DNA of 64,000 bases from the NCBI RefSeq assembly GCF_001005825.1, contig NZ_LBHV01000004.1, forward strand, positions 124,001 through 188,000, in the 5' to 3' direction. This document shows positions 1 through 64,000 of the stretch, one piece after another (the stretch's first letter is position 1; each line of letters opens with the position of its first letter). The notes below the pieces were generated by a model. The model was not told the DNA's origin. It saw only the letters and a program-made list of their open reading frames with translations, and made no database searches. Position numbers and translations under genes: made by a program. The stretch is from Rhizobium sp. LC145. Lineage in GTDB: Bacteria; Pseudomonadota; Alphaproteobacteria; Rhizobiales; Rhizobiaceae.

Positions 1-2
1 GA

Positions 3-287
3 CCGGTCGTGGTAATGCAAAACCCGAACGTTCAGTTGGAAAGCGTGATTGTCGTTCCCCTCACCTCTTACGATGCCGATGGTTCACCGATCCGCGTGGA
101 GATCGAGCCGACCTTGGAGAACGGCTTGCAGAAGCGATCTTTCGCCATGTGCGACAAGATTACGACGCTTCCGAAAGCAAAACTCGGCATTTCCATCGGG
201 ACTATGGATATCGGGAGGCTGTCGGAGATAAAGCAGGTTATCGTTGACTTGGTGGATGAAGGCGAGGCGCTGGACGAAACCGCTTGA
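3..287 (+). CDS. PemK/MazF-family endoribonuclease toxin, 5' end outside the window
   Basis: The reading frame is already open at the left edge and ends with TGA at 285-287, so only about 95 C-terminal residues are visible. The segment PVVVMQNP followed by a VVPLTS strand and a GLQKRSFAMCDKITTL stretch matches the core of PemK/MazF toxins (a conserved strand, then the bipartite dimer and RNA-binding surface). The tail IGTMDIGRLSEIKQV resembles the usual C-terminal helix of the family. Family members cleave mRNA at short motifs and are paired with an antitoxin encoded just upstream, which is not in view. The GTG at 9 is internal to the family core and is unlikely to be the true start. Function is inferred from family resemblance only. 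Confidence 0.65.
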   Translation, partial: PVVVMQNPNVQLESVIVVPLTSYDADGSPIRVEIEPTLENGLQKRSFAMCDKITTLPKAKLGISIGTMDIGRLSEIKQVIVDLVDEGEALDETA

Positions 288-305
288 TAAGGCTTCTCCA
301 ACACT

Positions 306-1277
306 TCACGCACCGAACGATCGCCGATACGCGCTCGGGCTGGTCCCCAACTGTTTGCGGAAGTGATGCCGCATCGTCGCCGGCGTGCCGAAGCCGCTGG
401 CAACGGCAATATCCTCAAGCGAGGTCTCGTCATTCTCCAGCAATCCGCGCGCATGCCGAAGGCGCTCCTTCAGGAGCCACGCGCCGACGCTTACGCCCGT
501 CGTCTGCTCGAACCGCCGCTGGAACGTGCGCATGCTCATGCCCGCCTTCTTGGCGAGCACGCTGATGGGCTGCTCGGCATCGAGGTTCTGGCGCATCCAT
601 TCGAGCAGCGGCCCCAGCCGCACGCCCTCGCGCTCGACGGGAACGGGCGCATGGATGAATTGCGCCTGCCCGCCTTCCCGGTGCGGCGGCAGCACGAGAC
701 GCCGGGCGACGCTGTTGGCGGCCTCCGCGCCGAAATCGCCGCGAACCACATGCAGGCAGAGATCGATGCCCGCGGCACTTCCCGCAGCGGTCAGGATGCT
801 GCCCTCGTCCATGTAGAGAACGCTCACATCGAAGGCGATGTCCGAATAGCGCTCCGCGAGCGAGGCGACATAGCGCCAATGCGTCGTCGCCCTGCGATTG
901 CGAAGAAGGCCGGAAGCGGCAAGCACCGCGGCGCCCGAACACAGCGACATGATGCGCGCTCCGCGCTCATGGGCGGACCGCAAGGCTGCGATCAGGGTCT
1001 CGGGAACCTCCGCGTCGATCGCCCGCCAGCCCGGAACGATGATCAGATCCGCTTCGGCCATCGCTTCAAGCCCATGATCGACCAGAACGCTGAGCCCGCC
1101 CGCGGCCCTCAACGGGCCCGGTTCGATGCCGCAGACGGAATAGCGATACCAGCCCCCTCCCATTTCCGGACGCGGCAGGCCGAAGACTTCGTAGGCGATG
1201 CCGAACTCGAAGGTGCAGAGCCCGTCATAGGCGAGCACCGCTACACGGGGGCCGGAAAGAATTGAAGCTTTTGGCAT
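306..1277 (-). CDS. GlxA/FtrA-type transcriptional regulator (DJ-1/PfpI-like domain plus AraC HTH)
   Basis: Predicted 323-residue cytoplasmic regulator. Residues about 10-180 form a DJ-1/PfpI (class I amidotransferase-like) domain with the nucleophile-elbow sequence SLCSGAAVLAASG. Residues about 220-320 form an AraC-type double helix-turn-helix (GMSMRTFQRRFEQ and IAVASGFGTPATMRHHF). In this family the amidotransferase fold is a ligand-sensing module rather than an enzyme. I chose the ATG at 1277 because the family usually begins a few residues before PRVAVLAYDGL; the upstream ATG/TTG codons have no ribosome site. The gene is divergent from a rhodanese gene 92 bp away, a pairing that suggests it controls that gene. 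The ligand is unknown. Confidence 0.88.
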   Translation of the reverse strand: MPKASILSGPRVAVLAYDGLCTFEFGIAYEVFGLPRPEMGGGWYRYSVCGIEPGPLRAAGGLSVLVDHGLEAMAEADLIIVPGWRAIDAEVPETLIAALRSAHERGARIMSLCSGAAVLAASGLLRNRRATTHWRYVASLAERYSDIAFDVSVLYMDEGSILTAAGSAAGIDLCLHVVRGDFGAEAANSVARRLVLPPHREGGQAQFIHAPVPVEREGVRLGPLLEWMRQNLDAEQPISVLAKKAGMSMRTFQRRFEQTTGVSVGAWLLKERLRHARGLLENDETSLEDIAVASGFGTPATMRHHFRKQLGTSPSAYRRSFGA

Positions 1278-1369
1278 GATCTTTACGATAATCGTCATTA
1301 CGGCCAATTTCGCTTCGAACTAACATGAGGCACGGTCACGGGCAACATCAAACCGGAAAGGAAACACCG

Positions 1370-1777
1370 ATGCCGAGCCCCGTCGCCGAGATATTCGCCT
1401 CCCCCGAAGCCGTTGCCGAACATTACGCAAGAAAGCTCGCCTTCGAGACGGATTGTTGGGACGTTCACGCATCCCTGCAGGCCGGCCATTCGGATTTCGT
1501 GCTCCTCGACGTCCGTTCGCCGGCGCTGTTTGCAGCCTCTCACATTCCGGGGGCCCTCAACCTGCCGCACGGGAAGATGACTGCGCACCGCATGTCGGAA
1601 TGGCCGGCCGATACGCTCTTCATCGTTTATTGCGCAGGCCCTCATTGCAACGGCACCGACAAGGCGGCCCTGCGGCTCGCACGTCTCGGCCTGTCGGTGA
1701 AGGTCATGATCGGCGGCATGACCGGCTGGGCCGACGAAGGCTTCGCCTTCGAAAGCGCAGCCGTTGCCGCCGAATGA
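1370..1777 (+). CDS. Single-domain rhodanese-like sulfurtransferase
   Basis: A 135-residue protein with one rhodanese domain: LLDVRSPALFAASHIPGALNLPH in the N-terminal half and the active-site loop YCAGPHCNGTDKAA, whose first cysteine (Cys88) is the expected persulfide-forming nucleophile. GGMTGWADEGF is the typical C-terminal signature. Rhodaneses transfer sulfane sulfur to thiol or cyanide acceptors; the physiological acceptor here is unknown. The start at 1370 follows the purine-rich ribosome site GGAAAGGAAA. The gene is divergent from the FtrA-like regulator, which probably controls it. A perfect 12-bp hairpin follows the stop. Confidence 0.88.
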   Translation: MPSPVAEIFASPEAVAEHYARKLAFETDCWDVHASLQAGHSDFVLLDVRSPALFAASHIPGALNLPHGKMTAHRMSEWPADTLFIVYCAGPHCNGTDKAALRLARLGLSVKVMIGGMTGWADEGFAFESAAVAAE

Positions 1778-1783
1778 CGATCT

Positions 1784-1813
1784 CCGCTCCCGCCGGCCAA
1801 ACGGCGGGAGCGG
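1784..1813. terminator. Perfect 12-bp hairpin between convergent genes
   Basis: The arms CCGCTCCCGCCG and CGGCGGGAGCGG pair perfectly around a 6-base loop. The hairpin lies between the rhodanese stop and the end of the convergent oxidoreductase gene. Only a weak T-run follows on either strand (TTGTCT on the plus strand), so it may be a bidirectional terminator or an mRNA-end stabiliser. Confidence 0.5.
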
Positions 1814-1823
1814 TTGTCTACCC

Positions 1824-2837
1824 TCAGAACTCGATCACGATCTTGCCGAAGGCGCCGCGATCGAGATGCGCGAAGGCCTCACGCGCCTCCTCGAAGCGAT
1901 AGCGCCTGTCGATCACCGGCTTGAGCCCGATCGCATCGACGGCACGAACAAAATCTTCCAGTGCCCGACGATGCCCGACGGAGATTCCCTGAACCGTGGG
2001 AGACTTGAGAATGAGCGGCACCGTCGGAGCGGAGATTTCGAGCCCTTCCAGCACGCCGATCACCGATATCCGCCCGCCGACGGCAACAGCGTCCAGCGAA
2101 TGCGCAAACGCCGGACCGCCGGCGATTTCGAGAATATGGTCGGCGCCGTGATCGCCCGTCAGGTCGAGGACGCGCTCCACCCAGCCCTCGCGGGGAAGAA
2201 GATGATCCGCATCCAGCTTGCGGGCGCGCTCCAGCTTCTCGGCGCTCGACGAGGTGATGAAGACTTCAGCACCATGCGCCTTGGCGATCTGCAGGCCGAA
2301 CAGCGCGACGCCTCCAGTGCCCTGGACCACGACCCTGTCGCCAGCCTTCAGCTTGCCTTGTTCGATCAGGGCAAACCATGCCGTCAGGCCGGCGCAGGGC
2401 AACGTGCTCGCCTCGGCCGCGTCAAGCGAGCTGGGCGCGGCGACGAACCAATCCTGCGGAAACGTGACATATTCCGAAAGCACGCCGGGATAATAGCCGC
2501 CCAGTGATTTATAGGGTGGATTGCGGGCGTCGCCTATCTCTTTGCCCGCGATACGTCCCGGCGAAAAGGTGGAAATGACCCGATCCCCCGGCTTGAAACG
2601 GGTGACGCCCGGCCCCACGGCCTCCCCCACACCCGCCAGGTCCGAGGCCGGCACGAACGGAAATGTCAGCGGCAGGCCCATGCCTGTTTCCAGCATGAGC
2701 TTGTCACGGTAGTTCAGCGATACGGCTTGCGCCCGCACCAGGATTTCGCCGCTCGAAGGTTCGGCAATTTCCGCCTCCCGGATGCGGAAATCTTCCGGCC
2801 CGACCGCTGCGATACTCCATTGTCTTGCTGTTCTCAT
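1824..2837 (-). CDS. Zinc-free MDR alcohol dehydrogenase / NADPH:quinone oxidoreductase-like protein
   Basis: A 337-residue medium-chain dehydrogenase/reductase. The N-terminal GroES-like half carries SLNYRDKLMLETG and PASDLAGVGEAVG. The Rossmann half carries VVVQGTGGVALFGLQIAKAHGAEV (the GxGxxG nucleotide fold) and ends EEAREAFAHLDRGAFGKIVIEF. The structural-zinc cysteine cluster of classical alcohol dehydrogenases is not apparent, as in quinone reductase-like members. The start at 2837 is set by the strong ribosome site AAGGAG; the frame remains open further upstream but has no such site. It is divergent from a LysR gene that probably regulates it. The substrate cannot be read from sequence. 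Confidence 0.85.
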   Translation of the reverse strand: MRTARQWSIAAVGPEDFRIREAEIAEPSSGEILVRAQAVSLNYRDKLMLETGMGLPLTFPFVPASDLAGVGEAVGPGVTRFKPGDRVISTFSPGRIAGKEIGDARNPPYKSLGGYYPGVLSEYVTFPQDWFVAAPSSLDAAEASTLPCAGLTAWFALIEQGKLKAGDRVVVQGTGGVALFGLQIAKAHGAEVFITSSSAEKLERARKLDADHLLPREGWVERVLDLTGDHGADHILEIAGGPAFAHSLDAVAVGGRISVIGVLEGLEISAPTVPLILKSPTVQGISVGHRRALEDFVRAVDAIGLKPVIDRRYRFEEAREAFAHLDRGAFGKIVIEF

Positions 2838-2940
2838 CTTGTCGCTCCTTGAGAGAAAATCGATGAGGGCAGCATATCGTTGAACATCAGTCCGCAGTTG
2901 CGATATGATTTCTCCAGTTTGGTTCCTCATTGGATACAAC

Positions 2941-3840
2941 ATGGAACAGTTGAAGGGCATTTCTGTCTTCGTGGAAACGGTCGAGGCAGGTGGCTTCTCC
3001 GCCGCCGCCAAGAAGCTGAACCTGACGCGTTCGGCGGTCGGCAAGACGATCGCCCGGCTGGAGGAACGGCTTGGGGTGCGGCTCTTCCACCGCACCACGC
3101 GCAGCCAGAGCCTGACGGAGGAGGGCCGCTTCTTCTATGAGCGCTGCCTGCGCGCGGTGGAGGAGATCCGGCTTGGCGAGGCCCTGCTGGAATCCGGCCG
3201 GCGCGAGGTACGCGGCAGACTGCGCATCACCATGCCGGTGCTCTTCGGTCGCCATTGCGCTGCCCCCGCCCTCACGCCGCTCCTCGACGAGCATCCCGGT
3301 CTCGAACTCGATCTCTCCTTCAACGACCGCATTGTCGATCTCCTCGAGGATGGTTTCGATCTCGCCATTCGCAACGGACCATTGAAGGACAATCCGGACC
3401 TGACGGCACGCGTGATCGCCCGTCAACGCATGACCGTCTGCGCCTCACCCGCCTACTTGGAAAAGCACGGCATTCCGCAAACCCTGAAAGATCTGGCCAG
3501 TCACGAAGCGATCGTCTACCGGCGCGGCAACCAGGACAGGCCATGGATTTTTCCAACCGAAGACGGTTCGCCGCGCGAGATATTTCCAAGTACCCGGCTG
3601 CGCCTCGATGATCTCGCATCGATTGCCGATGCTGCTGTCGAGGGTCGCGGGCTCGCCTGGCTGACATGCTGGCTAGCTCGGGATCGGGTTGCTTCCGGCG
3701 AATTGGTGCGCGTGCTCACGGACATTCCCGCGACAGTTTTCGAAGCTTACGCCGTATGGCCGAAATCCCCGGTCATCTTGCCGAAGGTGCGGCTGGCGAT
3801 CGATACGCTCGCAAGGGAATTGCCGCCCCTCATGGAGTGA
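2941..3840 (+). CDS. LysR-family transcriptional regulator (divergent from the oxidoreductase)
   Basis: A 299-residue LysR-type regulator. The winged HTH is at residues about 1-60 (FVETVEAGGFSAAAKKLN, then SAVGKTIARLEERLGVRLFHRTTR). It is followed by a periplasmic-binding-protein-like effector domain with VRGRLRITMPVLFG and a C-terminal VEGRGLAWL segment. I chose the ATG at 2941, where family homology begins; an in-frame ATG at 2905 would add 12 unrelated residues. The 103-bp gap to the divergent oxidoreductase start suggests classical LysR control of that neighbour. The effector is unknown. Confidence 0.9.
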   Translation: MEQLKGISVFVETVEAGGFSAAAKKLNLTRSAVGKTIARLEERLGVRLFHRTTRSQSLTEEGRFFYERCLRAVEEIRLGEALLESGRREVRGRLRITMPVLFGRHCAAPALTPLLDEHPGLELDLSFNDRIVDLLEDGFDLAIRNGPLKDNPDLTARVIARQRMTVCASPAYLEKHGIPQTLKDLASHEAIVYRRGNQDRPWIFPTEDGSPREIFPSTRLRLDDLASIADAAVEGRGLAWLTCWLARDRVASGELVRVLTDIPATVFEAYAVWPKSPVILPKVRLAIDTLARELPPLME

Positions 3841-3846
3841 GGCGGA

Positions 3847-4743
3847 CTAACTTGCTTTCTCTTCCGGCTCGCTCAGGAGCTCCAGCATGGCCTGCAAGGC
3901 GCGCGTGACGTGCCGCTCCGCGTGATAAAGCGCCGAGAACTCGCGGGACGGCATGGGGAAATCCGCCACATGCAACTTGCCGGCCAGCGAATGGAACTGG
4001 GTCGCGCGGCTGGAAAGAACCGTGGCGCTGAGGCCCGCCTCCACCGCGGCGATCGCCGCCTCGTTGGAAGGCATTTCCAGAACCACCGAAAGCTCGGAGG
4101 GATCGATGCCCAGCATCGAAAGCTCCGCCTCGAAGGCGGCGCGCGTGCCGGAGCCCTTTTCGCGCATGATCCAGCTCGTTTCGGCGAGGTCGCCGGAGGC
4201 AATCCGGCGGCCGTCCGCCCAGGGGTGACGATCGCCGACCACCAGCACCAGCCGATCCTCCGCCACCTTGCGGCGCTTGAGCCCCGCCAGAAACACCTCG
4301 CCCTCCACCACGGCAAGTTCGGCCTCGCCCGACAGAACGGCCTGCGCCGCGCTCTGGGTATTACCGACGGTAAGCCGCACGTCCACGCGCGGAAACCGCT
4401 CGTGATAGGTGACGAGGCGTGAGGGCAGCCAATAGCTCGCGACCGTCTGGCTGGCATAGACCCTCAAAAGCCCGGAGGCCGAGCCGCCGAGATCGGCCAG
4501 CAGGCCCTCGGCCGCACGCGCACGCTCCAGGATGGCTTTGGCTTCTGGTACGAAGAGCTTGCCCGTTTCCGTCAGCTCGATCCTCCGCCCGATCCGGTCG
4601 AAGAGGGTCACCGCATGGCGCACCTCCAGCGCCGAAATCGCCGCGCTGACCGCCGATTGCGTGAGATTGAGGGCCTGCGCCGCCTTGGTGACATGTTGGC
4701 GATCCGCGACTTCCAAGAAAATGCGCAATTGCTCCAGCGTCAT
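3847..4743 (-). CDS. LysR-family regulator, CysB/YeiE-like arrangement
   Basis: A 298-residue LysR protein starting MTLEQLRIFLEVADR. HTH residues include TKAAQALNLTQSAVSAAISALE, and a full substrate-binding domain follows (LLRVYASQTVASYWLP and SWIMREKGSGTRAAFE). The ATG at 4743 follows a GAGGTG ribosome site; upstream residues in the open frame are not family-like. It is divergent from a YeiH-type membrane protein with a 116-bp gap, the same arrangement as yeiE-yeiH in enterobacteria. The WIMREKGSGTR stretch is common in the CbbR/YeiE branch of LysR proteins. Regulation of the neighbouring exporter is therefore likely but inferred. Confidence 0.88.
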   Translation of the reverse strand: MTLEQLRIFLEVADRQHVTKAAQALNLTQSAVSAAISALEVRHAVTLFDRIGRRIELTETGKLFVPEAKAILERARAAEGLLADLGGSASGLLRVYASQTVASYWLPSRLVTYHERFPRVDVRLTVGNTQSAAQAVLSGEAELAVVEGEVFLAGLKRRKVAEDRLVLVVGDRHPWADGRRIASGDLAETSWIMREKGSGTRAAFEAELSMLGIDPSELSVVLEMPSNEAAIAAVEAGLSATVLSSRATQFHSLAGKLHVADFPMPSREFSALYHAERHVTRALQAMLELLSEPEEKAS

Positions 4744-4859
4744 GCAACACCTCAATCGTTCGTTAGAATCGAACAATATCAGAAAACATATGAATTGGAT
4801 TTATCGTTCTGAAAAATGGAGGATGATTTTCGACAGATCAAGCATTTCAAAGAACGATC

Positions 4860-5891
4860 ATGACGCATATCGCCCCGCCGGCAGAAAAAGCCCAAGCTAG
4901 ACCGTCTTCGCTATTCAGTGAACTTCTCCCCGGCCTAGCACTCACGGCCTTCATCGCGGTGACGGCTGTCGCTGCCCGCGGCCTGACGGGCTGGGCAGCA
5001 CTTAGCCCGCTCATCCTCTCGATCATCCTTGGGATGGCCGCCCGCAATCTCTTCACCGTATCCGCTGTTCTGGAGCCGGGGATCGCGTTTTCGCTGCGCC
5101 GCCTGCTGCGGCTCGGCATCGTTCTTCTCGGCCTTCAGGTGACGGTCGGCCAGGTGCTTTCGCTCGGGGGCGCGGGTCTCGCAATGGTGGCCATCACGCT
5201 CGCCGTCACCTTCGTCGCGATTCGCGCGGCCGGGCGCCTGCTGGGCGTGGAGCAGGAGCTTGCCGATCTGATCGCTGCCGGCACCTCGGTCTGCGGCGCT
5301 TCCGCGGTGATCGCCACCAATACCGTCGTGCGCGGGCGCCAGGAACATGTCGCCTATGCGATTGCCTGCGTCACGCTGTTCGGCTGTCTTTCGATGTTCA
5401 TCTATCCGCTGCTCGCAGCGCCGCTGGCGCTCGATGCGCGCAGCTTCGGGCTCTGGAGCGGCGCGACCATCCACGAGGTGGCGCAGGTGGTGGCGGCTTC
5501 CTTCCAGGCCGGAGACACGGCCGGTACGTTCGGCACGATATCAAAGCTCGCGCGGGTCGCCATGCTGGCGCCGCTCGTCATGCTTCTCGCCGTCGCCGTG
5601 CGGGCGCGTCAAGGCGGCGCGTCCAAGGCGTCTGCTCCCATGCCCTGGTTCGTGCTCGGCTTCATCGCCATGATGCTGGTCAACAGCGCAATCGACATTC
5701 CGAAAGAACTCAACGCCACGCTCGCGTTCGCGAACACCTTCCTGCTGTCGATGGCGCTCGCCGCCATGGGGCTGCAGACCGATATCCGCAAGCTGAAAGC
5801 GGAAGGCTGGCGGCCGTTGGCGCTCGGCGCCTTCGGCTGGCTCTTCATCTCGGTCTTCGGTTTCGCGATGCTGCGGCTGTTCGGCTTTTGA
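4860..5891 (+). CDS. YeiH/UPF0324 family membrane protein, putative sulfate/sulfite exporter
   Basis: A 343-residue polytopic membrane protein with about ten hydrophobic segments. Family signatures visible are LGIVLLGLQVTVGQVLSLG, the AAGTSVCGASAVIATNTVV loop, and WSGATIHEVAQVVAASFQAG. The YeiH family (Pfam Cons_hypoth698) is annotated as putative sulfate exporters; direct transport data are sparse, so the substrate is uncertain. It is divergent from a LysR gene of the YeiE-like type. It is unrelated to the toxin-antitoxin genes that converge on it from the right. Confidence 0.88.
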   Translation: MTHIAPPAEKAQARPSSLFSELLPGLALTAFIAVTAVAARGLTGWAALSPLILSIILGMAARNLFTVSAVLEPGIAFSLRRLLRLGIVLLGLQVTVGQVLSLGGAGLAMVAITLAVTFVAIRAAGRLLGVEQELADLIAAGTSVCGASAVIATNTVVRGRQEHVAYAIACVTLFGCLSMFIYPLLAAPLALDARSFGLWSGATIHEVAQVVAASFQAGDTAGTFGTISKLARVAMLAPLVMLLAVAVRARQGGASKASAPMPWFVLGFIAMMLVNSAIDIPKELNATLAFANTFLLSMALAAMGLQTDIRKLKAEGWRPLALGAFGWLFISVFGFAMLRLFGF

Positions 5892-5897
5892 GCGGCC

Positions 5898-6284
5898 TTA
5901 CCACCTCTCCATCCGAAGCCCGACCACGCGCTGAAACTCCCTGACATTGTGCGTTACCAGCGTGAGGTCACGGGCTCGTGCCTGACCGGCGATCAGGACA
6001 TCATAGGGCCCGATCGGCAGCCCCGCCTTGGCAAGCTGCCCGCGGATTTCACCTGCGGAGCGCGCATCCTCGCGGTCGAATTCGATGGTTTCGAAACGCA
6101 GTTCTTCGACGCGCTCCAGGTTCGCGGCCACGTGTTGGCTCTTGAACGCCCCATAGAACAATTCATGGAGGACGATTGCCGAGAGGCCGAAATCCTCCGG
6201 CAGATGCTCTTTCAGTCGGGCGACGAAGTTTTGGTCGCCCTTGAGAAGGGCGATCACGGCATTCGTGTCGAGCAGGAACTTCAC
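5898..6284 (-). CDS. vapC: VapC-type PIN-domain ribonuclease toxin
   Basis: A 128-residue PIN-domain protein. Expected acidic active-site residues are Asp6 in FLLDTNAV, Glu41 in VLHELFYG and Asp95 in GPYDVLIAG; the C-terminal LTLVTHNVREFQRV is the standard fourth motif. PIN toxins of this family cleave structured RNA such as initiator tRNA or rRNA loops and are neutralised by VapB. The start is GTG at 6284, which overlaps the vapB stop codon (GTGA), so the two are translationally coupled. It lies 6 bp downstream of the convergent YeiH gene. The actual RNA target is unknown. Confidence 0.9.
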   Translation of the reverse strand: MKFLLDTNAVIALLKGDQNFVARLKEHLPEDFGLSAIVLHELFYGAFKSQHVAANLERVEELRFETIEFDREDARSAGEIRGQLAKAGLPIGPYDVLIAGQARARDLTLVTHNVREFQRVVGLRMERW

Positions 6285-6523
6285 TCGAAAACATCCAGGC
6301 CGGAACGCTCCTGCTCTGCCGGCCGCTCGGTCGCAGCCTCGGCGAAATCGCTGTCGACATCGCTCACGACCTTGTCCAGCCAGTTCCAGTCGTTCTCGAT
6401 CGGCTCGAGGATGACCGTATTGCCGTGGCGGCGAATGCGGACTTCGTCGGTTTCGAACCGGAAATCCTTCGGCAGGCGAACGGCCTGCGATCGTCCGGAC
6501 CAGAAGATCTTTGCTGTATTCAT
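6281..6523 (-). CDS. vapB: VapB-type antitoxin, AbrB/SpoVT swapped-hairpin family
   Basis: An 80-residue antitoxin with the AbrB-like DNA-binding N-terminus AKIFWSGRSQAVRLPKDFRF and IRRHGNTVILEP. An acidic, flexible C-terminal tail (SDFAEAATERPAEQERSGLDV) is expected to wrap the toxin. The start is preceded by a strong AGGAGG. It binds VapC, and VapBC complexes normally repress their own promoter. A 23-bp inverted repeat directly upstream (6537-6559) is the obvious operator. Confidence 0.9.
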   Translation of the reverse strand: MNTAKIFWSGRSQAVRLPKDFRFETDEVRIRRHGNTVILEPIENDWNWLDKVVSDVDSDFAEAATERPAEQERSGLDVFE

Positions 6524-6536
6524 GCCGGCCTCCTAA

Positions 6537-6559
6537 GGTATATATCAAAAGTATATACC
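6537..6559. promoter_or_regulatory. vapBC operator-like inverted repeat
   Basis: GGTATATA, 7 bases, TATATACC: a perfect 8-bp inverted repeat 13 bp before the vapB ATG and overlapping the only plausible AT-rich -10 region. VapB proteins of the AbrB class bind such palindromes, so it is most simply read as the autoregulatory operator. Confidence 0.75.
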
Positions 6560-6574
6560 GATGGCCCACATTCT

Positions 6575-7231
6575 TCAAGCGGCGGTGTCCGCCTGCCTCG
6601 GCCGCAACCCGTTCATGAAAAGCTGCTCCAGAAACCGGGCGGCGTCCTCGAAGCGCCCTTCGCCCGCATGGTTCTGGCCGAGCACGGCGCGTACCTGCAC
6701 GTCGAAATCGGCATAGTGCTGGGTCGTCGCCCAGATCGAGAAGATCAGGTGGTAGGGATCGCATTTGGCGATCTTGCCAGTGCGTACCCAGGCGCGGATC
6801 ACCTCTGCCTTCTCGTCCACCAGCTCTTTCAGCGGCCCTTTCAACTCATCCTCGATATGCGGCGCGCCCTGAAGGATTTCATTGGCGAAGAGCCGGCTCT
6901 CGCGGGGGAAATCCCGCGCCATTTCCAGCTTGCGGCGGATATAGGAGCGGATCTCCGCTTCCGGGTTACCCTCCGCGTCGAAGGCGCGCAGCGGCTCGAG
7001 CCAGGTGAACAGAACCCGGTCGATCAGCGCCCGGTGGATCGCTTCCTTGGTGCGGAAGTAATAGAGAAGGTTCGGCTTCGACATGCCCGCGGCTTCCGCG
7101 ATCTGGTCGATGGTCGAACCGCGAAAACCGGCGGCGGAAAAAACATCGAGCGCCGCTTCCAGGATGCGCTCTTCCTTTTCCTCCTGGATGCGTGTGCGCC
7201 TCAAGGTTTTCGCCGCCCTCGGGATGGTCAT
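6575..7231 (-). CDS. rutR: RutR-like TetR-family regulator of pyrimidine catabolism
   Basis: A 218-residue TetR regulator. The HTH is at about residues 20-65 (ILEAALDVFSAAGFRG and MSKPNLLYYFRTKEAIHRAL). The C-terminal part closely follows the E. coli RutR pattern: ESRLFANEILQGAP, a LKELVDEKAEVI helix, and HLIFSIWATTQHYADFDVQV, ending GLRPRQ. RutR senses uracil and thymine and represses pyrimidine-degradation genes. It is divergent from the catabolic hydrolase gene, and a near-perfect RutR box lies in the 276-bp gap. The assignment rests on the C-terminal similarity, the operator and the neighbours. Confidence 0.85.
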   Translation of the reverse strand: MTIPRAAKTLRRTRIQEEKEERILEAALDVFSAAGFRGSTIDQIAEAAGMSKPNLLYYFRTKEAIHRALIDRVLFTWLEPLRAFDAEGNPEAEIRSYIRRKLEMARDFPRESRLFANEILQGAPHIEDELKGPLKELVDEKAEVIRAWVRTGKIAKCDPYHLIFSIWATTQHYADFDVQVRAVLGQNHAGEGRFEDAARFLEQLFMNGLRPRQADTAA

Positions 7232-7368
7232 TTCCGCTCCCCTGCCCTTCCTGCAACCATTTCACGCCCGTAGCATATGGCCCGCCGATAACCACGGCAT
7301 ATGCCTGAATTTTCAGCGTGCATTTTTCGCGTTTTACGTCTTGAGTGGCGGCACGGAAATTGTAATGT

Positions 7369-7384
7369 TTTACCAATCGGTCAA
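7369..7384. promoter_or_regulatory. RutR-box-like operator
   Basis: TTTACCA-AT-CGGTCAA matches the E. coli RutR box TTGACCA-NN-TGGTCAA at 12 of the 14 defined positions, with one mismatch per half-site. It lies between the divergent rutR-like gene and the beta-ureidopropionase gene, the expected place for a site controlling both. The remainder of the 276-bp gap (7232-7507) shows no other clear motif. Confidence 0.75.
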
Positions 7385-7507
7385 ATTATCGGCGACAAGC
7401 ACAACAAAGGCAATGCCGATCTTCAAACGCCGCAGGCGCCTGGGGAACCGACGGGAACAAATATAGCGCCCGAAAACGGGGCGCCTTGAAACGGTGAGGA
7501 CATTTTC

Positions 7508-8761
7508 ATGGTGGCAGCACCCGGCGAGAACTTGCGCATCAATGGCGACCGCCTTTGGGATACCCTGATGGAAATGGCGAAGATCGGCCCCGGCATTGCC
7601 GGCGGCAACAATCGCCAGACGCTGACCGATGCCGACAAGCAAGGCCGCGAACTCTTCAAGAGCTGGTGCGATGCAGCCGGCCTCGAAATGGGCGTCGACA
7701 AGATGGGTACCATGTTCGCGACCCGTAAGGGCACCGATCCGGACGCCCTGCCCGTCTATGTCGGCAGCCATCTCGACACCCAGCCGACCGGCGGCAAATA
7801 TGACGGCGTGCTCGGCGTCTTGAGCGGGCTTGAGGTCGTGCGCACCTTGAACGACCTCGGCATCAAGACGAAGCACCCGATCGTCGTCACCAACTGGACG
7901 AATGAGGAAGGCGCGCGCTTCGCACCGGCCATGCTCGCCTCCGGCGTCTTCGCCGGCGTGCATGACCTCGATTATGCCTATGCCCGCAAAGACCCGGAAG
8001 GAAAGACCTTCGGCGACGAACTGAAGCGCATCGGCTGGGTGGGCGAGGAGGAAGTCGGCGCCAGGCAGATGCACGCCTATTTCGAATATCATATCGAGCA
8101 AGGGCCGATCCTCGAGGCCGAAGACAAGCAGATCGGCGTCGTCACTCACTGTCAGGGCCTGTGGTGGCTGGAATTCACGCTGACGGGCCGCGAGGCCCAT
8201 ACCGGCTCGACGCCGATGAACATGCGCGTCAATGCCGGGCTCGCCATGAGCCGCATCTTCGAAATGGTGCAGGACGTGGCGATGAGCGAGCAGCCGGGCG
8301 CCGTCGGCGGCGTCGGCCAGGTGTTTTTCTCGCCGAATTCCCGCAACGTGCTGCCGGGCACCGTGACCTTTACCGTCGATATCCGCACGCCCTCGCAGGA
8401 GAAACTCGACCGCATGCGAGCGAAGATCGAAGCCGAAGCGGCGAAGATCTGCGAGGCGCTCGGCGTCGGCTGCTCGGTGGAGGCCGTCGGCCATTTCGAT
8501 CCGATCACCTTCGATCCGGTGCTCGTCGGACGCGTACGCGAAGCCGCCGAAAAGCTTGGCTACAGCCACATGAACATCATTTCCGGCGCCGGCCATGACG
8601 CCTGCTGGGCGGCGAAGGTCGCACCCGCGACGATGGTCATGTGCCCCTGCGTCGGCGGGCTTTCCCACAACGAGGCGGAGGATATTTCCAAGGAATGGGC
8701 CGCCGCCGGAGCCGACGTGCTCTTCCATGCCGTGCTGGAGACCGCCGAGATCGTGGAGTAG
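7508..8761 (+). CDS. Beta-ureidopropionase / N-carbamoyl amino acid hydrolase (M20 metalloamidase)
   Basis: A 417-residue M20-family hydrolase. Zinc-ligand motifs are GSHLDTQPTGGKYDGVLG (His-Asp), TNEEGARF, HIEQGPILE and the C-terminal GAGHDA with GLSHNEAE. The dimerisation-domain signature GREAHTGSTPMNMR is present. The family hydrolyses N-carbamoyl-beta-alanine or N-carbamoyl-L-amino acids to amino acid, CO2 and ammonia, the last step of reductive pyrimidine or hydantoin breakdown. Direct linkage to dihydropyrimidinase (136 bp downstream) and to the RutR-like gene favours N-carbamoyl-beta-alanine (PydC role). The start codon is at 7508 after TGAGGACATTTTC. Confidence 0.9.
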   Translation: MVAAPGENLRINGDRLWDTLMEMAKIGPGIAGGNNRQTLTDADKQGRELFKSWCDAAGLEMGVDKMGTMFATRKGTDPDALPVYVGSHLDTQPTGGKYDGVLGVLSGLEVVRTLNDLGIKTKHPIVVTNWTNEEGARFAPAMLASGVFAGVHDLDYAYARKDPEGKTFGDELKRIGWVGEEEVGARQMHAYFEYHIEQGPILEAEDKQIGVVTHCQGLWWLEFTLTGREAHTGSTPMNMRVNAGLAMSRIFEMVQDVAMSEQPGAVGGVGQVFFSPNSRNVLPGTVTFTVDIRTPSQEKLDRMRAKIEAEAAKICEALGVGCSVEAVGHFDPITFDPVLVGRVREAAEKLGYSHMNIISGAGHDACWAAKVAPATMVMCPCVGGLSHNEAEDISKEWAAAGADVLFHAVLETAEIVE

Positions 8762-8897
8762 GCCGATGGCCATATCGGGTGAACAGTCTCTTGAAGACGA
8801 TCCTTGCAGCATTGAGCGGCGCTATGGTCGAACGCTGCGAGGTCGCTCGCTTTTATCCATCGCTTCTCACCGACATTGACAAGACAGGGGAACAACA

Positions 8898-10352
8898 ATG
8901 ACCACAGTCATCAAGGGTGGAACCATCGTCACCGCCGACCTGACCTACAAGGCGGACGTCAAGATCGATGGCGGCAGGATCATCGAGATCGGCCCCAACC
9001 TCTCGGGCGACGAGGTGCTGGATGCCGAAGGATGCTACGTAATGCCGGGCGGCATCGATCCGCATGTGCATCTCGAAATGCCCTTCATGGGCACCTATTC
9101 CTCCGACGATTTCGAAAGCGGCACGCGGGCGGCACTTGCCGGCGGCACGACGATGGTGGTCGATTTCTGCCTGCCCGATCCCGGCCAATCGCTACTCGAT
9201 GCGTTGAAGCGCTGGGACAACAAATCGACGCGCGCCAATTGCGACTATTCCTTCCACATGTCCGTCACCTGGTGGGGCGAACAGGTCTTCAACGACATGA
9301 AGGCGGTCGTGCAGGAAAAGGGCATCAACACCTTCAAGCACTTCATGGCCTACAAGGGCGCGCTGATGGTGAACGATGACGAGATGTTCGCCTCCTTCTC
9401 GCGCTGCGCCGAACTCGGCGCGCTGCCGCTCGTCCATGCCGAAAATGGCGACGTCGTCGCCGCCATGCAGCAGAAGCTGATGGATGAGGGCAATAACGGC
9501 CCCGAAGCGCACGCCTATTCCCGCCCCGCCTCCGTCGAGGGCGAGGCGACCAACCGCGCCATCATCATCGCCGACATGGCGGGCGTGCCGCTCTACGTGG
9601 TGCACACCTCCTGCGAACAGGCGCACGAGGCGATCCGGCGTGCACGCCAGAATGGCATGCGCGTCTACGGCGAGCCGCTGATCCAGCACCTGACGCTCGA
9701 CGAGAGCGAATATTTCAACAAGGACTGGGATCACGCCGCCCGCCGGGTCATGTCCCCGCCCTTCCGCAACAAGCAGCATCAGGACAGCCTCTGGGCCGGC
9801 CTCGCCTCCGGCTCGCTGCAGGTGGTGGCGACAGACCACTGCGCCTTCACCACCGACCAGAAGCGCACCGGTCTCGGCGATTTCCGAAAAATTCCGAACG
9901 GCACCGGCGGGCTCGAGGACCGCATGCCGATGCTGTGGACCTATGGCGTGGCGACCGGCCGCATCACCATGAACGAATTCGTGGCGGTGACCTCAACAAA
10001 CATCGCCAAGATATTGAACGTCTATCCGAAAAAGGGCGCGATCCTGGTCGGCGCCGATGCCGATATCGTCGTATGGGACCCGAAGCGCTCCAAGACGATT
10101 TCGGCAAAAAGCCAGCAGTCGGCGATCGACTACAACGTCTTCGAAGGCAAGCGGGTGACCGGCCTGCCCCGCTTCACGCTGACCCGTGGCGTCGTGGCGA
10201 TCGAGGAGTCGACCGTGAAGACCCGCGAGGGGCATGGCGAATTCGTGAGGCGCGAGCCGTTCCAAGCGGTGAACAAGGCGCTGTCGACCTGGAAGGAACT
10301 GACCGCGCCGCGCAAGGTGGAACGCACCGGCATTCCGGCAAGCGGGGTGTGA
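8898..10352 (+). CDS. hydA: Dihydropyrimidinase / D-hydantoinase
   Basis: A 484-residue cyclic amidohydrolase that opens dihydrouracil, dihydrothymine or 5-substituted hydantoins. Metal-binding HxH is in PGGIDPHVHLEMP (His56, His58), and the carboxylated bridging lysine is Lys153 in FKHFMAYKGALM. Further ligands are His180 in LPLVHAENGD, the histidine in YVVHTSCEQAHEA, and the catalytic aspartate in VVATDHCAF. It acts just before the M20 hydrolase encoded upstream; together they convert the dihydropyrimidine to a beta-amino acid. The 8762-8897 gap between the two genes holds no clear extra gene. The length is normal for the family. Confidence 0.93.
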   Translation: MTTVIKGGTIVTADLTYKADVKIDGGRIIEIGPNLSGDEVLDAEGCYVMPGGIDPHVHLEMPFMGTYSSDDFESGTRAALAGGTTMVVDFCLPDPGQSLLDALKRWDNKSTRANCDYSFHMSVTWWGEQVFNDMKAVVQEKGINTFKHFMAYKGALMVNDDEMFASFSRCAELGALPLVHAENGDVVAAMQQKLMDEGNNGPEAHAYSRPASVEGEATNRAIIIADMAGVPLYVVHTSCEQAHEAIRRARQNGMRVYGEPLIQHLTLDESEYFNKDWDHAARRVMSPPFRNKQHQDSLWAGLASGSLQVVATDHCAFTTDQKRTGLGDFRKIPNGTGGLEDRMPMLWTYGVATGRITMNEFVAVTSTNIAKILNVYPKKGAILVGADADIVVWDPKRSKTISAKSQQSAIDYNVFEGKRVTGLPRFTLTRGVVAIEESTVKTREGHGEFVRREPFQAVNKALSTWKELTAPRKVERTGIPASGV

Positions 10353-10386
10353 TGGGCGCGCCATACCGTCATCAGGTTTGGGCATT

Positions 10387-10567
10387 CCCCTCCCCAACCC
10401 CTCCCCACAAGGGGGAGGGACTTAACCTGCCGCACCGCCGTCGATATTCATTTCAGTGTGCGCATGGTCGAGGAGGTTCCGCGACTCCTCTCCCCCCTTG
10501 TGGTGGGGTCCGAAGGACGGGTCGAGACGAGTGGATCGACCCAAAAAGCCGGCAGGCCAGAGGGGGA
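10387..10567. repeat. Rhizobial mosaic palindromic repeat, copy 1 (with a 38-bp insert)
   Basis: Two modules separated by about 75 bp. The first is CCCCTCCCCAACCCC followed by a CTCCCCACAAGGGGGAG hairpin. The second begins GCGACTCCTCTCCCCCCTTGTGG and resumes as GCCGGCAGGCCAGAGGGGGA. Compared with the copy at 11944-12117, this one has about 38 extra bases between the hairpin and the GCCGGCAGGCC part. It fills most of the gap between the dihydropyrimidinase and cupin genes, where the transcripts converge. Confidence 0.8.
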
Positions 10568-10618
10568 ATTCAATACCATCCTCCAGTCGGCAGGCCGGTG
10601 CGGAAAAACGGCAAAGCC

Positions 10619-11032
10619 TCACGTCTTCACCAACCCGTCCAGCTCCGGCAGAAGCACGACGCTCTCCTGCTCGTTGGGATCTGTCCGGGCGATGATCGCC
10701 GTGCAGGGCGTGTTGGAAAGGTTCGCCGGCAGGTGCGGAACGCCCGCCGGGATGTAGAACAGCTCGCCCGCGTGGACGACCACATGCTCCTGCAGCCGGT
10801 CACCATACCAGGTATGTGCCGAACCGGAGAGCATGTAGATCGCCGTCTCGTGGTTCTCGTGCAGATGCGCCTTGGCGCGGGTGCCGGGCTGCATGGTGAG
10901 CAGATGCATGCAGATGCCCTTCGAGCCGACCGTCTCGGCGGCGACGCCCTGGAAATAGCTGAGCCCCTGCTTGCCGTCATAGGTGGCGCTGGGCTTCACC
11001 AGCCGGCAGGTGGGTTTCGATGACGCATCCAT
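10619..11032 (-). CDS. Small cupin-fold protein
   Basis: A 137-residue single-domain cupin. The metal-binding motifs are visible: GTRAKAHLHENHETAIYMLSG (GX5HXHX3-4EX6G) and the second motif GELFYIPAGVPHLPANLS. The start at 11032 follows a strong GGAGGAGA ribosome site. It is encoded antisense to its neighbours inside the pyrimidine island and divergent from the ABC transporter operon. Substrate and role are unknown; cupins range from dioxygenases and isomerases to sensors. The position suggests a function tied to the imported or degraded heterocycle, but nothing in the sequence proves it. Confidence 0.8.
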   Translation of the reverse strand: MDASSKPTCRLVKPSATYDGKQGLSYFQGVAAETVGSKGICMHLLTMQPGTRAKAHLHENHETAIYMLSGSAHTWYGDRLQEHVVVHAGELFYIPAGVPHLPANLSNTPCTAIIARTDPNEQESVVLLPELDGLVKT

Positions 11033-11137
11033 GGTCTTTCTCCTCCGTCGAAGACCCAAGACGCCTGCAACGGCGCCGATTGCCGATATCATACCACGCC
11101 CGCCCTGCTTCGTATCCCTCGAACATGCGATGACCCC

Positions 11138-11929
11138 ATGACCGCTTCCTCGTCCTCCGTCGTCTCCGCCAGGAAGCTAGGGCTCACCTTCGAGACCAAT
11201 GACGGACCTGTGCATGCGCTTTCCGACGTCGATCTGGAGGTGAGGAAGGGTGATTTCATCTCCTTCATCGGCCCTTCGGGCTGCGGCAAGACGACGTTTT
11301 TGCGGGTGATCGCCGATCTTGAGAAGCCGACCTCCGGAGAGATTTCCGTCAACGGCATGACGCCGGAGGAAGCGCGCAAATCCCGCTCCTACGGCTATGT
11401 CTTCCAGGCGCCGGCGCTCTATCCCTGGCGCACGATCGAGAAGAACATCGCCCTGCCGCTGGAGATCATGGGGCATTCGACGGCCGAGCGGGCAAGCCGC
11501 ATCGAGCGCACGCTCGACCTCGTCAACCTCACCGGCTTCGGCAAGAAATACCCGTGGCAGCTCTCCGGCGGCATGCAGCAGCGCGCCTCGATCGCCCGGG
11601 CGCTCGCCTTCGATGCGGACCTGCTGCTGATGGACGAGCCCTTCGGCGCGTTGGACGAGATCGTCCGCGACCACCTGAACGCGCAGCTTCTGAAACTCTG
11701 GGCCCGGACGGAAAAGACCATCTGTTTCGTCACCCATTCGATCCCGGAGGCGGTCTATCTCTCCACCAGGATCGTCGTCATGTCGCCCCGGCCTGGAAGG
11801 GTGACGGATGTGATCGAGTCGACCCTGCCGGCCGAGCGGCCGCTCGAAATCCGCGAGACGCCGGAATTCCTGGAAATCGCCCACCGGGTGCGCGAGGGCT
11901 TGAGAGCGGGGCATAGCTATGAGGAGTGA
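11138..11929 (+). CDS. ABC transporter ATP-binding protein, SsuB/TauB/ThiZ-like
   Basis: A 263-residue ATPase with Walker A GPSGCGKTTFLR, Q-loop VFQAPALYPWRT, signature LSGGMQQRASIARAL, Walker B LLLMDEPFGALDE and H-loop CFVTHSIPEAVYL. This subtype energises nitrate/sulfonate/taurine/pyrimidine-type importers. The matching permeases and NMT1/THI5-like binding protein follow, but a repeat and a DUF559 gene lie between this gene and the first permease. By context the imported solute is probably a pyrimidine, hydantoin or related heterocycle (inference). Confidence 0.9.
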   Translation: MTASSSSVVSARKLGLTFETNDGPVHALSDVDLEVRKGDFISFIGPSGCGKTTFLRVIADLEKPTSGEISVNGMTPEEARKSRSYGYVFQAPALYPWRTIEKNIALPLEIMGHSTAERASRIERTLDLVNLTGFGKKYPWQLSGGMQQRASIARALAFDADLLLMDEPFGALDEIVRDHLNAQLLKLWARTEKTICFVTHSIPEAVYLSTRIVVMSPRPGRVTDVIESTLPAERPLEIRETPEFLEIAHRVREGLRAGHSYEE

Positions 11930-11943
11930 GTTTCGCTTTCAAA

Positions 11944-12117
11944 CCCCTCCCCAACCCCTCCCCACAAGGGGGAGGGGCTTAACCCGCTGCACCGCCTCCA
12001 GCATGGAAAGTAGGCGTTGCCGCGAGTCCTCTCCCCCCTTGTGGGGGAGATGGCCGGCAGGCCAGAGGGGGAAAATGATACTTGGAATCCTCTCCTCTAC
12101 GGGGAGGGGTTGGGAAG
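11944..12117. repeat. Rhizobial mosaic palindromic repeat, copy 2
   Basis: The most complete plus-orientation copy: CCCCTCCCCAACCCC, the CTCCCCACAAGGGGGAG hairpin, CTTAACCCGCTGCACCG, a variable spacer, then GCGAGTCCTCTCCCC, a CTTGTGGGGGAG hairpin, GATGGCCGGCAGGCCAGAGG, and a terminal arm CTCTACGGGGAGGGGTTGGG that can pair with the opening arm. The whole element can fold into a long cruciform-like RNA. It lies inside the transporter operon, directly before the DUF559 gene. Confidence 0.85.
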
Positions 12118-12125
12118 GCGTTTGC

Positions 12126-12506
12126 ATGCCACATTCCAATATCGATCCTAAGACGAGAGATCGCGCTAAGCGCCTGCGTCGCGAGCTGACCAAGGCCGAA
12201 GCAGCTATGTGGGACATGCTGCGCGATCTACGCCCTTTCGGCGCCCGCTTTCGCCGGGAAACACCCATTGGTCCATACATCGCGGATTTTGCTTGGTTGT
12301 CCGCCCGTATCGTCGTCGAAGTGGACGGTGACACCCACGAAACGGATCGTGGTCGCCGACACGACGAAAGACGCGACGCGTTTCTCACCAAGCAAGGGTT
12401 TGTCGTGCTCCGTTTCGACAATGTCCAGGTTCTGGACGGACCGGACTACGTTTTCGAAACTATCAAGAAGCACCTTTCTCCGTTCTTGGGGGGCCTCGAC
12501 GGATGA
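12126..12506 (+). CDS. DUF559 (endonuclease-like, PD-(D/E)XK/Vsr-type fold) protein
   Basis: A 126-residue protein with the DUF559 pattern: RAKRLRRELTKAEAAMW, FGARFRRETPIGPYIADFAW, then IVVEVDGDTHE and a C-terminal VVLRFDNVQVL. The FRRETPIGPYIADF and EVDG residues are the expected catalytic Asp and Glu region of a restriction-like nuclease fold. The gene begins 8 bp after a palindromic repeat, and its stop overlaps the downstream permease start (ATGA). It therefore sits as an intruder in an ABC importer operon while remaining translationally coupled to it. Activity is unproven for the family. Confidence 0.8.
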   Translation: MPHSNIDPKTRDRAKRLRRELTKAEAAMWDMLRDLRPFGARFRRETPIGPYIADFAWLSARIVVEVDGDTHETDRGRRHDERRDAFLTKQGFVVLRFDNVQVLDGPDYVFETIKKHLSPFLGGLDG

Positions 12507-13381
12507 CCTCCCTCCGCCACCACACCCTCCCCGTCCTCAGCATCCTCGTGGCCATCGTGGTGATCTGGTATGTCGCGGCCGTGTTCATGAACGCGCCCTT
12601 CCAGCACGATCTCGACCGGCGTGCCAGCGTCACGCGCACCACGACGGAGTTCGTAGGCGCCACGCTTTCGCAGCCGAAGCCGGTGCTGCCGGCGCCACAT
12701 CAGGTGGCGAGCAACGTCTACGAGAACACGTTCCTCCGCCGCGTTACCTCAAACCGCAGCCTCGTCTACCATTCCTGGGTGACGCTCTCCTCGACGGCCG
12801 TCGGCTTCACGCTCGGAACGCTCACCGGCATCCTGATCGCCGTCGGCATCGTGCATGTGAAGGCGCTCGACCGCAGCCTCATGCCCTGGATCATCGCGTC
12901 TCAGACGGTGCCGATCCTGGCGATCGCGCCCATGGTGGTGGTGGTGCTCGCCGCGATCAACGTCACGGGCCTCATCCCGAAGGCGCTGATCTCCACCTAT
13001 CTCTCCTTCTTTCCGGTGGCGGTGGGCATGGTGAAGGGCCTGCGCTCGCCGGAATCGATCCAACTCGACCTGATGCGCACCTATAATGCAAGCCGCGCCC
13101 AGACCTTCTGGAAGCTCAGAGTGCCGGCTTCCATTCCCTTCCTCTTCACCTCCATGAAGGTGGCGATCGCCGCAAGCCTCGTCGGCGCGATCGTCGGCGA
13201 ACTGCCGACAGGGGCTGTTGCCGGCATCGGCTCCAAACTGCTCGCGGGCTCCTATTATAGCCAGACGATCGACATCTGGGCGGCGCTGATCGCCGGCTCG
13301 GTGCTTGCCGCGATCCTCGTGACTATCGTCGGTGTGGCCGGCAAGATCGTGGAACGCTCGATGGGCGGGAGGCCGGCATGA
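12503..13381 (+). CDS. ABC transporter permease (first of two)
   Basis: A 292-residue inner-membrane permease of the binding-protein-dependent type. An N-terminal helix (residues about 8-28) is followed by an extended periplasmic segment and then the conserved domain from about residue 95. The EAA-like coupling loop is visible around LRVPASIPFLFTSMKVAIAAS and GELPTGAVAGIGSKLL. Its start overlaps the DUF559 stop, and its stop overlaps the next permease start (ATGA in both cases). It pairs with the following permease as a heterodimeric channel for the importer. Confidence 0.87.
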   Translation: MTSLRHHTLPVLSILVAIVVIWYVAAVFMNAPFQHDLDRRASVTRTTTEFVGATLSQPKPVLPAPHQVASNVYENTFLRRVTSNRSLVYHSWVTLSSTAVGFTLGTLTGILIAVGIVHVKALDRSLMPWIIASQTVPILAIAPMVVVVLAAINVTGLIPKALISTYLSFFPVAVGMVKGLRSPESIQLDLMRTYNASRAQTFWKLRVPASIPFLFTSMKVAIAASLVGAIVGELPTGAVAGIGSKLLAGSYYSQTIDIWAALIAGSVLAAILVTIVGVAGKIVERSMGGRPA

Positions 13382-14499
13382 AGCAATTGCAGCGCAATTG
13401 GCAGCCTCTCCTCGCCGGCGTGATCACCGCCATTGCCGCCGCCAGGCTGCCGCTTACCCTGCCCGAAGCCGCAAACCCCGTTCAAGGCGGCATGACGATC
13501 GCGCTCGTGCTGCTTGCGGCCGTCACGCTGATGCTGACGCTGGAAGGCCCGATACCGCGCGCCGCCGTCCTCTTCGTCGGCGCGCACCTTCCCGCCGCCC
13601 TTCTGCTTGCCGGCCTCGGCGGAAACGAGGGGCAGATGTCGGCCGCCTTTTTCCTGATGATCGCGGCAAGCTGGCTTCTCGCCTGGGCCTGTGTCTCGGA
13701 ACTCTCGCAAATCGAGCCCAGATCCACAGCCGCCGGCTGGTTCCTGCGGCTCCTCATTCCGGCAATCTTCGGTGCCTGGATCCTCGTCATCTGGGAAGCG
13801 GCCACGCGGGGCGCCGGCATCCCCTTCATCCTGCTGCCGCCGCCCTCGGCCATCGCGGCGCGCATCGCGGGCTCTCTCCCGATCCTCTGGGCGGACGTGC
13901 GGCAGACCATCTTCAAGGCCGTGCTGATCGGCTATGTGATCGGCTGCGCGGCGGGCTTCGCGGTTGCGATCCTCGCCGACCGCTTCGCCTTTCTGCGCCG
14001 GGGCCTCATCCCGGTCGGCAACATGGTCTCGGCGCTGCCGATCATCGGGGTCGCGCCCATCATGGTCATGTGGTTCGGCTTCGACTGGCAGTCCAAGGCG
14101 GCCGTTGTCATCATCATGACCTTCTTCCCTATGCTGGTGAACACCGTGGCCGGGCTTTCCGCCGCAGGAGCCATGGAGCGCGACCTGATGCGTTCCTATG
14201 CCTCCGACTACTGGCAGACGCTCGTGAAATTGCGCCTGCCGGCCGCCATGCCCTTCATCTTCAACGCGCTGAAGATCAACTCGACTCTTGCGCTGATCGG
14301 CGCGATCGTGGCGGAATTCTTCGGCACGCCGATCGTCGGCATGGGCTTCCGCATCTCCACCGAGATCGGCCGCATGAACGTCGATATGGTCTGGGCGGAA
14401 ATCGCGGTTGCGGCCGTTGCCGGTTCGGTTTTCTATGGTGTCGTGGCGCTTGCGGAAAGAGCGACGACCTTCTGGCATCCGTCTATCCGTGGTGGTTAG
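13378..14499 (+). CDS. ABC transporter permease (second), with extra N-terminal membrane helices
   Basis: A 373-residue permease. Residues about 1-140 hold roughly four additional hydrophobic segments. The standard transport domain follows from about residue 180, with YWQTLVKLRLPAAMPFIFNALKI as the coupling loop and EFFGTPIVGMGFRISTEIG after it. It overlaps the preceding permease by four bases. The long N-terminus distinguishes it from the compact SsuC-type permeases; whether the extra helices matter for function is not known. Confidence 0.87.
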   Translation: MKQLQRNWQPLLAGVITAIAAARLPLTLPEAANPVQGGMTIALVLLAAVTLMLTLEGPIPRAAVLFVGAHLPAALLLAGLGGNEGQMSAAFFLMIAASWLLAWACVSELSQIEPRSTAAGWFLRLLIPAIFGAWILVIWEAATRGAGIPFILLPPPSAIAARIAGSLPILWADVRQTIFKAVLIGYVIGCAAGFAVAILADRFAFLRRGLIPVGNMVSALPIIGVAPIMVMWFGFDWQSKAAVVIIMTFFPMLVNTVAGLSAAGAMERDLMRSYASDYWQTLVKLRLPAAMPFIFNALKINSTLALIGAIVAEFFGTPIVGMGFRISTEIGRMNVDMVWAEIAVAAVAGSVFYGVVALAERATTFWHPSIRGG

Positions 14500-14551
14500 G
14501 CGCATCAGCTTCCGCAACCCGGAAGCGGTCAAAAAAGAAGAGGGAACAGCG

Positions 14552-15526
14552 ATGAAGAAGATGATGATGGCATTGATGGCCGGCGCCATGTCGCTGGCCG
14601 CGGTTCAGGCCATGGCCGCCGAGAAGGTTACCCTGCAGCTCAAATGGGTGGCTCAGGGCCAGTTCGGCGGCTATTACGTCGCCAAGGACAAGGGTTTCTA
14701 CGAAGAGGAAGACCTCGATGTCGAGATCAAGCCGGGCGGCCCGGATATCGCCCCGGAACAGGTGATCGCCGGCGGCGGCGCGGATGTCGTGGTGACCTGG
14801 ATGGCGGCCGCCATGGTCGCCCGCGAAAAGGGCGTGCCGCTCGTCAACATCGCCCAGCCATTCCAGAAATCCGGCCTTCAGCTGATTTGTCCGAAGGACG
14901 GGCCGGTGAAGAGCGAAGCCGATTTCAAGGGCCATACGCTGGGCGTCTGGTTCTTCGGCAACGAATATCCGTTCTTCGCCTGGATGAACAAGCTCGGCCT
15001 CTCCACCGAAGGCGGCGCGGACGGTGTCACCGTTCTGAAGCAGAGCTTCGACGTGCAGCCGCTCGTCCAGAAGCAGGCGGACTGTATCTCGGTCATGACC
15101 TATAACGAATACTGGCAGGCGATCGACGCAGGCTTCAAGCCGGAAGACCTGATCGTCTTCAACTATACCGAAATGGGCAACGACCTGCTGGAAGACGGTC
15201 TCTACGTCTTGGAGGACAAGTTGAAGGACCCCGCCTTCAAGGAAACCATGGTGAAGTTCGTCCGCGCCTCCATGAAGGGCTGGAAATACGCCATCGAGAA
15301 CCCGGAGGAAGCAGCCGAGATCGTCATGGACAATGGCGGCCAGGACGAGAACCACCAGAAACGCATGATGGGCGAGGTCGCCAAGCTGATCGGCGACGGA
15401 TCGGGCGTATTGAAGCCGGAACTATACGAGCGCACCACCAAGGCGCTCCTCGACCAGAAGATCATCACCAAGGAGCCGCAGGGCGCCTTTACCGCGGAGA
15501 TCACCGAGGCGGCGGCGAAACAATAA
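14552..15526 (+). CDS. NMT1/THI5-like periplasmic substrate-binding protein
   Basis: A 324-residue binding protein. A signal peptide ends near VQAMAAEKV (cleavage after Ala-Met-Ala). The mature part carries the family pattern VTLQLKWVAQGQFGGYYVAKDKGFY near the N-terminus, GGGADVVVTWMAA, and HTLGVWFFGNEYPFFAWMNK. The family binds pyrimidine-type compounds such as the thiamine precursor HMP or N-formyl-aminopyrimidine, as well as riboflavin or taurine-like ligands. The start follows AGAGGGAACAGC. Linkage to dihydropyrimidinase favours a pyrimidine or hydantoin ligand; that is inference. Confidence 0.88.
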   Translation: MKKMMMALMAGAMSLAAVQAMAAEKVTLQLKWVAQGQFGGYYVAKDKGFYEEEDLDVEIKPGGPDIAPEQVIAGGGADVVVTWMAAAMVAREKGVPLVNIAQPFQKSGLQLICPKDGPVKSEADFKGHTLGVWFFGNEYPFFAWMNKLGLSTEGGADGVTVLKQSFDVQPLVQKQADCISVMTYNEYWQAIDAGFKPEDLIVFNYTEMGNDLLEDGLYVLEDKLKDPAFKETMVKFVRASMKGWKYAIENPEEAAEIVMDNGGQDENHQKRMMGEVAKLIGDGSGVLKPELYERTTKALLDQKIITKEPQGAFTAEITEAAAKQ

Positions 15527-15549
15527 TCTCCCGGAAGGTCGATAAATGG

Positions 15550-15574
15550 AACGCGCGACCATGGGTCGCGCGTT
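15550..15574 (+). terminator. Hairpin terminator after the pyrimidine-type ABC operon
   Basis: AACGCGCGACC-ATG-GGTCGCGCGTT forms a perfect 11-bp stem with a 3-base loop, followed by only a short T-rich tail (TCTC). It is probably a weak intrinsic terminator for the binding-protein gene. Confidence 0.6.
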
Positions 15575-15695
15575 TCTCAAAAGATACTTACGTAAAACAT
15601 AACCAAAAGTCATTCCTTCGATAGCCGGCATGGATTGATTTGTGCAGCGCAAATCCTTAAAAGGGCAAGCCGATGAACTTTGCTCATGAGGGCTT

Positions 15696-15716
15696 GTAAC
15701 CATTATTTCCGGTTAC
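15696..15716. promoter_or_regulatory. Inverted repeat upstream of the RND efflux operon
   Basis: GTAACC, 9 bases, GGTTAC: a perfect 6-bp inverted repeat about 95 bp before the adaptor-protein start. Its size and place suit a dimeric repressor, but no regulator gene is adjacent, and a 6-bp repeat can arise by chance. Confidence 0.35.
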
Positions 15717-15810
15717 CACCTCAGGCAGGGTGTCAACGCGCGAGGGGCGCGGTGCCGTGCCGAAATGACAGCGGAAGTGGCGCCCCCTTTGCCCAGACGG
15801 AAAAGATCGC

Positions 15811-17004
15811 ATGCTTCGCAAGTCTTCGAACGTTGCCGGCGTCTTTCCGGCTCTCTTAGTGGCGCTCGTCGCCAGCTCTCCGCTTGCGCAGGAGCCTGCC
15901 GCTCCCGCCACCGCTGAACCCAAACTGCCGGCCATCGTCGTGACCGAGACGGTCACCAGGGCGCTCACCGATCGCGTCATCGCGACCGGCACCATTCGCC
16001 CGGTCGAGGAAGTCTTCATCCAGCCCTTAGTGGACGGCCTGTCGATCCGCGCCCTCAACGTCGACATCGGCGACGAGGTGAAGGCGAACAGCGTGCTCGC
16101 GACCCTCAACGACGACGCGCTTCTCTTGCAGAAGAGCCAGCTCGAGGCGAACAAGGCCAAGGCCGAAGCCTCCCTCGCGCAATACAAGGCGCAGGTCATC
16201 GAGGCGCAGGCTAACCTGGATGACGCGACCCGCCAGCGGGATCGCACCAAGCGGCTTAGTCAGAGCGGAACGAGCACGATCTCGCAGCTCGAGCAAGCGG
16301 AAGCCCTCGTCGAGGTGCGCCAGGCGCAGTTGAATGCCTCCAACCAGTCGGTCGCCGTCGGGCAATCCGACATCAAGGTCGTCGAAGCCCAGATCGAGGA
16401 CATCGATCTTAGGCTTGCCCGCACCGGCGTCAAGACGCCCGTGGACGGCGTGGTTTCCGCCAAGAACGCCAAAATCGGCGCGATCGCCAACGGAAGCGGC
16501 GAACCGCTTTTCTCCGTCATCAAGGATGGCGCGATAGAACTCGTTGCCGATCTTTCGGAAACCGACATCCAGAAGATCGAGGCAGGCCAGAAGGCGCTCG
16601 TCACCATCGCCGGCGGCAGGACGACGATCGAAGGCAGGGTGCGGCTCGTTTCGCCGACCGTCGATCCCACCACCCGTCTCGGCCTGGTGCACATCATCAT
16701 CGACGACGAGAGCGGCGCACGCGCCGGCATGTATGCCAAGGCCGACATCATCGTCAGCGAGGCCAATGCCCTCGCCTTGCCGCTTTCGGCGGTTATCACC
16801 AATCGCGACGGCTCCTCCGCCCGCAAGGTCGAGAACAACGTCGTCAAGCAGGTGAAGATCGAGACCGGCATCCAGGACAACGGTTTCGTCCAGGTCGTCA
16901 GCGGGCTCGAAGCCGGTGACATGGTTGTTTCCAAGGCCGGCGCGTTCGTGCGCGACGGCGACAAGATCGCCCCGGTTGCGGACGAATCCGCAGCCTCGAA
17001 CTAA
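15811..17004 (+). CDS. RND efflux periplasmic adaptor (membrane fusion protein)
   Basis: A 397-residue adaptor protein. An N-terminal signal or anchor sequence (VFPALLVALVASSPLAQ) is followed by the biotinyl-lipoyl half-motif GLSIRALNVDIGDEVKANSVLATLND, a long alpha-helical hairpin (residues about 110-195), the second lipoyl half LARTGVKTPVDGVVSAKNAKIG, and the beta-barrel and membrane-proximal domains. It bridges the inner-membrane pump encoded 13 bp downstream to an outer-membrane channel not found in this window. The substrate is unknown. Confidence 0.92.
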   Translation: MLRKSSNVAGVFPALLVALVASSPLAQEPAAPATAEPKLPAIVVTETVTRALTDRVIATGTIRPVEEVFIQPLVDGLSIRALNVDIGDEVKANSVLATLNDDALLLQKSQLEANKAKAEASLAQYKAQVIEAQANLDDATRQRDRTKRLSQSGTSTISQLEQAEALVEVRQAQLNASNQSVAVGQSDIKVVEAQIEDIDLRLARTGVKTPVDGVVSAKNAKIGAIANGSGEPLFSVIKDGAIELVADLSETDIQKIEAGQKALVTIAGGRTTIEGRVRLVSPTVDPTTRLGLVHIIIDDESGARAGMYAKADIIVSEANALALPLSAVITNRDGSSARKVENNVVKQVKIETGIQDNGFVQVVSGLEAGDMVVSKAGAFVRDGDKIAPVADESAASN

Positions 17005-17017
17005 CCGAGGTCGTGCC

Positions 17018-20000
17018 ATGAACTTCTCCGCCTGGTCGATCCGCAATCCGATCGCCCCGCTGCTTGGTTTTGCGCTGCTGCTCTATCTCGGCATGCAGTC
17101 GTTCTTTTCGCTGCCGATCACCCGTTTCCCGAATATCGACGTTCCCGTCGTCTCGATCACCGTTACCCAGAGCGGTGCCTCGCCCGCCGAACTCGAAGCG
17201 CAGGTGACCAAGGAGGTCGAGGACGCGGTCGCCTCGATCAGCGGCATCGACGAAATCCAGTCGACGGTGACCGACGGACAGTCGCAGACCGTCGTGCTGT
17301 TCCGCATCGAAAAGCCCACCGAAGAGGCCGTGCAGGACACCAAGGACGCGATCGACAAGATCCGCAGCGACCTGCCGGCTGGCATCGAGGAGCCCGTCGT
17401 CACCAAGGTGGATGTCGAGGGTCAGGCGATCCAGACCTTCGCAGTCTCCTCCCCGAACATGACGCTGGAGGAGCTCTCCTGGTTCGTTGACGACACCATC
17501 AAGCGCGCCCTACAGGGCCAGCCCGGCATTGGCCGTATCGACCGTTACGGCGGCGCCGATCGCGAAATCCGCGTCGCGCTCAACCCGGCCAAGCTCGATG
17601 CCTACGGCATCACCGCGGCGGAAGTGAACCAGCAGCTTCGCGGCACCAACGTCAATCTCGGCTCCGGGCGCGGCCAGGTGGCCGGCAACGAGCAGACGAT
17701 CCGCACGCTCGGCGATGCGGGCGATGTGGCGCAGCTTACCGACACCACGATCGCGTTGCCGAACGGCCGCTTCGTGAGACTCTCGCAGCTCGGCACGATC
17801 ACCGACACCTATGAGGAGCCGAAGTCATTCTCGCGCTTCAACGGCACGCCCTCGGTCACCTTCGCGGTGTTCCGCGCCAAGGGCGCCAGCGAAGTTTCGG
17901 TCGCTGACACCGTGGCGGAAAGCCTCGTCGAGGTACGCAAGGCGAACCCGAACGTCACGATCGAGATGGTCGACGATTCGGTCTATTACACCCATGGCAA
18001 CTACGAGGCGGCGCTTCACACGCTGATGGAAGGCTCGATCCTCGCCATCATCGTCGTGCTGCTCTTCCTGCGCAACTGGCGAGCGACGCTGATCGCGGCG
18101 GTCGCTCTGCCGCTTTCCGCCATCCCGACCTTCTGGATCATGGATATCATGGGGTTCTCGCTGAACCTCGTGAGCTTCCTGGCGCTGACGCTCGCGACCG
18201 GTATCCTGGTGGACGATGCGATCGTCGAGATCGAGAACATCGCCCGGCATATCAAGATGGGCAAGACGCCTTACCGGGCGGCTCTCGAAGCCGCCGACGA
18301 AATCGGTCTGGCGGTCATCGCGACCAGCTTCACCATCATCGCGGTCTTCGTGCCGGTCTCCTTCATGCCGGGCATTCCCGGCCAGTATTTCATCCAGTTC
18401 GGCCTGACTGTCGCCTTCTCGGTGTTCTTCTCATTGATGGTGGCGCGCCTCATCACTCCGCTGATGGCCGCCTATCTGATGCGCGCCGAAGACGCGATGG
18501 AAGACCATCACGACAACGACAGCCGTCTGATGAAGGCCTATACCCGGCTCGTGAGCGGCACGACCCGCAAATGGTACTGGCGCTATACGACGCTGCTGGC
18601 GGCGATCGGCTTCCTGATCGGCTCGGTGATGCTGCTCGCCCAGGTTCCGGGCAGCTTCATACCGCCGGAAGATTCCTCGCGCATCGTGCTTTCCGTGGAA
18701 CTGCCGCCGAATGCCACGCTCGAGGAGACCGAGGTCAAGACCAAGGAGATCTACGATACCATCAGCAATGTCGATGGCATCGAAAGCATCTTCGTGCTCG
18801 GCGGCGCGTCTCCCAAGGGCGACCTCGAACTGCGCCGCGCCACAGTGCGCGTCATTCTCAGCAATATCGAACACTCGCTCCTGAAAACCCTCGTCAACAA
18901 GGGCCTCGGCTCTATCCCGCTCATCGGCGATTACCTGCCGAAGATGGAGGTCCACGGCCGCACGCGTCCGCAATGGGATATCGAGAAGGAAATCCTGGCA
19001 AAGGTGCAGCCTATCGCCGACGTCCGCATCGCCAAGCTCAACGACCGGGCCGAGCGCGATCTCTCGTTCAACTTCCTCTCGACCAACGAGGCGGACCTGA
19101 ACGAGGCGGTGAGCCTGCTTGAATCGCGCCTACGCGCCTCGCCGATCCTCGTCAACGTAAGCTCCGAGGGCGCCCTGCCCCGGCCCGAACTGCAAATCCG
19201 CCCGCGCATGGACCAGGCCTCGCGGCTCGGCATCACGCCGCAGCAGATATCGGAGACCATCCGCGTCGCCACCATCGGCGACATCGACGCCAACCTCGCG
19301 AAGATCTCGCTGGACGACCGGCAGATCCCGATCCGCGTGCAGACGTCGCTCGACATGCGCCGCGATCTCGCAGCGATCCGCGCGCTGAAGGTCAAGACCG
19401 CCGCCGGCCAGAGCGTGCCGCTCTACAGCGTGGCCGATATCGACTACGCGGAAGGTCCGAGCTCGATCAAGCGCAACGACCGCAGCCGCGTGGTTTCGAT
19501 CGGTTCCGACGTGCCCTTCGGTACGGCACTCGATACGTCGAGCGCCGAGTTCAAGCGCATCGTGGAGGCGACCGAACTGCCCTCCACCGTGCGGCTGGCC
19601 GAAAGCGGCGACGCCAAGATCCAGGCGGAGATGACCCAGAGCTTCGCTAACGCGATGCTGCTCGGTCTGATGCTGGTGCTGGTGGTGCTGATCCTGCTCT
19701 TCAAGGACGTGATCCAGCCCTTCACCATCCTGTTCTCGCTGCCGCTGGCCATCGGCGGTGTGGCCGTGGCGCTGATCGCAACGCAGAACGCCATGTCCAT
19801 GCCGGTCCTCATCGGCATCCTGATGCTGATGGGCATCGTGACGAAGAACGCCATCCTGCTGGTGGATTTCGCCATCGAGATGCGCCGCCACGGCATGGAG
19901 CGCGTCCACGCCATGGTCGAGGCCGGCCGCAAGCGGGCGCGCCCGATCATCATGACGTCGATCGCCATGTCGGCAGGCATGCTGCCTTCCGCGCTCGGCA

Positions 20001-20353
20001 TCGGCGAAGGCGGCTCCTTCCGTGCGCCGATGGCGATCGCCGTGATCGGCGGCATCATTGTCTCGACGGTGCTGTCACTGGTGGTCGTTCCCTCCTTTTT
20101 CCTGATCATGGACGATCTCTCCCGCCTGCTCGCCAAGATCTTTGGTCGCATGGTGGGCAAGAAGGACGTGGAAGATGTTCCCCTTTCGACCGAGGAACTC
20201 GACAAGGTTGCCCGGAAGAACGCAGCCTCCATTACCGCGATCGAGGAAAGGCTTGCCCATATCGAGCGGCAGCAGACCAGCGCCAACGACGACCGTTCGC
20301 CCGGAGGCCAGGGCAGCAATGTGCTGCGCCTGCCGCCGCTCGCGGCGGAATGA
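17018..20353 (+). CDS. RND-family multidrug efflux transporter (AcrB-like)
   Basis: A 1,111-residue inner-membrane pump of the HAE1 class. The N-terminus MNFSAWSIRNPIAPLLGFALLLYLG is the first transmembrane helix. PITRFPNIDVPVVSITV and SGASPAELEAQVTKEVEDAV are the usual porter-domain opening. TM4 shows TGILVDDAIVEIENIARH, with the paired Asp residues of the proton relay, and MGIVTKNAILLVDFA marks the second half. Two large periplasmic loops are present. The C-terminal tail after the last helix is unusually long and charged, with a short helical stretch. The pump uses proton motive force to export toxic compounds with the upstream adaptor. Confidence 0.93.
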   Translation: MNFSAWSIRNPIAPLLGFALLLYLGMQSFFSLPITRFPNIDVPVVSITVTQSGASPAELEAQVTKEVEDAVASISGIDEIQSTVTDGQSQTVVLFRIEKPTEEAVQDTKDAIDKIRSDLPAGIEEPVVTKVDVEGQAIQTFAVSSPNMTLEELSWFVDDTIKRALQGQPGIGRIDRYGGADREIRVALNPAKLDAYGITAAEVNQQLRGTNVNLGSGRGQVAGNEQTIRTLGDAGDVAQLTDTTIALPNGRFVRLSQLGTITDTYEEPKSFSRFNGTPSVTFAVFRAKGASEVSVADTVAESLVEVRKANPNVTIEMVDDSVYYTHGNYEAALHTLMEGSILAIIVVLLFLRNWRATLIAAVALPLSAIPTFWIMDIMGFSLNLVSFLALTLATGILVDDAIVEIENIARHIKMGKTPYRAALEAADEIGLAVIATSFTIIAVFVPVSFMPGIPGQYFIQFGLTVAFSVFFSLMVARLITPLMAAYLMRAEDAMEDHHDNDSRLMKAYTRLVSGTTRKWYWRYTTLLAAIGFLIGSVMLLAQVPGSFIPPEDSSRIVLSVELPPNATLEETEVKTKEIYDTISNVDGIESIFVLGGASPKGDLELRRATVRVILSNIEHSLLKTLVNKGLGSIPLIGDYLPKMEVHGRTRPQWDIEKEILAKVQPIADVRIAKLNDRAERDLSFNFLSTNEADLNEAVSLLESRLRASPILVNVSSEGALPRPELQIRPRMDQASRLGITPQQISETIRVATIGDIDANLAKISLDDRQIPIRVQTSLDMRRDLAAIRALKVKTAAGQSVPLYSVADIDYAEGPSSIKRNDRSRVVSIGSDVPFGTALDTSSAEFKRIVEATELPSTVRLAESGDAKIQAEMTQSFANAMLLGLMLVLVVLILLFKDVIQPFTILFSLPLAIGGVAVALIATQNAMSMPVLIGILMLMGIVTKNAILLVDFAIEMRRHGMERVHAMVEAGRKRARPIIMTSIAMSAGMLPSALGIGEGGSFRAPMAIAVIGGIIVSTVLSLVVVPSFFLIMDDLSRLLAKIFGRMVGKKDVEDVPLSTEELDKVARKNAASITAIEERLAHIERQQTSANDDRSPGGQGSNVLRLPPLAAE

Positions 20354-20369
20354 TCGGCCGCACTATAAA

Positions 20370-20395
20370 AAAACGCCGGGCTCGCCCGGCGTTTT
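20370..20395. terminator. Bidirectional intrinsic terminator
   Basis: AAAACGCCGGGC-TC-GCCCGGCGTTTT is a perfect 12-bp stem with A/T runs on both sides. It lies between the converging RND pump gene and ureG and should stop transcription from both sides. Confidence 0.88.
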
Positions 20396-20424
20396 CGTAT
20401 CTGGATGACAGAATACGGTAAGGA

Positions 20425-21036
20425 TCAAAGCCCGCCGTTTTCCCGCAAAAAGCGGACGATGTGATCGACGCCCTCGCCGCGCTTCAAATCCGTGAAGACA
20501 TGCGGTTTCGCCTCCCGCATGCGGCTCGCATCGCGGTCCATCACGTCGAGATCGGCCCCGACATAGGGGGCGAGGTCCTTCTTGTTGATGACGAGGAGAT
20601 CGGAGCGGGTGATGCCCGGTCCGCCCTTGCGTGGGATTTCCTCGCCCTGACAGGTGGAGATCACATAGATGGTGATATCGGCGAGATCGGGCGAGAAGGT
20701 CGCCGCAAGGTTATCGCCGCCGGATTCGATGAACACCACATCGAGATCGGGAAACCGCTCTGTCAGCCCGGCGATCGCCTGCAGATTGATCGTCGCGTCC
20801 TCGCGGATGGCGGTGTGCGGGCAGCCGCCCGTTTCCACGCCGACGATGCGGTCGGAGGAAAGCGCCTGCATCCGCACCAGCGCCTCGGCATCCTCCTTGG
20901 TGTAGATGTCGTTGGTGACGACCGCGACGGAATACTCTTCCCGCATCGCCTTGCAGAGCTTTTCGGTGAGCGCGGTCTTGCCCGAACCCACCGGTCCGCC
21001 GATGCCCACCCGCAGGGGTCCGTTCGCCGATTTCAT
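20425..21036 (-). CDS. ureG: Urease accessory GTPase UreG
   Basis: A 203-residue SIMIBI-class GTPase. The P-loop [17 protein letters not shown] is at the N-terminus. [18 protein letters not shown] contains the Cys-Pro-His nickel-binding motif, [17 protein letters not shown] follows, and [17 protein letters not shown] is the guanine-specificity motif. UreG hydrolyses GTP to drive nickel insertion into urease with UreE, UreF and UreD. It is the last gene of the minus-strand urease operon, 42 bp after ureF. Confidence 0.96.
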
Positions 21037-21078
21037 CGTGTGCTTCCTTTCAAAATCGTTCGCGTAATTCTAACCCGT

Positions 21079-21750
21079 CTAGGAACGGAACAGCCGCGAA
21101 TGCTGCCTCTCATGCCGGAGCGAGGCGATATCCGCCTGCACGGCAGCGCTTCCGAAATCATCGAGCATCGAACCGCTCGCGCGCTCCGCCACCTCCCCGA
21201 TCTGCGCCTCCAGGCGGGCGATCACCGCCACCCCCTCGCTTTGGCCGCAGACGCCGAGCCGGATCGCCGCCGAGACCGATTGCGACACGGCCGCATGCAG
21301 ATAGGCTGCCAGTGCCTTTTCAGCCGGCACGCCATGCGCGGCGGCGACCGATCCGACTGCGACCGGAAACGGCACGTCGGCGGGCAACAGCTCGAATACC
21401 CCGGCCGGCCAGGCCGATGCCGCCGTGACGAAAGCCCGGCCAAGCGCCAGCGTCTCGGCATGCCGCTCCGCCGATCCGGCAAGCGCCAGCCCCAGTTCCG
21501 ACGCTTCCCTTAAACCCGCGCCGTTCCCGAATTGCCCGAAGGCTTCCCGGAACAGCACGGCATCGTTCCACAGGCCGCCGTGGCTCATAAGCGTGGCAAG
21601 CCAATCGGAAAGATCATCCGCGGTTCTGACAAGGCCATCATGCACCGCCCTTTCCAACCCGCCAGACCAGGCAAAGCCGCCGATCGGAAAGGCCGGAGAA
21701 AGCCAGGCCATCAACCGAAGCAGGGCCTGCGTATCGAGCCCGCCGCTCAT
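21079..21750 (-). CDS. ureF: Urease accessory protein UreF
   Basis: A 223-residue all-helical protein. The characteristic opening is LLRLMAWLSPAFPIGGFAWSGGLERAVHDG, followed by WNDAVLFREAF and the C-terminal LRHERQHSRLFRS. UreF acts as the gatekeeper and GTPase-modulating partner of UreG in the nickel-loading complex with UreD on apo-urease. It sits between ureE and ureG, 6 bp downstream of ureE, as in other rhizobial clusters. Confidence 0.94.
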   Translation of the reverse strand: MSGGLDTQALLRLMAWLSPAFPIGGFAWSGGLERAVHDGLVRTADDLSDWLATLMSHGGLWNDAVLFREAFGQFGNGAGLREASELGLALAGSAERHAETLALGRAFVTAASAWPAGVFELLPADVPFPVAVGSVAAAHGVPAEKALAAYLHAAVSQSVSAAIRLGVCGQSEGVAVIARLEAQIGEVAERASGSMLDDFGSAAVQADIASLRHERQHSRLFRS

Positions 21751-21756
21751 TTCGCG

Positions 21757-22242
21757 TCAGTCATGATGATGATGGTCATGACCATGCGAATGCCCATGGG
21801 AATGACTGCCGTGCGAATGATAGGCCCCGCGCGCCGGCTGGAACGGCTCCTCGACCTCGGTAACCGTTGCGCCGAGCCCCTCGAGCATGTTGCGGATGAC
21901 ATGATCACGCAGGATCAGAATGCGCCCCTCCTCGATCTGCGCCGAAAGGTGCCGGTTGCCGAGATGCCAGGCGAGTTCGATGAGATGAAGCGTATCGCGC
22001 GCCTTCACCTCGAACAGCTTTTCGGGTGCGGCCTGCACTTCGACAGTATCGCCGCTTTCCAGCACCAGCCGATCGCCATGATGGAAGAGCACCGCCTCCT
22101 TGAGATCGAGCATCACCATGTCGCCGTTCGAAAGGTGCAGGAGCTTGCGGCGGAGATGTCGGAGATCATGCGGAAGGGTGACGGTGTCGATCGGCGGATC
22201 GGTGACCTCGCCGGCCGGGCGGTAGGAATGGATATGCTGCAT
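21757..22242 (-). CDS. ureE: Urease accessory nickel metallochaperone UreE
   Basis: A 161-residue nickel chaperone. The N-terminal UreE domain is followed by the conserved core [18 protein letters not shown] with the dimer-interface metal-binding histidine, then [15 protein letters not shown]. The C-terminus carries a dense histidine tail ([20 protein letters not shown]), typical of nickel-storing UreE variants. I place the start at the ATG at 22242; the TTG three bases upstream is less likely. It follows the DUF2459 gene by 12 bp. Confidence 0.94.
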
Positions 22243-22254
22243 CAAAAACTCCGA

Positions 22255-22926
22255 TCAATTGAAAAGCTCGAGCGAGAGCGTAAGCGTCTGCGGCAGCGGA
22301 TTCCAGAGCCCGGTGCGCAATCCGGCAGTACGAAGTGCGGCGGCCGTCCAGGTATTGCAACCGAGGAAGGCGTTGAAATAGCCTTTCGCCTCGAAGAACC
22401 GGTCATACGCTCCATAACCGGTGTCTCCAACCGCAACGACTTCGCCGGCTTCGCCCATGAAACTCGCCTGAATGAAGGCGGAAAGCTGCTGAAACTGCCC
22501 CGAATCGAGATCGAAGGCGGAGACCGCAGGATGGTTTTCATCAAGCTCGCCAGCAACGTCCACATGCAGGACCGAGCTGTCTACCGTCAGCGCGCGGAGA
22601 ACCGGCAGCGCCTTGAGGTCCGCCCATGTCGGCGTTTCGATGTAGAAGGCGCGGCCTCCCCAACCGACCACCAACCATTGTGCCGCCGGATCAGCAACCG
22701 GGACACCAAAGCGCTCCAGAAAACCGAAAGCGGCGCGGGTGTCTTCAGTTAGAGAGATAACGATATCGCTATGGATCGGATTGGACAGCACGAGGATACG
22801 TCTTCGTTCCGCCAAATCCTCCGAGCGGGCGGGAGCAAACAAGGGACGCGGGATGAAAGTTCCCGCCGCGACGGCAAGCACGATCACCAGAATGGCGGCA
22901 AAGAGCCGGCGCAATGCCTTTTTCAT
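22255..22926 (-). CDS. DUF2459/TIGR02117 urease-region protein
   Basis: A 223-residue protein with an N-terminal signal or anchor helix (LFAAILVIVLAVAAGTFIP) and an exported domain. Visible features are NPIHSDIVISLTEDT, WLVVGWGGRAFYIETPTWADL and a C-terminal CNTWTAAALRTAGL, typical of the TIGR02117 family noted for occurring in urease regions. The Cys-Asn-Thr-Trp-Thr motif and the early histidine could form an enzyme active site, possibly papain- or NlpC-like, but no activity is known. It lies between lysE and ureE on the urease strand, which suggests cotranscription. The start is the ATG in KKALRR at 22926. Confidence 0.82.
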   Translation of the reverse strand: MKKALRRLFAAILVIVLAVAAGTFIPRPLFAPARSEDLAERRRILVLSNPIHSDIVISLTEDTRAAFGFLERFGVPVADPAAQWLVVGWGGRAFYIETPTWADLKALPVLRALTVDSSVLHVDVAGELDENHPAVSAFDLDSGQFQQLSAFIQASFMGEAGEVVAVGDTGYGAYDRFFEAKGYFNAFLGCNTWTAAALRTAGLRTGLWNPLPQTLTLSLELFN

Positions 22927-22961
22927 TCTCGCTCCAAAGCGCCGTACCTCAGCGTCGTGGC

Positions 22962-23570
22962 TCAGCGGCTGGAAAGCGCCATGGAGCCGCCGGAAGCAAC
23001 GAGAACACCGCCGACCAGCCGGTTGAGATGGACGAAGATGCGTTCCGAACGGAGCGCCTTGCGCAGCAGCACGCCGGCCAGCACGTAAACCGCCACCGCG
23101 CCCACTTCGAGCAGGAGAAACACGATCCCCATCTCCGCAAGCTGGCTCCAGGCAGGTTGCGAAGGATCGATGAACTGCGGGAAGAATGCCGTGAAGATGG
23201 CGATCGCCTTGGGATTGCTGATGGCGAGCGTGAAATCCCGACGCATCAGCGCTTTTACGCTGGCATCGGCCGAGCGCATCGAGGCGAGTTCCCGAGCCTT
23301 CCGCCAGAACTGGATGCCGACATAAATGAGGTAGATGGCGCCCGCAAACTTGATGATCGTGAAGGCAACGGAGGACGCCGCCAGCACCGCGCCGAGGCCG
23401 AGAATGGTGATCAATATGAGGAAGGCGAAGGCCGGCATCCGCCCGAGACCGCCGAGCAGGGCCGGTGCCGCGCCAAGCCTCGCCGCATTGGAAAACGCCA
23501 GCATGTTGTTCGGGCCCGGCGCGCAATTGAGCGCGAAGCAGGCGGGAACGAATATCGACCATGCGATCAT
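22962..23570 (-). CDS. LysE/RhtB-family amino-acid exporter
   Basis: A 202-residue protein with about six membrane helices. LysE-family signatures are ALNCAPGPNNMLAFSNAARLG near the N-terminus, IIKFAGAIYLIYVGIQFWR, and FTLAISNPKAIAIFTAFFPQFI. Family members export lysine, arginine, threonine, homoserine or other small molecules. The gene sits 50 bp downstream of ureC inside the urease operon. Such exporters recur in rhizobial urease clusters, but the substrate and its relation to urea are unclear. Confidence 0.88.
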   Translation of the reverse strand: MIAWSIFVPACFALNCAPGPNNMLAFSNAARLGAAPALLGGLGRMPAFAFLILITILGLGAVLAASSVAFTIIKFAGAIYLIYVGIQFWRKARELASMRSADASVKALMRRDFTLAISNPKAIAIFTAFFPQFIDPSQPAWSQLAEMGIVFLLLEVGAVAVYVLAGVLLRKALRSERIFVHLNRLVGGVLVASGGSMALSSR

Positions 23571-23620
23571 GACGAACTCCCCTTGAAGTTGGCGCAGCCG
23601 TCCGGCCCGCTCGCATAACG

Positions 23621-25330
23621 TTAGAACAGAAAGTATCGCTGCGCCATCGGCAACACGGTGGCCGGTTCGCAGGTCAAGAGTTCACCATCGGCGCGCACCT
23701 CGTAGGTTTCGGGATCGACCTCCACATGCGGCGTCGCCGAATTGTGGATCATCGAGGCCTTGGAGATGCCACCGCGCACATTCTTCACCGCCACCAGCTT
23801 CTTGGCGACGCCGAGACGCTGCGCAAGCCCGGCATCCAGCGAAGCCTGCGAGACGAAGGTGACGGAGGAGTTCGTCCGGAGTTTGCCGTAGGCTGCGAAC
23901 ATCGGCCGATAATGCATCGGCTGCGGTGTCGGGATGGAGGCATTCGGATCGCCCATCGGGGCTGCAGCGATCGAGCCGCCGAGCAGCACCATTTCCGGCT
24001 TCACGCCGAAGAAGGCCGGGTTCCAGAGCACGAGGTCGGCGCGTTTTCCCACTTCGACCGAGCCGATCTCGTGGGAGACGCCGTGCGCGATCGCCGGATT
24101 GATCGTGTATTTGGCGATATAGCGGCGGACACGGAAATTGTCGTTGTCGCCGGTCTCTTCCTTCAACTGCCCGCGCTGCCGCTTCATCTTGTCGGCCGTC
24201 TGCCAGGTGCGAATCGCCACTTCGCCGACGCGGCCCATGGCCTGGCTGTCCGACGAGATGATCGAGAACGCGCCGATATCGTGCAGGATGTCTTCGGCCG
24301 CGATCGTTTCCTTGCGGATACGGCTTTCGGCGAATGCGATGTCCTCGGGGATCGACGGAGACAGGTGATGGCAGACCATCAGCATGTCGAGATGCTCGGC
24401 GAGCGTGTTGACCGTATAGGGCCGCGTCGGGTTGGTGGAGGACGGGATGACGTTCGGCTGCCCGCAGACCTTGATGATGTCCGGCGCATGGCCTCCGCCC
24501 GCCCCTTCCGTATGGAAGGCATGGATGGTGCGGCCCTTGATCGCCGCGACGGTATCCTCCACGAAGCCGCTCTCGTTCAGCGTGTCGGTGTGGATCATCA
24601 CCTGCACGTCGTACTGATCGGCGACGGTGAGGCAGTTGTCGATCGCGGCCGGCGTCGTGCCCCAATCCTCGTGCAGCTTGAGGCTGGAAGCGCCGGCGAG
24701 GATCATTTCTTCGATCGGCGCGGGAAGCGAGGCATTGCCCTTGCCGGCAAGGGCGAGATTCATCGGGAAGGCATCGAAGCTCTCGATCATCCGCTCGATA
24801 TGCCATGCGCCGGTGCAGGTGGTGGCAAGCGTGCCATGCGCCGGGCCCGAGCCCCCGCCGAGCATGGTCGTGACGCCGCTCATCAGCGCTTCCTCGATCT
24901 GCTGCGGGCAGATGAAGTGGATATGCGCATCCATGCCGCCGGCCGTCAGGATCTTGCCTTCGCCGGCAATCGCCTCCGTCGACGGCCCGACGATGATCGT
25001 CACGCCGGGCTGCGTATCCGGATTGCCCGCCTTGCCGATCGCATGGATGCGGCCGTTCTTCAGGCCGACATCGGCCTTGTAGATGCCGGAATGGTCGACG
25101 ATCACCGCGTTGGTGATGACGGTATCTACCGCCCCTTCCGCGCGCGTGGCCTGGCTCTGGCCCATGCCGTCGCGGATTACCTTGCCGCCGCCGAACTTCA
25201 CTTCCTCGCCATAGGTGGTGAAATCCTTCTCCACCTCGATGAAGAGCTCGGTATCGGCAAGCCGGACCTTGTCGCCCACGGTCGGGCCGAACATGCTGGC
25301 ATAGGCGGCGCGGGGCATCTTGTAGGGCAT
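23621..25330 (-). CDS. ureC: Urease alpha (catalytic) subunit UreC
   Basis: A 569-residue cytoplasmic enzyme carrying the dinickel centre that hydrolyses urea to ammonia and carbamate. Metal and active-site residues are His136 and His138 (GGMDAHIHF), carboxylated Lys218 ([10 protein letters not shown]), His247 (VMIHTDT), His273 ([14 protein letters not shown]), the flap catalytic histidine in MVCHHLSPS and Asp361 ([12 protein letters not shown]). The length is normal. It is separated from ureB by a 165-bp spacer with an inverted-repeat element, unlike the tight spacing between the other subunit genes. Confidence 0.97.
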
Positions 25331-25350
25331 GGCTCTATCTCACCTGCTTC

Positions 25351-25479
25351 GTCATCCTCGGACTTGTCCCGAGGATCTACAACGGAAAAACGTGGGGCGG
25401 TACGCTTGTGTGTCTGTCACGACTGATGGAACTATTTCTTCTTCTTATGGCAGATCCTCGGCACAAGCCCGAGGATGAC
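25351..25479. repeat. Paired palindromic repeat in the ureB-ureC spacer
   Basis: Two 28-29-bp arms, GTCATCCTCGGACTTGTCCC... at 25351 and CAGATCCTCGGCACAAGCCC... at 25451, are near-perfect inverted copies (only a few mismatches) about 70 bp apart. Each arm is itself palindromic (ATCCTCGG...CCGAGGAT). The transcript can form two small hairpins or one long one between the beta and alpha subunit genes. It differs in sequence from the C/G-rich repeats elsewhere in the window. Confidence 0.85.
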
Positions 25480-25495
25480 GGTTGTGGGCATGCCA

Positions 25496-25801
25496 TCACA
25501 GCGCGCCCATGACCTTCTGCTGGAAACCGTAGACCGTGCGCTTGCCCGAAAGCGGGATCAGCGTCACAGCCCTCATCTGGCCGGGCTCGAAGCGAACGGC
25601 CGTTCCGGCGGGAATGTCGAGCCGCATGCCGCGCGCCTTTTCGCGGTCGAAGGAGAGACCGTTATTCGTCTCGAAGAAATGATAATGGCTGCCGACCTGT
25701 ATCGGCCGGTCGCCGGTATTGGAGACTTCTATCGTCACCGTCGGCGCGCCGGCATTGAGCTCGATTTCGCCTTTGGCGGCAATCACTTCGCCCGGAATCA
25801 T
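25496..25801 (-). CDS. ureB: Urease beta subunit UreB
   Basis: A 101-residue structural subunit. Family motifs are [18 protein letters not shown] at the start, ISVGSHYHF-type sequence [13 protein letters not shown] in the middle, and [22 protein letters not shown] near the end. It packs with the alpha and gamma subunits into the (alpha-beta-gamma)3 enzyme. It lies 19 bp after ureA, but the next gene, ureC, is separated by a repeat-bearing spacer. Confidence 0.96.
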
Positions 25802-25820
25802 GAATCAATCTCCCACGGTC

Positions 25821-26123
25821 TTAACGTATCGGTTCATGCACGGTGACGAGCTTGGTGCCGTCCGGGAACGTCGCTTCCACCTGCACGTCGTGGATCATCT
25901 CCGCGATACCTTCCATCACCTGCTCGCGGGTGATGACATGCGCACCGGCTTCCATGAGGTCGGCGACGGAACGGCCGTCGCGGGCCCCTTCCACCACGAA
26001 ATCGGTGATCAGCGCGATCGCTTCCGGATAGTTGAGCTTCACCCCACGCTCCAGCCGTCGGCGCGCGACGATCGCCGCCATGGCGATCAGCAGTTTGTCT
26101 TTTTCTCTCGGCGTCAGGTTCAT
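25821..26123 (-). CDS. ureA: Urease gamma subunit UreA
   Basis: A 100-residue structural subunit beginning [17 protein letters not shown]. Family motifs are [28 protein letters not shown] and [25 protein letters not shown]. It forms the urease heterotrimer with UreB and UreC. The gene begins 48 bp after ureD; the order D-A-B-C is standard in alphaproteobacteria. Confidence 0.96.
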
Positions 26124-26171
26124 GGGCGTCCCGCGATCAAATTCCGATATGGGAAATTCGGATGTGGCAAA

Positions 26172-26996
26172 TCAGATGTTCCAGACTTTTGGCACCGCCG
26201 CGCCGTTTCGCAATACGGTAATTGCCGGTACCAGAACTTTTCTCAACTCGAACCCGCTCGGCGCGGTCAGCCTCGCCACGAGCTTGCCGTTCCAATGGCT
26301 GACGCCGCCCGTCGCCCCCTCCAGGCACTGGTGCAATTTCGGAAGGAAAGCCTCCGCAAGTGGCCCGGAATAGAAGAGCGTGGCATAGGCGATCTGGCCG
26401 GAAAGGACGGCCGACTGCCGCACCGTGCGCTCTATCTCGCCCTCGAAGCGCGCTTCTTCCGCATGGATCAGCCTGCCCTCGCGGCGCACCCGCCAGCGAT
26501 CGCGGAAGAAGCCTTGCCCAACCGCCTCACCCATCGCCTGACGGCCGAAGATGACGGCTTCGACGGCCAGGAATTCCGCGCTTTCATGAAGATCGACCTC
26601 AAGCCGCCTGGTCAGCGAAGCGCGGTTAAACAGGATCGTTTCCTGCGGCAGCCAGTGAACCGAGGCGTTCTCCCCGACCGAAATGCGCGTGGTAAGCGAT
26701 GCCGTGTCGGCGGCTGCCTTGTAGATCTTCTCATTGGCCTGGGTGGTGATGGAAAGATTGGTGGAGGCTGCCGCGGTAACGGACCATTCGACGACATCGC
26801 CGCCCGTCAGCCCTCCGGAAGTATTGATGAGGATCGCCTCCATCTCGGGCGAAAACGTCTCGGGAAGGCGAATTTTTGCGCAGCCTTCCTGATAGAACTC
26901 GGCGAGCCGGGTGCGGCCCGCGAACGCCTTGGTTACAAGGCGCCCCGCCCCTCTTGCACGCTGTGGCGCATATCCACTGTCCGGCTGCTGCTGCAC
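26172..26996 (-). CDS. ureD: Urease accessory protein UreD
   Basis: About 274 residues. Motifs are QRARGAGRLVTKAF, LAEFYQEGCAKIRLPETF, INTSGGLTGGD, ITTQANEKIYKA and LPQETILFNRASLTRRLEVDLHE, all typical of UreD, which forms the tunnel-bearing scaffold for nickel delivery to urease. No ATG lies near the expected N-terminus. The best start is the GTG at 26996 (VQQQPDSGY), preceded by AGGGGAC. That start lies inside the 3' end of the upstream esterase gene, giving about 64 bp of out-of-frame overlap. The frame is open further upstream but encodes no UreD-like sequence. Confidence 0.88.
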   Translation of the reverse strand: MQQQPDSGYAPQRARGAGRLVTKAFAGRTRLAEFYQEGCAKIRLPETFSPEMEAILINTSGGLTGGDVVEWSVTAAASTNLSITTQANEKIYKAAADTASLTTRISVGENASVHWLPQETILFNRASLTRRLEVDLHESAEFLAVEAVIFGRQAMGEAVGQGFFRDRWRVRREGRLIHAEEARFEGEIERTVRQSAVLSGQIAYATLFYSGPLAEAFLPKLHQCLEGATGGVSHWNGKLVARLTAPSGFELRKVLVPAITVLRNGAAVPKVWNI

Positions 26997-28123
26997 GTCG
27001 TCCCCTGAAGTTCGGCTCCTGTCGCGCAATCCGATGCAACAGCCGTGCCAGACTTGCTCTTGGCCGGCGCAGCGGTGGCGATGACGTCCGTGCTGTCGGC
27101 CTTGCGGAAGAACTCCCACATTCTCGACGCAGGATCAATATTGGGATCGAAGCTCGGCTTCTTGGCGGACGAGACCTTGACGACGCCCGCCTCCACCTCC
27201 GCGGCAGCGGCGATCACCTTCTCGGTCGCGCTCGGCTTCGGCCAGTCGTGCGTACCGTTCGCGAAGACATAGGAAGCAATCCGCGCGCCCGCCTTGCAGG
27301 TATCGTGAAGGCTGTAGGTGATGCCGCCGATCGTTTCGGTCTTGCCGTTGCCGGTGCAGCCGTCAAGCTCCGTCCAGCGCTTCACCGCCGCCTTGAAACC
27401 ATATTGCCAATAGGTCTTTCCGCCGCCGGCATAGGGATTGGCACTATCCTTCTCGCCGGCGAACGCCATGATCGAGACCGGCTTTGCCGGCTTGCAGCCT
27501 TCCGTATCCGGGGCCCACTTTCCTTCGATCTGGATCGGGCGCCCTGCCCGGAGCGAATGCACGAAACCGGCCGCCGCGAAATCGTCATTGCCGCCGCAGA
27601 TATAGGCCGAGAGCATGCGCCCGCCGCCGGAATAACCCGAGGCGTAGATGCGAGACGGATCGACGCAGAATTCCTGCTTGACCTGGCCGAGGGTCGCCTT
27701 GATGAAGCCTACCTCGTCGAGCCCGCCGGGCTGGGTCGTGACATAGGGCACGTTCCAGGCATAGGTGCCCGGCATATTGCCGGTAAGGCTTCCCTGAAGG
27801 GCGACCACGATGAAGCCCTCGCGCTCGGCCATCTTGTCCCAGGAACTGCGGGCAAGCTGGCCATTCGGATTGCTGTTGCTGCCGTGGAAATCGAACACCA
27901 CCGGCACCTTCTGGGCGCCGGTATAGGAAGACGGGACGAAATAGACGCCGGACCGCACCGCATCCGTCGAGCGGATCGTCATGGGGTGTCGCCCCGGCTC
28001 CATCGGCTGGCCGCACCCCGCCAGAGCCTGCACCGTACTCGCGCCCAATAAAAAAGCCCCTACTGCGACGACGCGAGCAAGAGCGGGCCTGGAAAAGGTA
28101 CCGGGAACGCGAGCAAAATCCAT
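26933..28123 (-). CDS. Secreted PHB-depolymerase/LpqC-like alpha/beta-hydrolase
   Basis: A 396-residue exported esterase. The N-terminal segment VVAVGAFLLGASTVQALAGCGQP looks like a signal sequence with a possible lipobox (LAGC), so it may be a lipoprotein. The catalytic core has VVFDFHGSNSNPNG, the nucleophile elbow ASGYSGGGRMLSAYIC (GxSxG), and FANGTHDWP with the catalytic histidine. It belongs with COG3509-type depolymerase or feruloyl-esterase-like enzymes; the substrate is unknown. It lies between urtE and ureD on the same strand and overlaps ureD at its 3' end, so it is likely cotranscribed despite no obvious urea role. Confidence 0.85.
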   Translation of the reverse strand: MDFARVPGTFSRPALARVVAVGAFLLGASTVQALAGCGQPMEPGRHPMTIRSTDAVRSGVYFVPSSYTGAQKVPVVFDFHGSNSNPNGQLARSSWDKMAEREGFIVVALQGSLTGNMPGTYAWNVPYVTTQPGGLDEVGFIKATLGQVKQEFCVDPSRIYASGYSGGGRMLSAYICGGNDDFAAAGFVHSLRAGRPIQIEGKWAPDTEGCKPAKPVSIMAFAGEKDSANPYAGGGKTYWQYGFKAAVKRWTELDGCTGNGKTETIGGITYSLHDTCKAGARIASYVFANGTHDWPKPSATEKVIAAAAEVEAGVVKVSSAKKPSFDPNIDPASRMWEFFRKADSTDVIATAAPAKSKSGTAVASDCATGAELQGTTCSSSRTVDMRHSVQEGRGAL

Positions 28124-28266
28124 CAGCGCCTCATCATGAGTGCACGAGCAGTGTCGACAATGTGCGGGGCTGCCCTAAACGCCGCCTTGGTAACACATAT
28201 TAGACCCTGGTGAAATGCACGAAATACTGCGCCGGGATATAAACCTTCATCCGTGAAATACTGGGT

Positions 28267-28962
28267 TCATACGGTGAGATGCCGCCTTGCTTCCGGCATA
28301 TCCAGCGTCTCGGCCGGACCTTCGTGAACGATCTCACCGCGATCCATGATGTAGACCTGATCGGCAAGCTCCCGGCAGAAATCGAGATATTGTTCGACCA
28401 GCAGGATGGCCATGCCGGTCGAATCCCGCAGATAGCGGATCGCCCGGCCGATATCCTTGATAATCGAGGGCTGGATACCTTCGGTCGGCTCGTCCAGCAC
28501 CAGGATCTTCGGCCGCGTGACCATGGCGCGGCCGATCGCCAACTGCTGTTGCTGCCCCCCGGACAAGTCTCCGCCGCGACGGCCGAGCATGGATTTCAGC
28601 ACCGGGAACAGGTCGAATATCTCGTCCGGAACGAACCGCTCCTTGCGGGCAAGCGGCGCATAGCCGCTTTCGAGGTTTTCCTGGACGGTGAGCAGCGGGA
28701 AGATTTCCCGCCCCTGCGGCACATAGCCGATGCCGTGCTTGGCGCGCGCATAGGGAGCGAGACCGTTCAGCACCTCGCCCTGGAAGCTGATGACGCCGCC
28801 ACTCACCGCATGCTGGCCGGTAACGGCGCGGAGAAGAGAGCTCTTCCCCACGCCGTTCCGCCCCAGCACACAGGTGATCTTGCCCATCTCGGCGGTGATC
28901 GACACACCACGCAGCGCCTGCGCCGCGCCGTAATGGAGATTGACGTTGTTGACTGTCAGCAT
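28267..28962 (-). CDS. urtE: Urea ABC transporter ATP-binding protein UrtE
   Basis: A 231-residue ATPase of the LivF type. Walker A is GRNGVGKSSLLRAVTG, signature LSGGQQQQLAIGRAM, Walker B ILVLDEPTEGIQPS and H-loop LLVEQYLDF. The NLHYGAAQALRGVS opening and EIVHEGPAETL ending are typical of UrtE. The start at 28962 follows GGAGATCC; the open frame upstream runs into a palindromic repeat and is not coding. It is separated from urtD by 192 bp containing that repeat. Confidence 0.92.
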   Translation of the reverse strand: MLTVNNVNLHYGAAQALRGVSITAEMGKITCVLGRNGVGKSSLLRAVTGQHAVSGGVISFQGEVLNGLAPYARAKHGIGYVPQGREIFPLLTVQENLESGYAPLARKERFVPDEIFDLFPVLKSMLGRRGGDLSGGQQQQLAIGRAMVTRPKILVLDEPTEGIQPSIIKDIGRAIRYLRDSTGMAILLVEQYLDFCRELADQVYIMDRGEIVHEGPAETLDMPEARRHLTV

Positions 28963-28990
28963 AAGGATCTCCGCAGAGTCAGCGCCAAAT

Positions 28991-29124
28991 AACTCCCCCT
29001 CTGGCCTGCCGGCCATCTCCCCCACAAGGGGGGAAAAGACTCGTGGCACCTTGTTGCCTCAAGCGAAAGCGCCGAGCAGGGCGTTGAAGCCCCTCCCCCT
29101 TGTGGGGAGGGGTTGGGGAGGGGA
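28991..29124. repeat. Rhizobial mosaic palindromic repeat, copy 3 (reverse orientation)
   Basis: Read on the minus strand this is the same element as at 11944-12117: CCCCTCCCCAACCCC, the CTCCCCACAAGGGGGAG hairpin, a variable spacer, then CCCCCCTTGTGGGGGAGATG and GCCGGCAGGCCAGAGGGGG. It fills the urtD-urtE spacer and will be in the urt transcript in the same sense as copy 2 is in the pyrimidine-transporter transcript. Confidence 0.85.
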
Positions 29125-29154
29125 CTTTCTTCAACATGTGGCACAGCGTTCACC

Positions 29155-29916
29155 TCACCGCCCCAGATAATTCTCGATCACCTTCGGATCGTTCGAGACG
29201 AAATCGATCGAACCTTCCGCCAGCACCGAACCTTCCGCCAGACACGTCACCTTCACTCCAAGCTCACGGATGAAACCCATGTCATGCTCGACCACTACGA
29301 CAGAGCGCGTCTTGGCGATCTCCTTCAGGAGCACGGCCGTCTCCGCCGTTTCCGCATCCGTCATGCCCGCGACCGGCTCGTCCACCAGAAGGAGTTTCGG
29401 TTCCTGCGCCAGCAGCATGCCGATCTCCAGCCACTGCTTCTGGCCATGCGAAAGGTTTGCGGCCAGTTCGTCCTTCCGGTGCGTCATGCGGATCGTCTCG
29501 AGGATTTCCTCGATGCGCGCCTTGTCTTCCGGCGAGAGCTTGTAAAACAGCGTTGCGAAGACACCGCGCAAGCGGTTCAGCGCCAGCTCCAGATTGTCCC
29601 AGACCGTATGGCTTTCGAAGACTGTCGGCTTCTGAAACTTCCGGCCGATGCCGAGCTGGGCGATGTCGGCCTCGTCCTTTTTCGTAAGGTCGACGGTGTC
29701 TTCGAATAGCACTGTGCCGGTGTCGGGCCGCGTCTTGCCGGTGATGATGTCCATCATTGTCGTCTTGCCGGCCCCGTTCGGGCCGATGATGGCGCGAAGC
29801 TCACCCGGCTCCACCACGAAGGAGAGCGAATTCAGCGCCTTGAACCCGTCGAACGAGACGGAAACACCATCGAGGTAAAGCAGGCTCTTGGCTCTGGTTT
29901 CGGCAATCGTGTTCAT
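29155..29916 (-). CDS. urtD: Urea ABC transporter ATP-binding protein UrtD
   Basis: A 253-residue ATPase of the LivG type. Walker A is GPNGAGKTTMMDIITGK, signature ANLSHGQKQWLEIGMLL (the SHGQKQWLEI form is typical of UrtD), Walker B LLLVDEPVAGMTDAE and H-loop VVVEHDMGFI. The C-terminus ends with the urea/LivG-type VLAEGSIDFVSNDPKVIENYLGR. It works with UrtE to power urea import. It begins 4 bp after the urtC stop. Confidence 0.93.
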   Translation of the reverse strand: MNTIAETRAKSLLYLDGVSVSFDGFKALNSLSFVVEPGELRAIIGPNGAGKTTMMDIITGKTRPDTGTVLFEDTVDLTKKDEADIAQLGIGRKFQKPTVFESHTVWDNLELALNRLRGVFATLFYKLSPEDKARIEEILETIRMTHRKDELAANLSHGQKQWLEIGMLLAQEPKLLLVDEPVAGMTDAETAETAVLLKEIAKTRSVVVVEHDMGFIRELGVKVTCLAEGSVLAEGSIDFVSNDPKVIENYLGR

Positions 29917-29920
29917 CGTC

Positions 29921-31084
29921 TCACTCCGCTGCCTGTGCCATCGGGGTTTGGGCGTCCCTGCCCTTTTCCGCCTCGCGAGCGGCCTTCATGGCCTTGCGGG
30001 AGCTGAAGCCGTGTTGGATCGTCCCGACGATACCCTTCGGCAGGAAGAGCGTGACGGCGATGAAGAGGCCGCCCAGCGCGTAAAGCCAGAATTCCGGGAA
30101 GGCGCCGGTGAAGAAGCTTTTCCCGGAATTGACCAGAACCGCGCCGATGATCGGCCCGATCAGCGTGCCGCGCCCGCCGACCGCCGTCCACACCACCACT
30201 TCGATGGAGTTGGCAGGCGCGAATTCACCGGGGTTGATGATGCCGACCTGCGGCACGAAGAGCGCGCCGGCAATGCCGGCCATCATGGCGGAGACGACGA
30301 AGGTGAAGAGCTTGATATGCTCGACTCGGAAGCCGAGGAAGCGCACCCGGCTTTCGGCATCGCGCACGCCGACCAGCACCTTGCCGAACTTGGAGCGAAC
30401 AATGCCGGAGGCGATCAGCAGGCAGAGCGCCAGCATCACCGCCGACATGGCGAAGAGCACGGCGCGCGTGCCGTCCGCCTGGACCGAGAAGCCAAGGATA
30501 TCCTTGTAGTCCGTCAACCCGTTATTACCGCCGAAGCCCATGTCGTTGCGGAAGAAGGCGAGCATCAGCGCATAGGTCATCGCCTGGGTGATGATTGAGA
30601 GATAGACGCCGTTGACGCGGGAGCGGAAAGCGAACCAGCCGAACACGAAGGCGAGCAGGCCCGGCACGACAAGCACCATCAGCATGGCGAACCAGAACAT
30701 GTCGAACCCGTGCCAGAACCAGGGAAGCTCCTGCCAGTTGAGGAACACCATGAAATCCGGCAGTTCGGGATTGCCGTAGACGCCGCGGCTGCCGATCTGC
30801 CGCATCAGATACATGCCCATGGCATAGCCGCCGAGCGCGAAGAAGGCGCCGTGGCCGAGCGAAAGGATGCCGCAATAGCCCCAGACGAGATCGAGCGCCA
30901 GCGCCAGCAGCGCGTAGCAGAGATACTTGCCCATCAGCGCCATGGCATAGGTGGGGATATGGAAGGCGCTATCCGGTGGGGTGAGCAGGTTGAGCGCCGG
31001 CACGAGGATGGCAACGCCGAGCAATATGGCAATGGCGACGATGATCTTGCCGTCGAGCGCGCGCAGAATGAAGCCCGTAATCAT
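29921..31084 (-). CDS. urtC: Urea ABC transporter permease UrtC
   Basis: A 387-residue LivM-type permease with about ten membrane helices. LVWGYCGILSLGHGAFFALGGYAMGMYL is the typical permease opening, and RFLGFRVEHIKLFTFVVSAMMAGIAGALFVPQVG is the conserved C-terminal part. TAVGGRGTLIGPIIGAVLVN is the coupling region. It overlaps the urtB stop by four bases (ATGA) and precedes urtD closely, so the subunits are made from one message. Confidence 0.93.
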   Translation of the reverse strand: MITGFILRALDGKIIVAIAILLGVAILVPALNLLTPPDSAFHIPTYAMALMGKYLCYALLALALDLVWGYCGILSLGHGAFFALGGYAMGMYLMRQIGSRGVYGNPELPDFMVFLNWQELPWFWHGFDMFWFAMLMVLVVPGLLAFVFGWFAFRSRVNGVYLSIITQAMTYALMLAFFRNDMGFGGNNGLTDYKDILGFSVQADGTRAVLFAMSAVMLALCLLIASGIVRSKFGKVLVGVRDAESRVRFLGFRVEHIKLFTFVVSAMMAGIAGALFVPQVGIINPGEFAPANSIEVVVWTAVGGRGTLIGPIIGAVLVNSGKSFFTGAFPEFWLYALGGLFIAVTLFLPKGIVGTIQHGFSSRKAMKAAREAEKGRDAQTPMAQAAE

Positions 31085-32697
31085 GCTTCCACCGCCCTTC
31101 CCTTGAGCGCGAAGAGGCCGCGCGGACGTTTCTGGATGAAGAGGATGATGAGCACCAGCACGAGGATCTTGCCGAGTACCGCGCCAACCGAAGGTTCAAG
31201 GAACTTGTTGAGGATGCCGAGCGACATGGCGCCCACCAGCGTGCCCCAGAGATTGCCCACACCGCCGAAGACCACCACCATGAAACTGTCGATGATGTAG
31301 CTCTGGCCGAGGTTCGGCGAGACGTTGTCGATCTGGGAAAGCGCCACGCCCGCAATCCCTGCAATGCCGGAACCGAGCGCGAAGGTGAAGGCGTCGATCC
31401 AGGGCGTGCGGATGCCCATGGACGACGCCATGCGGCGGTTCTGGGTGACGGCGCGCATCTGAAGACCGAAAGCCGAGCGCTTCAGAAGCACCAGTAGCGC
31501 GAAAAAGATCGTCAGCGAGAAGACGATGATCCAGAGCCGGTTCCAGGTGACCGTCATGCCGCCCAAACCGAAGGAACCGGACATCCAGGAAGGATTGCCA
31601 ACTTCACGGTTGGTGGGGCCGAAGATCGAGCGGATCGCCTGTTGCAGGATCAGCGAGACGCCCCAGGTGGCGAGCAGGGTTTCGAGCGGCCGGCCGTAAA
31701 GGAAACGGATGACGCCGCGCTCCAGCACGAGACCGACGGCGCCGGTCACGATGAACGCGACGGGCAGCGCGATCGCCAGCGACCAGTCGAACAGGCCCGG
31801 CGCGTTGGCGCGGATCAGCTCCTGCACGACAAAGGTGGAATAGGCGCCGAGCATGACCATCTCGCCATGCGCCATGTTGATGATGCCCATCACGCCGAAG
31901 GTGATCGCAAGGCCGATCGCCGCAAGCAGCAGGACCGAGCCGAGCGACAGCCCATACCAGACGTTCTGCGCCATGTCCCACAGCGCCAGATCGCCTTCGA
32001 TCGAAGCGACGGCGGCGTCGATCTCCGTCTGCAGGCTGGCATCGGCCGAGCCATAGGCGGCGCGCAGGATGCCGATCGCGTCACGACCGCCATAGTTGCG
32101 GATGGTCTCTATCGCGGCGCGCTTCTCCTCGACGGAGCGATCGGAGGAGAGCAGCGAAACGGCGCGCGCCTCTTCCATCCGGGTCTTCACCTCCGCATCG
32201 GTTTCCTTGGCGAGCGCGGCTTCCACGAGTTCGAGGTTTTCCGGGCTCGGAGAGCGCAACACGGCATCGGCTGCCGAGAGCCGCACGGCGCGGTCGGGGC
32301 TGAGCAGAGTGAGACCGCCGAGGGCGGAGCGGATGACACGGCGGAGATTGTTATTGACGCGGATCTTGGTAACGGCAGCCTTCGGCGCGTCGCCCGCGCT
32401 TTCACCGGTGAGGGCATCGGTCAGCGCGACATTCGAACCGGCAGCCTTGGCGATGAAGACCGCCTTGTCGGACTTGCGGAAATAGAGATCGCCTTCGGCA
32501 AAGGCTTCGAGAGCGGAAACCACGCGCGGATCGCCGGTCGCAGCGATCTGGCTGATCAGTTCCTCGGCCCGATTGAAATTGGCGTCCGCCAGCTGATTGA
32601 ACAGCGGCTTCGGATCGGCACCCTGCGCGAAGGCGGGTGCGGCGAGGGCAGAAAGAATAAGAATTAGAAACGTTTGAAGAAGTTTTTTGGGGTTCAC
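31081..32697 (-). CDS. urtB: Urea ABC transporter permease UrtB with a large N-terminal exported domain
   Basis: A 538-residue LivH-type permease. Residues 1-25 are a signal-like segment (FLILILSALAAPAFAQ). Residues about 26-230 form a helical, HEAT-like exported domain (ALEAFAEGDLYFRKSDKAV and RAVRLSAADAVLRSP). The membrane part starts near YGLSLGSVLLLAAIGLAITFGVMGIINMAHGEM. Such N-terminal extensions occur in proteobacterial UrtB and are absent from ordinary LivH. The start codon appears to be GTG at 32697. It lies 171 bp after urtA, across a repeat-bearing spacer. Confidence 0.92.
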   Translation of the reverse strand: MNPKKLLQTFLILILSALAAPAFAQGADPKPLFNQLADANFNRAEELISQIAATGDPRVVSALEAFAEGDLYFRKSDKAVFIAKAAGSNVALTDALTGESAGDAPKAAVTKIRVNNNLRRVIRSALGGLTLLSPDRAVRLSAADAVLRSPSPENLELVEAALAKETDAEVKTRMEEARAVSLLSSDRSVEEKRAAIETIRNYGGRDAIGILRAAYGSADASLQTEIDAAVASIEGDLALWDMAQNVWYGLSLGSVLLLAAIGLAITFGVMGIINMAHGEMVMLGAYSTFVVQELIRANAPGLFDWSLAIALPVAFIVTGAVGLVLERGVIRFLYGRPLETLLATWGVSLILQQAIRSIFGPTNREVGNPSWMSGSFGLGGMTVTWNRLWIIVFSLTIFFALLVLLKRSAFGLQMRAVTQNRRMASSMGIRTPWIDAFTFALGSGIAGIAGVALSQIDNVSPNLGQSYIIDSFMVVVFGGVGNLWGTLVGAMSLGILNKFLEPSVGAVLGKILVLVLIILFIQKRPRGLFALKGRAVEA

Positions 32698-32750
32698 GAC
32701 ATCACCCTTTTCGATGACGGTTGCTGGCGCGATTGGCGGTCCGGCAACCG

Positions 32751-32862
32751 CTCACCCTCCCCTTAAGGGGGAGGGTCGAACCGAAGGTTCGGGGTGGGGT
32801 GACTTTTGCCTGTTCACCCCAACCCATCGCTTCGCGATGACCTCCCCCCTCAAGGGGGAGGT
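32751..32862. repeat. C/G-rich palindromic repeat in the urtA-urtB spacer
   Basis: CACCCTCCCCTTAAGGGGGAGGGT is a near-perfect hairpin. It is followed by CGAACCGAAGGTTCG (a second hairpin), GGGGTGGGGTGA, TTCACCCCAACCC, a CATCGCTTCGCGATG hairpin and CCTCCCCCCTCAAGGGGGAGG. This is a related but distinct mosaic family (TTAAG core rather than CACAAG). It will fold strongly in the transcript just after the binding-protein gene, where it may differentially stabilise urtA mRNA. Confidence 0.85.
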
Positions 32863-32868
32863 AAAAGA

Positions 32869-34158
32869 TCAGCTACCCTTGCCGCCGCATTTTCCCGTGG
32901 CGACGTTGAAGTTGCCGCACTCCATGGGCTTGCGCCAATCGGCGATCAGGTCCTTCGAGTCCGGCAGGTAATCGGACCATTCGTCGCCGACGACCGGCGG
33001 CGTTTCCTGGACGACTTCGAACTGGCCGTCCGCCTGGATTTCACCGATCAGCACCGGCTTGGTGATGTGGTGGTTCGGCATGACGGTGGAGGTGCCGCCC
33101 GAAAGGTTCGGAACGGAAACGCCGATGATCGAGTCAAGCACGGCATCCGTATCGGTGGTGCCGGCGGCTTCGACCGCCTTCACCCAGGCGTTGAAGCCGA
33201 TATAGGCTGCTTCCATCGGGTCATTGGTGACGCGCTTGTCGTTCTTGGTGAAGGCATGCCACTGTTCGATGAACTGGGCATTCGCCTCGCTTTCGACCGA
33301 CTGGAAATAGTTCCAGGCGGCGAGATGGCCGACGAGCGGGGCGGTATCGAGACCGGCAAGTTCCTCTTCGCCGACCGAGAAGGCGACGACCGGGATATCT
33401 TCAGCCTTTACGCCCTGGTTGGCCAGTTCCTTGTAGAAGGGAACGTTGGCATCGCCATTGATGGTGGAGACGACGGCGGTCTTCTTGCCGGCGGAGCCGA
33501 AGTTCTTGATGTCGGTCACGATCGTCTGCCAGTCGGAATGACCGAACGGCGTGTAGTTGATCATGATATCCTCTTCGGCGACGCCCTTGGACATCAGATA
33601 GGCCTTGAGGATCTTGTTGGTCGTCTGCGGATAGACGTAGTCGGTGCCGGCCAGCACCCAGCGCTCGACGCCCTCGGTCTCGGCAAGGTAATCGACCGCC
33701 GGAATGGCCTGCTGGTTCGGAGCGGCGCCGGTATAGAAGATGTTGCGCGAGGATTCCTCACCCTCGTACTGAACCGGATAGAAGAGGATCGAGTTCAGCT
33801 CCTCGAAGACCGGCAGCACGGACTTGCGCGACGAAGAGGTCCAGCAGCCGAAGACGGCGGCGACCTTGTCCTGGGAAATCAGCTGGCGGGCCTTTTCGGC
33901 AAACAGCGGCCAGTCGGAAGCCGGATCGACGACGACGGCCTCAAGCTTCTTGCCGAGTACGCCGCCCTTCTTGTTCTGCTCTTCGACGAGCATCAGCATG
34001 GCGTCTTTCAGCGTCGTCTCGGAAATCGCCATCGTGCCCGAAAGAGAATGCAGGACGCCGATCTTGATCGTGTCTTCCTGTGCGAATGCGCCATGGAAGG
34101 CGGTCGTGGACAGGGCGGCGGCGAGCAATGCGCCACCGAGCTTTGCCTTGAAATTCAT
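32869..34158 (-). CDS. urtA: Urea ABC transporter substrate-binding protein UrtA
   Basis: A 429-residue periplasmic protein. A signal peptide ends near AFHGAFAQEDTIK. The mature domain has IKIGVLHSLSGTMAISETTLKDA, VVVDPASDWPLFAEKARQLI, GCWTSSSRKSVLPVFEE and LFYPVQYEGEESS, diagnostic for UrtA rather than amino-acid binding proteins. It delivers urea to the UrtBC channel. The start at 34158 fits the signal peptide. A 16-bp perfect palindrome lies about 95 bp upstream. Confidence 0.95.
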   Translation of the reverse strand: MNFKAKLGGALLAAALSTTAFHGAFAQEDTIKIGVLHSLSGTMAISETTLKDAMLMLVEEQNKKGGVLGKKLEAVVVDPASDWPLFAEKARQLISQDKVAAVFGCWTSSSRKSVLPVFEELNSILFYPVQYEGEESSRNIFYTGAAPNQQAIPAVDYLAETEGVERWVLAGTDYVYPQTTNKILKAYLMSKGVAEEDIMINYTPFGHSDWQTIVTDIKNFGSAGKKTAVVSTINGDANVPFYKELANQGVKAEDIPVVAFSVGEEELAGLDTAPLVGHLAAWNYFQSVESEANAQFIEQWHAFTKNDKRVTNDPMEAAYIGFNAWVKAVEAAGTTDTDAVLDSIIGVSVPNLSGGTSTVMPNHHITKPVLIGEIQADGQFEVVQETPPVVGDEWSDYLPDSKDLIADWRKPMECGNFNVATGKCGGKGS

Positions 34159-34253
34159 TGGTTCGAACCCCTCTTCTTGTTCGTCGGCAACGGGCTCAAG
34201 CAGGTTTGGACCGTCGCTGCGAGAACTATCGGGTGCTGCAGCGCGAAACCACA

Positions 34254-34269
34254 TACGTCATATGACGTA
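34254..34269. promoter_or_regulatory. 16-bp perfect palindrome upstream of urtA
   Basis: TACGTCATATGACGTA is a perfect 16-bp palindrome in the 235-bp gap between urtA and the divergent monooxygenase-like gene. It is a plausible operator for a dimeric regulator of the urt-ure transcription unit; which protein binds it is unknown. Confidence 0.5.
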
Positions 34270-34393
34270 CCGGCAGGGGAGAAACGGGAAGCCTTCGGTG
34301 AGGTCGGGAATTATGACCTCCAAGGTAATCGACCTGACGACCGGCGAGGCTTACTTCACGTCCATCGCCCATGAACGTCGCAAGGAGAGTGCC

Positions 34394-34711
34394 ATGCCGG
34401 TCACCTATCTCATCAAGTTCGATATCCGCCCCGAGCAGCGCGAAAGATTCATGGCGCTGCTGGGCAGCGTGCTCGACGCCATGCGGCATGAGCCCATGTT
34501 CCACGAAGCCGTTCTCCACGCGGATCCGGAAAACGAAAACCGCATGATGCTCTACGAGACCTGGGAGGATCATCGGGACGTTCTGGAGGTGCAGGTGAAG
34601 CGCCCCTATCGCAACGAATGGCAGGCCGCGCTGCCGGAGCTACTCGCAAATCCGCGCGACATCTCCGTTTGGCATCCGCTGCGGAGCGATCGGGCAAGCG
34701 GTCGCGATTGA
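34394..34711 (+). CDS. ABM-domain protein (putative quinol monooxygenase)
   Basis: A 105-residue single-domain antibiotic-biosynthesis-monooxygenase-like protein of ferredoxin-like fold. VTYLIKFDIRPEQRERFMALLG, EPMFHEAVLHADPENENRMMLYETWEDHRD and the following helix are typical of the YgiN-like group. Such proteins act on quinols or degrade reactive small molecules, and many are uncharacterised. The start at 34394 follows the strong AAGGAGAG. It is divergent from urtA but there is no evidence for a shared function. Confidence 0.82.
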   Translation: MPVTYLIKFDIRPEQRERFMALLGSVLDAMRHEPMFHEAVLHADPENENRMMLYETWEDHRDVLEVQVKRPYRNEWQAALPELLANPRDISVWHPLRSDRASGRD

Positions 34712-34759
34712 CACTTCCGAACGCCTGCGAAAGATAGGCGGCGGATGAGGAGCGCCGCC

Positions 34760-35197
34760 ATGAACGTCACCACGATCGGGTTCACGAAGACGACAGCGCA
34801 AGGCTTCTTCGGCCGCCTGAAGGAAGCCGGCGTCAAGCGGCTGATCGACGTGCGCCTCCACAACAGCTCGCAACTCGCCGGCTTCGCCAAGGCGGAAGAC
34901 CTTCCTTACTTCCTCAAGGAGCTCTGCGGCGCGGATTATGTCCACGAGCCGCTGCTGGCGCCGACCGAAGAGATCATGGGCGCGTTCAAGAAAGAGAAGG
35001 GACCTTGGGATGTTTTCCAGCGGGACTTTCTCGGCCTGATGGCCGAACGGAAGATCGAGACGCGGCTGAAGCCGGAAATGTTCAGAAATGCCTGCCTGCT
35101 CTGCTCGGAGGATACGCCGCATCATTGCCACCGGCGGCTGGTCTGCGAATACCTGAACGACAAATGGGACGGCAAGCTGCAAGTCCACCATCTGTAG
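34760..35197 (+). CDS. DUF488 family protein
   Basis: A 145-residue DUF488 protein. Signatures are TTIGFTKTTAQGFFGRLKEAGVKRLIDVRL near the N-terminus, the SSQLAGFAKAEDLPYFL stretch, and a C-terminal cysteine/histidine cluster ACLLCSEDTPHHCHRRLVCEYL. The family has no established function; the conserved LLCSE...CHR residues suggest a metal or nucleotide site. I prefer the ATG at 34760 because GAGGAGCG lies just upstream; the ATG at 34745 would overlap that site. It follows the monooxygenase-like gene by 48 bp and may be cotranscribed. Confidence 0.85.
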   Translation: MNVTTIGFTKTTAQGFFGRLKEAGVKRLIDVRLHNSSQLAGFAKAEDLPYFLKELCGADYVHEPLLAPTEEIMGAFKKEKGPWDVFQRDFLGLMAERKIETRLKPEMFRNACLLCSEDTPHHCHRRLVCEYLNDKWDGKLQVHHL

Positions 35198-35244
35198 TCG
35201 GAGCCACCGCATCAATGGGATGCGATGGCCGGTGCTGCTGCAAA

Positions 35245-37143
35245 TCAGCCGTCGATGGTGAGCGTGACGCCGGACGGGCCGTATTCGACACTTGCCTTGT
35301 GGCCTTCGATCTCGACGGCGCCGAACGTGCCAGAAACAGAACTCGCCTTGATCAGCTCGATCTTCTCGCCCGCCTTCGGCGCATAATCTTCCGGCAGGTT
35401 GACGACCAATCGCCCGGCGAGCTTGGCCGAACCCTTGACGATCAGGTGCCCGGCCGTACCCTCGCCGAGGGTGACCGCCAGGCTGCCCTTGTCTTCCTGG
35501 CTGAAATCCCCATCGATCAGCAGAGCGTCAGACGCCGCGACCACGAGATTGCCGTTGCCGACCGAGAGAGAGCCCGTTCCGACAGCCGACGGAGATCCGG
35601 CGACCAGCGCTCCCTCTTCCACCCTGGTTTCACCGGCATAGGTATTGATTCCGGCGAGAGCAAGCGTGCCTTCACCGCGCTTCACTAGTCCGCCACGGCC
35701 GCCGATATCGTTTCGCCAGGTATCGAGCGCATTAAAGCCGCCTTTGGCCGCATCCATCGCGACCGTCACATCCTGATCGAACGCGCCATATCCATCAGCG
35801 GCGGCGAAAATATTGAGGCGACCGTATCCTTCCGCATCGTCAAGCAGCGGATAGCCGGAAGCGATCGCCGTCGTCCTCAGGACTTCGCGGCGCTGCTCGG
35901 CATCGAGATAGGGCAGACGGGTCTCGAGCAGCACTTCCGCCCCCTTCGGCACCCGGGCAGGCTGATCCACCGCATGGATCGGCTGGAAGCCATAGCTTAG
36001 GCGATCGCGCACATAGGCCTGGTTTGCATCATGCTCGGCGAAGCGATCCTCTTCGGGTGATGCCGAATGGGCCAGCACGAAGAGTTCGTCTGTATCCTGG
36101 ACGCCGGTCTTCGTGGCGAGCCAGGCTTGCGTTTGCGCATAGGCGTCGCGCTTCAGGTCCGCATTTCCCGGCTTGTTGAGATTGTACGCCACCTGTGCGG
36201 TCGCCAGCACCCGGCCGCCCATCACGTCGAGCGGCGAGTGCATGCCCGCCAGAATACGGCTGTCGCCCATTTCGGTGGCGCGGGCCAGCATCTCCTGGAA
36301 ACGCTGCGGCACCAGATAGGCCATGGCGAGCGCATCGCGCCAGCCTTCGGCCGTGTGCCCGCTCGGAAAGCCGCCATCCTCGGCGGGCTTGCCGCTCTTG
36401 GCCGGTTCCAGCGTCGGCAGCACCGCGACATGCTCGCTCCAGCGATAGGGACGCGCATACTTGAAATAGCGCTTGGCCGGCTCGGTGGATGCCTCCTCAC
36501 TTGCTGCCTTGATGAAATCGACCGCCAATCCCATGTCGGGATTGGCCTCCGTCTTGGCCTCCAGGTCCGCCTTGCTGCCGGCGCCGCGATTGTTGCCCTT
36601 GTCCTCATACTTCACGGTGATCGCGTCAGCAGCGACCTCGGTGATCGTCGTCGTCTGTTTGGACCCGGCCTTCCAGGCATCCGTCAGCGGACCGAGCCCA
36701 TCAACGATGCTGGCGTTCTTGCCCCGCCGGTCGTCGAGATAGACCGCAAGGTCCTGCTCGGCCATACGCACCCGCGTGACCTTCACCACATAAGCGATAT
36801 TGGCGTCGTGAACGGCCTGGTTGACGATTCGGCCATCGGTGGGGCTGAACGGAATGCCGTCCCAATCCGTCTTGGCGACCGCCGGGCAATCGCCATTCGC
36901 CGGAGCCTCGACGCCGGCATCCACGAAAGGCGTGCGCGGCGTCCATATTTCCAGGAAACCTGAGAGAAGATGTACCGCCGCATTGGTGTTTTCCGTCGAA
37001 AAACACGCATCGCCCCGCTTGTTGGTGGCGCCGGCCTCCGCATAAGGCAGCTTGCCGGCGGTCTCCGCTCCGGCCATTGAAGGCACGAGAGAAAGCAGCG
37101 TCACCAGAGCAACAGTGGAACGGAAGTGACCCAAAGCAGACAT
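35245..37143 (-). CDS. Secreted PAP2 (class A-type) acid phosphatase with a beta-helical autotransporter-like tail
   Basis: A 632-residue exported protein. The signal peptide (VTLLSLVPSMAGA) is cleaved near residue 26. PAP2 active-site motifs are KRYFKYARP (224-232), PSGHT (260-264) and SRILAGMHSPLDVMGG (295-310). The C-terminal part has an autotransporter-associated repeat (GGLVKRGEGTLALAGINTYAGETRVEEGALVAG) followed by beta-strand-rich sequence, ending VTLTIDG. No C-terminal outer-membrane barrel is present, so it lacks the expected autotransporter translocator. It probably releases phosphate outside the cytoplasm; the substrate is unknown. Confidence 0.85.
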   Translation of the reverse strand: MSALGHFRSTVALVTLLSLVPSMAGAETAGKLPYAEAGATNKRGDACFSTENTNAAVHLLSGFLEIWTPRTPFVDAGVEAPANGDCPAVAKTDWDGIPFSPTDGRIVNQAVHDANIAYVVKVTRVRMAEQDLAVYLDDRRGKNASIVDGLGPLTDAWKAGSKQTTTITEVAADAITVKYEDKGNNRGAGSKADLEAKTEANPDMGLAVDFIKAASEEASTEPAKRYFKYARPYRWSEHVAVLPTLEPAKSGKPAEDGGFPSGHTAEGWRDALAMAYLVPQRFQEMLARATEMGDSRILAGMHSPLDVMGGRVLATAQVAYNLNKPGNADLKRDAYAQTQAWLATKTGVQDTDELFVLAHSASPEEDRFAEHDANQAYVRDRLSYGFQPIHAVDQPARVPKGAEVLLETRLPYLDAEQRREVLRTTAIASGYPLLDDAEGYGRLNIFAAADGYGAFDQDVTVAMDAAKGGFNALDTWRNDIGGRGGLVKRGEGTLALAGINTYAGETRVEEGALVAGSPSAVGTGSLSVGNGNLVVAASDALLIDGDFSQEDKGSLAVTLGEGTAGHLIVKGSAKLAGRLVVNLPEDYAPKAGEKIELIKASSVSGTFGAVEIEGHKASVEYGPSGVTLTIDG

Positions 37144-37340
37144 GTAAGCTCCCTATCGTGAAAGAATGCGCCAGCGTTTAGAAGGCATGTGTAACAGTCG
37201 CATTTCAAAAAGATGACAGGTTTTCTCTTCTTCCGGCAGATGATGGCGAATTACCCACAGCAGCCCCTTGCTTTTCCAGGTCGCCGCCGACAAACTGCCT
37301 AAATCTTAAACTTTCCTCAAAAAGAGCCAGAATTTAAGCA

Positions 37341-40300
37341 ATGGCAGCGCGGCAACGCATCATTCCCGTCCGGCGAGAATACAATCGGTGGGTCGCCAAC
37401 CAGACGCTGGAAGACTATGCGCTGCGCTTTACGGCCAAGAGCGCCCGGCGTTTTTCCTCTGAGCGTATTTCGCAGACGGCGATTGGCGCGATCTCCTTCC
37501 TTGCACTTGAAGCGATCGGCGGGGCGATCACGCTCTCCTACGGCACGACGAACGCCTTCTTCGCCATCGTCGCCGCTGCCGTCGTCATGCTGTTGGTCGG
37601 CCTGCCGATCAGCCGCTACGCGATCCGCCACGGGGTGGATATCGATCTTCTGACGCGCGGCGCGAGCTTCGGCTACATCGGCTCCACCGTCACCTCGCTC
37701 ATCTATGCGGGCTTCACCTTCATGCTGTTTGCGATCGAAGCATCGATCATGACCGGCGCGCTCTACCTCGCCTTCGGCATTCCGCCCTGGATCGGCTACA
37801 TGATCAGCGCCGTGGTGGTGATCCCGCTCGTTATCTACGGCGTGCAGATGATCTCGCGCTTCCAGCTCATCACCCAGCCTTTCTGGATCGTGCTGAACAT
37901 CCTGCCCTTTATCTTCATCGCTTTCCTCGATTGGGAAAAATTCGATCTCTGGCGGGCCTTCGCCGGCATCAACCATTCCAATGCCGAGGTCGGCGGCGCC
38001 GCACCCTTCGATCTCTTCGAATTCGGCGCGGCATCCGCCGTTATCCTCGCGCTGATGCCGCAGATCGGCGAGCAGGTGGACTTCCTCCGCTTCCTGCCGC
38101 CGGAAGGATTGCGCAAGTTCCGCCACAGGATAGCGGTATTTCTTGCCGGCTCCGGCTGGGTCGTGGTCGGCGTTCCGAAGCTGCTGGCCGGCTCCTTCCT
38201 GGCGGTGCTGACGCTTTCGACGGGCGTGCCGGTGCGCGAAGCCGCCGATCCTGCGCATATGTATCTCGCCGCTTTCGGCTACATGATCCCCAACGAGACG
38301 GCGGCACTCCTGCTGATGGCCGCCTTCGTGGCGGTCTCGCAGCTCAAGATCAACGTGATGAACGCCTATGCGGGCTCGCTCGCCTGGTCTAACTTCTTCT
38401 CGCGCCTGACCCATAGCCATCCGGGCCGTGTGGTCTGGCTGGTCTTCAACGTGGCGATCGCCCTGCTTTTGATGGAACTCGGCATATACCGGCTGCTGGA
38501 GGCGACGCTCGGCATCTTCTCCATCATCGCCATGTCTTGGCTCTGCACCATTTCGGCGGACCTGTTCATCAACAAGAAGCTCGGGCTCTCGCCGCCCGGC
38601 GTCGAATTCAAGCGCGCCCATCTTTATGATCTCAATCCGGTGGGGCTCGGCGCCATGTTCGGCTCGGCGGGCGTGGCGCTTGCCGCCCATTTCGGGCTGT
38701 TCGGCAGCCTCATGGCGTCGATGTCCACCTATGTCACGCTGATCGCCTTCGTTATTTCACCGGCGATCGCCTTCGCCACTCGCGGAAAATTCTATCTGGC
38801 CCGGAAGCCGCGACAAAGCTGGAAGAGTCTTGGTTCGATCACCTGCTCCATCTGCGAACATCCTTTCGAGCCGGAGGACATGGCCTGGTGCCCGGCCTAT
38901 GCCGCACCGATCTGCTCGCTCTGCTGCTCGCTCGACAGCCGCTGCCATGACATGTGCAAGCCACAGGCGAGAATGAATGCGCAGGTGGGCGCGGTGGCGC
39001 GCGCGGTGCTTCCCGAAACGATCGTAGAGCGGCTACGCTCGCGGCTCGGCCGCTATTCCATCACCGCCGCTGTCGCGATCTCTCTGATCGGCGCGATCCT
39101 CGCCATGATTGCTTACCAGATAGGTCAGGCCTATCCCGCCAATGCTGAAATCGTCTACGGCGCCATTCTGATCGTCTTCTTCGTCTTCGCGCTGATCGCC
39201 GGCATCGTCTCGTGGTTCTATGTGCTGGCCCATGACAGCCGCATGGTGGCCGAGGAGGAATCCTCCCGCCAGAACACGCTGCTTCTCAAGGAAATATCGG
39301 CCCACAAGAAGACGGACGCGGCGCTTCAGGACGCCAAGGAGACCGCCGAGGCCGCCAACCGCGCCAAGAGCCGCTATGTCGTGGGGCTTTCCCACGAACT
39401 GCGCACGCCGCTGAATGCCGTGCTCGGCTATGCGCAGATCCTCGAGCGCGACGAGACGATACCTCCTCCCCGGCATTCCGCGATCAAGGTGATCAAGCGC
39501 TCCGCCGACCATCTTTCCGGGCTGATCGACGGACTTCTCGATATTTCCAAGATCGAGGCCGGCCGGCTGCAGGTCTATTCGAACGAGATCAACATCCAGG
39601 ATTTCCTCGACCAGATCGTCGAGATGTTCTCCCTGCAGGCTCATGCCAAGGGACTTGCCTTCGAGCACGAACGCGCCCGCTCCCTCCCCCAATATGTCCG
39701 CACCGACGAGAAGCGGCTGCGCCAGATCCTCGTCAACCTGCTGTCGAACGCGATCAAGTTCACCGACCGGGGCAAGGTGCGTTTCGATGTCGCCTATCGC
39801 AGCCAGGTGGCGACCTTCACGGTTTCCGATACCGGCCGGGGCATAGCCGAGAAGGATCTCGGCCGCATCTACGAGCCCTTCCAGCGCGGCGAGGCCGACA
39901 GCATTAAGCCCATGCCGGGTCTCGGCCTCGGGCTCACCATCACCCAGCTTCTCACCAATACGCTCGGCGGCGAGATCAAGGTGGAAAGCGTGAAGGACGA
40001 AGGCTCCACCTTCCGGGTGCGGCTGATGCTGTCCGCCGTCGACCGTCCCAATACCGCGCCGGCGGCGGAAAAGAAGATCGTTTCCTATACGGGCCCGCGC
40101 CGCACCATCGTCGTCGTGGACGATAACGAGGACCACCGCGACCTGATGCGGGAAGTGCTGGTGCCGATGGATTTCGTGGTGCTGACTGCAAACAGCGGCC
40201 CGGACTGCCTGACCCTGATCGAGGGCGTGAAGCCGGACCTCTTCCTGATCGACATCCTAATGCCCGGCATGAACGGCTGGCAATTGCTCGCCAAGCTCAG

Positions 40301-40745
40301 GGAAATCGGCCAGACGGCCCCAATCGTCATGCTGTCCGCCAATATCAATGACGGGGTCGCGGCCAATCTCGGAGACGAGGGCCCGAACGACACCATCCCG
40401 AAGCCCGTCGATATCCGCCGCTTGAGCGACCGGTTGGCGGCGCATCTCGGCCTCGAATGGGTCTATGAAGGCGATCCCGCCTTCTCCCCCCCGCCGATGG
40501 CGAAGGCGCCGGTCAGGAGCCCGGGAAAAAACCATGTGCAGGACCTTTTGCGCCTTGGCGAAATAGGCTACGTCCGCGGCATCGAAACCAAGCTCGCCGA
40601 TATCGCCCGGATGGAGGAAAACCGGCCATTCGCCGAAGAGCTCGGCACCTATCTGCAAGCTTTCGACATGGCCGGATACATGACTTTCCTCAATCGCTTC
40701 GGCGAAGACGAGCGCTTCGGCGAAGAAAGGGCCATCGATGGCTGA
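37341..40745 (+). CDS. Hybrid histidine kinase with an NCS1-like transporter N-terminus and cysteine-rich linker
   Basis: A 1,134-residue membrane protein. Residues about 40-480 form a roughly 12-helix region resembling NCS1 nucleobase/cytosine-type permeases. Residues 502-539 hold eight cysteines (CSIC, WC, ICSLCC, RC, MC), a possible zinc-binding knuckle. Two more helices follow (about 575-595 and 605-630). HisKA has SHELRTPLNAVLGY with phospho-acceptor His685. HATPase has NLLSNAIKFTD, DTGRGIAEKD and GLGLGLTI. The REC domain has DD at 927-928 and acceptor Asp971. A helical tail lies at about 1065-1125. Its stop overlaps the start of the partner regulator. It probably senses a solute through the transporter fold. 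Confidence 0.9.
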   Translation: MAARQRIIPVRREYNRWVANQTLEDYALRFTAKSARRFSSERISQTAIGAISFLALEAIGGAITLSYGTTNAFFAIVAAAVVMLLVGLPISRYAIRHGVDIDLLTRGASFGYIGSTVTSLIYAGFTFMLFAIEASIMTGALYLAFGIPPWIGYMISAVVVIPLVIYGVQMISRFQLITQPFWIVLNILPFIFIAFLDWEKFDLWRAFAGINHSNAEVGGAAPFDLFEFGAASAVILALMPQIGEQVDFLRFLPPEGLRKFRHRIAVFLAGSGWVVVGVPKLLAGSFLAVLTLSTGVPVREAADPAHMYLAAFGYMIPNETAALLLMAAFVAVSQLKINVMNAYAGSLAWSNFFSRLTHSHPGRVVWLVFNVAIALLLMELGIYRLLEATLGIFSIIAMSWLCTISADLFINKKLGLSPPGVEFKRAHLYDLNPVGLGAMFGSAGVALAAHFGLFGSLMASMSTYVTLIAFVISPAIAFATRGKFYLARKPRQSWKSLGSITCSICEHPFEPEDMAWCPAYAAPICSLCCSLDSRCHDMCKPQARMNAQVGAVARAVLPETIVERLRSRLGRYSITAAVAISLIGAILAMIAYQIGQAYPANAEIVYGAILIVFFVFALIAGIVSWFYVLAHDSRMVAEEESSRQNTLLLKEISAHKKTDAALQDAKETAEAANRAKSRYVVGLSHELRTPLNAVLGYAQILERDETIPPPRHSAIKVIKRSADHLSGLIDGLLDISKIEAGRLQVYSNEINIQDFLDQIVEMFSLQAHAKGLAFEHERARSLPQYVRTDEKRLRQILVNLLSNAIKFTDRGKVRFDVAYRSQVATFTVSDTGRGIAEKDLGRIYEPFQRGEADSIKPMPGLGLGLTITQLLTNTLGGEIKVESVKDEGSTFRVRLMLSAVDRPNTAPAAEKKIVSYTGPRRTIVVVDDNEDHRDLMREVLVPMDFVVLTANSGPDCLTLIEGVKPDLFLIDILMPGMNGWQLLAKLREIGQTAPIVMLSANINDGVAANLGDEGPNDTIPKPVDIRRLSDRLAAHLGLEWVYEGDPAFSPPPMAKAPVRSPGKNHVQDLLRLGEIGYVRGIETKLADIARMEENRPFAEELGTYLQAFDMAGYMTFLNRFGEDERFGEERAIDG

Positions 40746-41673
40746 GACGGCCCTGCCCCGCGATATCGTGCTCCTGGTGGACGACAGTCCCGAGGCGCTC
40801 GGCTTCCTGACCGAAGCGCTCGAGCAATCCGGCTTTTCGGTGCTGATCGCCACCTCCGGCCAGTCGGCGCTCAATATCGTAGAGCGCATCACACCGGACC
40901 TCATCCTGCTCGATGCGGTCATGCCGAACATGGACGGTTTCGCCACCTGCCGGATGCTGAAGACCAATGCGGCCGTGGCGCAAGTCCCGGTGATCTTCAT
41001 GACCGGGCTGACGGAGACCGAGCACGTGGTGCATGCGCTCGATTCCGGCGGCGTCGATTACCTCACCAAGCCGATCAACATCGATGAGCTGCGCGCCCGC
41101 ATCCGGGTGCATCTTTCCAATGCCCGCTCCGCCCAGAGCGCCCGCGTGGCGCTCGATGCCGCCGGCCGGCACCTGCTGGCCGTGAGAGGCGACGGCGGCC
41201 TCCATTGGTCGACGCCGCAGGCAACGCGGCTTATCAGGACCGCCACCGGCACCGACGACGGACTCGATCTCGCCGCCCGCCATATCGCGGGCTGGCTTGC
41301 GGAGCGCGACAAGCCCGGCTTTGCCCGCGACGCCACGTTCTCCCTGCCCCGGAGCGGCCAGACGAACCTGCAGTTCGCCTATCTCGGCGCGATCGGCGCC
41401 GATGAACATCTCTTCCGGCTGACCGCGGCCAGCAACCGCGCCGATGACGAGGTGCTGCGCCAGCATTTTTCCCTCACCCCGCGTGAGTCGGAAGTGCTGC
41501 AATGGATCGCCAAGGGCAAGTCGAATCGGGACATCGGCGATATCCTGGGCCTGTCCGCCCGCACGGTGAACAAGCATCTCGAACAGATCTACGTGAAGCT
41601 CGGCGTCGAGAACCGGGCCTCAGCCGCCGTCAAGGCGGCTCATGTCCTCTACGGTGAGGAGCGGTTGGCATAG
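40738..41673 (+). CDS. LuxR-type response regulator coupled to the transporter-kinase
   Basis: A 311-residue regulator. An N-terminal receiver domain (LLVDDSPEALGFLTEAL, acceptor aspartate in LILLDAVMPNMDG, lysine in YLTKPINIDEL) is followed by a middle region of about 120 residues resembling the linker or sensor segment of this group. The C-terminal LuxR HTH has LTPRESEVLQWIAKGKSNRDIGDIL and SARTVNKHLEQIYVKLGVENR. It overlaps the kinase stop by 8 bp, so it is almost certainly the cognate regulator. Target genes are unknown; the urt palindrome is one candidate site. Confidence 0.92.
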   Translation: MAETALPRDIVLLVDDSPEALGFLTEALEQSGFSVLIATSGQSALNIVERITPDLILLDAVMPNMDGFATCRMLKTNAAVAQVPVIFMTGLTETEHVVHALDSGGVDYLTKPINIDELRARIRVHLSNARSAQSARVALDAAGRHLLAVRGDGGLHWSTPQATRLIRTATGTDDGLDLAARHIAGWLAERDKPGFARDATFSLPRSGQTNLQFAYLGAIGADEHLFRLTAASNRADDEVLRQHFSLTPRESEVLQWIAKGKSNRDIGDILGLSARTVNKHLEQIYVKLGVENRASAAVKAAHVLYGEERLA

Positions 41674-41766
41674 TCGACTAAACGATCCAGTGAATCGTTT
41701 CGAGCGACGAACGCCGCGAGCCGGAGCGAGCGCTGCCAGGGGACTGTCCGCTCGGCTGCGACGGAC

Positions 41767-42171
41767 TCAAGGCCTTCCGTCAGTAAATTCAACAAGATCC
41801 CATAGATTGCCATATAAATCTCTGAACCCGGCAACGATCCCGTAATCGGCCTTCTTGGGCTCCCGGACGAACTCGACGCCCCGGCCAAGCAAACTGTTGT
41901 AGTCCCGCCAGAAATCGTCCGTGCGCAGGAACAGAAAGACGCGGCCGCCGGCTTGGTCGCCGATGTATTCTTCCTGATGAGCATTGGCAGCGCGCGCCAG
42001 AAGCAATGAAGTGCCGCCGTCTCCCGCAGGCTTCACGACGACCCAGCGCTTGTCCTGCTCCGGCTGGTAGGTGTCCTCCACCAGAACGAAGCCGAGCTTG
42101 TTCACGTAGAAATCGATCGCTTCATCGTAGTCGCGAACGACGATGGCGATCAGCGCCAGTTGCTGGTTCAT
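41767..42171 (-). CDS. VOC-family (glyoxalase-like) protein
   Basis: A 134-residue vicinal-oxygen-chelate protein. The first beta-alpha-beta module is ALIAIVVRDYDEAIDFYVNKLGFVLVED, and the second module ends GIVAGFRDLYGNLWDLVEF, with the metal-ligand glutamate in LVEF. The start at 42171 follows GAGGAA; the longer open frame is not supported. Such proteins act as glyoxalases, dioxygenases or antibiotic-resistance proteins, and no substrate can be inferred. It is encoded just past the end of the liv cluster, separated from it by a terminator. Confidence 0.85.
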   Translation of the reverse strand: MNQQLALIAIVVRDYDEAIDFYVNKLGFVLVEDTYQPEQDKRWVVVKPAGDGGTSLLLARAANAHQEEYIGDQAGGRVFLFLRTDDFWRDYNSLLGRGVEFVREPKKADYGIVAGFRDLYGNLWDLVEFTDGRP

Positions 42172-42207
42172 TTCCTCTGTCCACCCTTCAGGCGCCCTGA
42201 ATGCAAA

Positions 42208-42230
42208 GAAGCCCGGCAATGCCGGGCTTC
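42208..42230 (-). terminator. Intrinsic terminator after livJ
   Basis: Read on the minus strand: GAAGCCCGGC-ATT-GCCGGGCTTC, a perfect 10-bp stem with a 3-base loop, followed by a T-rich TTTGCATT tail. It lies 23 bp after the livJ stop and should end the liv transcript before the VOC gene. Confidence 0.85.
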
Positions 42231-42253
42231 CAGGATGTTTCGAGCAATAAAGC

Positions 42254-43372
42254 TTACGTGCCCTGCTGCACGTAGGTGTACTTGCCGTCCGCGCCCTTCT
42301 TCCACTCGTACATGACGTAGCCGGGAAGCTTGGGGTCGCCCTTCTCGTCGAAGGAGATTTCACCCAGAACCGTCGGGAACTTGCCCGACTTCATCGCCTT
42401 AGCAACCTCCTCCGGATTGGTGGAATTTGCAGCCTTCGCGGCTCCCGCAATCGTCTGCATGGCGGCATAGGAGTAGAGCGTATAAGCTTCCGGGTTGAAG
42501 CCGGCAGCCTTGAATTTCTCGACCAGATCCTTGTTTTCCGGACGCAGCGTCGGATCGGGACCGAAAGTGTTCAGCGTGCCTTCGACGGCGTCGCCGGCGA
42601 TGGAGGCAAGTTCGTTGGAGACGATGCCGTCACCGGAAACGAGCGTTGCCTGCAGACCCTGATCCTTTGCCTGACGGATGATGAGACCGGCTTCGGTATG
42701 CAGGCCGCCCCAATAGATGACGGTGACGCCGGCTTCCTTCATCTTCGCGATCAGCGCCGAGAAATCCTTGTCGCCGACATTGACGCCTTCACGCACGACC
42801 TCGGTCAGGCCGGCGGCGTTCATCGCCTTCTTGGTTTCATCGGCAAGGCCCTGACCATAGGGGGTCTTGTCGTGGATGACGGCGATCTTGGCGTCCTTGA
42901 ACTTTTCAGCGAGATAGGCGCCGGCAATGGTGCCCTGCTGGTCGTCACGGCCGCAGGTGCGGAAGGTGTTCCAGAGACCGCGCTCGGTGAATACCGGGTT
43001 GGTTGCAGCCGGCGTGATCTCCAGGATGCCGTTTTCGGCATAGACTTCCGATGCCGGGATCGACACGCCCGAGTTGAAGTGGCCGACCACGAACTGGACG
43101 CCATCGGCTGCGAATTTGTTGGCTACGGAGACGCCCTGCTTCGGGTCGGAAACGTCGTCGCCGACTACGATCTTGATCTGCTCGCCGTTGATGCCGCCGG
43201 CCGCATTGATGTCGGCGGCGGCCTGTTCGGCGCCCTTCAGAATCTGCGCTCCGAAAGCCGCGTTCGGACCGGTGATCGGGGCACCGACCCCGACGATGAC
43301 GTCGGCCCATGCGCTGCCGCCGAAGGCGACCATGGCCGTCAGCGCAACCGCGGAAAGAAGAGACTTCTTCAT
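42254..43372 (-). CDS. livJ: Branched-chain amino-acid-type ABC binding protein LivJ/LivK
   Basis: A 372-residue periplasmic binding protein. The signal peptide ([13 protein letters not shown]) is cleaved before [18 protein letters not shown]. Family motifs include [42 protein letters not shown] and [20 protein letters not shown]. It is the last gene of the liv unit, after a small membrane protein and a 139-bp gap, so it may also have its own promoter. It likely binds leucine, isoleucine, valine or a broader set of amino acids, as in rhizobial Bra systems. Confidence 0.92.
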
Positions 43373-43511
43373 TGATGTACTCCCAGTTTCTTAAGCGGGT
43401 CGGGTTATAGCCAGCGCAATCCCCACCAATACTGCGCCGGAAGTTGTTCCACTCTGGGTTTCCACTTGAGGTTTTTACCCAAGCCAATCTGATGGCAGAA
43501 AACTCTGCCTG

Positions 43512-43865
43512 TCAATCTTTCTTCTTCCATGAGAAAGCTGAGGTCGGCTCGTACAGCCAATAATAGTTCTGCACCATTTGGCGGGTGCGCCGCATGCGGA
43601 AACCGGCACTCGAAAAGACGAGCAGAAGCACCACGTCGATGATGTAGTAGAACGGGCTGATGAACGGGCCCTGGAACAGCGCATAGTGCATGAAGCGCAT
43701 CACCATGCCGAGCAGCAGTGTATAGAGCACCACGGTCGAATAACCGCTCCAGCCCTCGGCCACCGCCTTGCCGGTGCGCCAGGCGGTCCAGAAGCCGATC
43801 AGCATCACCAGGAAACGCAGAATGTAGCGAACGCCGGTATCGCTCTCGAAGAAAAGCCCTTGCAT
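43512..43865 (-). CDS. Small membrane protein of the liv operon (DUF6867-like)
   Basis: A 117-residue protein with three hydrophobic helices (LRFLVMLIGFWTAWRTG, VVLYTLLLGMVMRFMHYAL, YYIIDVVLLLVFSSAGFR) and a basic, aromatic C-terminus (MVQNYYWLYEPTSAFSWKKKD). It lies 24 bp after livF and before livJ. Small proteins of this kind accompany liv clusters in Hyphomicrobiales and match, as far as I recall, the DUF6867 description. The function is unknown; the position suggests a subunit or stabiliser of the transporter. Confidence 0.75.
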   Translation of the reverse strand: MQGLFFESDTGVRYILRFLVMLIGFWTAWRTGKAVAEGWSGYSTVVLYTLLLGMVMRFMHYALFQGPFISPFYYIIDVVLLLVFSSAGFRMRRTRQMVQNYYWLYEPTSAFSWKKKD

Positions 43866-43889
43866 GTCAAACTCTCCCTCTCGCCGTTC

Positions 43890-44618
43890 TCAATGCCGTC
43901 CGCCTTCGAGATAGGCGGCGCGCACTTCCGGATTGGCAAGCAGTTCCTTGCCGGTGCCCGCCATCGTCACTTTGCCGTTGACCATGACATAGCCCCTGTC
44001 GGAGAGCTTCAGCGCGGCGAAGGCATTCTGCTCGACGAGGAAGACAGTCAGCCCCTCCTCCTGGTTGAGCTTCTTGATTGCCGCGAAAATGCTCTTGACG
44101 ATCAGCGGGGCCAGACCCAGCGAAGGTTCGTCGAGAAGCAGGAGCTTGGGTCTCGCCATCAGGGCGCGGCCGATCGAGAGCATCTGCTGCTCGCCGCCCG
44201 AAAGCGTGCCGCCGCGCTGGCTCTGGCGTTCCTTCAGACGCGGGAAGAGCGTGAAGATCTTCTCCACGTCTTCCTTGAAGTATTTCAGATTATCGAGACC
44301 CGCGCCCATCTGCAGGTTTTCCAGAACGGTCATGCGCGGGAAGATGCGCCGGCCCTCCGGGGATTGGGATATGCGCCGGCGCGCGATCAGATGCGTCGGC
44401 TGGCGGGTGATATCCTCGCCGTCGAAGATGACCGAGCCGCTGCGCGCCTGCGGGCTGCCGCAGATGGTCATCATCAGGGTCGACTTGCCGGCGCCGTTCG
44501 CGCCGATCAGGCTGACGATCTCGCCCCTGTTGACCTCGACATCGACGCCCGCGAGCGCGCGGATATTGCCGTAATAGGTTTCGACGCCCTGGACTTTCAG
44601 AAGGGGTTCGCCGGCCAT
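43890..44618 (-). CDS. livF: Branched-chain amino-acid ABC ATPase LivF
   Basis: A 242-residue ATPase. VETYYGNIRALAGVDVEVNRGEIV is the typical opening; Walker A is GANGAGKSTLMMTICG, signature LSGGEQQMLSIGRALM, Walker B LLLLDEPSLGLAP and H-loop FLVEQNAFAAL. It ends NPEVRAAYLEGGRH. The start shares one base with the livG stop (TGATG), indicating coupled translation. It powers LivHM-mediated uptake together with LivG. Confidence 0.93.
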   Translation of the reverse strand: MAGEPLLKVQGVETYYGNIRALAGVDVEVNRGEIVSLIGANGAGKSTLMMTICGSPQARSGSVIFDGEDITRQPTHLIARRRISQSPEGRRIFPRMTVLENLQMGAGLDNLKYFKEDVEKIFTLFPRLKERQSQRGGTLSGGEQQMLSIGRALMARPKLLLLDEPSLGLAPLIVKSIFAAIKKLNQEEGLTVFLVEQNAFAALKLSDRGYVMVNGKVTMAGTGKELLANPEVRAAYLEGGRH

Positions 44619-45508
44619 CAGTTCGCCCCTCCGTCGAGTTCTTCCGCAATCACCTCTTCCACCTCGTCATCCTCGACGCCGAGATAGGCGGCGATCACCT
44701 TCGGGTCGTTCTTCACCTCGTCCGGAGTGCCGTCCGATATCTTCTGGCCGTATTCCAGCACCACTACGTGGTCGGAGATTTCCATGACCACCGACATGTC
44801 GTGCTCGATGAGCAGGATCGAGACGCCCTCGTCGCGGATCGAATGCAGCAGCGTGTTGAGGGCAGCCGATTCGCGTGGATTGAGGCCGGCTGCCGGCTCG
44901 TCCAGGCAGAGAAGCTCGGGGCCGGTGCACATGGCGCGGGCGATTTCCAGCCGTCGCTGGGCGCCGTAGGGCAGATCGCCGGCCGGATCGTCGGCTCTGT
45001 CGATCAATTCGGCCTTTTCCAGCCAGTACCTGGCCTTCTCGATCGCCGCCTTGGAAGCGTTTTTGTAGGCCGGAAGGCCGAGCAGCCCGAGGATCGTGTA
45101 GCCCGAAGCCTTCATCAGCGCGTTGTGCTGCGCCACCAGCAGGTTTTCCAGAACCGTAAGACCGGAAAACAGCCTGATGTTCTGGAAGGTTCGCGCCACC
45201 TTGGCGATCTTGGTGATTTCGAAATCCCGCAGCCGCTCCAGGAGGTGCGAGACGCCGTCCCTCTGGATGAGAGTGACCATGCCCATGGTCGGCTTGTAAA
45301 AGCCGGTGATGCAGTTGAAGACGGTCGTCTTGCCGGCGCCGTTGGGACCGATCAGCGCGGTGATCTCGCCGCGCCGCGCTTCGAACGAGAAGTCGTTGAT
45401 GGCCATCAGGCCGCCGAACTTCATCGACAGATGCTCGACCTTAAGGATGGTATCGCCAGTCATCGTGGAAGTCATCGTATTCGTCTGGGTATCCACTTGG
45501 GGGGTCAT
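44618..45508 (-). CDS. livG: Branched-chain amino-acid ABC ATPase LivG
   Basis: A 296-residue ATPase. Walker A is GPNGAGKTTVFNCITGFYKP, signature LPYGAQRRLEIARAMCT, Walker B LLCLDEPAAGLNP and H-loop LLIEHDMSVVME. A somewhat longer acidic C-terminus (EDDEVEEVIAEELDGGAN) is present. An in-frame ATG after the N-terminal Thr-rich stretch is an alternative start. The chosen start shares one base with the livM stop. Confidence 0.93.
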   Translation of the reverse strand: MTPQVDTQTNTMTSTMTGDTILKVEHLSMKFGGLMAINDFSFEARRGEITALIGPNGAGKTTVFNCITGFYKPTMGMVTLIQRDGVSHLLERLRDFEITKIAKVARTFQNIRLFSGLTVLENLLVAQHNALMKASGYTILGLLGLPAYKNASKAAIEKARYWLEKAELIDRADDPAGDLPYGAQRRLEIARAMCTGPELLCLDEPAAGLNPRESAALNTLLHSIRDEGVSILLIEHDMSVVMEISDHVVVLEYGQKISDGTPDEVKNDPKVIAAYLGVEDDEVEEVIAEELDGGAN

Positions 45509-46896
45509 CAGCCGTGACCCTCCTTGGTGAAGCTGCCGGCAATGGCCTTTCGTTCCTTGAGGAAGGCCGTCGGTTCTCTACTGCCGACGAAGCCGCGAGG
45601 CTTGAACAGCATCACGATGATCATCGCCAGACCGAAGAGCAGCATGCGGTAGAGCTCGGGCGTGAAGTCAGGCCCGAAGACGAGCTTCAGGAACGACATT
45701 TCGCGCAGCAGTTCCGTGCCACCGACCATGACCACCGCGGCGATCGCGATGCCGGTGAGAGAGCCCATTCCACCGAGGACGACGATCGCCAGGATGACGG
45801 CCGATTCCAGGAAGACGAAGCTTTCCGGCGAGACGAAGCCCTGGCGCGTGGCGAAGAAGGAGCCCGCGAAGCCGCCGAACATGGCGCCGATCGCAAAGGC
45901 CGTCAGCTTGGTCGTCACCGTATTGATGCCGAGCGAACGGCAGGCGATCTCGTCTTCCCGCAGCGCTTCCCATGCGCGGCCGATCGGCATCCGGCGCAGC
46001 CGGATCGTCACATAGGCCGTCAGCAGGCAGAGTGCCAGGATCACGTAGAAAAGGAAGATCTTGTAATAGGCCGACGACATCGGCAGACCGAAGGCTTTGG
46101 TGAAGTTGTTGGCCGCCCCGACATCGAAGGACCAGATGCCGAAGACGCTGGCCTTCGGGATGCCGGAAATGCCGAACGTGCCCTTGGTCACGTCCGTCCA
46201 GTTGATGAGCACGAGACGGATGATCTCACCGAAGGCGAGAGTCACGATCGCAAGGTAATCGCCCCGGAGCCTCAGAACCGGAAAGCCAAGGATGATGCCC
46301 CACATGGCCGACAGGATGCCGGCGAGCGGCAGGAGTATCCAGAACGACAGGCCGAAATGCTCCGACAGCAGCGCGTAGGAATAGGCGCCGACCGCGTAGA
46401 AGGCCACGTAGCCGAGGTCCAGCAGGCCGGCGAGGCCGACCACGATGTTCAGCCCCCAGGCGAGCATCACATAGATGAGGATCTGGATGCCGAAATTGTC
46501 GACATATTTCAGCGACCCTTGAGTTCCGGCGAGCATGACAGCTGCGACCGGATAGAGCACGAGACCGACGAGCGCGATCTTGAGGAAGTGCTGGCGGAAG
46601 AACCCCTTTTCCTCGGAGATTTCCAGGACCCCGCTCTTCGCCTTGGCGAGCTTGCGGCGGTCGATATGCGGCTTGATGAAGCCGACCACCAGGAAGCGGC
46701 CGATCGCAGCGACCGCGACGAAGATCGCGAGCAGTCCCCAGCGGGTGCGCCACACCAGCGCGTTGCTGATGTCCTGGTAGGTCTCGATGCCGACGAACAG
46801 GATGAACATGCCGAGTGCGAGAAGGCCGGCGAAGATGCCTTCCTTGACGGCCTTGGCCATCAGGCCGGGGGTTCCGGTTTCGGGAGAATTCGTCAT
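45508..46896 (-). CDS. livM: Branched-chain amino-acid ABC permease LivM
   Basis: About 462 residues. An N-terminal extension with helices (AGLLALGMFILFVGIETY and LLAIFVAVAAIGRFLVVGF) precedes the standard permease core, which starts around YVMLAWGLNIVVGLAGLLDLGYVAFYAVGAYSYA. The coupling region is RLRRMPIGRAWEALREDEIACRSLG and GAMFGGFAGSFFATRQGFVSPESF. The start at 46896 follows GGAGAAAG and lies 1 bp after the livH stop. The extended N-terminus is common in proteobacterial LivM. Confidence 0.92.
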   Translation of the reverse strand: MTNSPETGTPGLMAKAVKEGIFAGLLALGMFILFVGIETYQDISNALVWRTRWGLLAIFVAVAAIGRFLVVGFIKPHIDRRKLAKAKSGVLEISEEKGFFRQHFLKIALVGLVLYPVAAVMLAGTQGSLKYVDNFGIQILIYVMLAWGLNIVVGLAGLLDLGYVAFYAVGAYSYALLSEHFGLSFWILLPLAGILSAMWGIILGFPVLRLRGDYLAIVTLAFGEIIRLVLINWTDVTKGTFGISGIPKASVFGIWSFDVGAANNFTKAFGLPMSSAYYKIFLFYVILALCLLTAYVTIRLRRMPIGRAWEALREDEIACRSLGINTVTTKLTAFAIGAMFGGFAGSFFATRQGFVSPESFVFLESAVILAIVVLGGMGSLTGIAIAAVVMVGGTELLREMSFLKLVFGPDFTPELYRMLLFGLAMIIVMLFKPRGFVGSREPTAFLKERKAIAGSFTKEGHG

Positions 46897-46897
46897 G

Positions 46898-47800
46898 TCA
46901 GACTTTCTCCACTTCCGGACGGCCAAGAATGCCGGTCGGCTTGAAGATCAGCACGAAGGCGAGGATGGCGAAGGTCGCGACGTCCTTGTAGGCGATGGTG
47001 AAATAGGCCGACCACAGGGACTCGATGAGGCCGATCAGCAGCCCGCCGAGAACGGCGCCCGGAAGCGAGCCGATGCCGCCGAGGACGGCCGCAGTAAAGG
47101 CCTTGACGCCCGGAATGAATCCGTCGTTGAACGAGGCCACCCCGTAATACATGAGGTACATGGTGCCGGCCACGGCTGCGAGCGCCGCACCCATGATGAA
47201 GGTGATGGAGATTGTCCGGTCGACATCCACGCCGAGCAGCGCCGCCATCTTGCGGTCCTGCTCGGTCGCCCGCTGGGCACGTCCCAGCGGCGTCTTGTTG
47301 ACGATGTACCAGAAGGCGGCGAGCAGCACGACCGTCAGCAGGACGATGATGATCTGCTTCAGCGAAATGGTGATCGCGCCGAAATGATAGGTATCGCTGA
47401 CGAGCTGCGGGATCGGCTTGTTGCGCGGTCCCTGCGTCACCTGGATGAAGTTCGACAGCACGATCGACATGCCGATGGCGGTGATCAGCGGCGCCAGCCG
47501 GAACGAACCGCGCAGCGGCCGATAGGCGACCCGCTCGATCGTCCAGTTCCAGAGCCCTGTCATCAACATACCTACGACCAGCATTACCAGAAGCAGTAAC
47601 GCCACCGGAATGCCCGCGAAGAAGGATGTCAGGATCAGGAAGATGATGAGAGCGGCGAAACCGCCAAGCATGAAAATATCGCCATGGGCGAAGTTGATCA
47701 TACCGATAATGCCATAAACCATCGTATAACCGATGGCGACAAGGCCGTAGATGGACCCAAGAGTCAGCCCATTAATGAGCTGCTGGATAAAATACTCCAT
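46898..47800 (-). CDS. livH: Branched-chain amino-acid ABC permease LivH
   Basis: A 300-residue permease with about eight helices. Typical motifs are QQLINGLTLGSIYGLVAIGYTMVYGIIGMINFAHGD at the start, RVAYRPLRGSFRLAPLITAIGMSI, DVDRTISITFIMGAALAAVAG (the coupling region), and AFTAAVLGGIGSLPGAVLGGLLIGLIE. It is the first gene of the liv unit; the promoter should lie in the 515-bp gap to the right. Confidence 0.93.
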   Translation of the reverse strand: MEYFIQQLINGLTLGSIYGLVAIGYTMVYGIIGMINFAHGDIFMLGGFAALIIFLILTSFFAGIPVALLLLVMLVVGMLMTGLWNWTIERVAYRPLRGSFRLAPLITAIGMSIVLSNFIQVTQGPRNKPIPQLVSDTYHFGAITISLKQIIIVLLTVVLLAAFWYIVNKTPLGRAQRATEQDRKMAALLGVDVDRTISITFIMGAALAAVAGTMYLMYYGVASFNDGFIPGVKAFTAAVLGGIGSLPGAVLGGLLIGLIESLWSAYFTIAYKDVATFAILAFVLIFKPTGILGRPEVEKV

Positions 47801-48315
47801 ATAGATTCCCCCGGATGCGATTCCCTGAAGGGTTGCATCTCTTTGTTCTTTGTCCCAAGCGGGTACTTAAGCTCAGGGCGGATTCCATACCGGTTTCAAA
47901 AGAAATGTGAAGACAAAAAGCCGAGAGTCGGCCGGAAATGAGCCGGTTCTTAACAATGTGACGTCGAAAAGATCAGGAATTTCAAAAATTCAGCGTTCCT
48001 TGTCCAAAAATTAGCCGCAGAAGGCGATCCGCGAAACGGAATATCGGGCTCCCGTGGCGATCGACGCCCAACAGCCCCGGCAGCGGCTCCCGAAAGCCTC
48101 CCGCGGCGCAATAAAAGCGCTGCTTCCGTCCCTCCAGCCGCATGGAAACTCCAAGAGAGCCTTCGCCGAACTTCCGAAGATTGCGGAGCATCTCGCCTCG
48201 CGGACCGGGGATGAAAATGCCGCCCGGCCTAACCTCTCCAATGGCTTAGCTTGCTCCGCCTCCCCGCCCTCGCCCGCTGGAATAGAATTGCTCCGATCGA
48301 ACCGGGAGCAGAACC
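47801..48315. other. 515-bp gap between livH and the DUF2793 gene
   Basis: This region must hold the livH promoter and the upstream region of the DUF2793 gene. I see no repeat, RNA gene or strong terminator. A small minus-strand frame at 47982-48191 is listed separately. A plus-strand frame at 48054-48389 runs into the next gene out of frame and has no family resemblance. CTTAACAATGTGACGTCG near 47948 is AT-rich but not a recognised site. Confidence 0.5.
47982..48191 (-). CDS. Possible small hypothetical protein
   Basis: A 69-residue frame with a GAGG ribosome site spaced well before its ATG. The product has a basic N-terminal half (LRNLRKFGEGSLGVSMRLEGRKQRFY) and a C-terminal FRFADRLLRLIFGQGTLNF stretch. 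I do not recognise a family. It reads in the same direction as the liv genes, 181 bp upstream of livH. It could be a spurious frame in GC-rich DNA. Confidence 0.3.
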   Translation of the reverse strand: MLRNLRKFGEGSLGVSMRLEGRKQRFYCAAGGFREPLPGLLGVDRHGSPIFRFADRLLRLIFGQGTLNF

Positions 48316-49341
48316 ATGGCGGATACCACGACGAATCTCGAAATGCCCTTCATCCTGCCGGCGCAGGCGCAGAAGCATGTCACCCATAACGAGGCGCTGC
48401 TGCGGCTCGATGCTATCGTGCATCTGACGATCGCCGCAGAACTCGCCGCTCCGCCCGAGGAACCCGCCGATGGCGCCTGCTATCTGGTCGCCGCACCCGC
48501 AAGCGGCCCATGGGCGGGCAAGGAGGGACAGATTGCCGCCCGGCAGGACGACGCCTGGAATTTCATGCCGCCGCGCGAGGGATGGCGGGCTTGGTTCACG
48601 TCCTCCGAGACATTCAGGATCTTCTCCGGCGGCTCATGGCGAGACCTTTCCGCCGGCATCGAAGGGCTTGAGCAGCTCGGCATCAACGCGGCGCCCGATG
48701 CCACCAACAGGCTGGCGCTTTCCTCGCCGGCGAGCCTCTTCAATCACGCCGGCAATGGCCATCAGGTCAAGATCAACAAGGCAGCGGCAGGCGACACCGC
48801 CTCCCTTCTTTTCCAGACCAACTGGACGGGACATGCGGAAATGGGACTGGCGGGCGACAATGCCTTCTCGATCAAGGTGAGCGACGGCACCGCCTGGAGG
48901 ACCGGCCTTGCGGTTTCCGAGGCCGGCCACGTTTCCAGACCGAATCAACCGACGGTCCGCGCCAGTCGCGCGGGGACGAGTTTTTCTCCGACCGCCGGCC
49001 AGGAGAGCGGTTTCACGGTGCTGACGCTCAACCAGGGAGGGTTTGCTCTGGGGGCGGCAGCGGCCGGCGGCGGCAATCGCCTGATCGTTCCGGCAACCGG
49101 CCTTTATCTCGTCGCCCTCAATGTGGCGGTACTCACCTCTTCCGACCACACGACCAGCCTGCTTCTGAACGGTTCGCAAGTCCTCCTTTCGCTGAGCGGC
49201 GCGAGCGGCGGCGCTCAGGCGCAATCCGGCACGGGAATTTTTGCGCTCGCCGCCGGCGATTATCTGACGCTTCGGCACGCGGGAACCGCGCAACTGGAAC
49301 TCGGACCGGGAAAAACGGAGCTTTCGCTGGCGATGGCCTGA
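48316..49341 (+). CDS. DUF2793 domain protein (phage/GTA-type fibre-like)
   Basis: A 341-residue protein. The N-terminal DUF2793 region (residues about 5-110) has TTNLEMPFILPAQAQKHVTHNEALLRLDAIVHL, DGACYLVAAPASGPWAGKEGQIA and WNFMPPREGWRAW, the standard family pattern. The C-terminal 130 residues are beta-rich and C1q-like (SGFTVLTLNQGG, TGLYLVALNVAVLT, YLTLRHAGTAQLELG). DUF2793 proteins occur in phage and gene-transfer-agent structural clusters. Here the gene stands alone with no other phage genes, next to cell-cycle regulators. It may be a domesticated attachment protein. Confidence 0.82.
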   Translation: MADTTTNLEMPFILPAQAQKHVTHNEALLRLDAIVHLTIAAELAAPPEEPADGACYLVAAPASGPWAGKEGQIAARQDDAWNFMPPREGWRAWFTSSETFRIFSGGSWRDLSAGIEGLEQLGINAAPDATNRLALSSPASLFNHAGNGHQVKINKAAAGDTASLLFQTNWTGHAEMGLAGDNAFSIKVSDGTAWRTGLAVSEAGHVSRPNQPTVRASRAGTSFSPTAGQESGFTVLTLNQGGFALGAAAAGGGNRLIVPATGLYLVALNVAVLTSSDHTTSLLLNGSQVLLSLSGASGGAQAQSGTGIFALAAGDYLTLRHAGTAQLELGPGKTELSLAMA

Positions 49342-49465
49342 AATTCGGACCGGCATTCGAAGCGGATTGCGGGACTGCGGCGGCATGCAACGCAGGCGGC
49401 AGTTTCAAAATGCGCTCTACTTCGGGACGATTATTTTCCCTCTAGGTAGAAAACGGCCATCACAT

Positions 49466-49480
49466 TTAGTCAAATCTTAA
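49466..49480 (+). promoter_or_regulatory. CtrA-box-like sequence upstream of sciP
   Basis: TTAG-TCAAATC-TTAA matches the CtrA consensus TTAA-N7-TTAA at seven of eight positions, 52 bp before the sciP start. Control of sciP by CtrA is known in Caulobacter; here it is inferred from this site alone. Confidence 0.45.
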
Positions 49481-49532
49481 AACTGCGGGCCTAGGCTGCC
49501 CGCCGTGGTCTTGTGTTTGTGTAGAGAGTCCC

Positions 49533-49808
49533 ATGACCGAAATGATCCGACCCCGAGTAAAATATGTCATCGGCCCCGATGGCAGCCCGTTGACCATTGC
49601 CGATCTTCCGCCGGCCAATACGCGCCGCTGGGTTATCCGGCGAAAGGCCGAAGTGGTTGCAGCGGTTCGCGGTGGCCTGTTGAGCTTGGAAGAAGCCTGC
49701 GAGCGTTACACGCTCACCGTCGAGGAATTCCTCTCCTGGCAATCATCCATCAACGACCATGGCCTTGCCGGCCTCAGAACGACGCGCATCCAGCAATATC
49801 GCCACTAG
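49533..49808 (+). CDS. sciP: CtrA inhibitor SciP (DUF1153)
   Basis: A 91-residue HTH protein with the strongly conserved sequence PRVKYVIGPDGSPLTIADLPP, followed by RWVIRRKAEVVAAVRGGLLSLEEACERY and LTVEEFLSWQ. In Caulobacter, SciP binds CtrA and blocks activation of CtrA-dependent promoters in G1 phase. The presence of ctrA 1.3 kb downstream supports the same role. The start at 49533 is close to the DUF1153 N-terminus. It is followed by a clear intrinsic terminator, so it is a monocistronic unit. Confidence 0.93.
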   Translation: MTEMIRPRVKYVIGPDGSPLTIADLPPANTRRWVIRRKAEVVAAVRGGLLSLEEACERYTLTVEEFLSWQSSINDHGLAGLRTTRIQQYRH

Positions 49809-49834
49809 CCGCGATATCAGCGCCAACGATTTGA

Positions 49835-49867
49835 AAAGGTGCCGTTTGCCAATGCAACGGCACCTTT
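49835..49867 (+). terminator. Intrinsic terminator after sciP
   Basis: AAAGGTGCCGTT, a 9-base loop, AACGGCACCTTT: a perfect 12-bp stem followed by CGTTTTG. It lies 26 bp after the sciP stop. Confidence 0.85.
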
Positions 49868-49974
49868 CGTTTTGCCGACCGTTCCGCTTCCATTGACATA
49901 GCGTCCGCCCTCCCGGCTATTCCCCCGGGACTCGCCCTCTGCTTAGATCGGCGCAGAAACAGGAGCAGACACGA

Positions 49975-50256
49975 ATGGATATCAGGAACGAAGAAAGCAA
50001 ATCGGGCGGGCGATATCTGGCCGTAATCGAAGGTCACGAGGGCGAGATGACCTATTCGCGAACCTCCCCCGAGCTCATCATCATCGATCACACCGGCGTT
50101 CCGGATGCTCTTCGCGGCAAGGGTGTCGGCCAGGCTCTGGCCGTTCATGCGGTGGAGGACGCGCGCCGCGGCGGCTGGAAGATCATTCCGCTCTGCCCCT
50201 TCTTCCGCGCGCAGGTCGAACGCCATCCCGAATGGCGCGACGTCATCAAAGGCTGA
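49975..50256 (+). CDS. Small GNAT-family N-acetyltransferase (YidJ-like)
   Basis: A 93-residue minimal GNAT fold. AVIEGHEGEMTYSRTSPELIIIDHTGVPDALRGKGVGQALAVHAVEDARRGGWKIIPLCPFF contains the acetyl-CoA-binding (R/Q)GxGxG-like loop and the C-terminal CPFFRAQVERHPEW signature of the Acetyltransf_CG group. Such proteins are of unknown substrate. The gene lies between sciP and the convergent fliJ-like gene. Confidence 0.87.
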   Translation: MDIRNEESKSGGRYLAVIEGHEGEMTYSRTSPELIIIDHTGVPDALRGKGVGQALAVHAVEDARRGGWKIIPLCPFFRAQVERHPEWRDVIKG

Positions 50257-50359
50257 ATTAGGCTCGCCGAACAGGCCTGACGAACGCTGCGGGCAACGGA
50301 AAATGAAGCACGGGCCACCGGCCCGCCCCTCATGATAGCCCCGCAATTTCCGGCTTCGT

Positions 50360-50710
50360 TCAGGCGCGGACGCGCATCGTCCCGTCGCGTTCCTCCAGCG
50401 CCGAAGCCTTGGCAAATTCCGCCTGGGCTTCCTCGAGCGACATTTCGGCGCTCTCCTGCTGGGCTCTCAACTCGCGGATCGAGACCTGAAGATTATCCGC
50501 ACGCTGCCGGGCGGCCTTTGCAAAGGTCGGATAGGCGAAGTGATTCGGATCGGCGATGCCGGATTTCTTCTCTTCCAGAGTGATCTGGTGTTCGAGCTCC
50601 TTAGCCATCCGCTCGAATTCGGCCATCATCAGTTGCAACTGCTGCAACTGCCGGCGTTTTTCGTTAACCTGAAATTCCTTCAGGCGAACAAGGCTGTCAC
50701 GCGACTTCAT
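50360..50710 (-). CDS. fliJ: FliJ-like coiled-coil protein
   Basis: A 116-residue, almost wholly helical, charged protein. Heptad-rich sequence (SLVRLKEFQVNEKRRQLQQLQLMMAEFERMAKELEHQI) and a second coiled coil (SIRELRAQQESAEMSLEEAQAEF) match FliJ, the flagellar export chaperone-escort protein that links FliI ATPase to the export gate. The start at 50710 follows GGAG. It is divergent from ctrA. The similarity is of low-complexity type, so the FliJ name is likely but not certain. Confidence 0.72.
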   Translation of the reverse strand: MKSRDSLVRLKEFQVNEKRRQLQQLQLMMAEFERMAKELEHQITLEEKKSGIADPNHFAYPTFAKAARQRADNLQVSIRELRAQQESAEMSLEEAQAEFAKASALEERDGTMRVRA

Positions 50711-51132
50711 ACGCAATACTCCGTGGATAGCGAGACCCCGGCCCGTATACCCGGCGTGTTACACTCCGGGCCAAAAAACTTCCGCGACGTTAATAAAATC
50801 TAGGCCGCATTAACTTTTCATTTACGGGCATCATTAATGATAAGCCCGATCATTTAAGGGTAGGTAAATACCAAGGTCGATTTCGACGCGGCAATGTGCG
50901 AGTCGCTTGAATCAGTTAGCGGAGTTTCCTCATCCGCTAGTTCAAGTCTGGTGATGACCAATCCTCAAAAGAAAACAGGCTACTACTAATTTTGTTTAAT
51001 GAACTGATACACCTTGCCAGAGTGAATCAGAATTTGTTAACCATTTAGTGGCAGCTTCCAAATCAGGCACAGTCTGGATCCGTGACGCGTAGGGGGCCAA
51101 GATTTACCTAGGCGGCGGTAAAGGGGATAAAT
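50711..51132. promoter_or_regulatory. 422-bp fliJ-ctrA intergenic control region
   Basis: Contains GANTC (CcrM methylation) sites at 50900-50904, 50909-50913 and 51024-51028. A CtrA-box-like TTAA-CTTTTCA-TTTA lies at 50810-50824 (7 of 8 positions), and a TTAACCAT half-site at 51037-51044. The region is much AT-richer than the flanks. In Caulobacter the ctrA promoter is controlled by GANTC methylation and CtrA autoregulation, so the same logic is plausible. Transcription start sites cannot be placed from sequence alone. Confidence 0.65.
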
Positions 51133-51834
51133 ATGCGGGTTCTACTCATCGAAGATGACAGCGCGACAGCGCAGAGCATCGAGCTGATGCTGAAATCGGA
51201 AAGCTTCAACGTTTACACCACCGATCTCGGTGAAGAGGGCGTCGATCTCGGCAAACTCTACGACTACGACATCATTCTTCTCGACCTCAACCTGCCTGAC
51301 ATGTCGGGCTATGAAGTGCTCCGCACGCTGCGGCTCTCCAAGGTCAAGACGCCGATCCTCATCCTCTCCGGCATGGCGGGCATCGAGGACAAGGTTCGCG
51401 GCCTCGGTTTCGGCGCCGACGACTACATGACGAAGCCCTTCCACAAGGATGAGCTGGTCGCCCGCATCCATGCGATCGTCCGCCGTTCCAAGGGCCATGC
51501 CCAGTCGATCATCATCACCGGCGAACTGATCGTGAACCTCGACGCCAAAACCGTCGAAGTTGGCGGCCAGCGCGTTCACCTGACGGGCAAGGAATACCAG
51601 ATGCTGGAGCTGCTTTCGCTCCGCAAGGGCACCACGCTCACCAAGGAAATGTTCCTGAACCACCTTTACGGCGGCATGGACGAGCCGGAACTGAAGATCA
51701 TCGACGTCTTCATCTGCAAGCTGCGCAAGAAACTCGCCAATGCGGCCGGCGGCGCGAACTACATCGAAACCGTCTGGGGTCGCGGCTATGTGCTGCGCGA
51801 GCCGGATGGCGCCGAATACGCCGAAACAGCCTGA
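51133..51834 (+). CDS. ctrA: Cell-cycle response regulator CtrA
   Basis: A 233-residue OmpR-type regulator. The receiver has [21 protein letters not shown], phospho-acceptor Asp51 in [16 protein letters not shown], and [17 protein letters not shown]. The DNA-binding domain is nearly invariant in alphaproteobacteria: [54 protein letters not shown]. It is phosphorylated through the CckA-ChpT relay and controls cell division, DNA methylation and motility genes. The neighbours sciP, chpT and eipA belong to the same regulatory network. A terminator follows. Confidence 0.97.
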
Positions 51835-51859
51835 AAACTGCGCCTTCCCCTTTTCGAAG

Positions 51860-51892
51860 CGCCTGTGCGAAAACCCTTCGCGCAGGCGTTTT
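51860..51892 (+). terminator. Intrinsic terminator after ctrA
   Basis: CGCCTGTGCGAA-AACCC-TTCGCGCAGGCG, with one G-T pair in a 12-bp stem, followed by TTTTGCTTT. It lies 25 bp after the ctrA stop. Confidence 0.85.
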
Positions 51893-51974
51893 GCTTTATG
51901 GATGCCCGCGCCATTCCGCGAGGAAGTCCTGAAACCGCGGCGCTGGCAGTCAGAAATGGCTGAAAATCTTTGGA

Positions 51975-52337
51975 TCAAGCGGCCGCCGAAAGGCCGGAAA
52001 AGACCGAAGTCAGGATCTTGCGGTCGAAGGGCTTCAGCAGAAAATCGTCCGCCCCGGCGCGTTTCCCGATCATCATCTTCTTCAAGTCCGCTTCGATGAC
52101 GCAATAGAAGATGCGGACATTCTTGCCGTTCGGCATGGCGCGAATGGCGGCAATGAGATCGACAGCCTCTTCGAGCGCCGAATCGACGATGAGGAAGGCG
52201 GGAAGTTCGGTCTGGCAGCCGAGGATAGCTTCACGCGCGCTGCCCGCTTCGGCGACGAGAAACCCGAGTTCCGAAAGGATGCGCTTGCCGACCTTGCGAA
52301 CGATGTCTGAGCTGTCGGCAATCATCAAACGCTGCAT
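51975..52337 (-). CDS. Divergent single-domain receiver protein next to chpT
   Basis: A 120-residue stand-alone receiver. MQRLMIADSSDIVRKVGKRILSELGF has only one of the usual acidic pair (Asp8, then Ser-Ser). The phospho-acceptor is Asp52 (AFLIVDSALEEA). The conserved Thr/Ser after the fourth strand is replaced by Cys (RIFYCVIEADL). The switch lysine is kept (ADDFLLKPFDRK). It may therefore be weakly phosphorylated or act as a docking protein. It lies on the same strand as chpT, 104 bp after it, and converges with ctrA. No function is assigned; a CpdR- or DivK-like role is not supported by its sequence. Confidence 0.8.
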   Translation of the reverse strand: MQRLMIADSSDIVRKVGKRILSELGFLVAEAGSAREAILGCQTELPAFLIVDSALEEAVDLIAAIRAMPNGKNVRIFYCVIEADLKKMMIGKRAGADDFLLKPFDRKILTSVFSGLSAAA

Positions 52338-52441
52338 CGCGATCCCCCTGACGACCCGCCTCCGGCAAATGGAAGCGAGCCCTCAATCATTAACGGGTTG
52401 CAGCTAACGAATCGTTACGCGGCAATCGCGAATCGGCGTTT

Positions 52442-53089
52442 TCACGCGACCGCCGCTTCGGCGATGAAGACGATCTTTTCGTCGGTCACGACATGCTTGA
52501 GATCCATGCCGCATTCTTCCGCCAGGAGTACGGTATAGTAAGGCTGGATCGAGTGGGCGTCGATCGCCTCCTCCAGGGTCCCGGAGAGGATTTCGGTGAA
52601 TTTCGACGGCACCCGCATCATCCGCCCCTTCACGGTAATCGTGAACCTGGCGTCATATTCCGGGTTTTCGAGCACCACCTCCACCGAGCCGCCACGCGGG
52701 ATGCCGGCATAGGCGACGAGGAAGAGGTTGAGCAGCAGCTTGACACGGTTCTTGGCGATGATCGCGCGCGGACCGCTCCAGCTGACCTCGGTCTTCCTTT
52801 CGGCGCTGGCGAAATCCTTGGCGGCTTTTTCCGCCTCGCCCGTATCGATCGAGGCGCCGACCGATCCGGAGGCCCCGAAGGCGAGCCGTGCGAATTTGAG
52901 ACGGACGGAGGCGTTGTTGGCGGAAGTGCGGATGAGGTCCAGCGCATCGCCGTCGGCGGCGCCCTCGTCGAGCAGTTCCAGGCCGTTGTTGATCGCGCCG
53001 ACCGGCGAAATCACGTCATGACACACCCGGCTGCACAGGAGAGCCGCAAGATCCGGCCCGCTGAGGGTGAGATTTGGATTCTTCGGCAT
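52442..53089 (-). CDS. chpT: Histidine phosphotransferase ChpT
   Basis: A 215-residue phosphotransferase with a HisKA-like dimerisation helix bearing His24 in LLCSRVCHDVISPVGAINNGLELLDEG, followed by a degenerate HATPase-like domain (IIAKNRVKLLLNLFLVAYAGIPRGG and RFTITVKGRMMRVP) that lacks ATP-binding glycine boxes, as in ChpT. ChpT passes phosphate from CckA to CtrA and CpdR. The start at 53089 follows AGGAGAAAAAC. ctrA lies 0.6 kb away on the opposite strand. Confidence 0.93.
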   Translation of the reverse strand: MPKNPNLTLSGPDLAALLCSRVCHDVISPVGAINNGLELLDEGAADGDALDLIRTSANNASVRLKFARLAFGASGSVGASIDTGEAEKAAKDFASAERKTEVSWSGPRAIIAKNRVKLLLNLFLVAYAGIPRGGSVEVVLENPEYDARFTITVKGRMMRVPSKFTEILSGTLEEAIDAHSIQPYYTVLLAEECGMDLKHVVTDEKIVFIAEAAVA

Positions 53090-53185
53090 GTTTTTCTCCT
53101 GTCTGGGGTTCGCTGTGCCATCTGGCCATGTCAAGGTTGCGTGGAGATGGTGCCGTGATATGAGCCACAATGACACCATATTTGG

Positions 53186-53200
53186 TAAACCGATTATTAA
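53186..53200 (+). promoter_or_regulatory. CtrA-box-like sequence between chpT and eipA
   Basis: TAAA-CCGATTA-TTAA matches TTAA-N7-TTAA at seven of eight positions, 67 bp before the chosen eipA start and upstream of chpT on the other strand. Brucella eipA is reported to be CtrA-controlled, which fits, but the site is unproven here. Confidence 0.5.
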
Positions 53201-53266
53201 GGCCAACCAAGCAAAATGGGTATGCCGATGATCGGCGCCTGTACGACACAATCGACGGATCCGACG

Positions 53267-53860
53267 ATGCGCTTGCTTCAAATCTCCGCCCTCACCCGCC
53301 TCCTGACCACTCTCGTTGCCGTAACGGCGGCGGCATGGCTCACGGTCCAGCCGGCCCGAGCGCAGGCACAGAACGATAGCCAGTACTCGGCGCAGGAGAT
53401 CGTTGACGCCGGCCACGGCTTCTTCGGCTCCACCAGCGGCGGGCTTGCGAAGGTCGTCGAGAATGCCTTTCAGAAATACGGCCTCCCGAACGGTTATATC
53501 CTCGGGCAGGAAGGCTCGGGCGCCTTCATCGCCGGGCTCACCTATGGCGAAGGCGAACTCTATACCAAGAATGCCGGCCAGCATCCGGTCTTCTGGCAGG
53601 GCCCGTCGCTCGGCATCGATTACGGCGGACAGGGCACCCGCGCCATGATGCTCGTCTATGACCTGCCTTCGGTCGACAGCCTCTACGCCCGGTTCGGCGG
53701 CGTTTCCGGCTCCGCCTTCGTGGTCGCCGGCGTCGGCATGACGGTGCTGCGCAACAACAATGTCCTGCTGGTGCCGATCCGCACCGGCCTCGGCGCCCGC
53801 CTCGGCGTCAATGTCGGATATCTGAAGCTGACCCGCTCTCCGACTTGGAACCCTTTCTGA
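53267..53860 (+). CDS. eipA: Periplasmic envelope-integrity protein EipA (DUF1134)
   Basis: About 197 residues. A signal peptide (LLTTLVAVTAAAWLTVQPARAQA) is followed by the DUF1134 domain: YSAQEIVDAGHGFFGSTSGGLAKVVENAFQKYG, PNGYILGQEGSGAFIAGLTYGEGELYTK, WQGPSLGIDYGGQGTRAMMLVYDLP and GLGARLGVNVGYLKLT. In Brucella, EipA is needed for envelope-stress resistance and is linked to CtrA control. The start is uncertain: the ATG at 53267 gives the cleanest signal peptide, and ATGs at 53216 and 53228 would add up to 17 residues. Confidence 0.88.
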   Translation: MRLLQISALTRLLTTLVAVTAAAWLTVQPARAQAQNDSQYSAQEIVDAGHGFFGSTSGGLAKVVENAFQKYGLPNGYILGQEGSGAFIAGLTYGEGELYTKNAGQHPVFWQGPSLGIDYGGQGTRAMMLVYDLPSVDSLYARFGGVSGSAFVVAGVGMTVLRNNNVLLVPIRTGLGARLGVNVGYLKLTRSPTWNPF

Positions 53861-53966
53861 GCCTGGCGATTATTCCTGTCCCCCTGCAAGCGATGCTTGC
53901 CGGGCGACGCGCCCCATGTTTTAACGGAGGCAAAGACCTCCTATACGGTTTCAGCTTGGCTCTGAC

Positions 53967-55160
53967 GTGATCGAATTCGCTCTCCTGTTCGGCCTGGGTT
54001 TCCTGAGCGCAACGCTTCTGGCGATGCTGATCGCGCCGGCCATCCATGGCCGCATCGTCCGCTATACCGAGAACCGGCTGAAGGCGACGCTGCCGATCAG
54101 CCCGCAGGAAGTGCGCGCCCAGCGCGACATGGCGCGAGCCGTCTATGCCGCCGAGAATGCCCGCACGAAGCAGGAGCTGACGCAGGAGCGCGACAGGCTG
54201 ACCGCCCTGCAACTTCGCTACGACGCGCTCGCCGAGGAGGCCAAGCGCCTGCACGGCGAGAACCACGACCTGCACATGCAGATCAACGATCTGGACGTCG
54301 AAGCCGCCGAGGCCCGATCGAAGCTGCGCCACGAAGAGAGCCATATTCAGCAGTTGAAGGCGGCAATGGACGGAGCGGAGGAGGCAGGCATCGGCAAGGA
54401 ACTGGAGATCGAAACGCTTCACAAGCGGGTGGCGAAGCTTGCGGCCGATGCCGACAATCTGAAGATCGATCTTTCCACCCGTGATACCGAGGTTGAAAAC
54501 CTCAAGTTCCGGATAAACGCGCTGCGCGAGGAGCGCGACACGCTGCGAAACGACGTGAAGCTCCAGACCAACCGGGCCAAGGATGCCGAAACGCGGCTCG
54601 CTCAGGAGGAAAGCCGGTCGATGCGACTGGACGACAAGCTCGCCCGCGAGATTTCCGAACGCACCGACAAGGAAAATGCTCTGGAGCGTCGTTCCCAGGA
54701 AATCATCCGCCTTCGCGAAAAGGTGAAGGCGGCCAATGCCGAAGCACGCGAGGCAAACCGTGCATTGCGCGACGCTCCGCTGAAGCCGGGAAAGACGCCT
54801 GCTCCGAAGCGCAAGACCAGCGAGGACCGGACAATGGAAACCTCCTTCCAACCCTTGATCGCAAGGCTGCAGGACGGCGAACTCGATCCGGCAACCGCAG
54901 CGCTTGCGGAAGATGTCCGCAACCATGCCACGGCCGTGTCCGAACGATTGCTGAATGCAGCCTCCGGCGGCAACGACGAAGCGCTGCGGGAGGAGATCGC
55001 CTCGATCGCCGCCGACATGGTTGCGCTGACCGCCGATGTCGAAGGCTCCGCTTCGCCGATCCACCCCATTCTTTCCGGCAAGTCTGGCTCCGGCAAGAAG
55101 GACCGCCGGAGCCTCGCGGCCAGAGCGAAGGAAAAGCTCGAAAGCCTGCACGGCAACTGA
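53967..55160 (+). CDS. Membrane-anchored coiled-coil protein of unknown function
   Basis: A 397-residue protein. One N-terminal membrane helix (IEFALLFGLGFLSATLLAMLIAPAIHG) is followed by a long alpha-helical coiled coil (residues about 45-265) rich in heptads (TQERDRLTALQLRYDALAEEAKRL, LREERDTLRNDVKLQTNRAKDAETRLAQEE). A basic linker and a C-terminal helical region (DEALREEIASIAADMVALTADVEG) come after. The start is GTG at 53967. It sits beside eipA and the ChpT-CtrA block. I do not recognise a named family; a structural or envelope role is plausible. Confidence 0.8.
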   Translation: MIEFALLFGLGFLSATLLAMLIAPAIHGRIVRYTENRLKATLPISPQEVRAQRDMARAVYAAENARTKQELTQERDRLTALQLRYDALAEEAKRLHGENHDLHMQINDLDVEAAEARSKLRHEESHIQQLKAAMDGAEEAGIGKELEIETLHKRVAKLAADADNLKIDLSTRDTEVENLKFRINALREERDTLRNDVKLQTNRAKDAETRLAQEESRSMRLDDKLAREISERTDKENALERRSQEIIRLREKVKAANAEAREANRALRDAPLKPGKTPAPKRKTSEDRTMETSFQPLIARLQDGELDPATAALAEDVRNHATAVSERLLNAASGGNDEALREEIASIAADMVALTADVEGSASPIHPILSGKSGSGKKDRRSLAARAKEKLESLHGN

Positions 55161-55185
55161 TGCCCAGCGGTTTCGGGGCAGTCCG

Positions 55186-56028
55186 CTAAAGCCGGCCCTG
55201 CGCCATTGCGATCTCGTAGAGCGCGATCCCGGTCGCCGTCGCTGCGTTGAGGCTGTCGAGCCCGGGCGCCTGTGCAATCCGGGCGGTCCGTACCCTGGAG
55301 AGGATTTCGGGTGGCAGTCCTTCTCCCTCGGTACCCGTTATCAGCGCCATGCGATCGGCCGCGGCAATCGACCGGATCTCCGCCTCGCCTGCCGGCGAAA
55401 GCCCCCAGACGGAAAATTCCCGCTCCATCAGCGCGCCGATGATATCGATCGCCGATCCGCCGCGCGCATAGGGCACCGAAAGCACCGAGCCCACCGAGAC
55501 CCGCAGCGCCTTGCGATAGAGCGGATCGCATGAGGTGGCGTCGAGCAGCACCGCATCCGCGCCGAAAGCGGCGGCGTTGCGGAAGATCGACCCGACATTG
55601 TCATGGTTGGAGATGCCGAAGGCCGCGACGACGAGCGCCTTCTGCGGAAGATCGAGGATCAGTTCCCGCGCGGTCCTGTCCTCTCCGCGCCGCCCGAGCG
55701 CCAGCACGCCGCGATGCAGGTGAAAGCCCGCGATCGCATCGAGAACGGCGGCGGAGGCCACGAAGACCGGCACGTCTTCCGGAAACTCCACTAGTAGCTC
55801 CTCGACGCCCTGCACCCGGTTCTCGAGGAGCAGTATCTTTTCGGCGCTGAAGCCTCGTCTCGCCCCATGGGCGGCGGCGAGCATCCGCAGCACCACGGTG
55901 CCCTCGGCGATGAAGCGCCCTTCCCGTCCGGTCAGGTCGCGTTCGCGGATATGCCGGAACTCCGCGATGCGCGGATCGTCCGGATCATCGATCCGGATCG
56001 GTGGCGATGTCCGCCGTCCCCGTGTCAC
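55186..56028 (-). CDS. TrmH/SpoU-family RNA 2'-O-methyltransferase
   Basis: A 280-residue SPOUT methyltransferase. A substrate-binding N-terminus has LTGREGRFIAEGTVVLRMLAA. The knot domain carries three motifs: SNHDNVGSIFRNAAAFGADAVLL, MALITGTEGEGLPPEIL, and IAQAPGLDSLNAATATGIALYE. It methylates ribose 2'-OH in rRNA or tRNA; the target is unknown. The start is GTG at 56028, overlapping the stop of the upstream DUF6476-like gene (GTGA), so the two are coupled. Confidence 0.88.
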   Translation of the reverse strand: MTRGRRTSPPIRIDDPDDPRIAEFRHIRERDLTGREGRFIAEGTVVLRMLAAAHGARRGFSAEKILLLENRVQGVEELLVEFPEDVPVFVASAAVLDAIAGFHLHRGVLALGRRGEDRTARELILDLPQKALVVAAFGISNHDNVGSIFRNAAAFGADAVLLDATSCDPLYRKALRVSVGSVLSVPYARGGSAIDIIGALMEREFSVWGLSPAGEAEIRSIAAADRMALITGTEGEGLPPEILSRVRTARIAQAPGLDSLNAATATGIALYEIAMAQGRL

Positions 56029-56408
56029 GGAGCCGCGCCGACCGTCACATCGGCGACGATGCGGCCGACCGAGAGGTCGAAGACGAAAGCCTTGCGCTCG
56101 CTCCCGAGCGATCCGTAGAAGAGGATCTGGCTGCCGGAAAGCGACGTCGACTCCACCGCGAAGCCGGCCGGAAGCGCGGCTGTCGCGGCAAGCGGCTGAT
56201 CGGCCGGGACAGCAAAGCCGCCGCTGGCGGCAACCGGAGCCTCTTCCGAGGTCTGCGACACCTTGTAGACAACGGCAGCGAGGACGGCCATAAAGCAGAC
56301 AAACATGATGCCGCCCGAAACCAGTTGCAGAAGCACCATTTTCCGGCGGATTCTCTCCATTGCCGGATCAAGCGGCTCTTCCTGTTCCTCGATATCGGGT
56401 TGTGACAT
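56025..56408 (-). CDS. Small single-helix membrane protein (DUF6476-like)
   Basis: A 127-residue protein with an acidic, cytosolic N-terminus (SQPDIEEQEEPLDPAMERIRRKM), one membrane helix (LLQLVSGGIMFVCFMAVLAAVVYKV) and an exported C-terminal domain with FAVESTSLSGSQILFYGSLGSERKAFVFDLSVGRIVADV. The arrangement fits the DUF6476 family as I recall it; no function is known. It is divergent from the RluA gene and translationally coupled to the methyltransferase gene downstream. Confidence 0.75.
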   Translation of the reverse strand: MSQPDIEEQEEPLDPAMERIRRKMVLLQLVSGGIMFVCFMAVLAAVVYKVSQTSEEAPVAASGGFAVPADQPLAATAALPAGFAVESTSLSGSQILFYGSLGSERKAFVFDLSVGRIVADVTVGAAP

Positions 56409-56445
56409 GGGGGGTCCTTGTGCCGGAACTGCATCGGGTAAATGA

Positions 56446-57471
56446 ATGAACGACCCCTTTAAACAAGGCGAGCCGCCAAGGAAAGTCCTGAAAGCAGCAG
56501 ACGAAGCCGAAGGCCGCCTCGACGCCTGGCTGACCGGCGTGCTGGAGGGGGAGTTTTCTCGCAGCCGGATAAAGGCGCTGATCGAGCAGGGAGCGGTCTA
56601 CCTGAACGGGAAGGCCTGCATCGAGCCGAAGAAGAAGATCGCCCCCGGCGACACGGTCGAGATCGCGCTTCCCGAGCCGGAAGACCCGAAACCGAAGGGC
56701 GAGGACATACCGCTCGAGGTGCTCCACGAGGATGACGACCTGATCGTCATCGCCAAACCCGCCGGTTTGGTCGTCCATCCCGGAGCCGGCAATTGGACCG
56801 GTACGCTCGTGAATGCCCTGATCCATCATTGCGGGGCAAGCCTTTCCGGCATCGGCGGCGTGAGGCGGCCGGGCATCGTCCACCGTCTCGACAAGGATAC
56901 GAGCGGCGTCATGGTCGTCGCCAAGAACGACATCGCCCATCGCCACCTTGCCGACCAGTTCGCCGACCACGGCCGCACGGGTTCGCTGGAGCGGGCCTAT
57001 CAGGCGATCGTATGGGGCCGTCCGGGACAGCTCCACGGTACGATCGACGCTCCGCTCGGCCGGGCGACGGGCGACCGCACCAAGCGGGCGGTCAAACGCG
57101 AGGACAGCGAGGACGCCCGCGAGGCGGTGACGCATTACGAGGTCGTCGAACGCTTCCATGAGAAGCCGGATGCGACCGCGCTCGCCTCGCTGGTGGAGTG
57201 CCGGCTGGAAACCGGAAGGACCCACCAGATCAGGGTCCACATGGCCCATATCGGCCATCCCCTCGTCGGCGATCCCGATTACAGCGCCGGCTTCCGCACC
57301 AAGGCCAACCTTCTGCCCGAACCGGCAAAGAGCGTAGTCGGCCGATTTCCGCGTCAGGCGCTGCATGCCTTCCTGCTCGCCTTCGAACATCCCCGCACCG
57401 GCGAAGTGATGGAGTTCGAGGCCCCCATGCCGAACGACATGCTGGAGCTGGTGGAAGCCTTCCGGACATAA
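56446..57471 (+). CDS. RluA-family pseudouridine synthase (RluD-like)
   Basis: A 341-residue enzyme. The N-terminal S4 RNA-binding domain (residues about 20-75: GRLDAWLTGVLEGEFSRSRIKALIEQGAVYLNG) is followed by the catalytic domain, with DDDLIVIAKPAGLVVHPG and catalytic Asp149 in PGIVHRLDKDTSGVMVVAK. LETGRTHQIRVHMAHIGHPLVGD and RQALHAFLLAFEHP complete the family motifs. It isomerises uridines in 23S rRNA, probably in helix 69 like RluD. It is divergent from the DUF6476-like gene. Confidence 0.92.
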   Translation: MNDPFKQGEPPRKVLKAADEAEGRLDAWLTGVLEGEFSRSRIKALIEQGAVYLNGKACIEPKKKIAPGDTVEIALPEPEDPKPKGEDIPLEVLHEDDDLIVIAKPAGLVVHPGAGNWTGTLVNALIHHCGASLSGIGGVRRPGIVHRLDKDTSGVMVVAKNDIAHRHLADQFADHGRTGSLERAYQAIVWGRPGQLHGTIDAPLGRATGDRTKRAVKREDSEDAREAVTHYEVVERFHEKPDATALASLVECRLETGRTHQIRVHMAHIGHPLVGDPDYSAGFRTKANLLPEPAKSVVGRFPRQALHAFLLAFEHPRTGEVMEFEAPMPNDMLELVEAFRT

Positions 57472-57533
57472 ACGGGTGGCAGGTGGGCTTGAGCAGGCGT
57501 ATAAAGCACCTGCCCAACCTCCCGGAACATTCC

Positions 57534-58367
57534 ATGAGCCAGTTTACGGTCACGAAACTTCTCTGTACGGAACTGGTCAGCGTCCGCGATGTGGTATGCA
57601 GCGGCGAATGCCGGCATAGAAGCGACGAGGAATGCGCGCATGCCACAAGCCTCGTCTTTCCCTATCGCGGCGTCTTCCTGCGCCATGTCGGCCGCGACGA
57701 CGCGGTTGCCGAGGCGAACCAGGCGCTGTTCTTCAACCGTGACGAGGGTTACCGCATCAGCCATCCGGTCGAAGGCGGCGATGCCTGCCTCAGCGTGGAT
57801 GTGCCGGAAGAAATGCTGGAAGAGCTCGTTCCGCAAACGCACCGCAATCCCAAGGGCTCGTACTTCGTCTTTAACAAGCAGCGTTTGAGGATCGATGCCC
57901 GCGCCCAGGCGCTGGTCGCGCTGCTGCGCCATAGCCTGAGCCGCGGCAGCGCCGAGACACTCGAAGGCGAAACCCTTGCCATGACCCTGATCCGCCGGGC
58001 GGTCGGGGAGCGCACGGCGCATGCCGCCGCCTCCAGCATCGGCCGCCAGAAGCTGGTGGACCGGGCTAAACTTGCCCTCGCCTCCGATCTGGCGCGGCGC
58101 TGGACGCTGGCCGAGATCGCCGGGGAGACCGGCGTTTCGCCCGTCTATCTCACCCAGGCTTTCCAGCAGGTGGAGGGCACGCCGCTCTATCGCTATCAGC
58201 TCCGGCTGCGGCTCGCCCGCGCGCTCGATCTGCTCGGCAGCTATGACGACCTGACCCGGCTCGGGCTCGATCTCGGCTTTTCCAGCCACAGCCACTTCTC
58301 CGCCGCCTTCCGTCAGGCCTATGGCCGCACGCCGGCGGAGTTCCAGCGCTTCGCCGGCCTGCGATAA
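57534..58367 (+). CDS. AraC-family transcriptional regulator
   Basis: A 277-residue regulator. The N-terminal 170 residues form a cupin-like effector domain (SLVFPYRGVFLRHVGRDDAVAEANQALFFNRDEGYRISHPVEGGDAC). The C-terminal AraC HTH carries WTLAEIAGETGVSPVYLTQAFQQVEG and LTRLGLDLGFSSHSHFSAAFRQAYGRTP. I chose the ATG at 57534; the longer frame upstream lies over the end of the RluA gene. It is followed by two small genes on the same strand, possibly cotranscribed. The target is unknown. Confidence 0.88.
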   Translation: MSQFTVTKLLCTELVSVRDVVCSGECRHRSDEECAHATSLVFPYRGVFLRHVGRDDAVAEANQALFFNRDEGYRISHPVEGGDACLSVDVPEEMLEELVPQTHRNPKGSYFVFNKQRLRIDARAQALVALLRHSLSRGSAETLEGETLAMTLIRRAVGERTAHAAASSIGRQKLVDRAKLALASDLARRWTLAEIAGETGVSPVYLTQAFQQVEGTPLYRYQLRLRLARALDLLGSYDDLTRLGLDLGFSSHSHFSAAFRQAYGRTPAEFQRFAGLR

Positions 58368-58449
58368 AATCGCTAAAGAATCTGACAGCGCCGCCTATCC
58401 CAAAAGTGCTTTCCTTCTCCTGCAATCATTCATTCGGGAGATGAGACCC

Positions 58450-58611
58450 ATGAAAGCGAACACCTGTGCCGCCTGCGACTGCGAACTCGACGAGACGCGG
58501 ATTGCCGTGAAGATCGGCGGCAAGACGGTCGAAGTCTGCTGCGAGGAATGCGCCGAGGCGCTGAGAGAAGCCGAAGCCGCGACCCGCACTGCCCTAGCAT
58601 CTCGAAAGTAA
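58450..58611 (+). CDS. 53-residue cysteine-rich protein, likely metal-binding
   Basis: A short protein starting MKANTCAACDCELDETRI. Five cysteines (CAACDC then VCCEEC) flank a beta-hairpin AVKIGGKTVEV, a treble-clef- or YHS/TRASH-like arrangement that could bind zinc or copper. The gene has the ribosome site GGGAGATG upstream of its ATG at 58450. It lies between the AraC regulator and a DUF1127 gene. Function is unknown. Confidence 0.7.
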   Translation: MKANTCAACDCELDETRIAVKIGGKTVEVCCEECAEALREAEAATRTALASRK

Positions 58612-58689
58612 CGAGCCTCCTCACCAAGGCCCCTAAGCACCCGATGATGTCGGCTTCCGCAAAGCCGGCATCTTTTCCGGAGAACCACG

Positions 58690-59013
58690 ATGAAAAACGA
58701 AGCGCCAACGGTCCTGGACCGGGGGTCGGAAAAGCACGACCTCATTCTTGAACTTCCGCTCCCTCCAGCTCCGCGAGCTGAAGAGGCGGAGGCATTCACA
58801 AGCGCTCCCGAACCGCATCGCCGGCTCGGCTTGCTGCTCCATCTTTTCGCCTTCCTCGCGCGCAGGCTTCGCCGACGCCGCACCCGGCTGGCGCTCCTGG
58901 AATTGACGGAGGATCAGTTGAAGGATATTGGTCTTTCCAGAAGTGAAACATATGGCGGATACAGCCGTTACCGGCGTGGCGCCTCCCACGCTCTGGAGCG
59001 CAAAATTCCATGA
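58690..59013 (+). CDS. DUF1127-containing small protein
   Basis: A 107-residue protein with a variable N-terminus and a C-terminal DUF1127 motif (RLALLELTEDQLKDIGLSRSETYGGYSRYR). DUF1127 proteins are small arginine-rich regulators widespread in alphaproteobacteria, linked in some species to RNA turnover, phosphate, stress and growth phenotypes. The ATG at 58690 fits the spacing after a purine-rich site. It is the last gene before the rpoH promoter region. Confidence 0.85.
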   Translation: MKNEAPTVLDRGSEKHDLILELPLPPAPRAEEAEAFTSAPEPHRRLGLLLHLFAFLARRLRRRRTRLALLELTEDQLKDIGLSRSETYGGYSRYRRGASHALERKIP

Positions 59014-59018
59014 GCCTA

Positions 59019-59036
59019 CATTACCAAACTGTAATG
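59019..59036. promoter_or_regulatory. Inverted repeat upstream of rpoH
   Basis: CATTAC-CAAACT-GTAATG, a perfect 6-bp inverted repeat followed by GGTATAAC, which could be a -10 element. It lies just upstream of the heat-shock-like promoter and may be a second promoter or regulator site for rpoH. Confidence 0.4.
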
Positions 59037-59056
59037 GTATAACGCTTCTGTGAACA

Positions 59057-59085
59057 CTTGAATCACCGTTTTGCCCTACTTATTT
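59057..59085 (+). promoter_or_regulatory. Sigma-32-type promoter of rpoH
   Basis: CTTG, 18 bases, CTTATTT matches the alphaproteobacterial heat-shock promoter pattern CTTG-N17/18-CYTATNT, about 110 bp before the rpoH ATG. This suggests autoregulation by RpoH. The consensus is short, so it needs mapping. Confidence 0.6.
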
Positions 59086-59195
59086 GTTAGCTGGGTTGGT
59101 GCGGGGTCGGAAATGACCCGCATCCGCGGCTTGCCTTCGGCCGTTGGGCTAAATCCAAGAGGGAGCCGGAAAATACGATCACAAGGGGGTGCTCT

Positions 59196-60098
59196 ATGGC
59201 CCGCAATACATTGCCGTCCATTACCGCCGGCGAAGCCGGTCTCAATCGATATCTCGACGAAATCCGCAAGTTCCCGATGCTGGAACCGCAGCAGGAATAC
59301 ATGCTCGCGAAACGCTATGCCGAACATGGTGATCGCGACGCGGCCCACAAGCTCGTGACCAGCCACCTGCGTCTCGTGGCGAAGATCGCCATGGGCTATC
59401 GCGGCTACGGTCTGCCGATCGGTGAAGTCGTCTCGGAAGGAAATGTCGGTCTCATGCAGGCCGTCAAGAAGTTCGATCCGGAGCGTGGCTTCCGCCTGGC
59501 TACCTATGCCATGTGGTGGATCAAGGCTTCCATCCAGGAATATATCTTGCGGTCCTGGTCGCTCGTGAAGATGGGCACGACCGCCAACCAGAAGCGCCTG
59601 TTCTTCAACCTGCGCCGGCTGAAGGGCCGCATCCAGGCGATCGATGACGGCGATCTGAAGCCGGAGCACGTCAAGGAGATCGCCACGAAGCTGAACGTCT
59701 CCGAAGAGGAAGTGGTTTCCATGAACCGCCGCCTTTCCGGCGATGCCTCGCTGAACGCGCCGATCCGCGCCGCCGAAGGTGAAGCCGGCCAGTGGCAGGA
59801 TTGGCTGGTGGACGAACAGGACAGCCAGGAAGAAGTGCTGATCGAGCAGGACGAGCTCGACACTCGCCGCCGCATGCTCTCCAAGGCGATGAGCGTGCTG
59901 AACGAGCGCGAGCGCCGCATCTTCGAGGCTCGCCGCCTTGCCGACGATCCGGTGACGCTGGAAGAGCTTTCGTCCGAGTTTGACATCAGCCGCGAGCGCG
60001 TGCGCCAGATCGAGGTCCGCGCCTTCGAAAAGGTGCAGGAAGCCGTCCGCAAGGAAGCGCTCGCCCAAGCGCAGGCTCTGCGCGTCGTCGACGCCTGA
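59196..60098 (+). CDS. rpoH: Heat-shock sigma factor RpoH (sigma-32)
   Basis: A 300-residue sigma factor. Region 1.2/2 has NRYLDEIRKFPMLEPQQEYMLAKRYAEHGD. Region 2.3-2.4 has GNVGLMQAVKKFDPERGFRLATYAMWWIKASIQEYI. The RpoH box QKRLFFNLR lies at residues 132-140. Region 4.2 has VTLEELSSEFDISRERVRQIEVRAFEKVQ. It directs core RNA polymerase to heat-shock promoters. A rhizobial rpoH1-type role is likely. A strong intrinsic terminator follows. Confidence 0.96.
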   Translation: MARNTLPSITAGEAGLNRYLDEIRKFPMLEPQQEYMLAKRYAEHGDRDAAHKLVTSHLRLVAKIAMGYRGYGLPIGEVVSEGNVGLMQAVKKFDPERGFRLATYAMWWIKASIQEYILRSWSLVKMGTTANQKRLFFNLRRLKGRIQAIDDGDLKPEHVKEIATKLNVSEEEVVSMNRRLSGDASLNAPIRAAEGEAGQWQDWLVDEQDSQEEVLIEQDELDTRRRMLSKAMSVLNERERRIFEARRLADDPVTLEELSSEFDISRERVRQIEVRAFEKVQEAVRKEALAQAQALRVVDA

Positions 60099-60120
60099 GC
60101 CCATCCAAAACTGAACGTGA

Positions 60121-60148
60121 AAAAGGGCTGCCTCGGCAGCCCTTTTTT
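60121..60148 (+). terminator. Intrinsic terminator after rpoH
   Basis: AAAAGGGCTGCC-TC-GGCAGCCCTTTT, a 12-bp perfect stem followed by TT. It lies 23 bp after the rpoH stop and stops transcription before the convergent PepSY gene. Confidence 0.88.
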
Positions 60149-60172
60149 CTTTGCGCGCAAAAGACCCGGCAA

Positions 60173-61597
60173 TTACTCTGCCGGAGCCTTGACGCCGCCA
60201 CTCGCGCCCTTTCGGCTCGAGAGCCTCCATCGGACGATATCCACGGCCAGAAACGCCATCAGGCTTGCGCCCATAACCGGCAGCGCCCAACCGAGCGCGA
60301 CGGCCACGAGGATCACGCCGACCTTCGCCGGCAGGGAAAGATAGCACCACGCGCGGATAAGTGTGCGCGGCACGGCGCCGGGAGCCGGTCTCCTCGTCCA
60401 CCAGATCCGGTAGCCGTAGACGATCATCACGATCAGCGCGGTGCCGAGCGCTGCCATGACGATCTGGTTCGCCACGCCGAAGAGTATGCCCATATGGGCA
60501 TCGATCCCCCAGCGGATCAGTTTCGCCACGATCGGAAAGGTCTCGAAATCCGCCCGGCTGGTCACCTGAAGAGTTTGCGGATCGATGGCTATCGTATCCA
60601 CCTGGGTCGGCCATTGCCGATCATATTCGCGCACCAGCCAGGCCTGACCGTCGGCTCGCGGCGGGCGAAGTTCGAGCATGCCGGAATCGATGCCGGCCTC
60701 CCGCGAGACGGCCAGAATCCGATCGAGCTGCGCCACCGGATCGACTGCCGCCTCCTGCATGGCCATATGACCATGCCCTTCCCCGCCGCCGTGATGGGCA
60801 TGGTCTCCCTGCGGGGCCGCGGGGGAAGTACCGCCGAGCGCCAGCGAGACCGAGGGCGTGACCCAGCCGACCTCGGACCGGAACTGGTCGATGCGGTCTC
60901 CCGCCCAGCGGGACCAGGTCAGTCCCGTCGCCGAAAGGAACAGAAGCCCCACCGCGATCCAGAGGCCGATCAGGCTGTGGAGACGGCGCATGGCGAAGGC
61001 TTTGCGCGCCTTTTCTGCTGCGGGCCGGACGGCCTTGCGCCGCCAGAACCAGAGGAAAACGCCACCGAGCACGGCCAGCCACAGCCAGGAGGCGGCAAGC
61101 TCGCTGTAATAACGGCCGGGTTCGCCGAGAAGCAGGTTGCGGTGGAGATAGTCGAGCGTCGTGCGGAACGGCAGAACACCGCTGGTGCCGTAGACCACCA
61201 GGTCTCCCTGGATCTTCAAGGAGGCCGGATCGACAAAGATCGCCCGGCTTTCGGATTCGCCGAGACCGGGCTCGCTGAACATCACCTGCGTTGTCATGCC
61301 CTCTTGCGGCGCCGGGCGGATCGCGAAAAGCCTCGGCCCCTCGCCTATGAACGCGCGCGCCGCCTCAGCCTGCGCGGCAAGCGGCTGAGGGCTGCCTGCC
61401 GTCGCTGCGTAAAGCTGGTCGCGATAGAGCCAGGTTTCGATCTGCGGCGTCACGACATAGAGCACGCCGGAAAGTGCTGCGCCGAGAATGAAGGGGCCGA
61501 CGAAAAGTCCGACATAGAAATGCAGCCTCAGGATGAAGAGCTTCATCGCTCCCTCCTGATCGCGGGCTTCGGAACGCGGGCTCGCATCAATAGCCAT
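60173..61597 (-). CDS. PepSY-associated membrane protein with a histidine-rich loop
   Basis: A 474-residue inner-membrane protein of the PepSY/PiuB type. Four main helices are visible (LHFYVGLFVGPFILGAALSGVLYV, WLWLAVLGGVFLWFW, LIGLWIAVGLLFLSATGLTW, IVMAALGTALIVMIVYGYRIWW) and a C-terminal pair. HRNLLLGEPGRYYSEL and RRLHSLIGLW supply conserved histidines. A periplasmic insert around residue 265-285 is histidine-rich (HAHHGGGEGHGHM). The family supports siderophore-iron reduction or metal transport. The start at 61597 follows GGAGGAGGG. The neighbouring DUF2946-like gene suggests a copper or metal context. Confidence 0.87.
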   Translation of the reverse strand: MAIDASPRSEARDQEGAMKLFILRLHFYVGLFVGPFILGAALSGVLYVVTPQIETWLYRDQLYAATAGSPQPLAAQAEAARAFIGEGPRLFAIRPAPQEGMTTQVMFSEPGLGESESRAIFVDPASLKIQGDLVVYGTSGVLPFRTTLDYLHRNLLLGEPGRYYSELAASWLWLAVLGGVFLWFWRRKAVRPAAEKARKAFAMRRLHSLIGLWIAVGLLFLSATGLTWSRWAGDRIDQFRSEVGWVTPSVSLALGGTSPAAPQGDHAHHGGGEGHGHMAMQEAAVDPVAQLDRILAVSREAGIDSGMLELRPPRADGQAWLVREYDRQWPTQVDTIAIDPQTLQVTSRADFETFPIVAKLIRWGIDAHMGILFGVANQIVMAALGTALIVMIVYGYRIWWTRRPAPGAVPRTLIRAWCYLSLPAKVGVILVAVALGWALPVMGASLMAFLAVDIVRWRLSSRKGASGGVKAPAE

Positions 61598-61760
61598 GCC
61601 GCCCTCCTCCCGGAATGGCTTGCCCGAAAACCGGACAAGGAGGTGAAACGGTCAAGGCGACGCGCAGCGAAACGAGCCGCGCCTGCGGAAGGCTGAACAT
61701 GGTTTTCTCCAGGGACGTATGGGGCGGCGTGCGCTTCACGCCGGATCGAGCGGTCGAACG

Positions 61761-62159
61761 TCAGATGGAGAATGGCGGAGGAGCGCGCGCCTCCCCCGTC
61801 AGCCCGAGGGCGCGCGGAGCGAGGTCGGCAAAAACTGTCTCGAAGGAATGGTGTGCCGCATGCGGCCGGTAATTATTGAGGACGAAGCTTTCCGGCGGAA
61901 AGCCATGCCCGATCGTGCATGCGATCTGACACGCCGCGGAGCAGCAATCCGGCCATGAAGCATCGGGAGAATGCTTTTGCGGCAGCGTCTCCGTGCCGTG
62001 CGTGGCGCAGATGACGAGCACCGGATCGGTTTCAGCCGATGCCATCGAGGCCTGCGCATAGGCGCCGATCGCGCCCTGCATCGTGAGCATGACGACGATC
62101 AGCGCGGCGAGAACCCCGCCGCTCATTGCATCGCCGATGATCCGCCTGATGTCGCGCAT
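61761..62159 (-). CDS. DUF2946-like small exported protein
   Basis: A 132-residue protein with an N-terminal hydrophobic segment (GGVLAALIVVMLTMQGAIGAYA), then a cysteine- and histidine-bearing part (VLVICATHGTETLPQKHS, DCCSAACQIACTIGHG) and the C-terminal RALGLTGEARAPPPFSI. This pattern (ICATHG, paired cysteines, final RAPP) is typical of DUF2946 proteins, often found beside copper or metal genes. It lies 163 bp upstream of the PepSY gene on the same strand. Function is unproven. Confidence 0.78.
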   Translation of the reverse strand: MRDIRRIIGDAMSGGVLAALIVVMLTMQGAIGAYAQASMASAETDPVLVICATHGTETLPQKHSPDASWPDCCSAACQIACTIGHGFPPESFVLNNYRPHAAHHSFETVFADLAPRALGLTGEARAPPPFSI

Positions 62160-62240
62160 GGCTTCACATGCCCCGGCAAGCCGCCGCTTGTCACTGCGGC
62201 ACGTTGACCTTCAACGCGCCGCAGTGGAATTAAGCTCGCA

Positions 62241-64000
62241 TCACTGGCTGCTGGCGGAGTTCCCGAGCGCGGCCCATTCGCGGATCGCCTCGTTGAACGC
62301 CTGCACGCCTGCCGGCCCCTTCTGCAGGGTAAGCAAGGCGCGGCGGCCATTCCGGTAAGCCAGCGGGATGTCCATCCAGTCGCGGCTGCGCAGCAGCTCG
62401 AGATTGGTGGCCCGCGCATCCGGGAAATCGTTGAGCGCGATCATGTGGAAATCGTCGGTGATCTTCGCCGGAACGGCGATCAGCGCGTTGCCCCGATCCT
62501 GCTCGGTCTGCTTCATCGCGATGCGCTGTACGCTGTCGATCGCCCCGCCCTCGAAATCCGGCGGAACCGAGAAGACGATTTCGATCAGATGGCTTGCCGG
62601 CAGCGACGGGTCGGCATTGCGCTTGACGGTGAGAAGCGCGGTCAGCCCACGGCCGGGTACGGCGATGCGCCCCTGCACCACCGGCTCCTGCGCGCCGTTC
62701 TCGCCCGGTTCGCGCTGGAGGGACCAGGAAACCGCTCCCTCGATCGCGGTCGGAGCCGTCTGGCCGAGACGCTCCTCGTAGAGGAACATCTTCTCGCCCG
62801 CCAGCGCCGGCGCATCCGACGGATTGGCGGTCGGAGCGGGCTGATCGCCAGCGGCTTCGGCGCCTTGCTCGCTCGTGGCAGCAGGCGTCGTTCCCTGAGC
62901 GGGTGTATCGGAAGCGGCAGGCGCCGGCGGTGAATTCAGCGAAGCGACGGACTGGCCTTCGGCACCGCTTGCAGGCGCGCCGCCTGGTCCTTCATCCACT
63001 TCCGAACCGTCCGGCAGCAGACGCTGCGTGAACTTGCTGCCAGCGACCGATCCGTCGTCCGGTGTCGGCGCCGCGGCGCCGTTTCCATTGCCGTTCGACG
63101 GCTGCGCGGGCGGCGGCGTCTGCGGCGTGGCGGGCGCCGTCTCGGCGGATGGCGTTTCCGTTCCGGGTGGGCCGGGCTCCACGAAGGCGCTGACCATCTC
63201 GGTCAAAGCCTCGCGGTTGAGCCAGAGGCCGTAACCGCCGCCGAGAACGACGACGAGGCCCAGCAGGCCGAGCACCACACCGGTGTAGCCGCGCTTCTTT
63301 TCAGGGGTGACGCGATAGGCCTTGGCGGCGGGCGCATCGTCCTTCGCGCTTTCAGCCGCGAGCGGATCGCGCGCCGTACCCGTGAAGGGAGCGTCCTTGT
63401 TGTAGCCGATCAGCTCCTCCAGGTCGGCCCAAGGGTCGTTTTCCTCCTTGCGGGCGCCGTCCGCCTGCCGATTATCGGCATCGGACACAGCATGCGAGGG
63501 CTTTGCCCCGAACTCGGGAAGATCGGAGACGGAAGGCATGCGTACCGAATCGGCCGCGACATTGTTCTCCTGAACGAAACGGGCGTCGACCGGCTCCGAT
63601 GCGGCGGCATGGGCGTCGGCCTCTGCCCCCTTGCGAGCCGGCAACGAAAGGTCCGGGACGTCGTTCCATGCCGATTCGGCTTCCGCAGCGTGCCGCGTTT
63701 CGGCCGGGTCGTTCCAGCCCCAATCCTCTTCCGGACGCTGCGCGGCGGCTGCCGGTTCATGCTCCCAGGCGGGCTCCTGCGGCTGGCCGGCTGCTACCGG
63801 CTCTTCCTCATGCGCCGGATGGTAACCATCGGCGGCATATTCGGATGCCGGCGCCGGCTCCTCGGCAAGCCTGTCCGATGTATCCTCCAGGCGCGGGATC
63901 GTCTCGTAGGCCGGCTCATGCGGCGAAACCGTATCCTCGTCCGGTATTTCGTCGCGCCAGTCGCCGTAGCGTTGAGGCTCCTCGCCCGAAGGCCCCTGCT
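62241..64000 (-). CDS. Acidic, proline-rich, single-helix membrane protein, 5' end outside the window
   Basis: The frame stays open to the right edge, giving at least 586 residues and no start in view. The N-terminal part is low-complexity, rich in Pro, Glu, Ala and Asp (EEDWGWNDPAETRHAAEAES, PWADLEELIGYNKDA), and likely disordered. A basic stretch (PEKKRG) precedes a membrane helix (YTGVVLGLLGLVVVLGGGYGLWL). An Ala/Pro/Gly linker and an exported domain follow (GAVSWSLQREPG, ALLTVKRNADPSLPASHLIEIVF, LELLRSRDWMDIPLAYRNGRRALLTLQKG). I recognise no family. A TTG at 63644 is not a credible start because the same composition continues upstream. Confidence 0.78.
   Translation of the reverse strand, partial: QGPSGEEPQRYGDWRDEIPDEDTVSPHEPAYETIPRLEDTSDRLAEEPAPASEYAADGYHPAHEEEPVAAGQPQEPAWEHEPAAAAQRPEEDWGWNDPAETRHAAEAESAWNDVPDLSLPARKGAEADAHAAASEPVDARFVQENNVAADSVRMPSVSDLPEFGAKPSHAVSDADNRQADGARKEENDPWADLEELIGYNKDAPFTGTARDPLAAESAKDDAPAAKAYRVTPEKKRGYTGVVLGLLGLVVVLGGGYGLWLNREALTEMVSAFVEPGPPGTETPSAETAPATPQTPPPAQPSNGNGNGAAAPTPDDGSVAGSKFTQRLLPDGSEVDEGPGGAPASGAEGQSVASLNSPPAPAASDTPAQGTTPAATSEQGAEAAGDQPAPTANPSDAPALAGEKMFLYEERLGQTAPTAIEGAVSWSLQREPGENGAQEPVVQGRIAVPGRGLTALLTVKRNADPSLPASHLIEIVFSVPPDFEGGAIDSVQRIAMKQTEQDRGNALIAVPAKITDDFHMIALNDFPDARATNLELLRSRDWMDIPLAYRNGRRALLTLQKGPAGVQAFNEAIREWAALGNSASSQ

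Follow-up and report, generated by a model that had tools for sequence, protein, structure and literature searches.

What does a histidine kinase with a transporter-like N-terminal region sense, and which genes does it control? The question is raised by a gene pair encoded within a 64,000-nucleotide stretch of the Rhizobium sp. LC145 genome (contig NZ_LBHV01000004.1, positions 124,001 to 188,000), hereafter referred to as the window. Transporter-fused kinases are already known; CbrA and CrbS are SSS-type examples, and CrbS pairs with a LuxR-type regulator. The protein described here resembles both in joining a transporter fold to a kinase, and CrbS in its LuxR-type partner, but its sensor is NCS1-like rather than SSS-type. 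What is new is this NCS1-like variant, the linker of which is unusual and the proposed ligand class of which can be tested. The reading that we moderately favor is that of a transporter-derived receptor kinase for urea, and ancestrally for small amides, that would be dedicated to the local uptake operon by way of a palindromic DNA site.

The coordinates of the relevant features are provided in Table 1. The open reading frames and Pfam domains agree with an earlier note on this DNA, which had described a hybrid kinase overlapping the gene for a LuxR-type regulator by 8 bp. The kinase contains HisKA (residues 676-741), HATPase_c (788-897), and Response_reg (923-1032) domains, and the regulator contains Response_reg (11-123) and GerE (245-300) domains. 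The residues characteristic of a hybrid histidine kinase are all in place, namely the N box at 799 and, where the note had put them, His685 and Asp971. No Hpt domain is reported by Pfam in the kinase-regulator pair.

Table 1 Positions within the window of the kinase-regulator pair, the candidate operator, and neighboring urea genes
Feature	Position	Strand	Basis
Hybrid histidine kinase, 1134 aa	37341..40745	+	ORF list, Pfam domains, residue check
NCS1-like (LeuT-fold) sensor domain, residues 22-482	37404..38786	+	AlphaFold model; best matches CodB/Mhp1
Eight-cysteine segment, residues 502-539, probably metal-binding	38844..38957	+	8/8 Cys in 206/206 homologues; weak FYVE/C1/RING/ZZ-like matches
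Two long helices, residues 568-649, Cys segment to HisKA	39042..39287	+	Model helices; hydropathy peaks; putative membrane hairpin
HisKA, phospho-acceptor His685 at 39393-39395	39366..39563	+	Pfam, residue check
HATPase_c of kinase	39702..40031	+	Pfam
Kinase receiver domain, Asp971 at 40251-40253	40107..40436	+	Pfam, residue check
LuxR-type response regulator, 311 aa	40738..41673	+	ORF list, Pfam domains
Palindrome TACGTCATATGACGTA, candidate operator	34254..34269		~95 bp upstream of likely urtA ATG at 34158
urtA (binding protein of the urea ABC transporter), as the longest ORF; start probably at 34158	32869..34254	-	NCBIfam TIGR03407, 560 bits (cut-off 493)
urtB	31081..32697	-	NCBIfam TIGR03409, above cut-off
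urtC	29921..31084	-	Operon order and tblastn collinearity
urtD	29155..29916	-	Operon order and tblastn collinearity
urtE	28267..29049	-	Operon order and tblastn collinearity
ureC, urease alpha subunit	23621..25330	-	NCBIfam TIGR01792, above cut-off

The earlier note had assigned residues ~40-480 to an NCS1-like permease and had proposed structure prediction followed by a search of transporter families. At the level of the fold the assignment stands, although it is not borne out by a Pfam sequence match. An AlphaFold model, with a pLDDT of 86, predicts an NCS1-like fold for the sensor; CodB and Mhp1 are its top structural matches with both Foldseek and VIA-align, and NCS1 chains outrank SSS chains, so an SSS-type sensor is not indicated. 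This transporter-like domain is joined to HisKA and HATPase in one chain. With respect to sequence, no Pfam family is matched by kinase residues 1-650 at an E-value of 1, and residues 1-638 gave just two chance-level DUF matches (E-values of 5.1 and 7.3). A PF02133 match is likewise absent in the window protein and in two kinase-less homologues, L266 and L267. Remoter standalone relatives match PF02133 with E-values of 0.0081 to 1.8e-7, with only L067 over the cut-off, and a profile-profile comparison links the domain to the NCS1 family (PF02133) with an E-value of 5.5e-37. A profile built from the kinase rows alone found no NCS1 structure by sequence. The source names of the homologues are generic, but some read "purine-cytosine permease-like protein," indicating that annotation pipelines had already seen the domain. 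The standalone NCS1 permease L067 (660-2300, minus strand) carries a C-terminal CxxC...CxxC tail, and thus a permease with a Cys segment exists without a kinase.

In the window, the kinase-regulator pair is divergent from urtABCDE, an operon unmentioned in the earlier note, with ureC farther along. UrtA and UrtB, the two members compared with NCBIfam, pass its cut-offs. Between urtA and the kinase are two small plus-strand reading frames and a gene for a 632-residue protein (35245-37143, minus strand). Part of that protein resembles a PhoC acid phosphatase, with an NCBIfam score short of the cut-off, and its C-terminal region appears autotransporter-like by eye; a relative upstream of the kinase was detected in two of the 80 named loci. 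A separate observation concerns positions 24889-25177 (plus strand), antisense to ureC, which match Rfam RF02514 (5' ureB sRNA) with 113.7 bits and may merely reflect conserved urease coding sequence.

The gene-neighbor survey that the earlier note had proposed reveals a conserved neighborhood, with urea or amide genes in nearly all of the loci examined. The named loci are 80 of 560; the protein candidates number at least 8000, of which 120 were among the matches listed. The same divergent arrangement is observed in the annotated Rhizobium sp. Q54, Rhizobium sp. T1473 (where ~220 bp separate the divergent kinase and urt genes), and S. meliloti pSymB, and wherever a named locus includes 10 kb of upstream sequence, urtA is there and divergent in 74 of 75 cases. 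Across the order, 117 of 121 kinases are divergent from urtA or from a second urtA-like gene. The true urtA, 74-92% identical, is faced by 69 (median spacing 313 bp), and the second gene, 36-41% identical to the window urtA, by 48 (median spacing 391 bp). Neither type is faced by four: the kinases of G427 and G259 are situated at the ends of their contigs, and G147 and G368 have, respectively, the second urtA-like gene and urtA on another contig. This count left out the LC145 genome itself, G026, nine shorter receiver-less kinases, most fragments, and weak standalone matches; it kept one fragment, G392. Where the kinase faces the second operon, a true urtA occurs elsewhere in at least 35 of the 48 genomes, a lower bound since the urtA matches entered were a selection of those found. 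The kinase is dispensable for urt, being absent in 11 of 49 urtA-bearing relatives.

The loci of the second type have the formamidase gene FmdA within 10 kb in 42 of the 47 fetched, and annotated ones also carry FmdB and an aliphatic amidase. In excerpts of two published accounts, a second urt-like cluster that adjoins formamidase and AmiE genes in Bradyrhizobium japonicum was argued in 2010 to encode an amide rather than a urea carrier (PMC3098086), and Pseudomonas veronii, which has the cluster amiE-fmdA-fmdB-urtABCDE and lacks amiC/amiR there, was reported in 2026 to grow on acetamide and formamide (PMC13209695); those excerpts name no kinase of this type.

Outside the named set, in loci picked by sequence rather than context yet unevenly drawn, a urea or amide gene lies within 10 kb of the kinase (46-65% identical) in 71 of 74. 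LivJ is a neighbor of the pair at 70 named loci out of 77 and occurs in none of these 74; the urea/amide linkage therefore outlasts ordinary gene-order conservation. Kinases with no such gene nearby are L249, L250, L255, and the named locus L092. These four, together with L035 (urtA 10.7 kb off) and the named L108 (just 0.8 kb of upstream sequence), make up the loci classed as "none." Urease genes are the neighbors in L234, L236, L243, and L245, although L236 and L245 are not purely of this kind, as urt genes also appear there at the limit of the fetched DNA. In Novosphingobium (L271), ureDABCEFGJ is followed on the same strand by the kinase and regulator. By Pfam, the receiver is absent in all six kinases of 878-902 residues, and all six adjoin FmdA and AmiS (FmdA was confirmed with NCBIfam in the three tested). 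These receiver-less kinases (L071, L072, L073, L074, L076, and L077) have the same sensor and form one clade; in L071, L072, and L076, the next gene encodes a receiver-plus-histidine-kinase (CckA-like) protein in place of the LuxR regulator. The two nearest kinase-less relatives among those found, 41-42% identical, directly precede genes of these kinds: in Acinetobacter the cluster that follows is ureEFGJDABC, and in Tsukamurella it consists of FmdB-like and FmdA genes. Linkage by itself does not discriminate between urea and other small amides.

A blind inverted-repeat scan of the divergent intergenic regions revealed a palindrome common to these promoters, TACGTCA-NN-TGACGTA, which the earlier note did not mention. 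The window copy, TACGTCATATGACGTA, occurs there once. After deduplication, 13 of the 16 intergenic regions at urt and 27 of the 43 at second-urt operons contain an exact TACG-N8-CGTA; the highest counts for any dyad with arms of four bases in ten shuffles were 4 and 9, respectively. The 5.88-Mb genome contains one exact site, that upstream of urtA, and none with one mismatch; at two mismatches the sites are at background (nine places, with 13 matches in all for a control pattern). Among 60 relatives, 31 places match with at most one mismatch, as compared to 18 for the control. Twenty-three of the 31 are no more than 150 bp from a urtA match, seven lie elsewhere, and one, in G008, is beside a contig-end urtA fragment (L104). 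A promoter-region site with no more than two mismatches is found at 81 of 92 urt and 25 of 47 second-urt loci, at none of the six receiver-less or four urease-linked loci, and at one of the six "none" loci; elsewhere in the 3.13 Mb of fetched loci there are four.

The LuxR regulator would be the protein that binds this palindrome. It is unlikely, but conceivable, that the palindrome belongs to some other regulator, with the kinase pair controlling urt through a different site or controlling other genes. Indeed, among loci with the kinase, 22 of the 47 second-urt and all four urease-linked ones lack a copy with up to two mismatches, the latter four still having a LuxR regulator, and these absences argue against a simple one-site rule. 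Arguing for the LuxR partner are the single exact site in the genome, the occurrence of the palindrome at two different urt-like operons whose shared neighbor is the kinase-regulator pair, and its absence from all six loci where a homologue of that partner was not found.

In Mhp1, Ser312 and Thr313 are presumably the Na2 ligands, and Trp117 occupies what we take to be the substrate-stacking position. The pocket was read from an HMMER alignment with Mhp1 against the ligands given in the CodB paper, the excerpts of which name Asn318 and Gln121 as Mhp1 substrate ligands, Thr278 and Thr279 on TM8 as binding sodium in CodB, and the place of CodB Trp108 as predominantly Trp in the family (PMC9379551). 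Mhp1 Asn318 pairs with Asn341, Gln121 with Glu133, Ser312/Thr313 with Lys336/Ile337, and Trp117 with Leu129. Accordingly, the sensor is like CodB and Mhp1 in its fold, in a common FG motif, and in Asn341, but differs in having Lys/Ile at the places of the Na2 hydroxyls on TM8, Glu at that of Gln121, Leu or Phe at that of Trp117, and a fused kinase. Asn341, Glu133, Lys336, and Ile337 are invariant in all 206 homologues compared (distinct, at least 44% identical, sensor covered). The Lys/Ile pair is also present in the kinase-less L266 and L267 and thus does not separate carrier from receptor; likewise, some NCS1 members use protons, according to excerpts of PMC13390362, so that the lost hydroxyls do not exclude membership in the family.

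That the domain still transports its substrate, with flux rather than occupancy being sensed, seems quite unlikely. The whole NCS1 core is kept, including the invariant Glu133 and Asn341, and the kinase-less relatives look like carriers; set against this are the Lys336/Ile337 pair, although L266 and L267 share it, and the dedicated ABC importer next door.

Position 129 is Leu in 133 and Phe in 73 of the 206 homologues. Of the rows in the tree, 53 are amide-linked kinases, from second-urt or FmdA/AmiS loci, with L246 counted as second-urt type from its adjacent operon; all of these but L166 have Phe, and so do the seven urease- or urt-linked rows of other lineages. Leu marks the two urt-linked alphaproteobacterial groups, in all 16 rows of the window's group and all seven of the other, to which L255 and L271, loci without a true urt link, also belong. 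A tree joining both Leu groups was better than the free tree, and Leu129 thus probably arose by one change. In the tree, a quick one with long branches and a root resting on a distant outgroup, amide-linked kinases surround the window's group, a placement suggesting that sensing of amides preceded that of urea. A wider proposal is offered tentatively: these proteins may constitute a large and as yet undescribed class of receptor kinases, dedicated to urea and small amides, whose transporter lineage lacks the usual sodium site; the change from Phe to Leu at position 129 of the pocket may then have helped an ancestral amide sensor become a urea sensor once the urt operon lay opposite.

The segment that follows the sensor contains the eight cysteines claimed in the earlier note, at positions 502, 505, 517, 525, 528, 529, 535, and 539, and all eight are retained in each of the 206 homologues. 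It is probably metal-binding; its matches to FYVE-, C1-, RING-, and ZZ-like domains are weak, those of the RING, FYVE, and ZZ types being two-zinc cross-braces. Between it and HisKA the model displays helices at residues 568-597 and 599-649, unmentioned in the earlier note, with hydropathy peaks at 582 and 613, and the pair may form a membrane hairpin. Given the invariant cysteines, the segment might itself be the main sensor, of metal or redox state, with the NCS1 domain as a scaffold or a surface for binding the Urt permease; this is improbable, for the kinase-less L267 and L266 keep the urea/amide linkage with four and one aligned Cys, respectively.

The earlier note had proposed a transceptor coupling a solute to nitrogen gene control. 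That interpretation is supported in part, but its choice of nucleobases, hydantoins, or allantoin as ligands now appears highly improbable: although the fold is NCS1-like, other characterized bacterial NCS1 carriers take N-heterocycles (excerpts of PMC13390362), and a Phe at position 129 could still stack on a ring, the conserved neighbors are urea or amide genes in 71 of the 74 other loci, the Trp117 place is Leu or Phe throughout, and MetT provides, in the same excerpts, an example of a family member with an acyclic substrate.

On the urea-receptor reading, the ancestor of the sensor would be a transporter with the NCS1 fold that carried urea or short-chain amides. In Rhizobium sp. LC145, urea would most likely bind in the old substrate pocket, near Leu129, Glu133, and Asn341, and the change in shape would travel through a cytoplasmic Cys segment and the two-helix hairpin to the HisKA dimer. 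His685 would be phosphorylated, Asp971 would join in or gate the relay, and the LuxR regulator, phosphorylated in turn, would bind TACGTCA-NN-TGACGTA upstream of urtA and switch the urea uptake operon, most likely on. By the same logic, relatives beside formamidase operons would sense amides of the formamide/acetamide type.

Among known systems, Ks-Amt5 likewise employs a kinase-fused transporter domain for sensing a small nitrogen compound, but in excerpts of its description the domain is Amt and the ligand is ammonium (PMC5764959). The AmiC/AmiR system is similar in providing amide-responsive control of amidase genes and differs in that AmiC senses by a domain of the periplasmic-binding-protein type and AmiR is an RNA-binding antiterminator (excerpts of PMC13209695). 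The top matches of a keyword search of the open-access literature, with subscription journals outside its scope, contained no description of an NCS1-type kinase or of a urea- or amide-sensing kinase of this kind. For urt and formamidase operons, the kinase family offers candidates for receptor, regulator, and operator together, which is of interest given the absence of amiC/amiR beside the P. veronii cluster (excerpts of PMC13209695). The transporter-to-receptor change can also be followed, given that standalone relatives exist and that the specificity residue is testable.

Among the named carriers of the family are rhizobia, Methylobacterium, Methylosinus, Paracoccus, and Novosphingobium, and a homologue is present in 340 Klebsiella plasmid records. 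In the one Klebsiella record examined (L268), the operon opposite the homologue is a second urt-like one that includes a formamidase of the AmiE/AmiF type. The kinase-less proteins of L266 (11938-13632) and L267 (11950-13554), annotated as hypothetical and situated beside formamidase or urease genes, are candidates for new urea or amide carriers.
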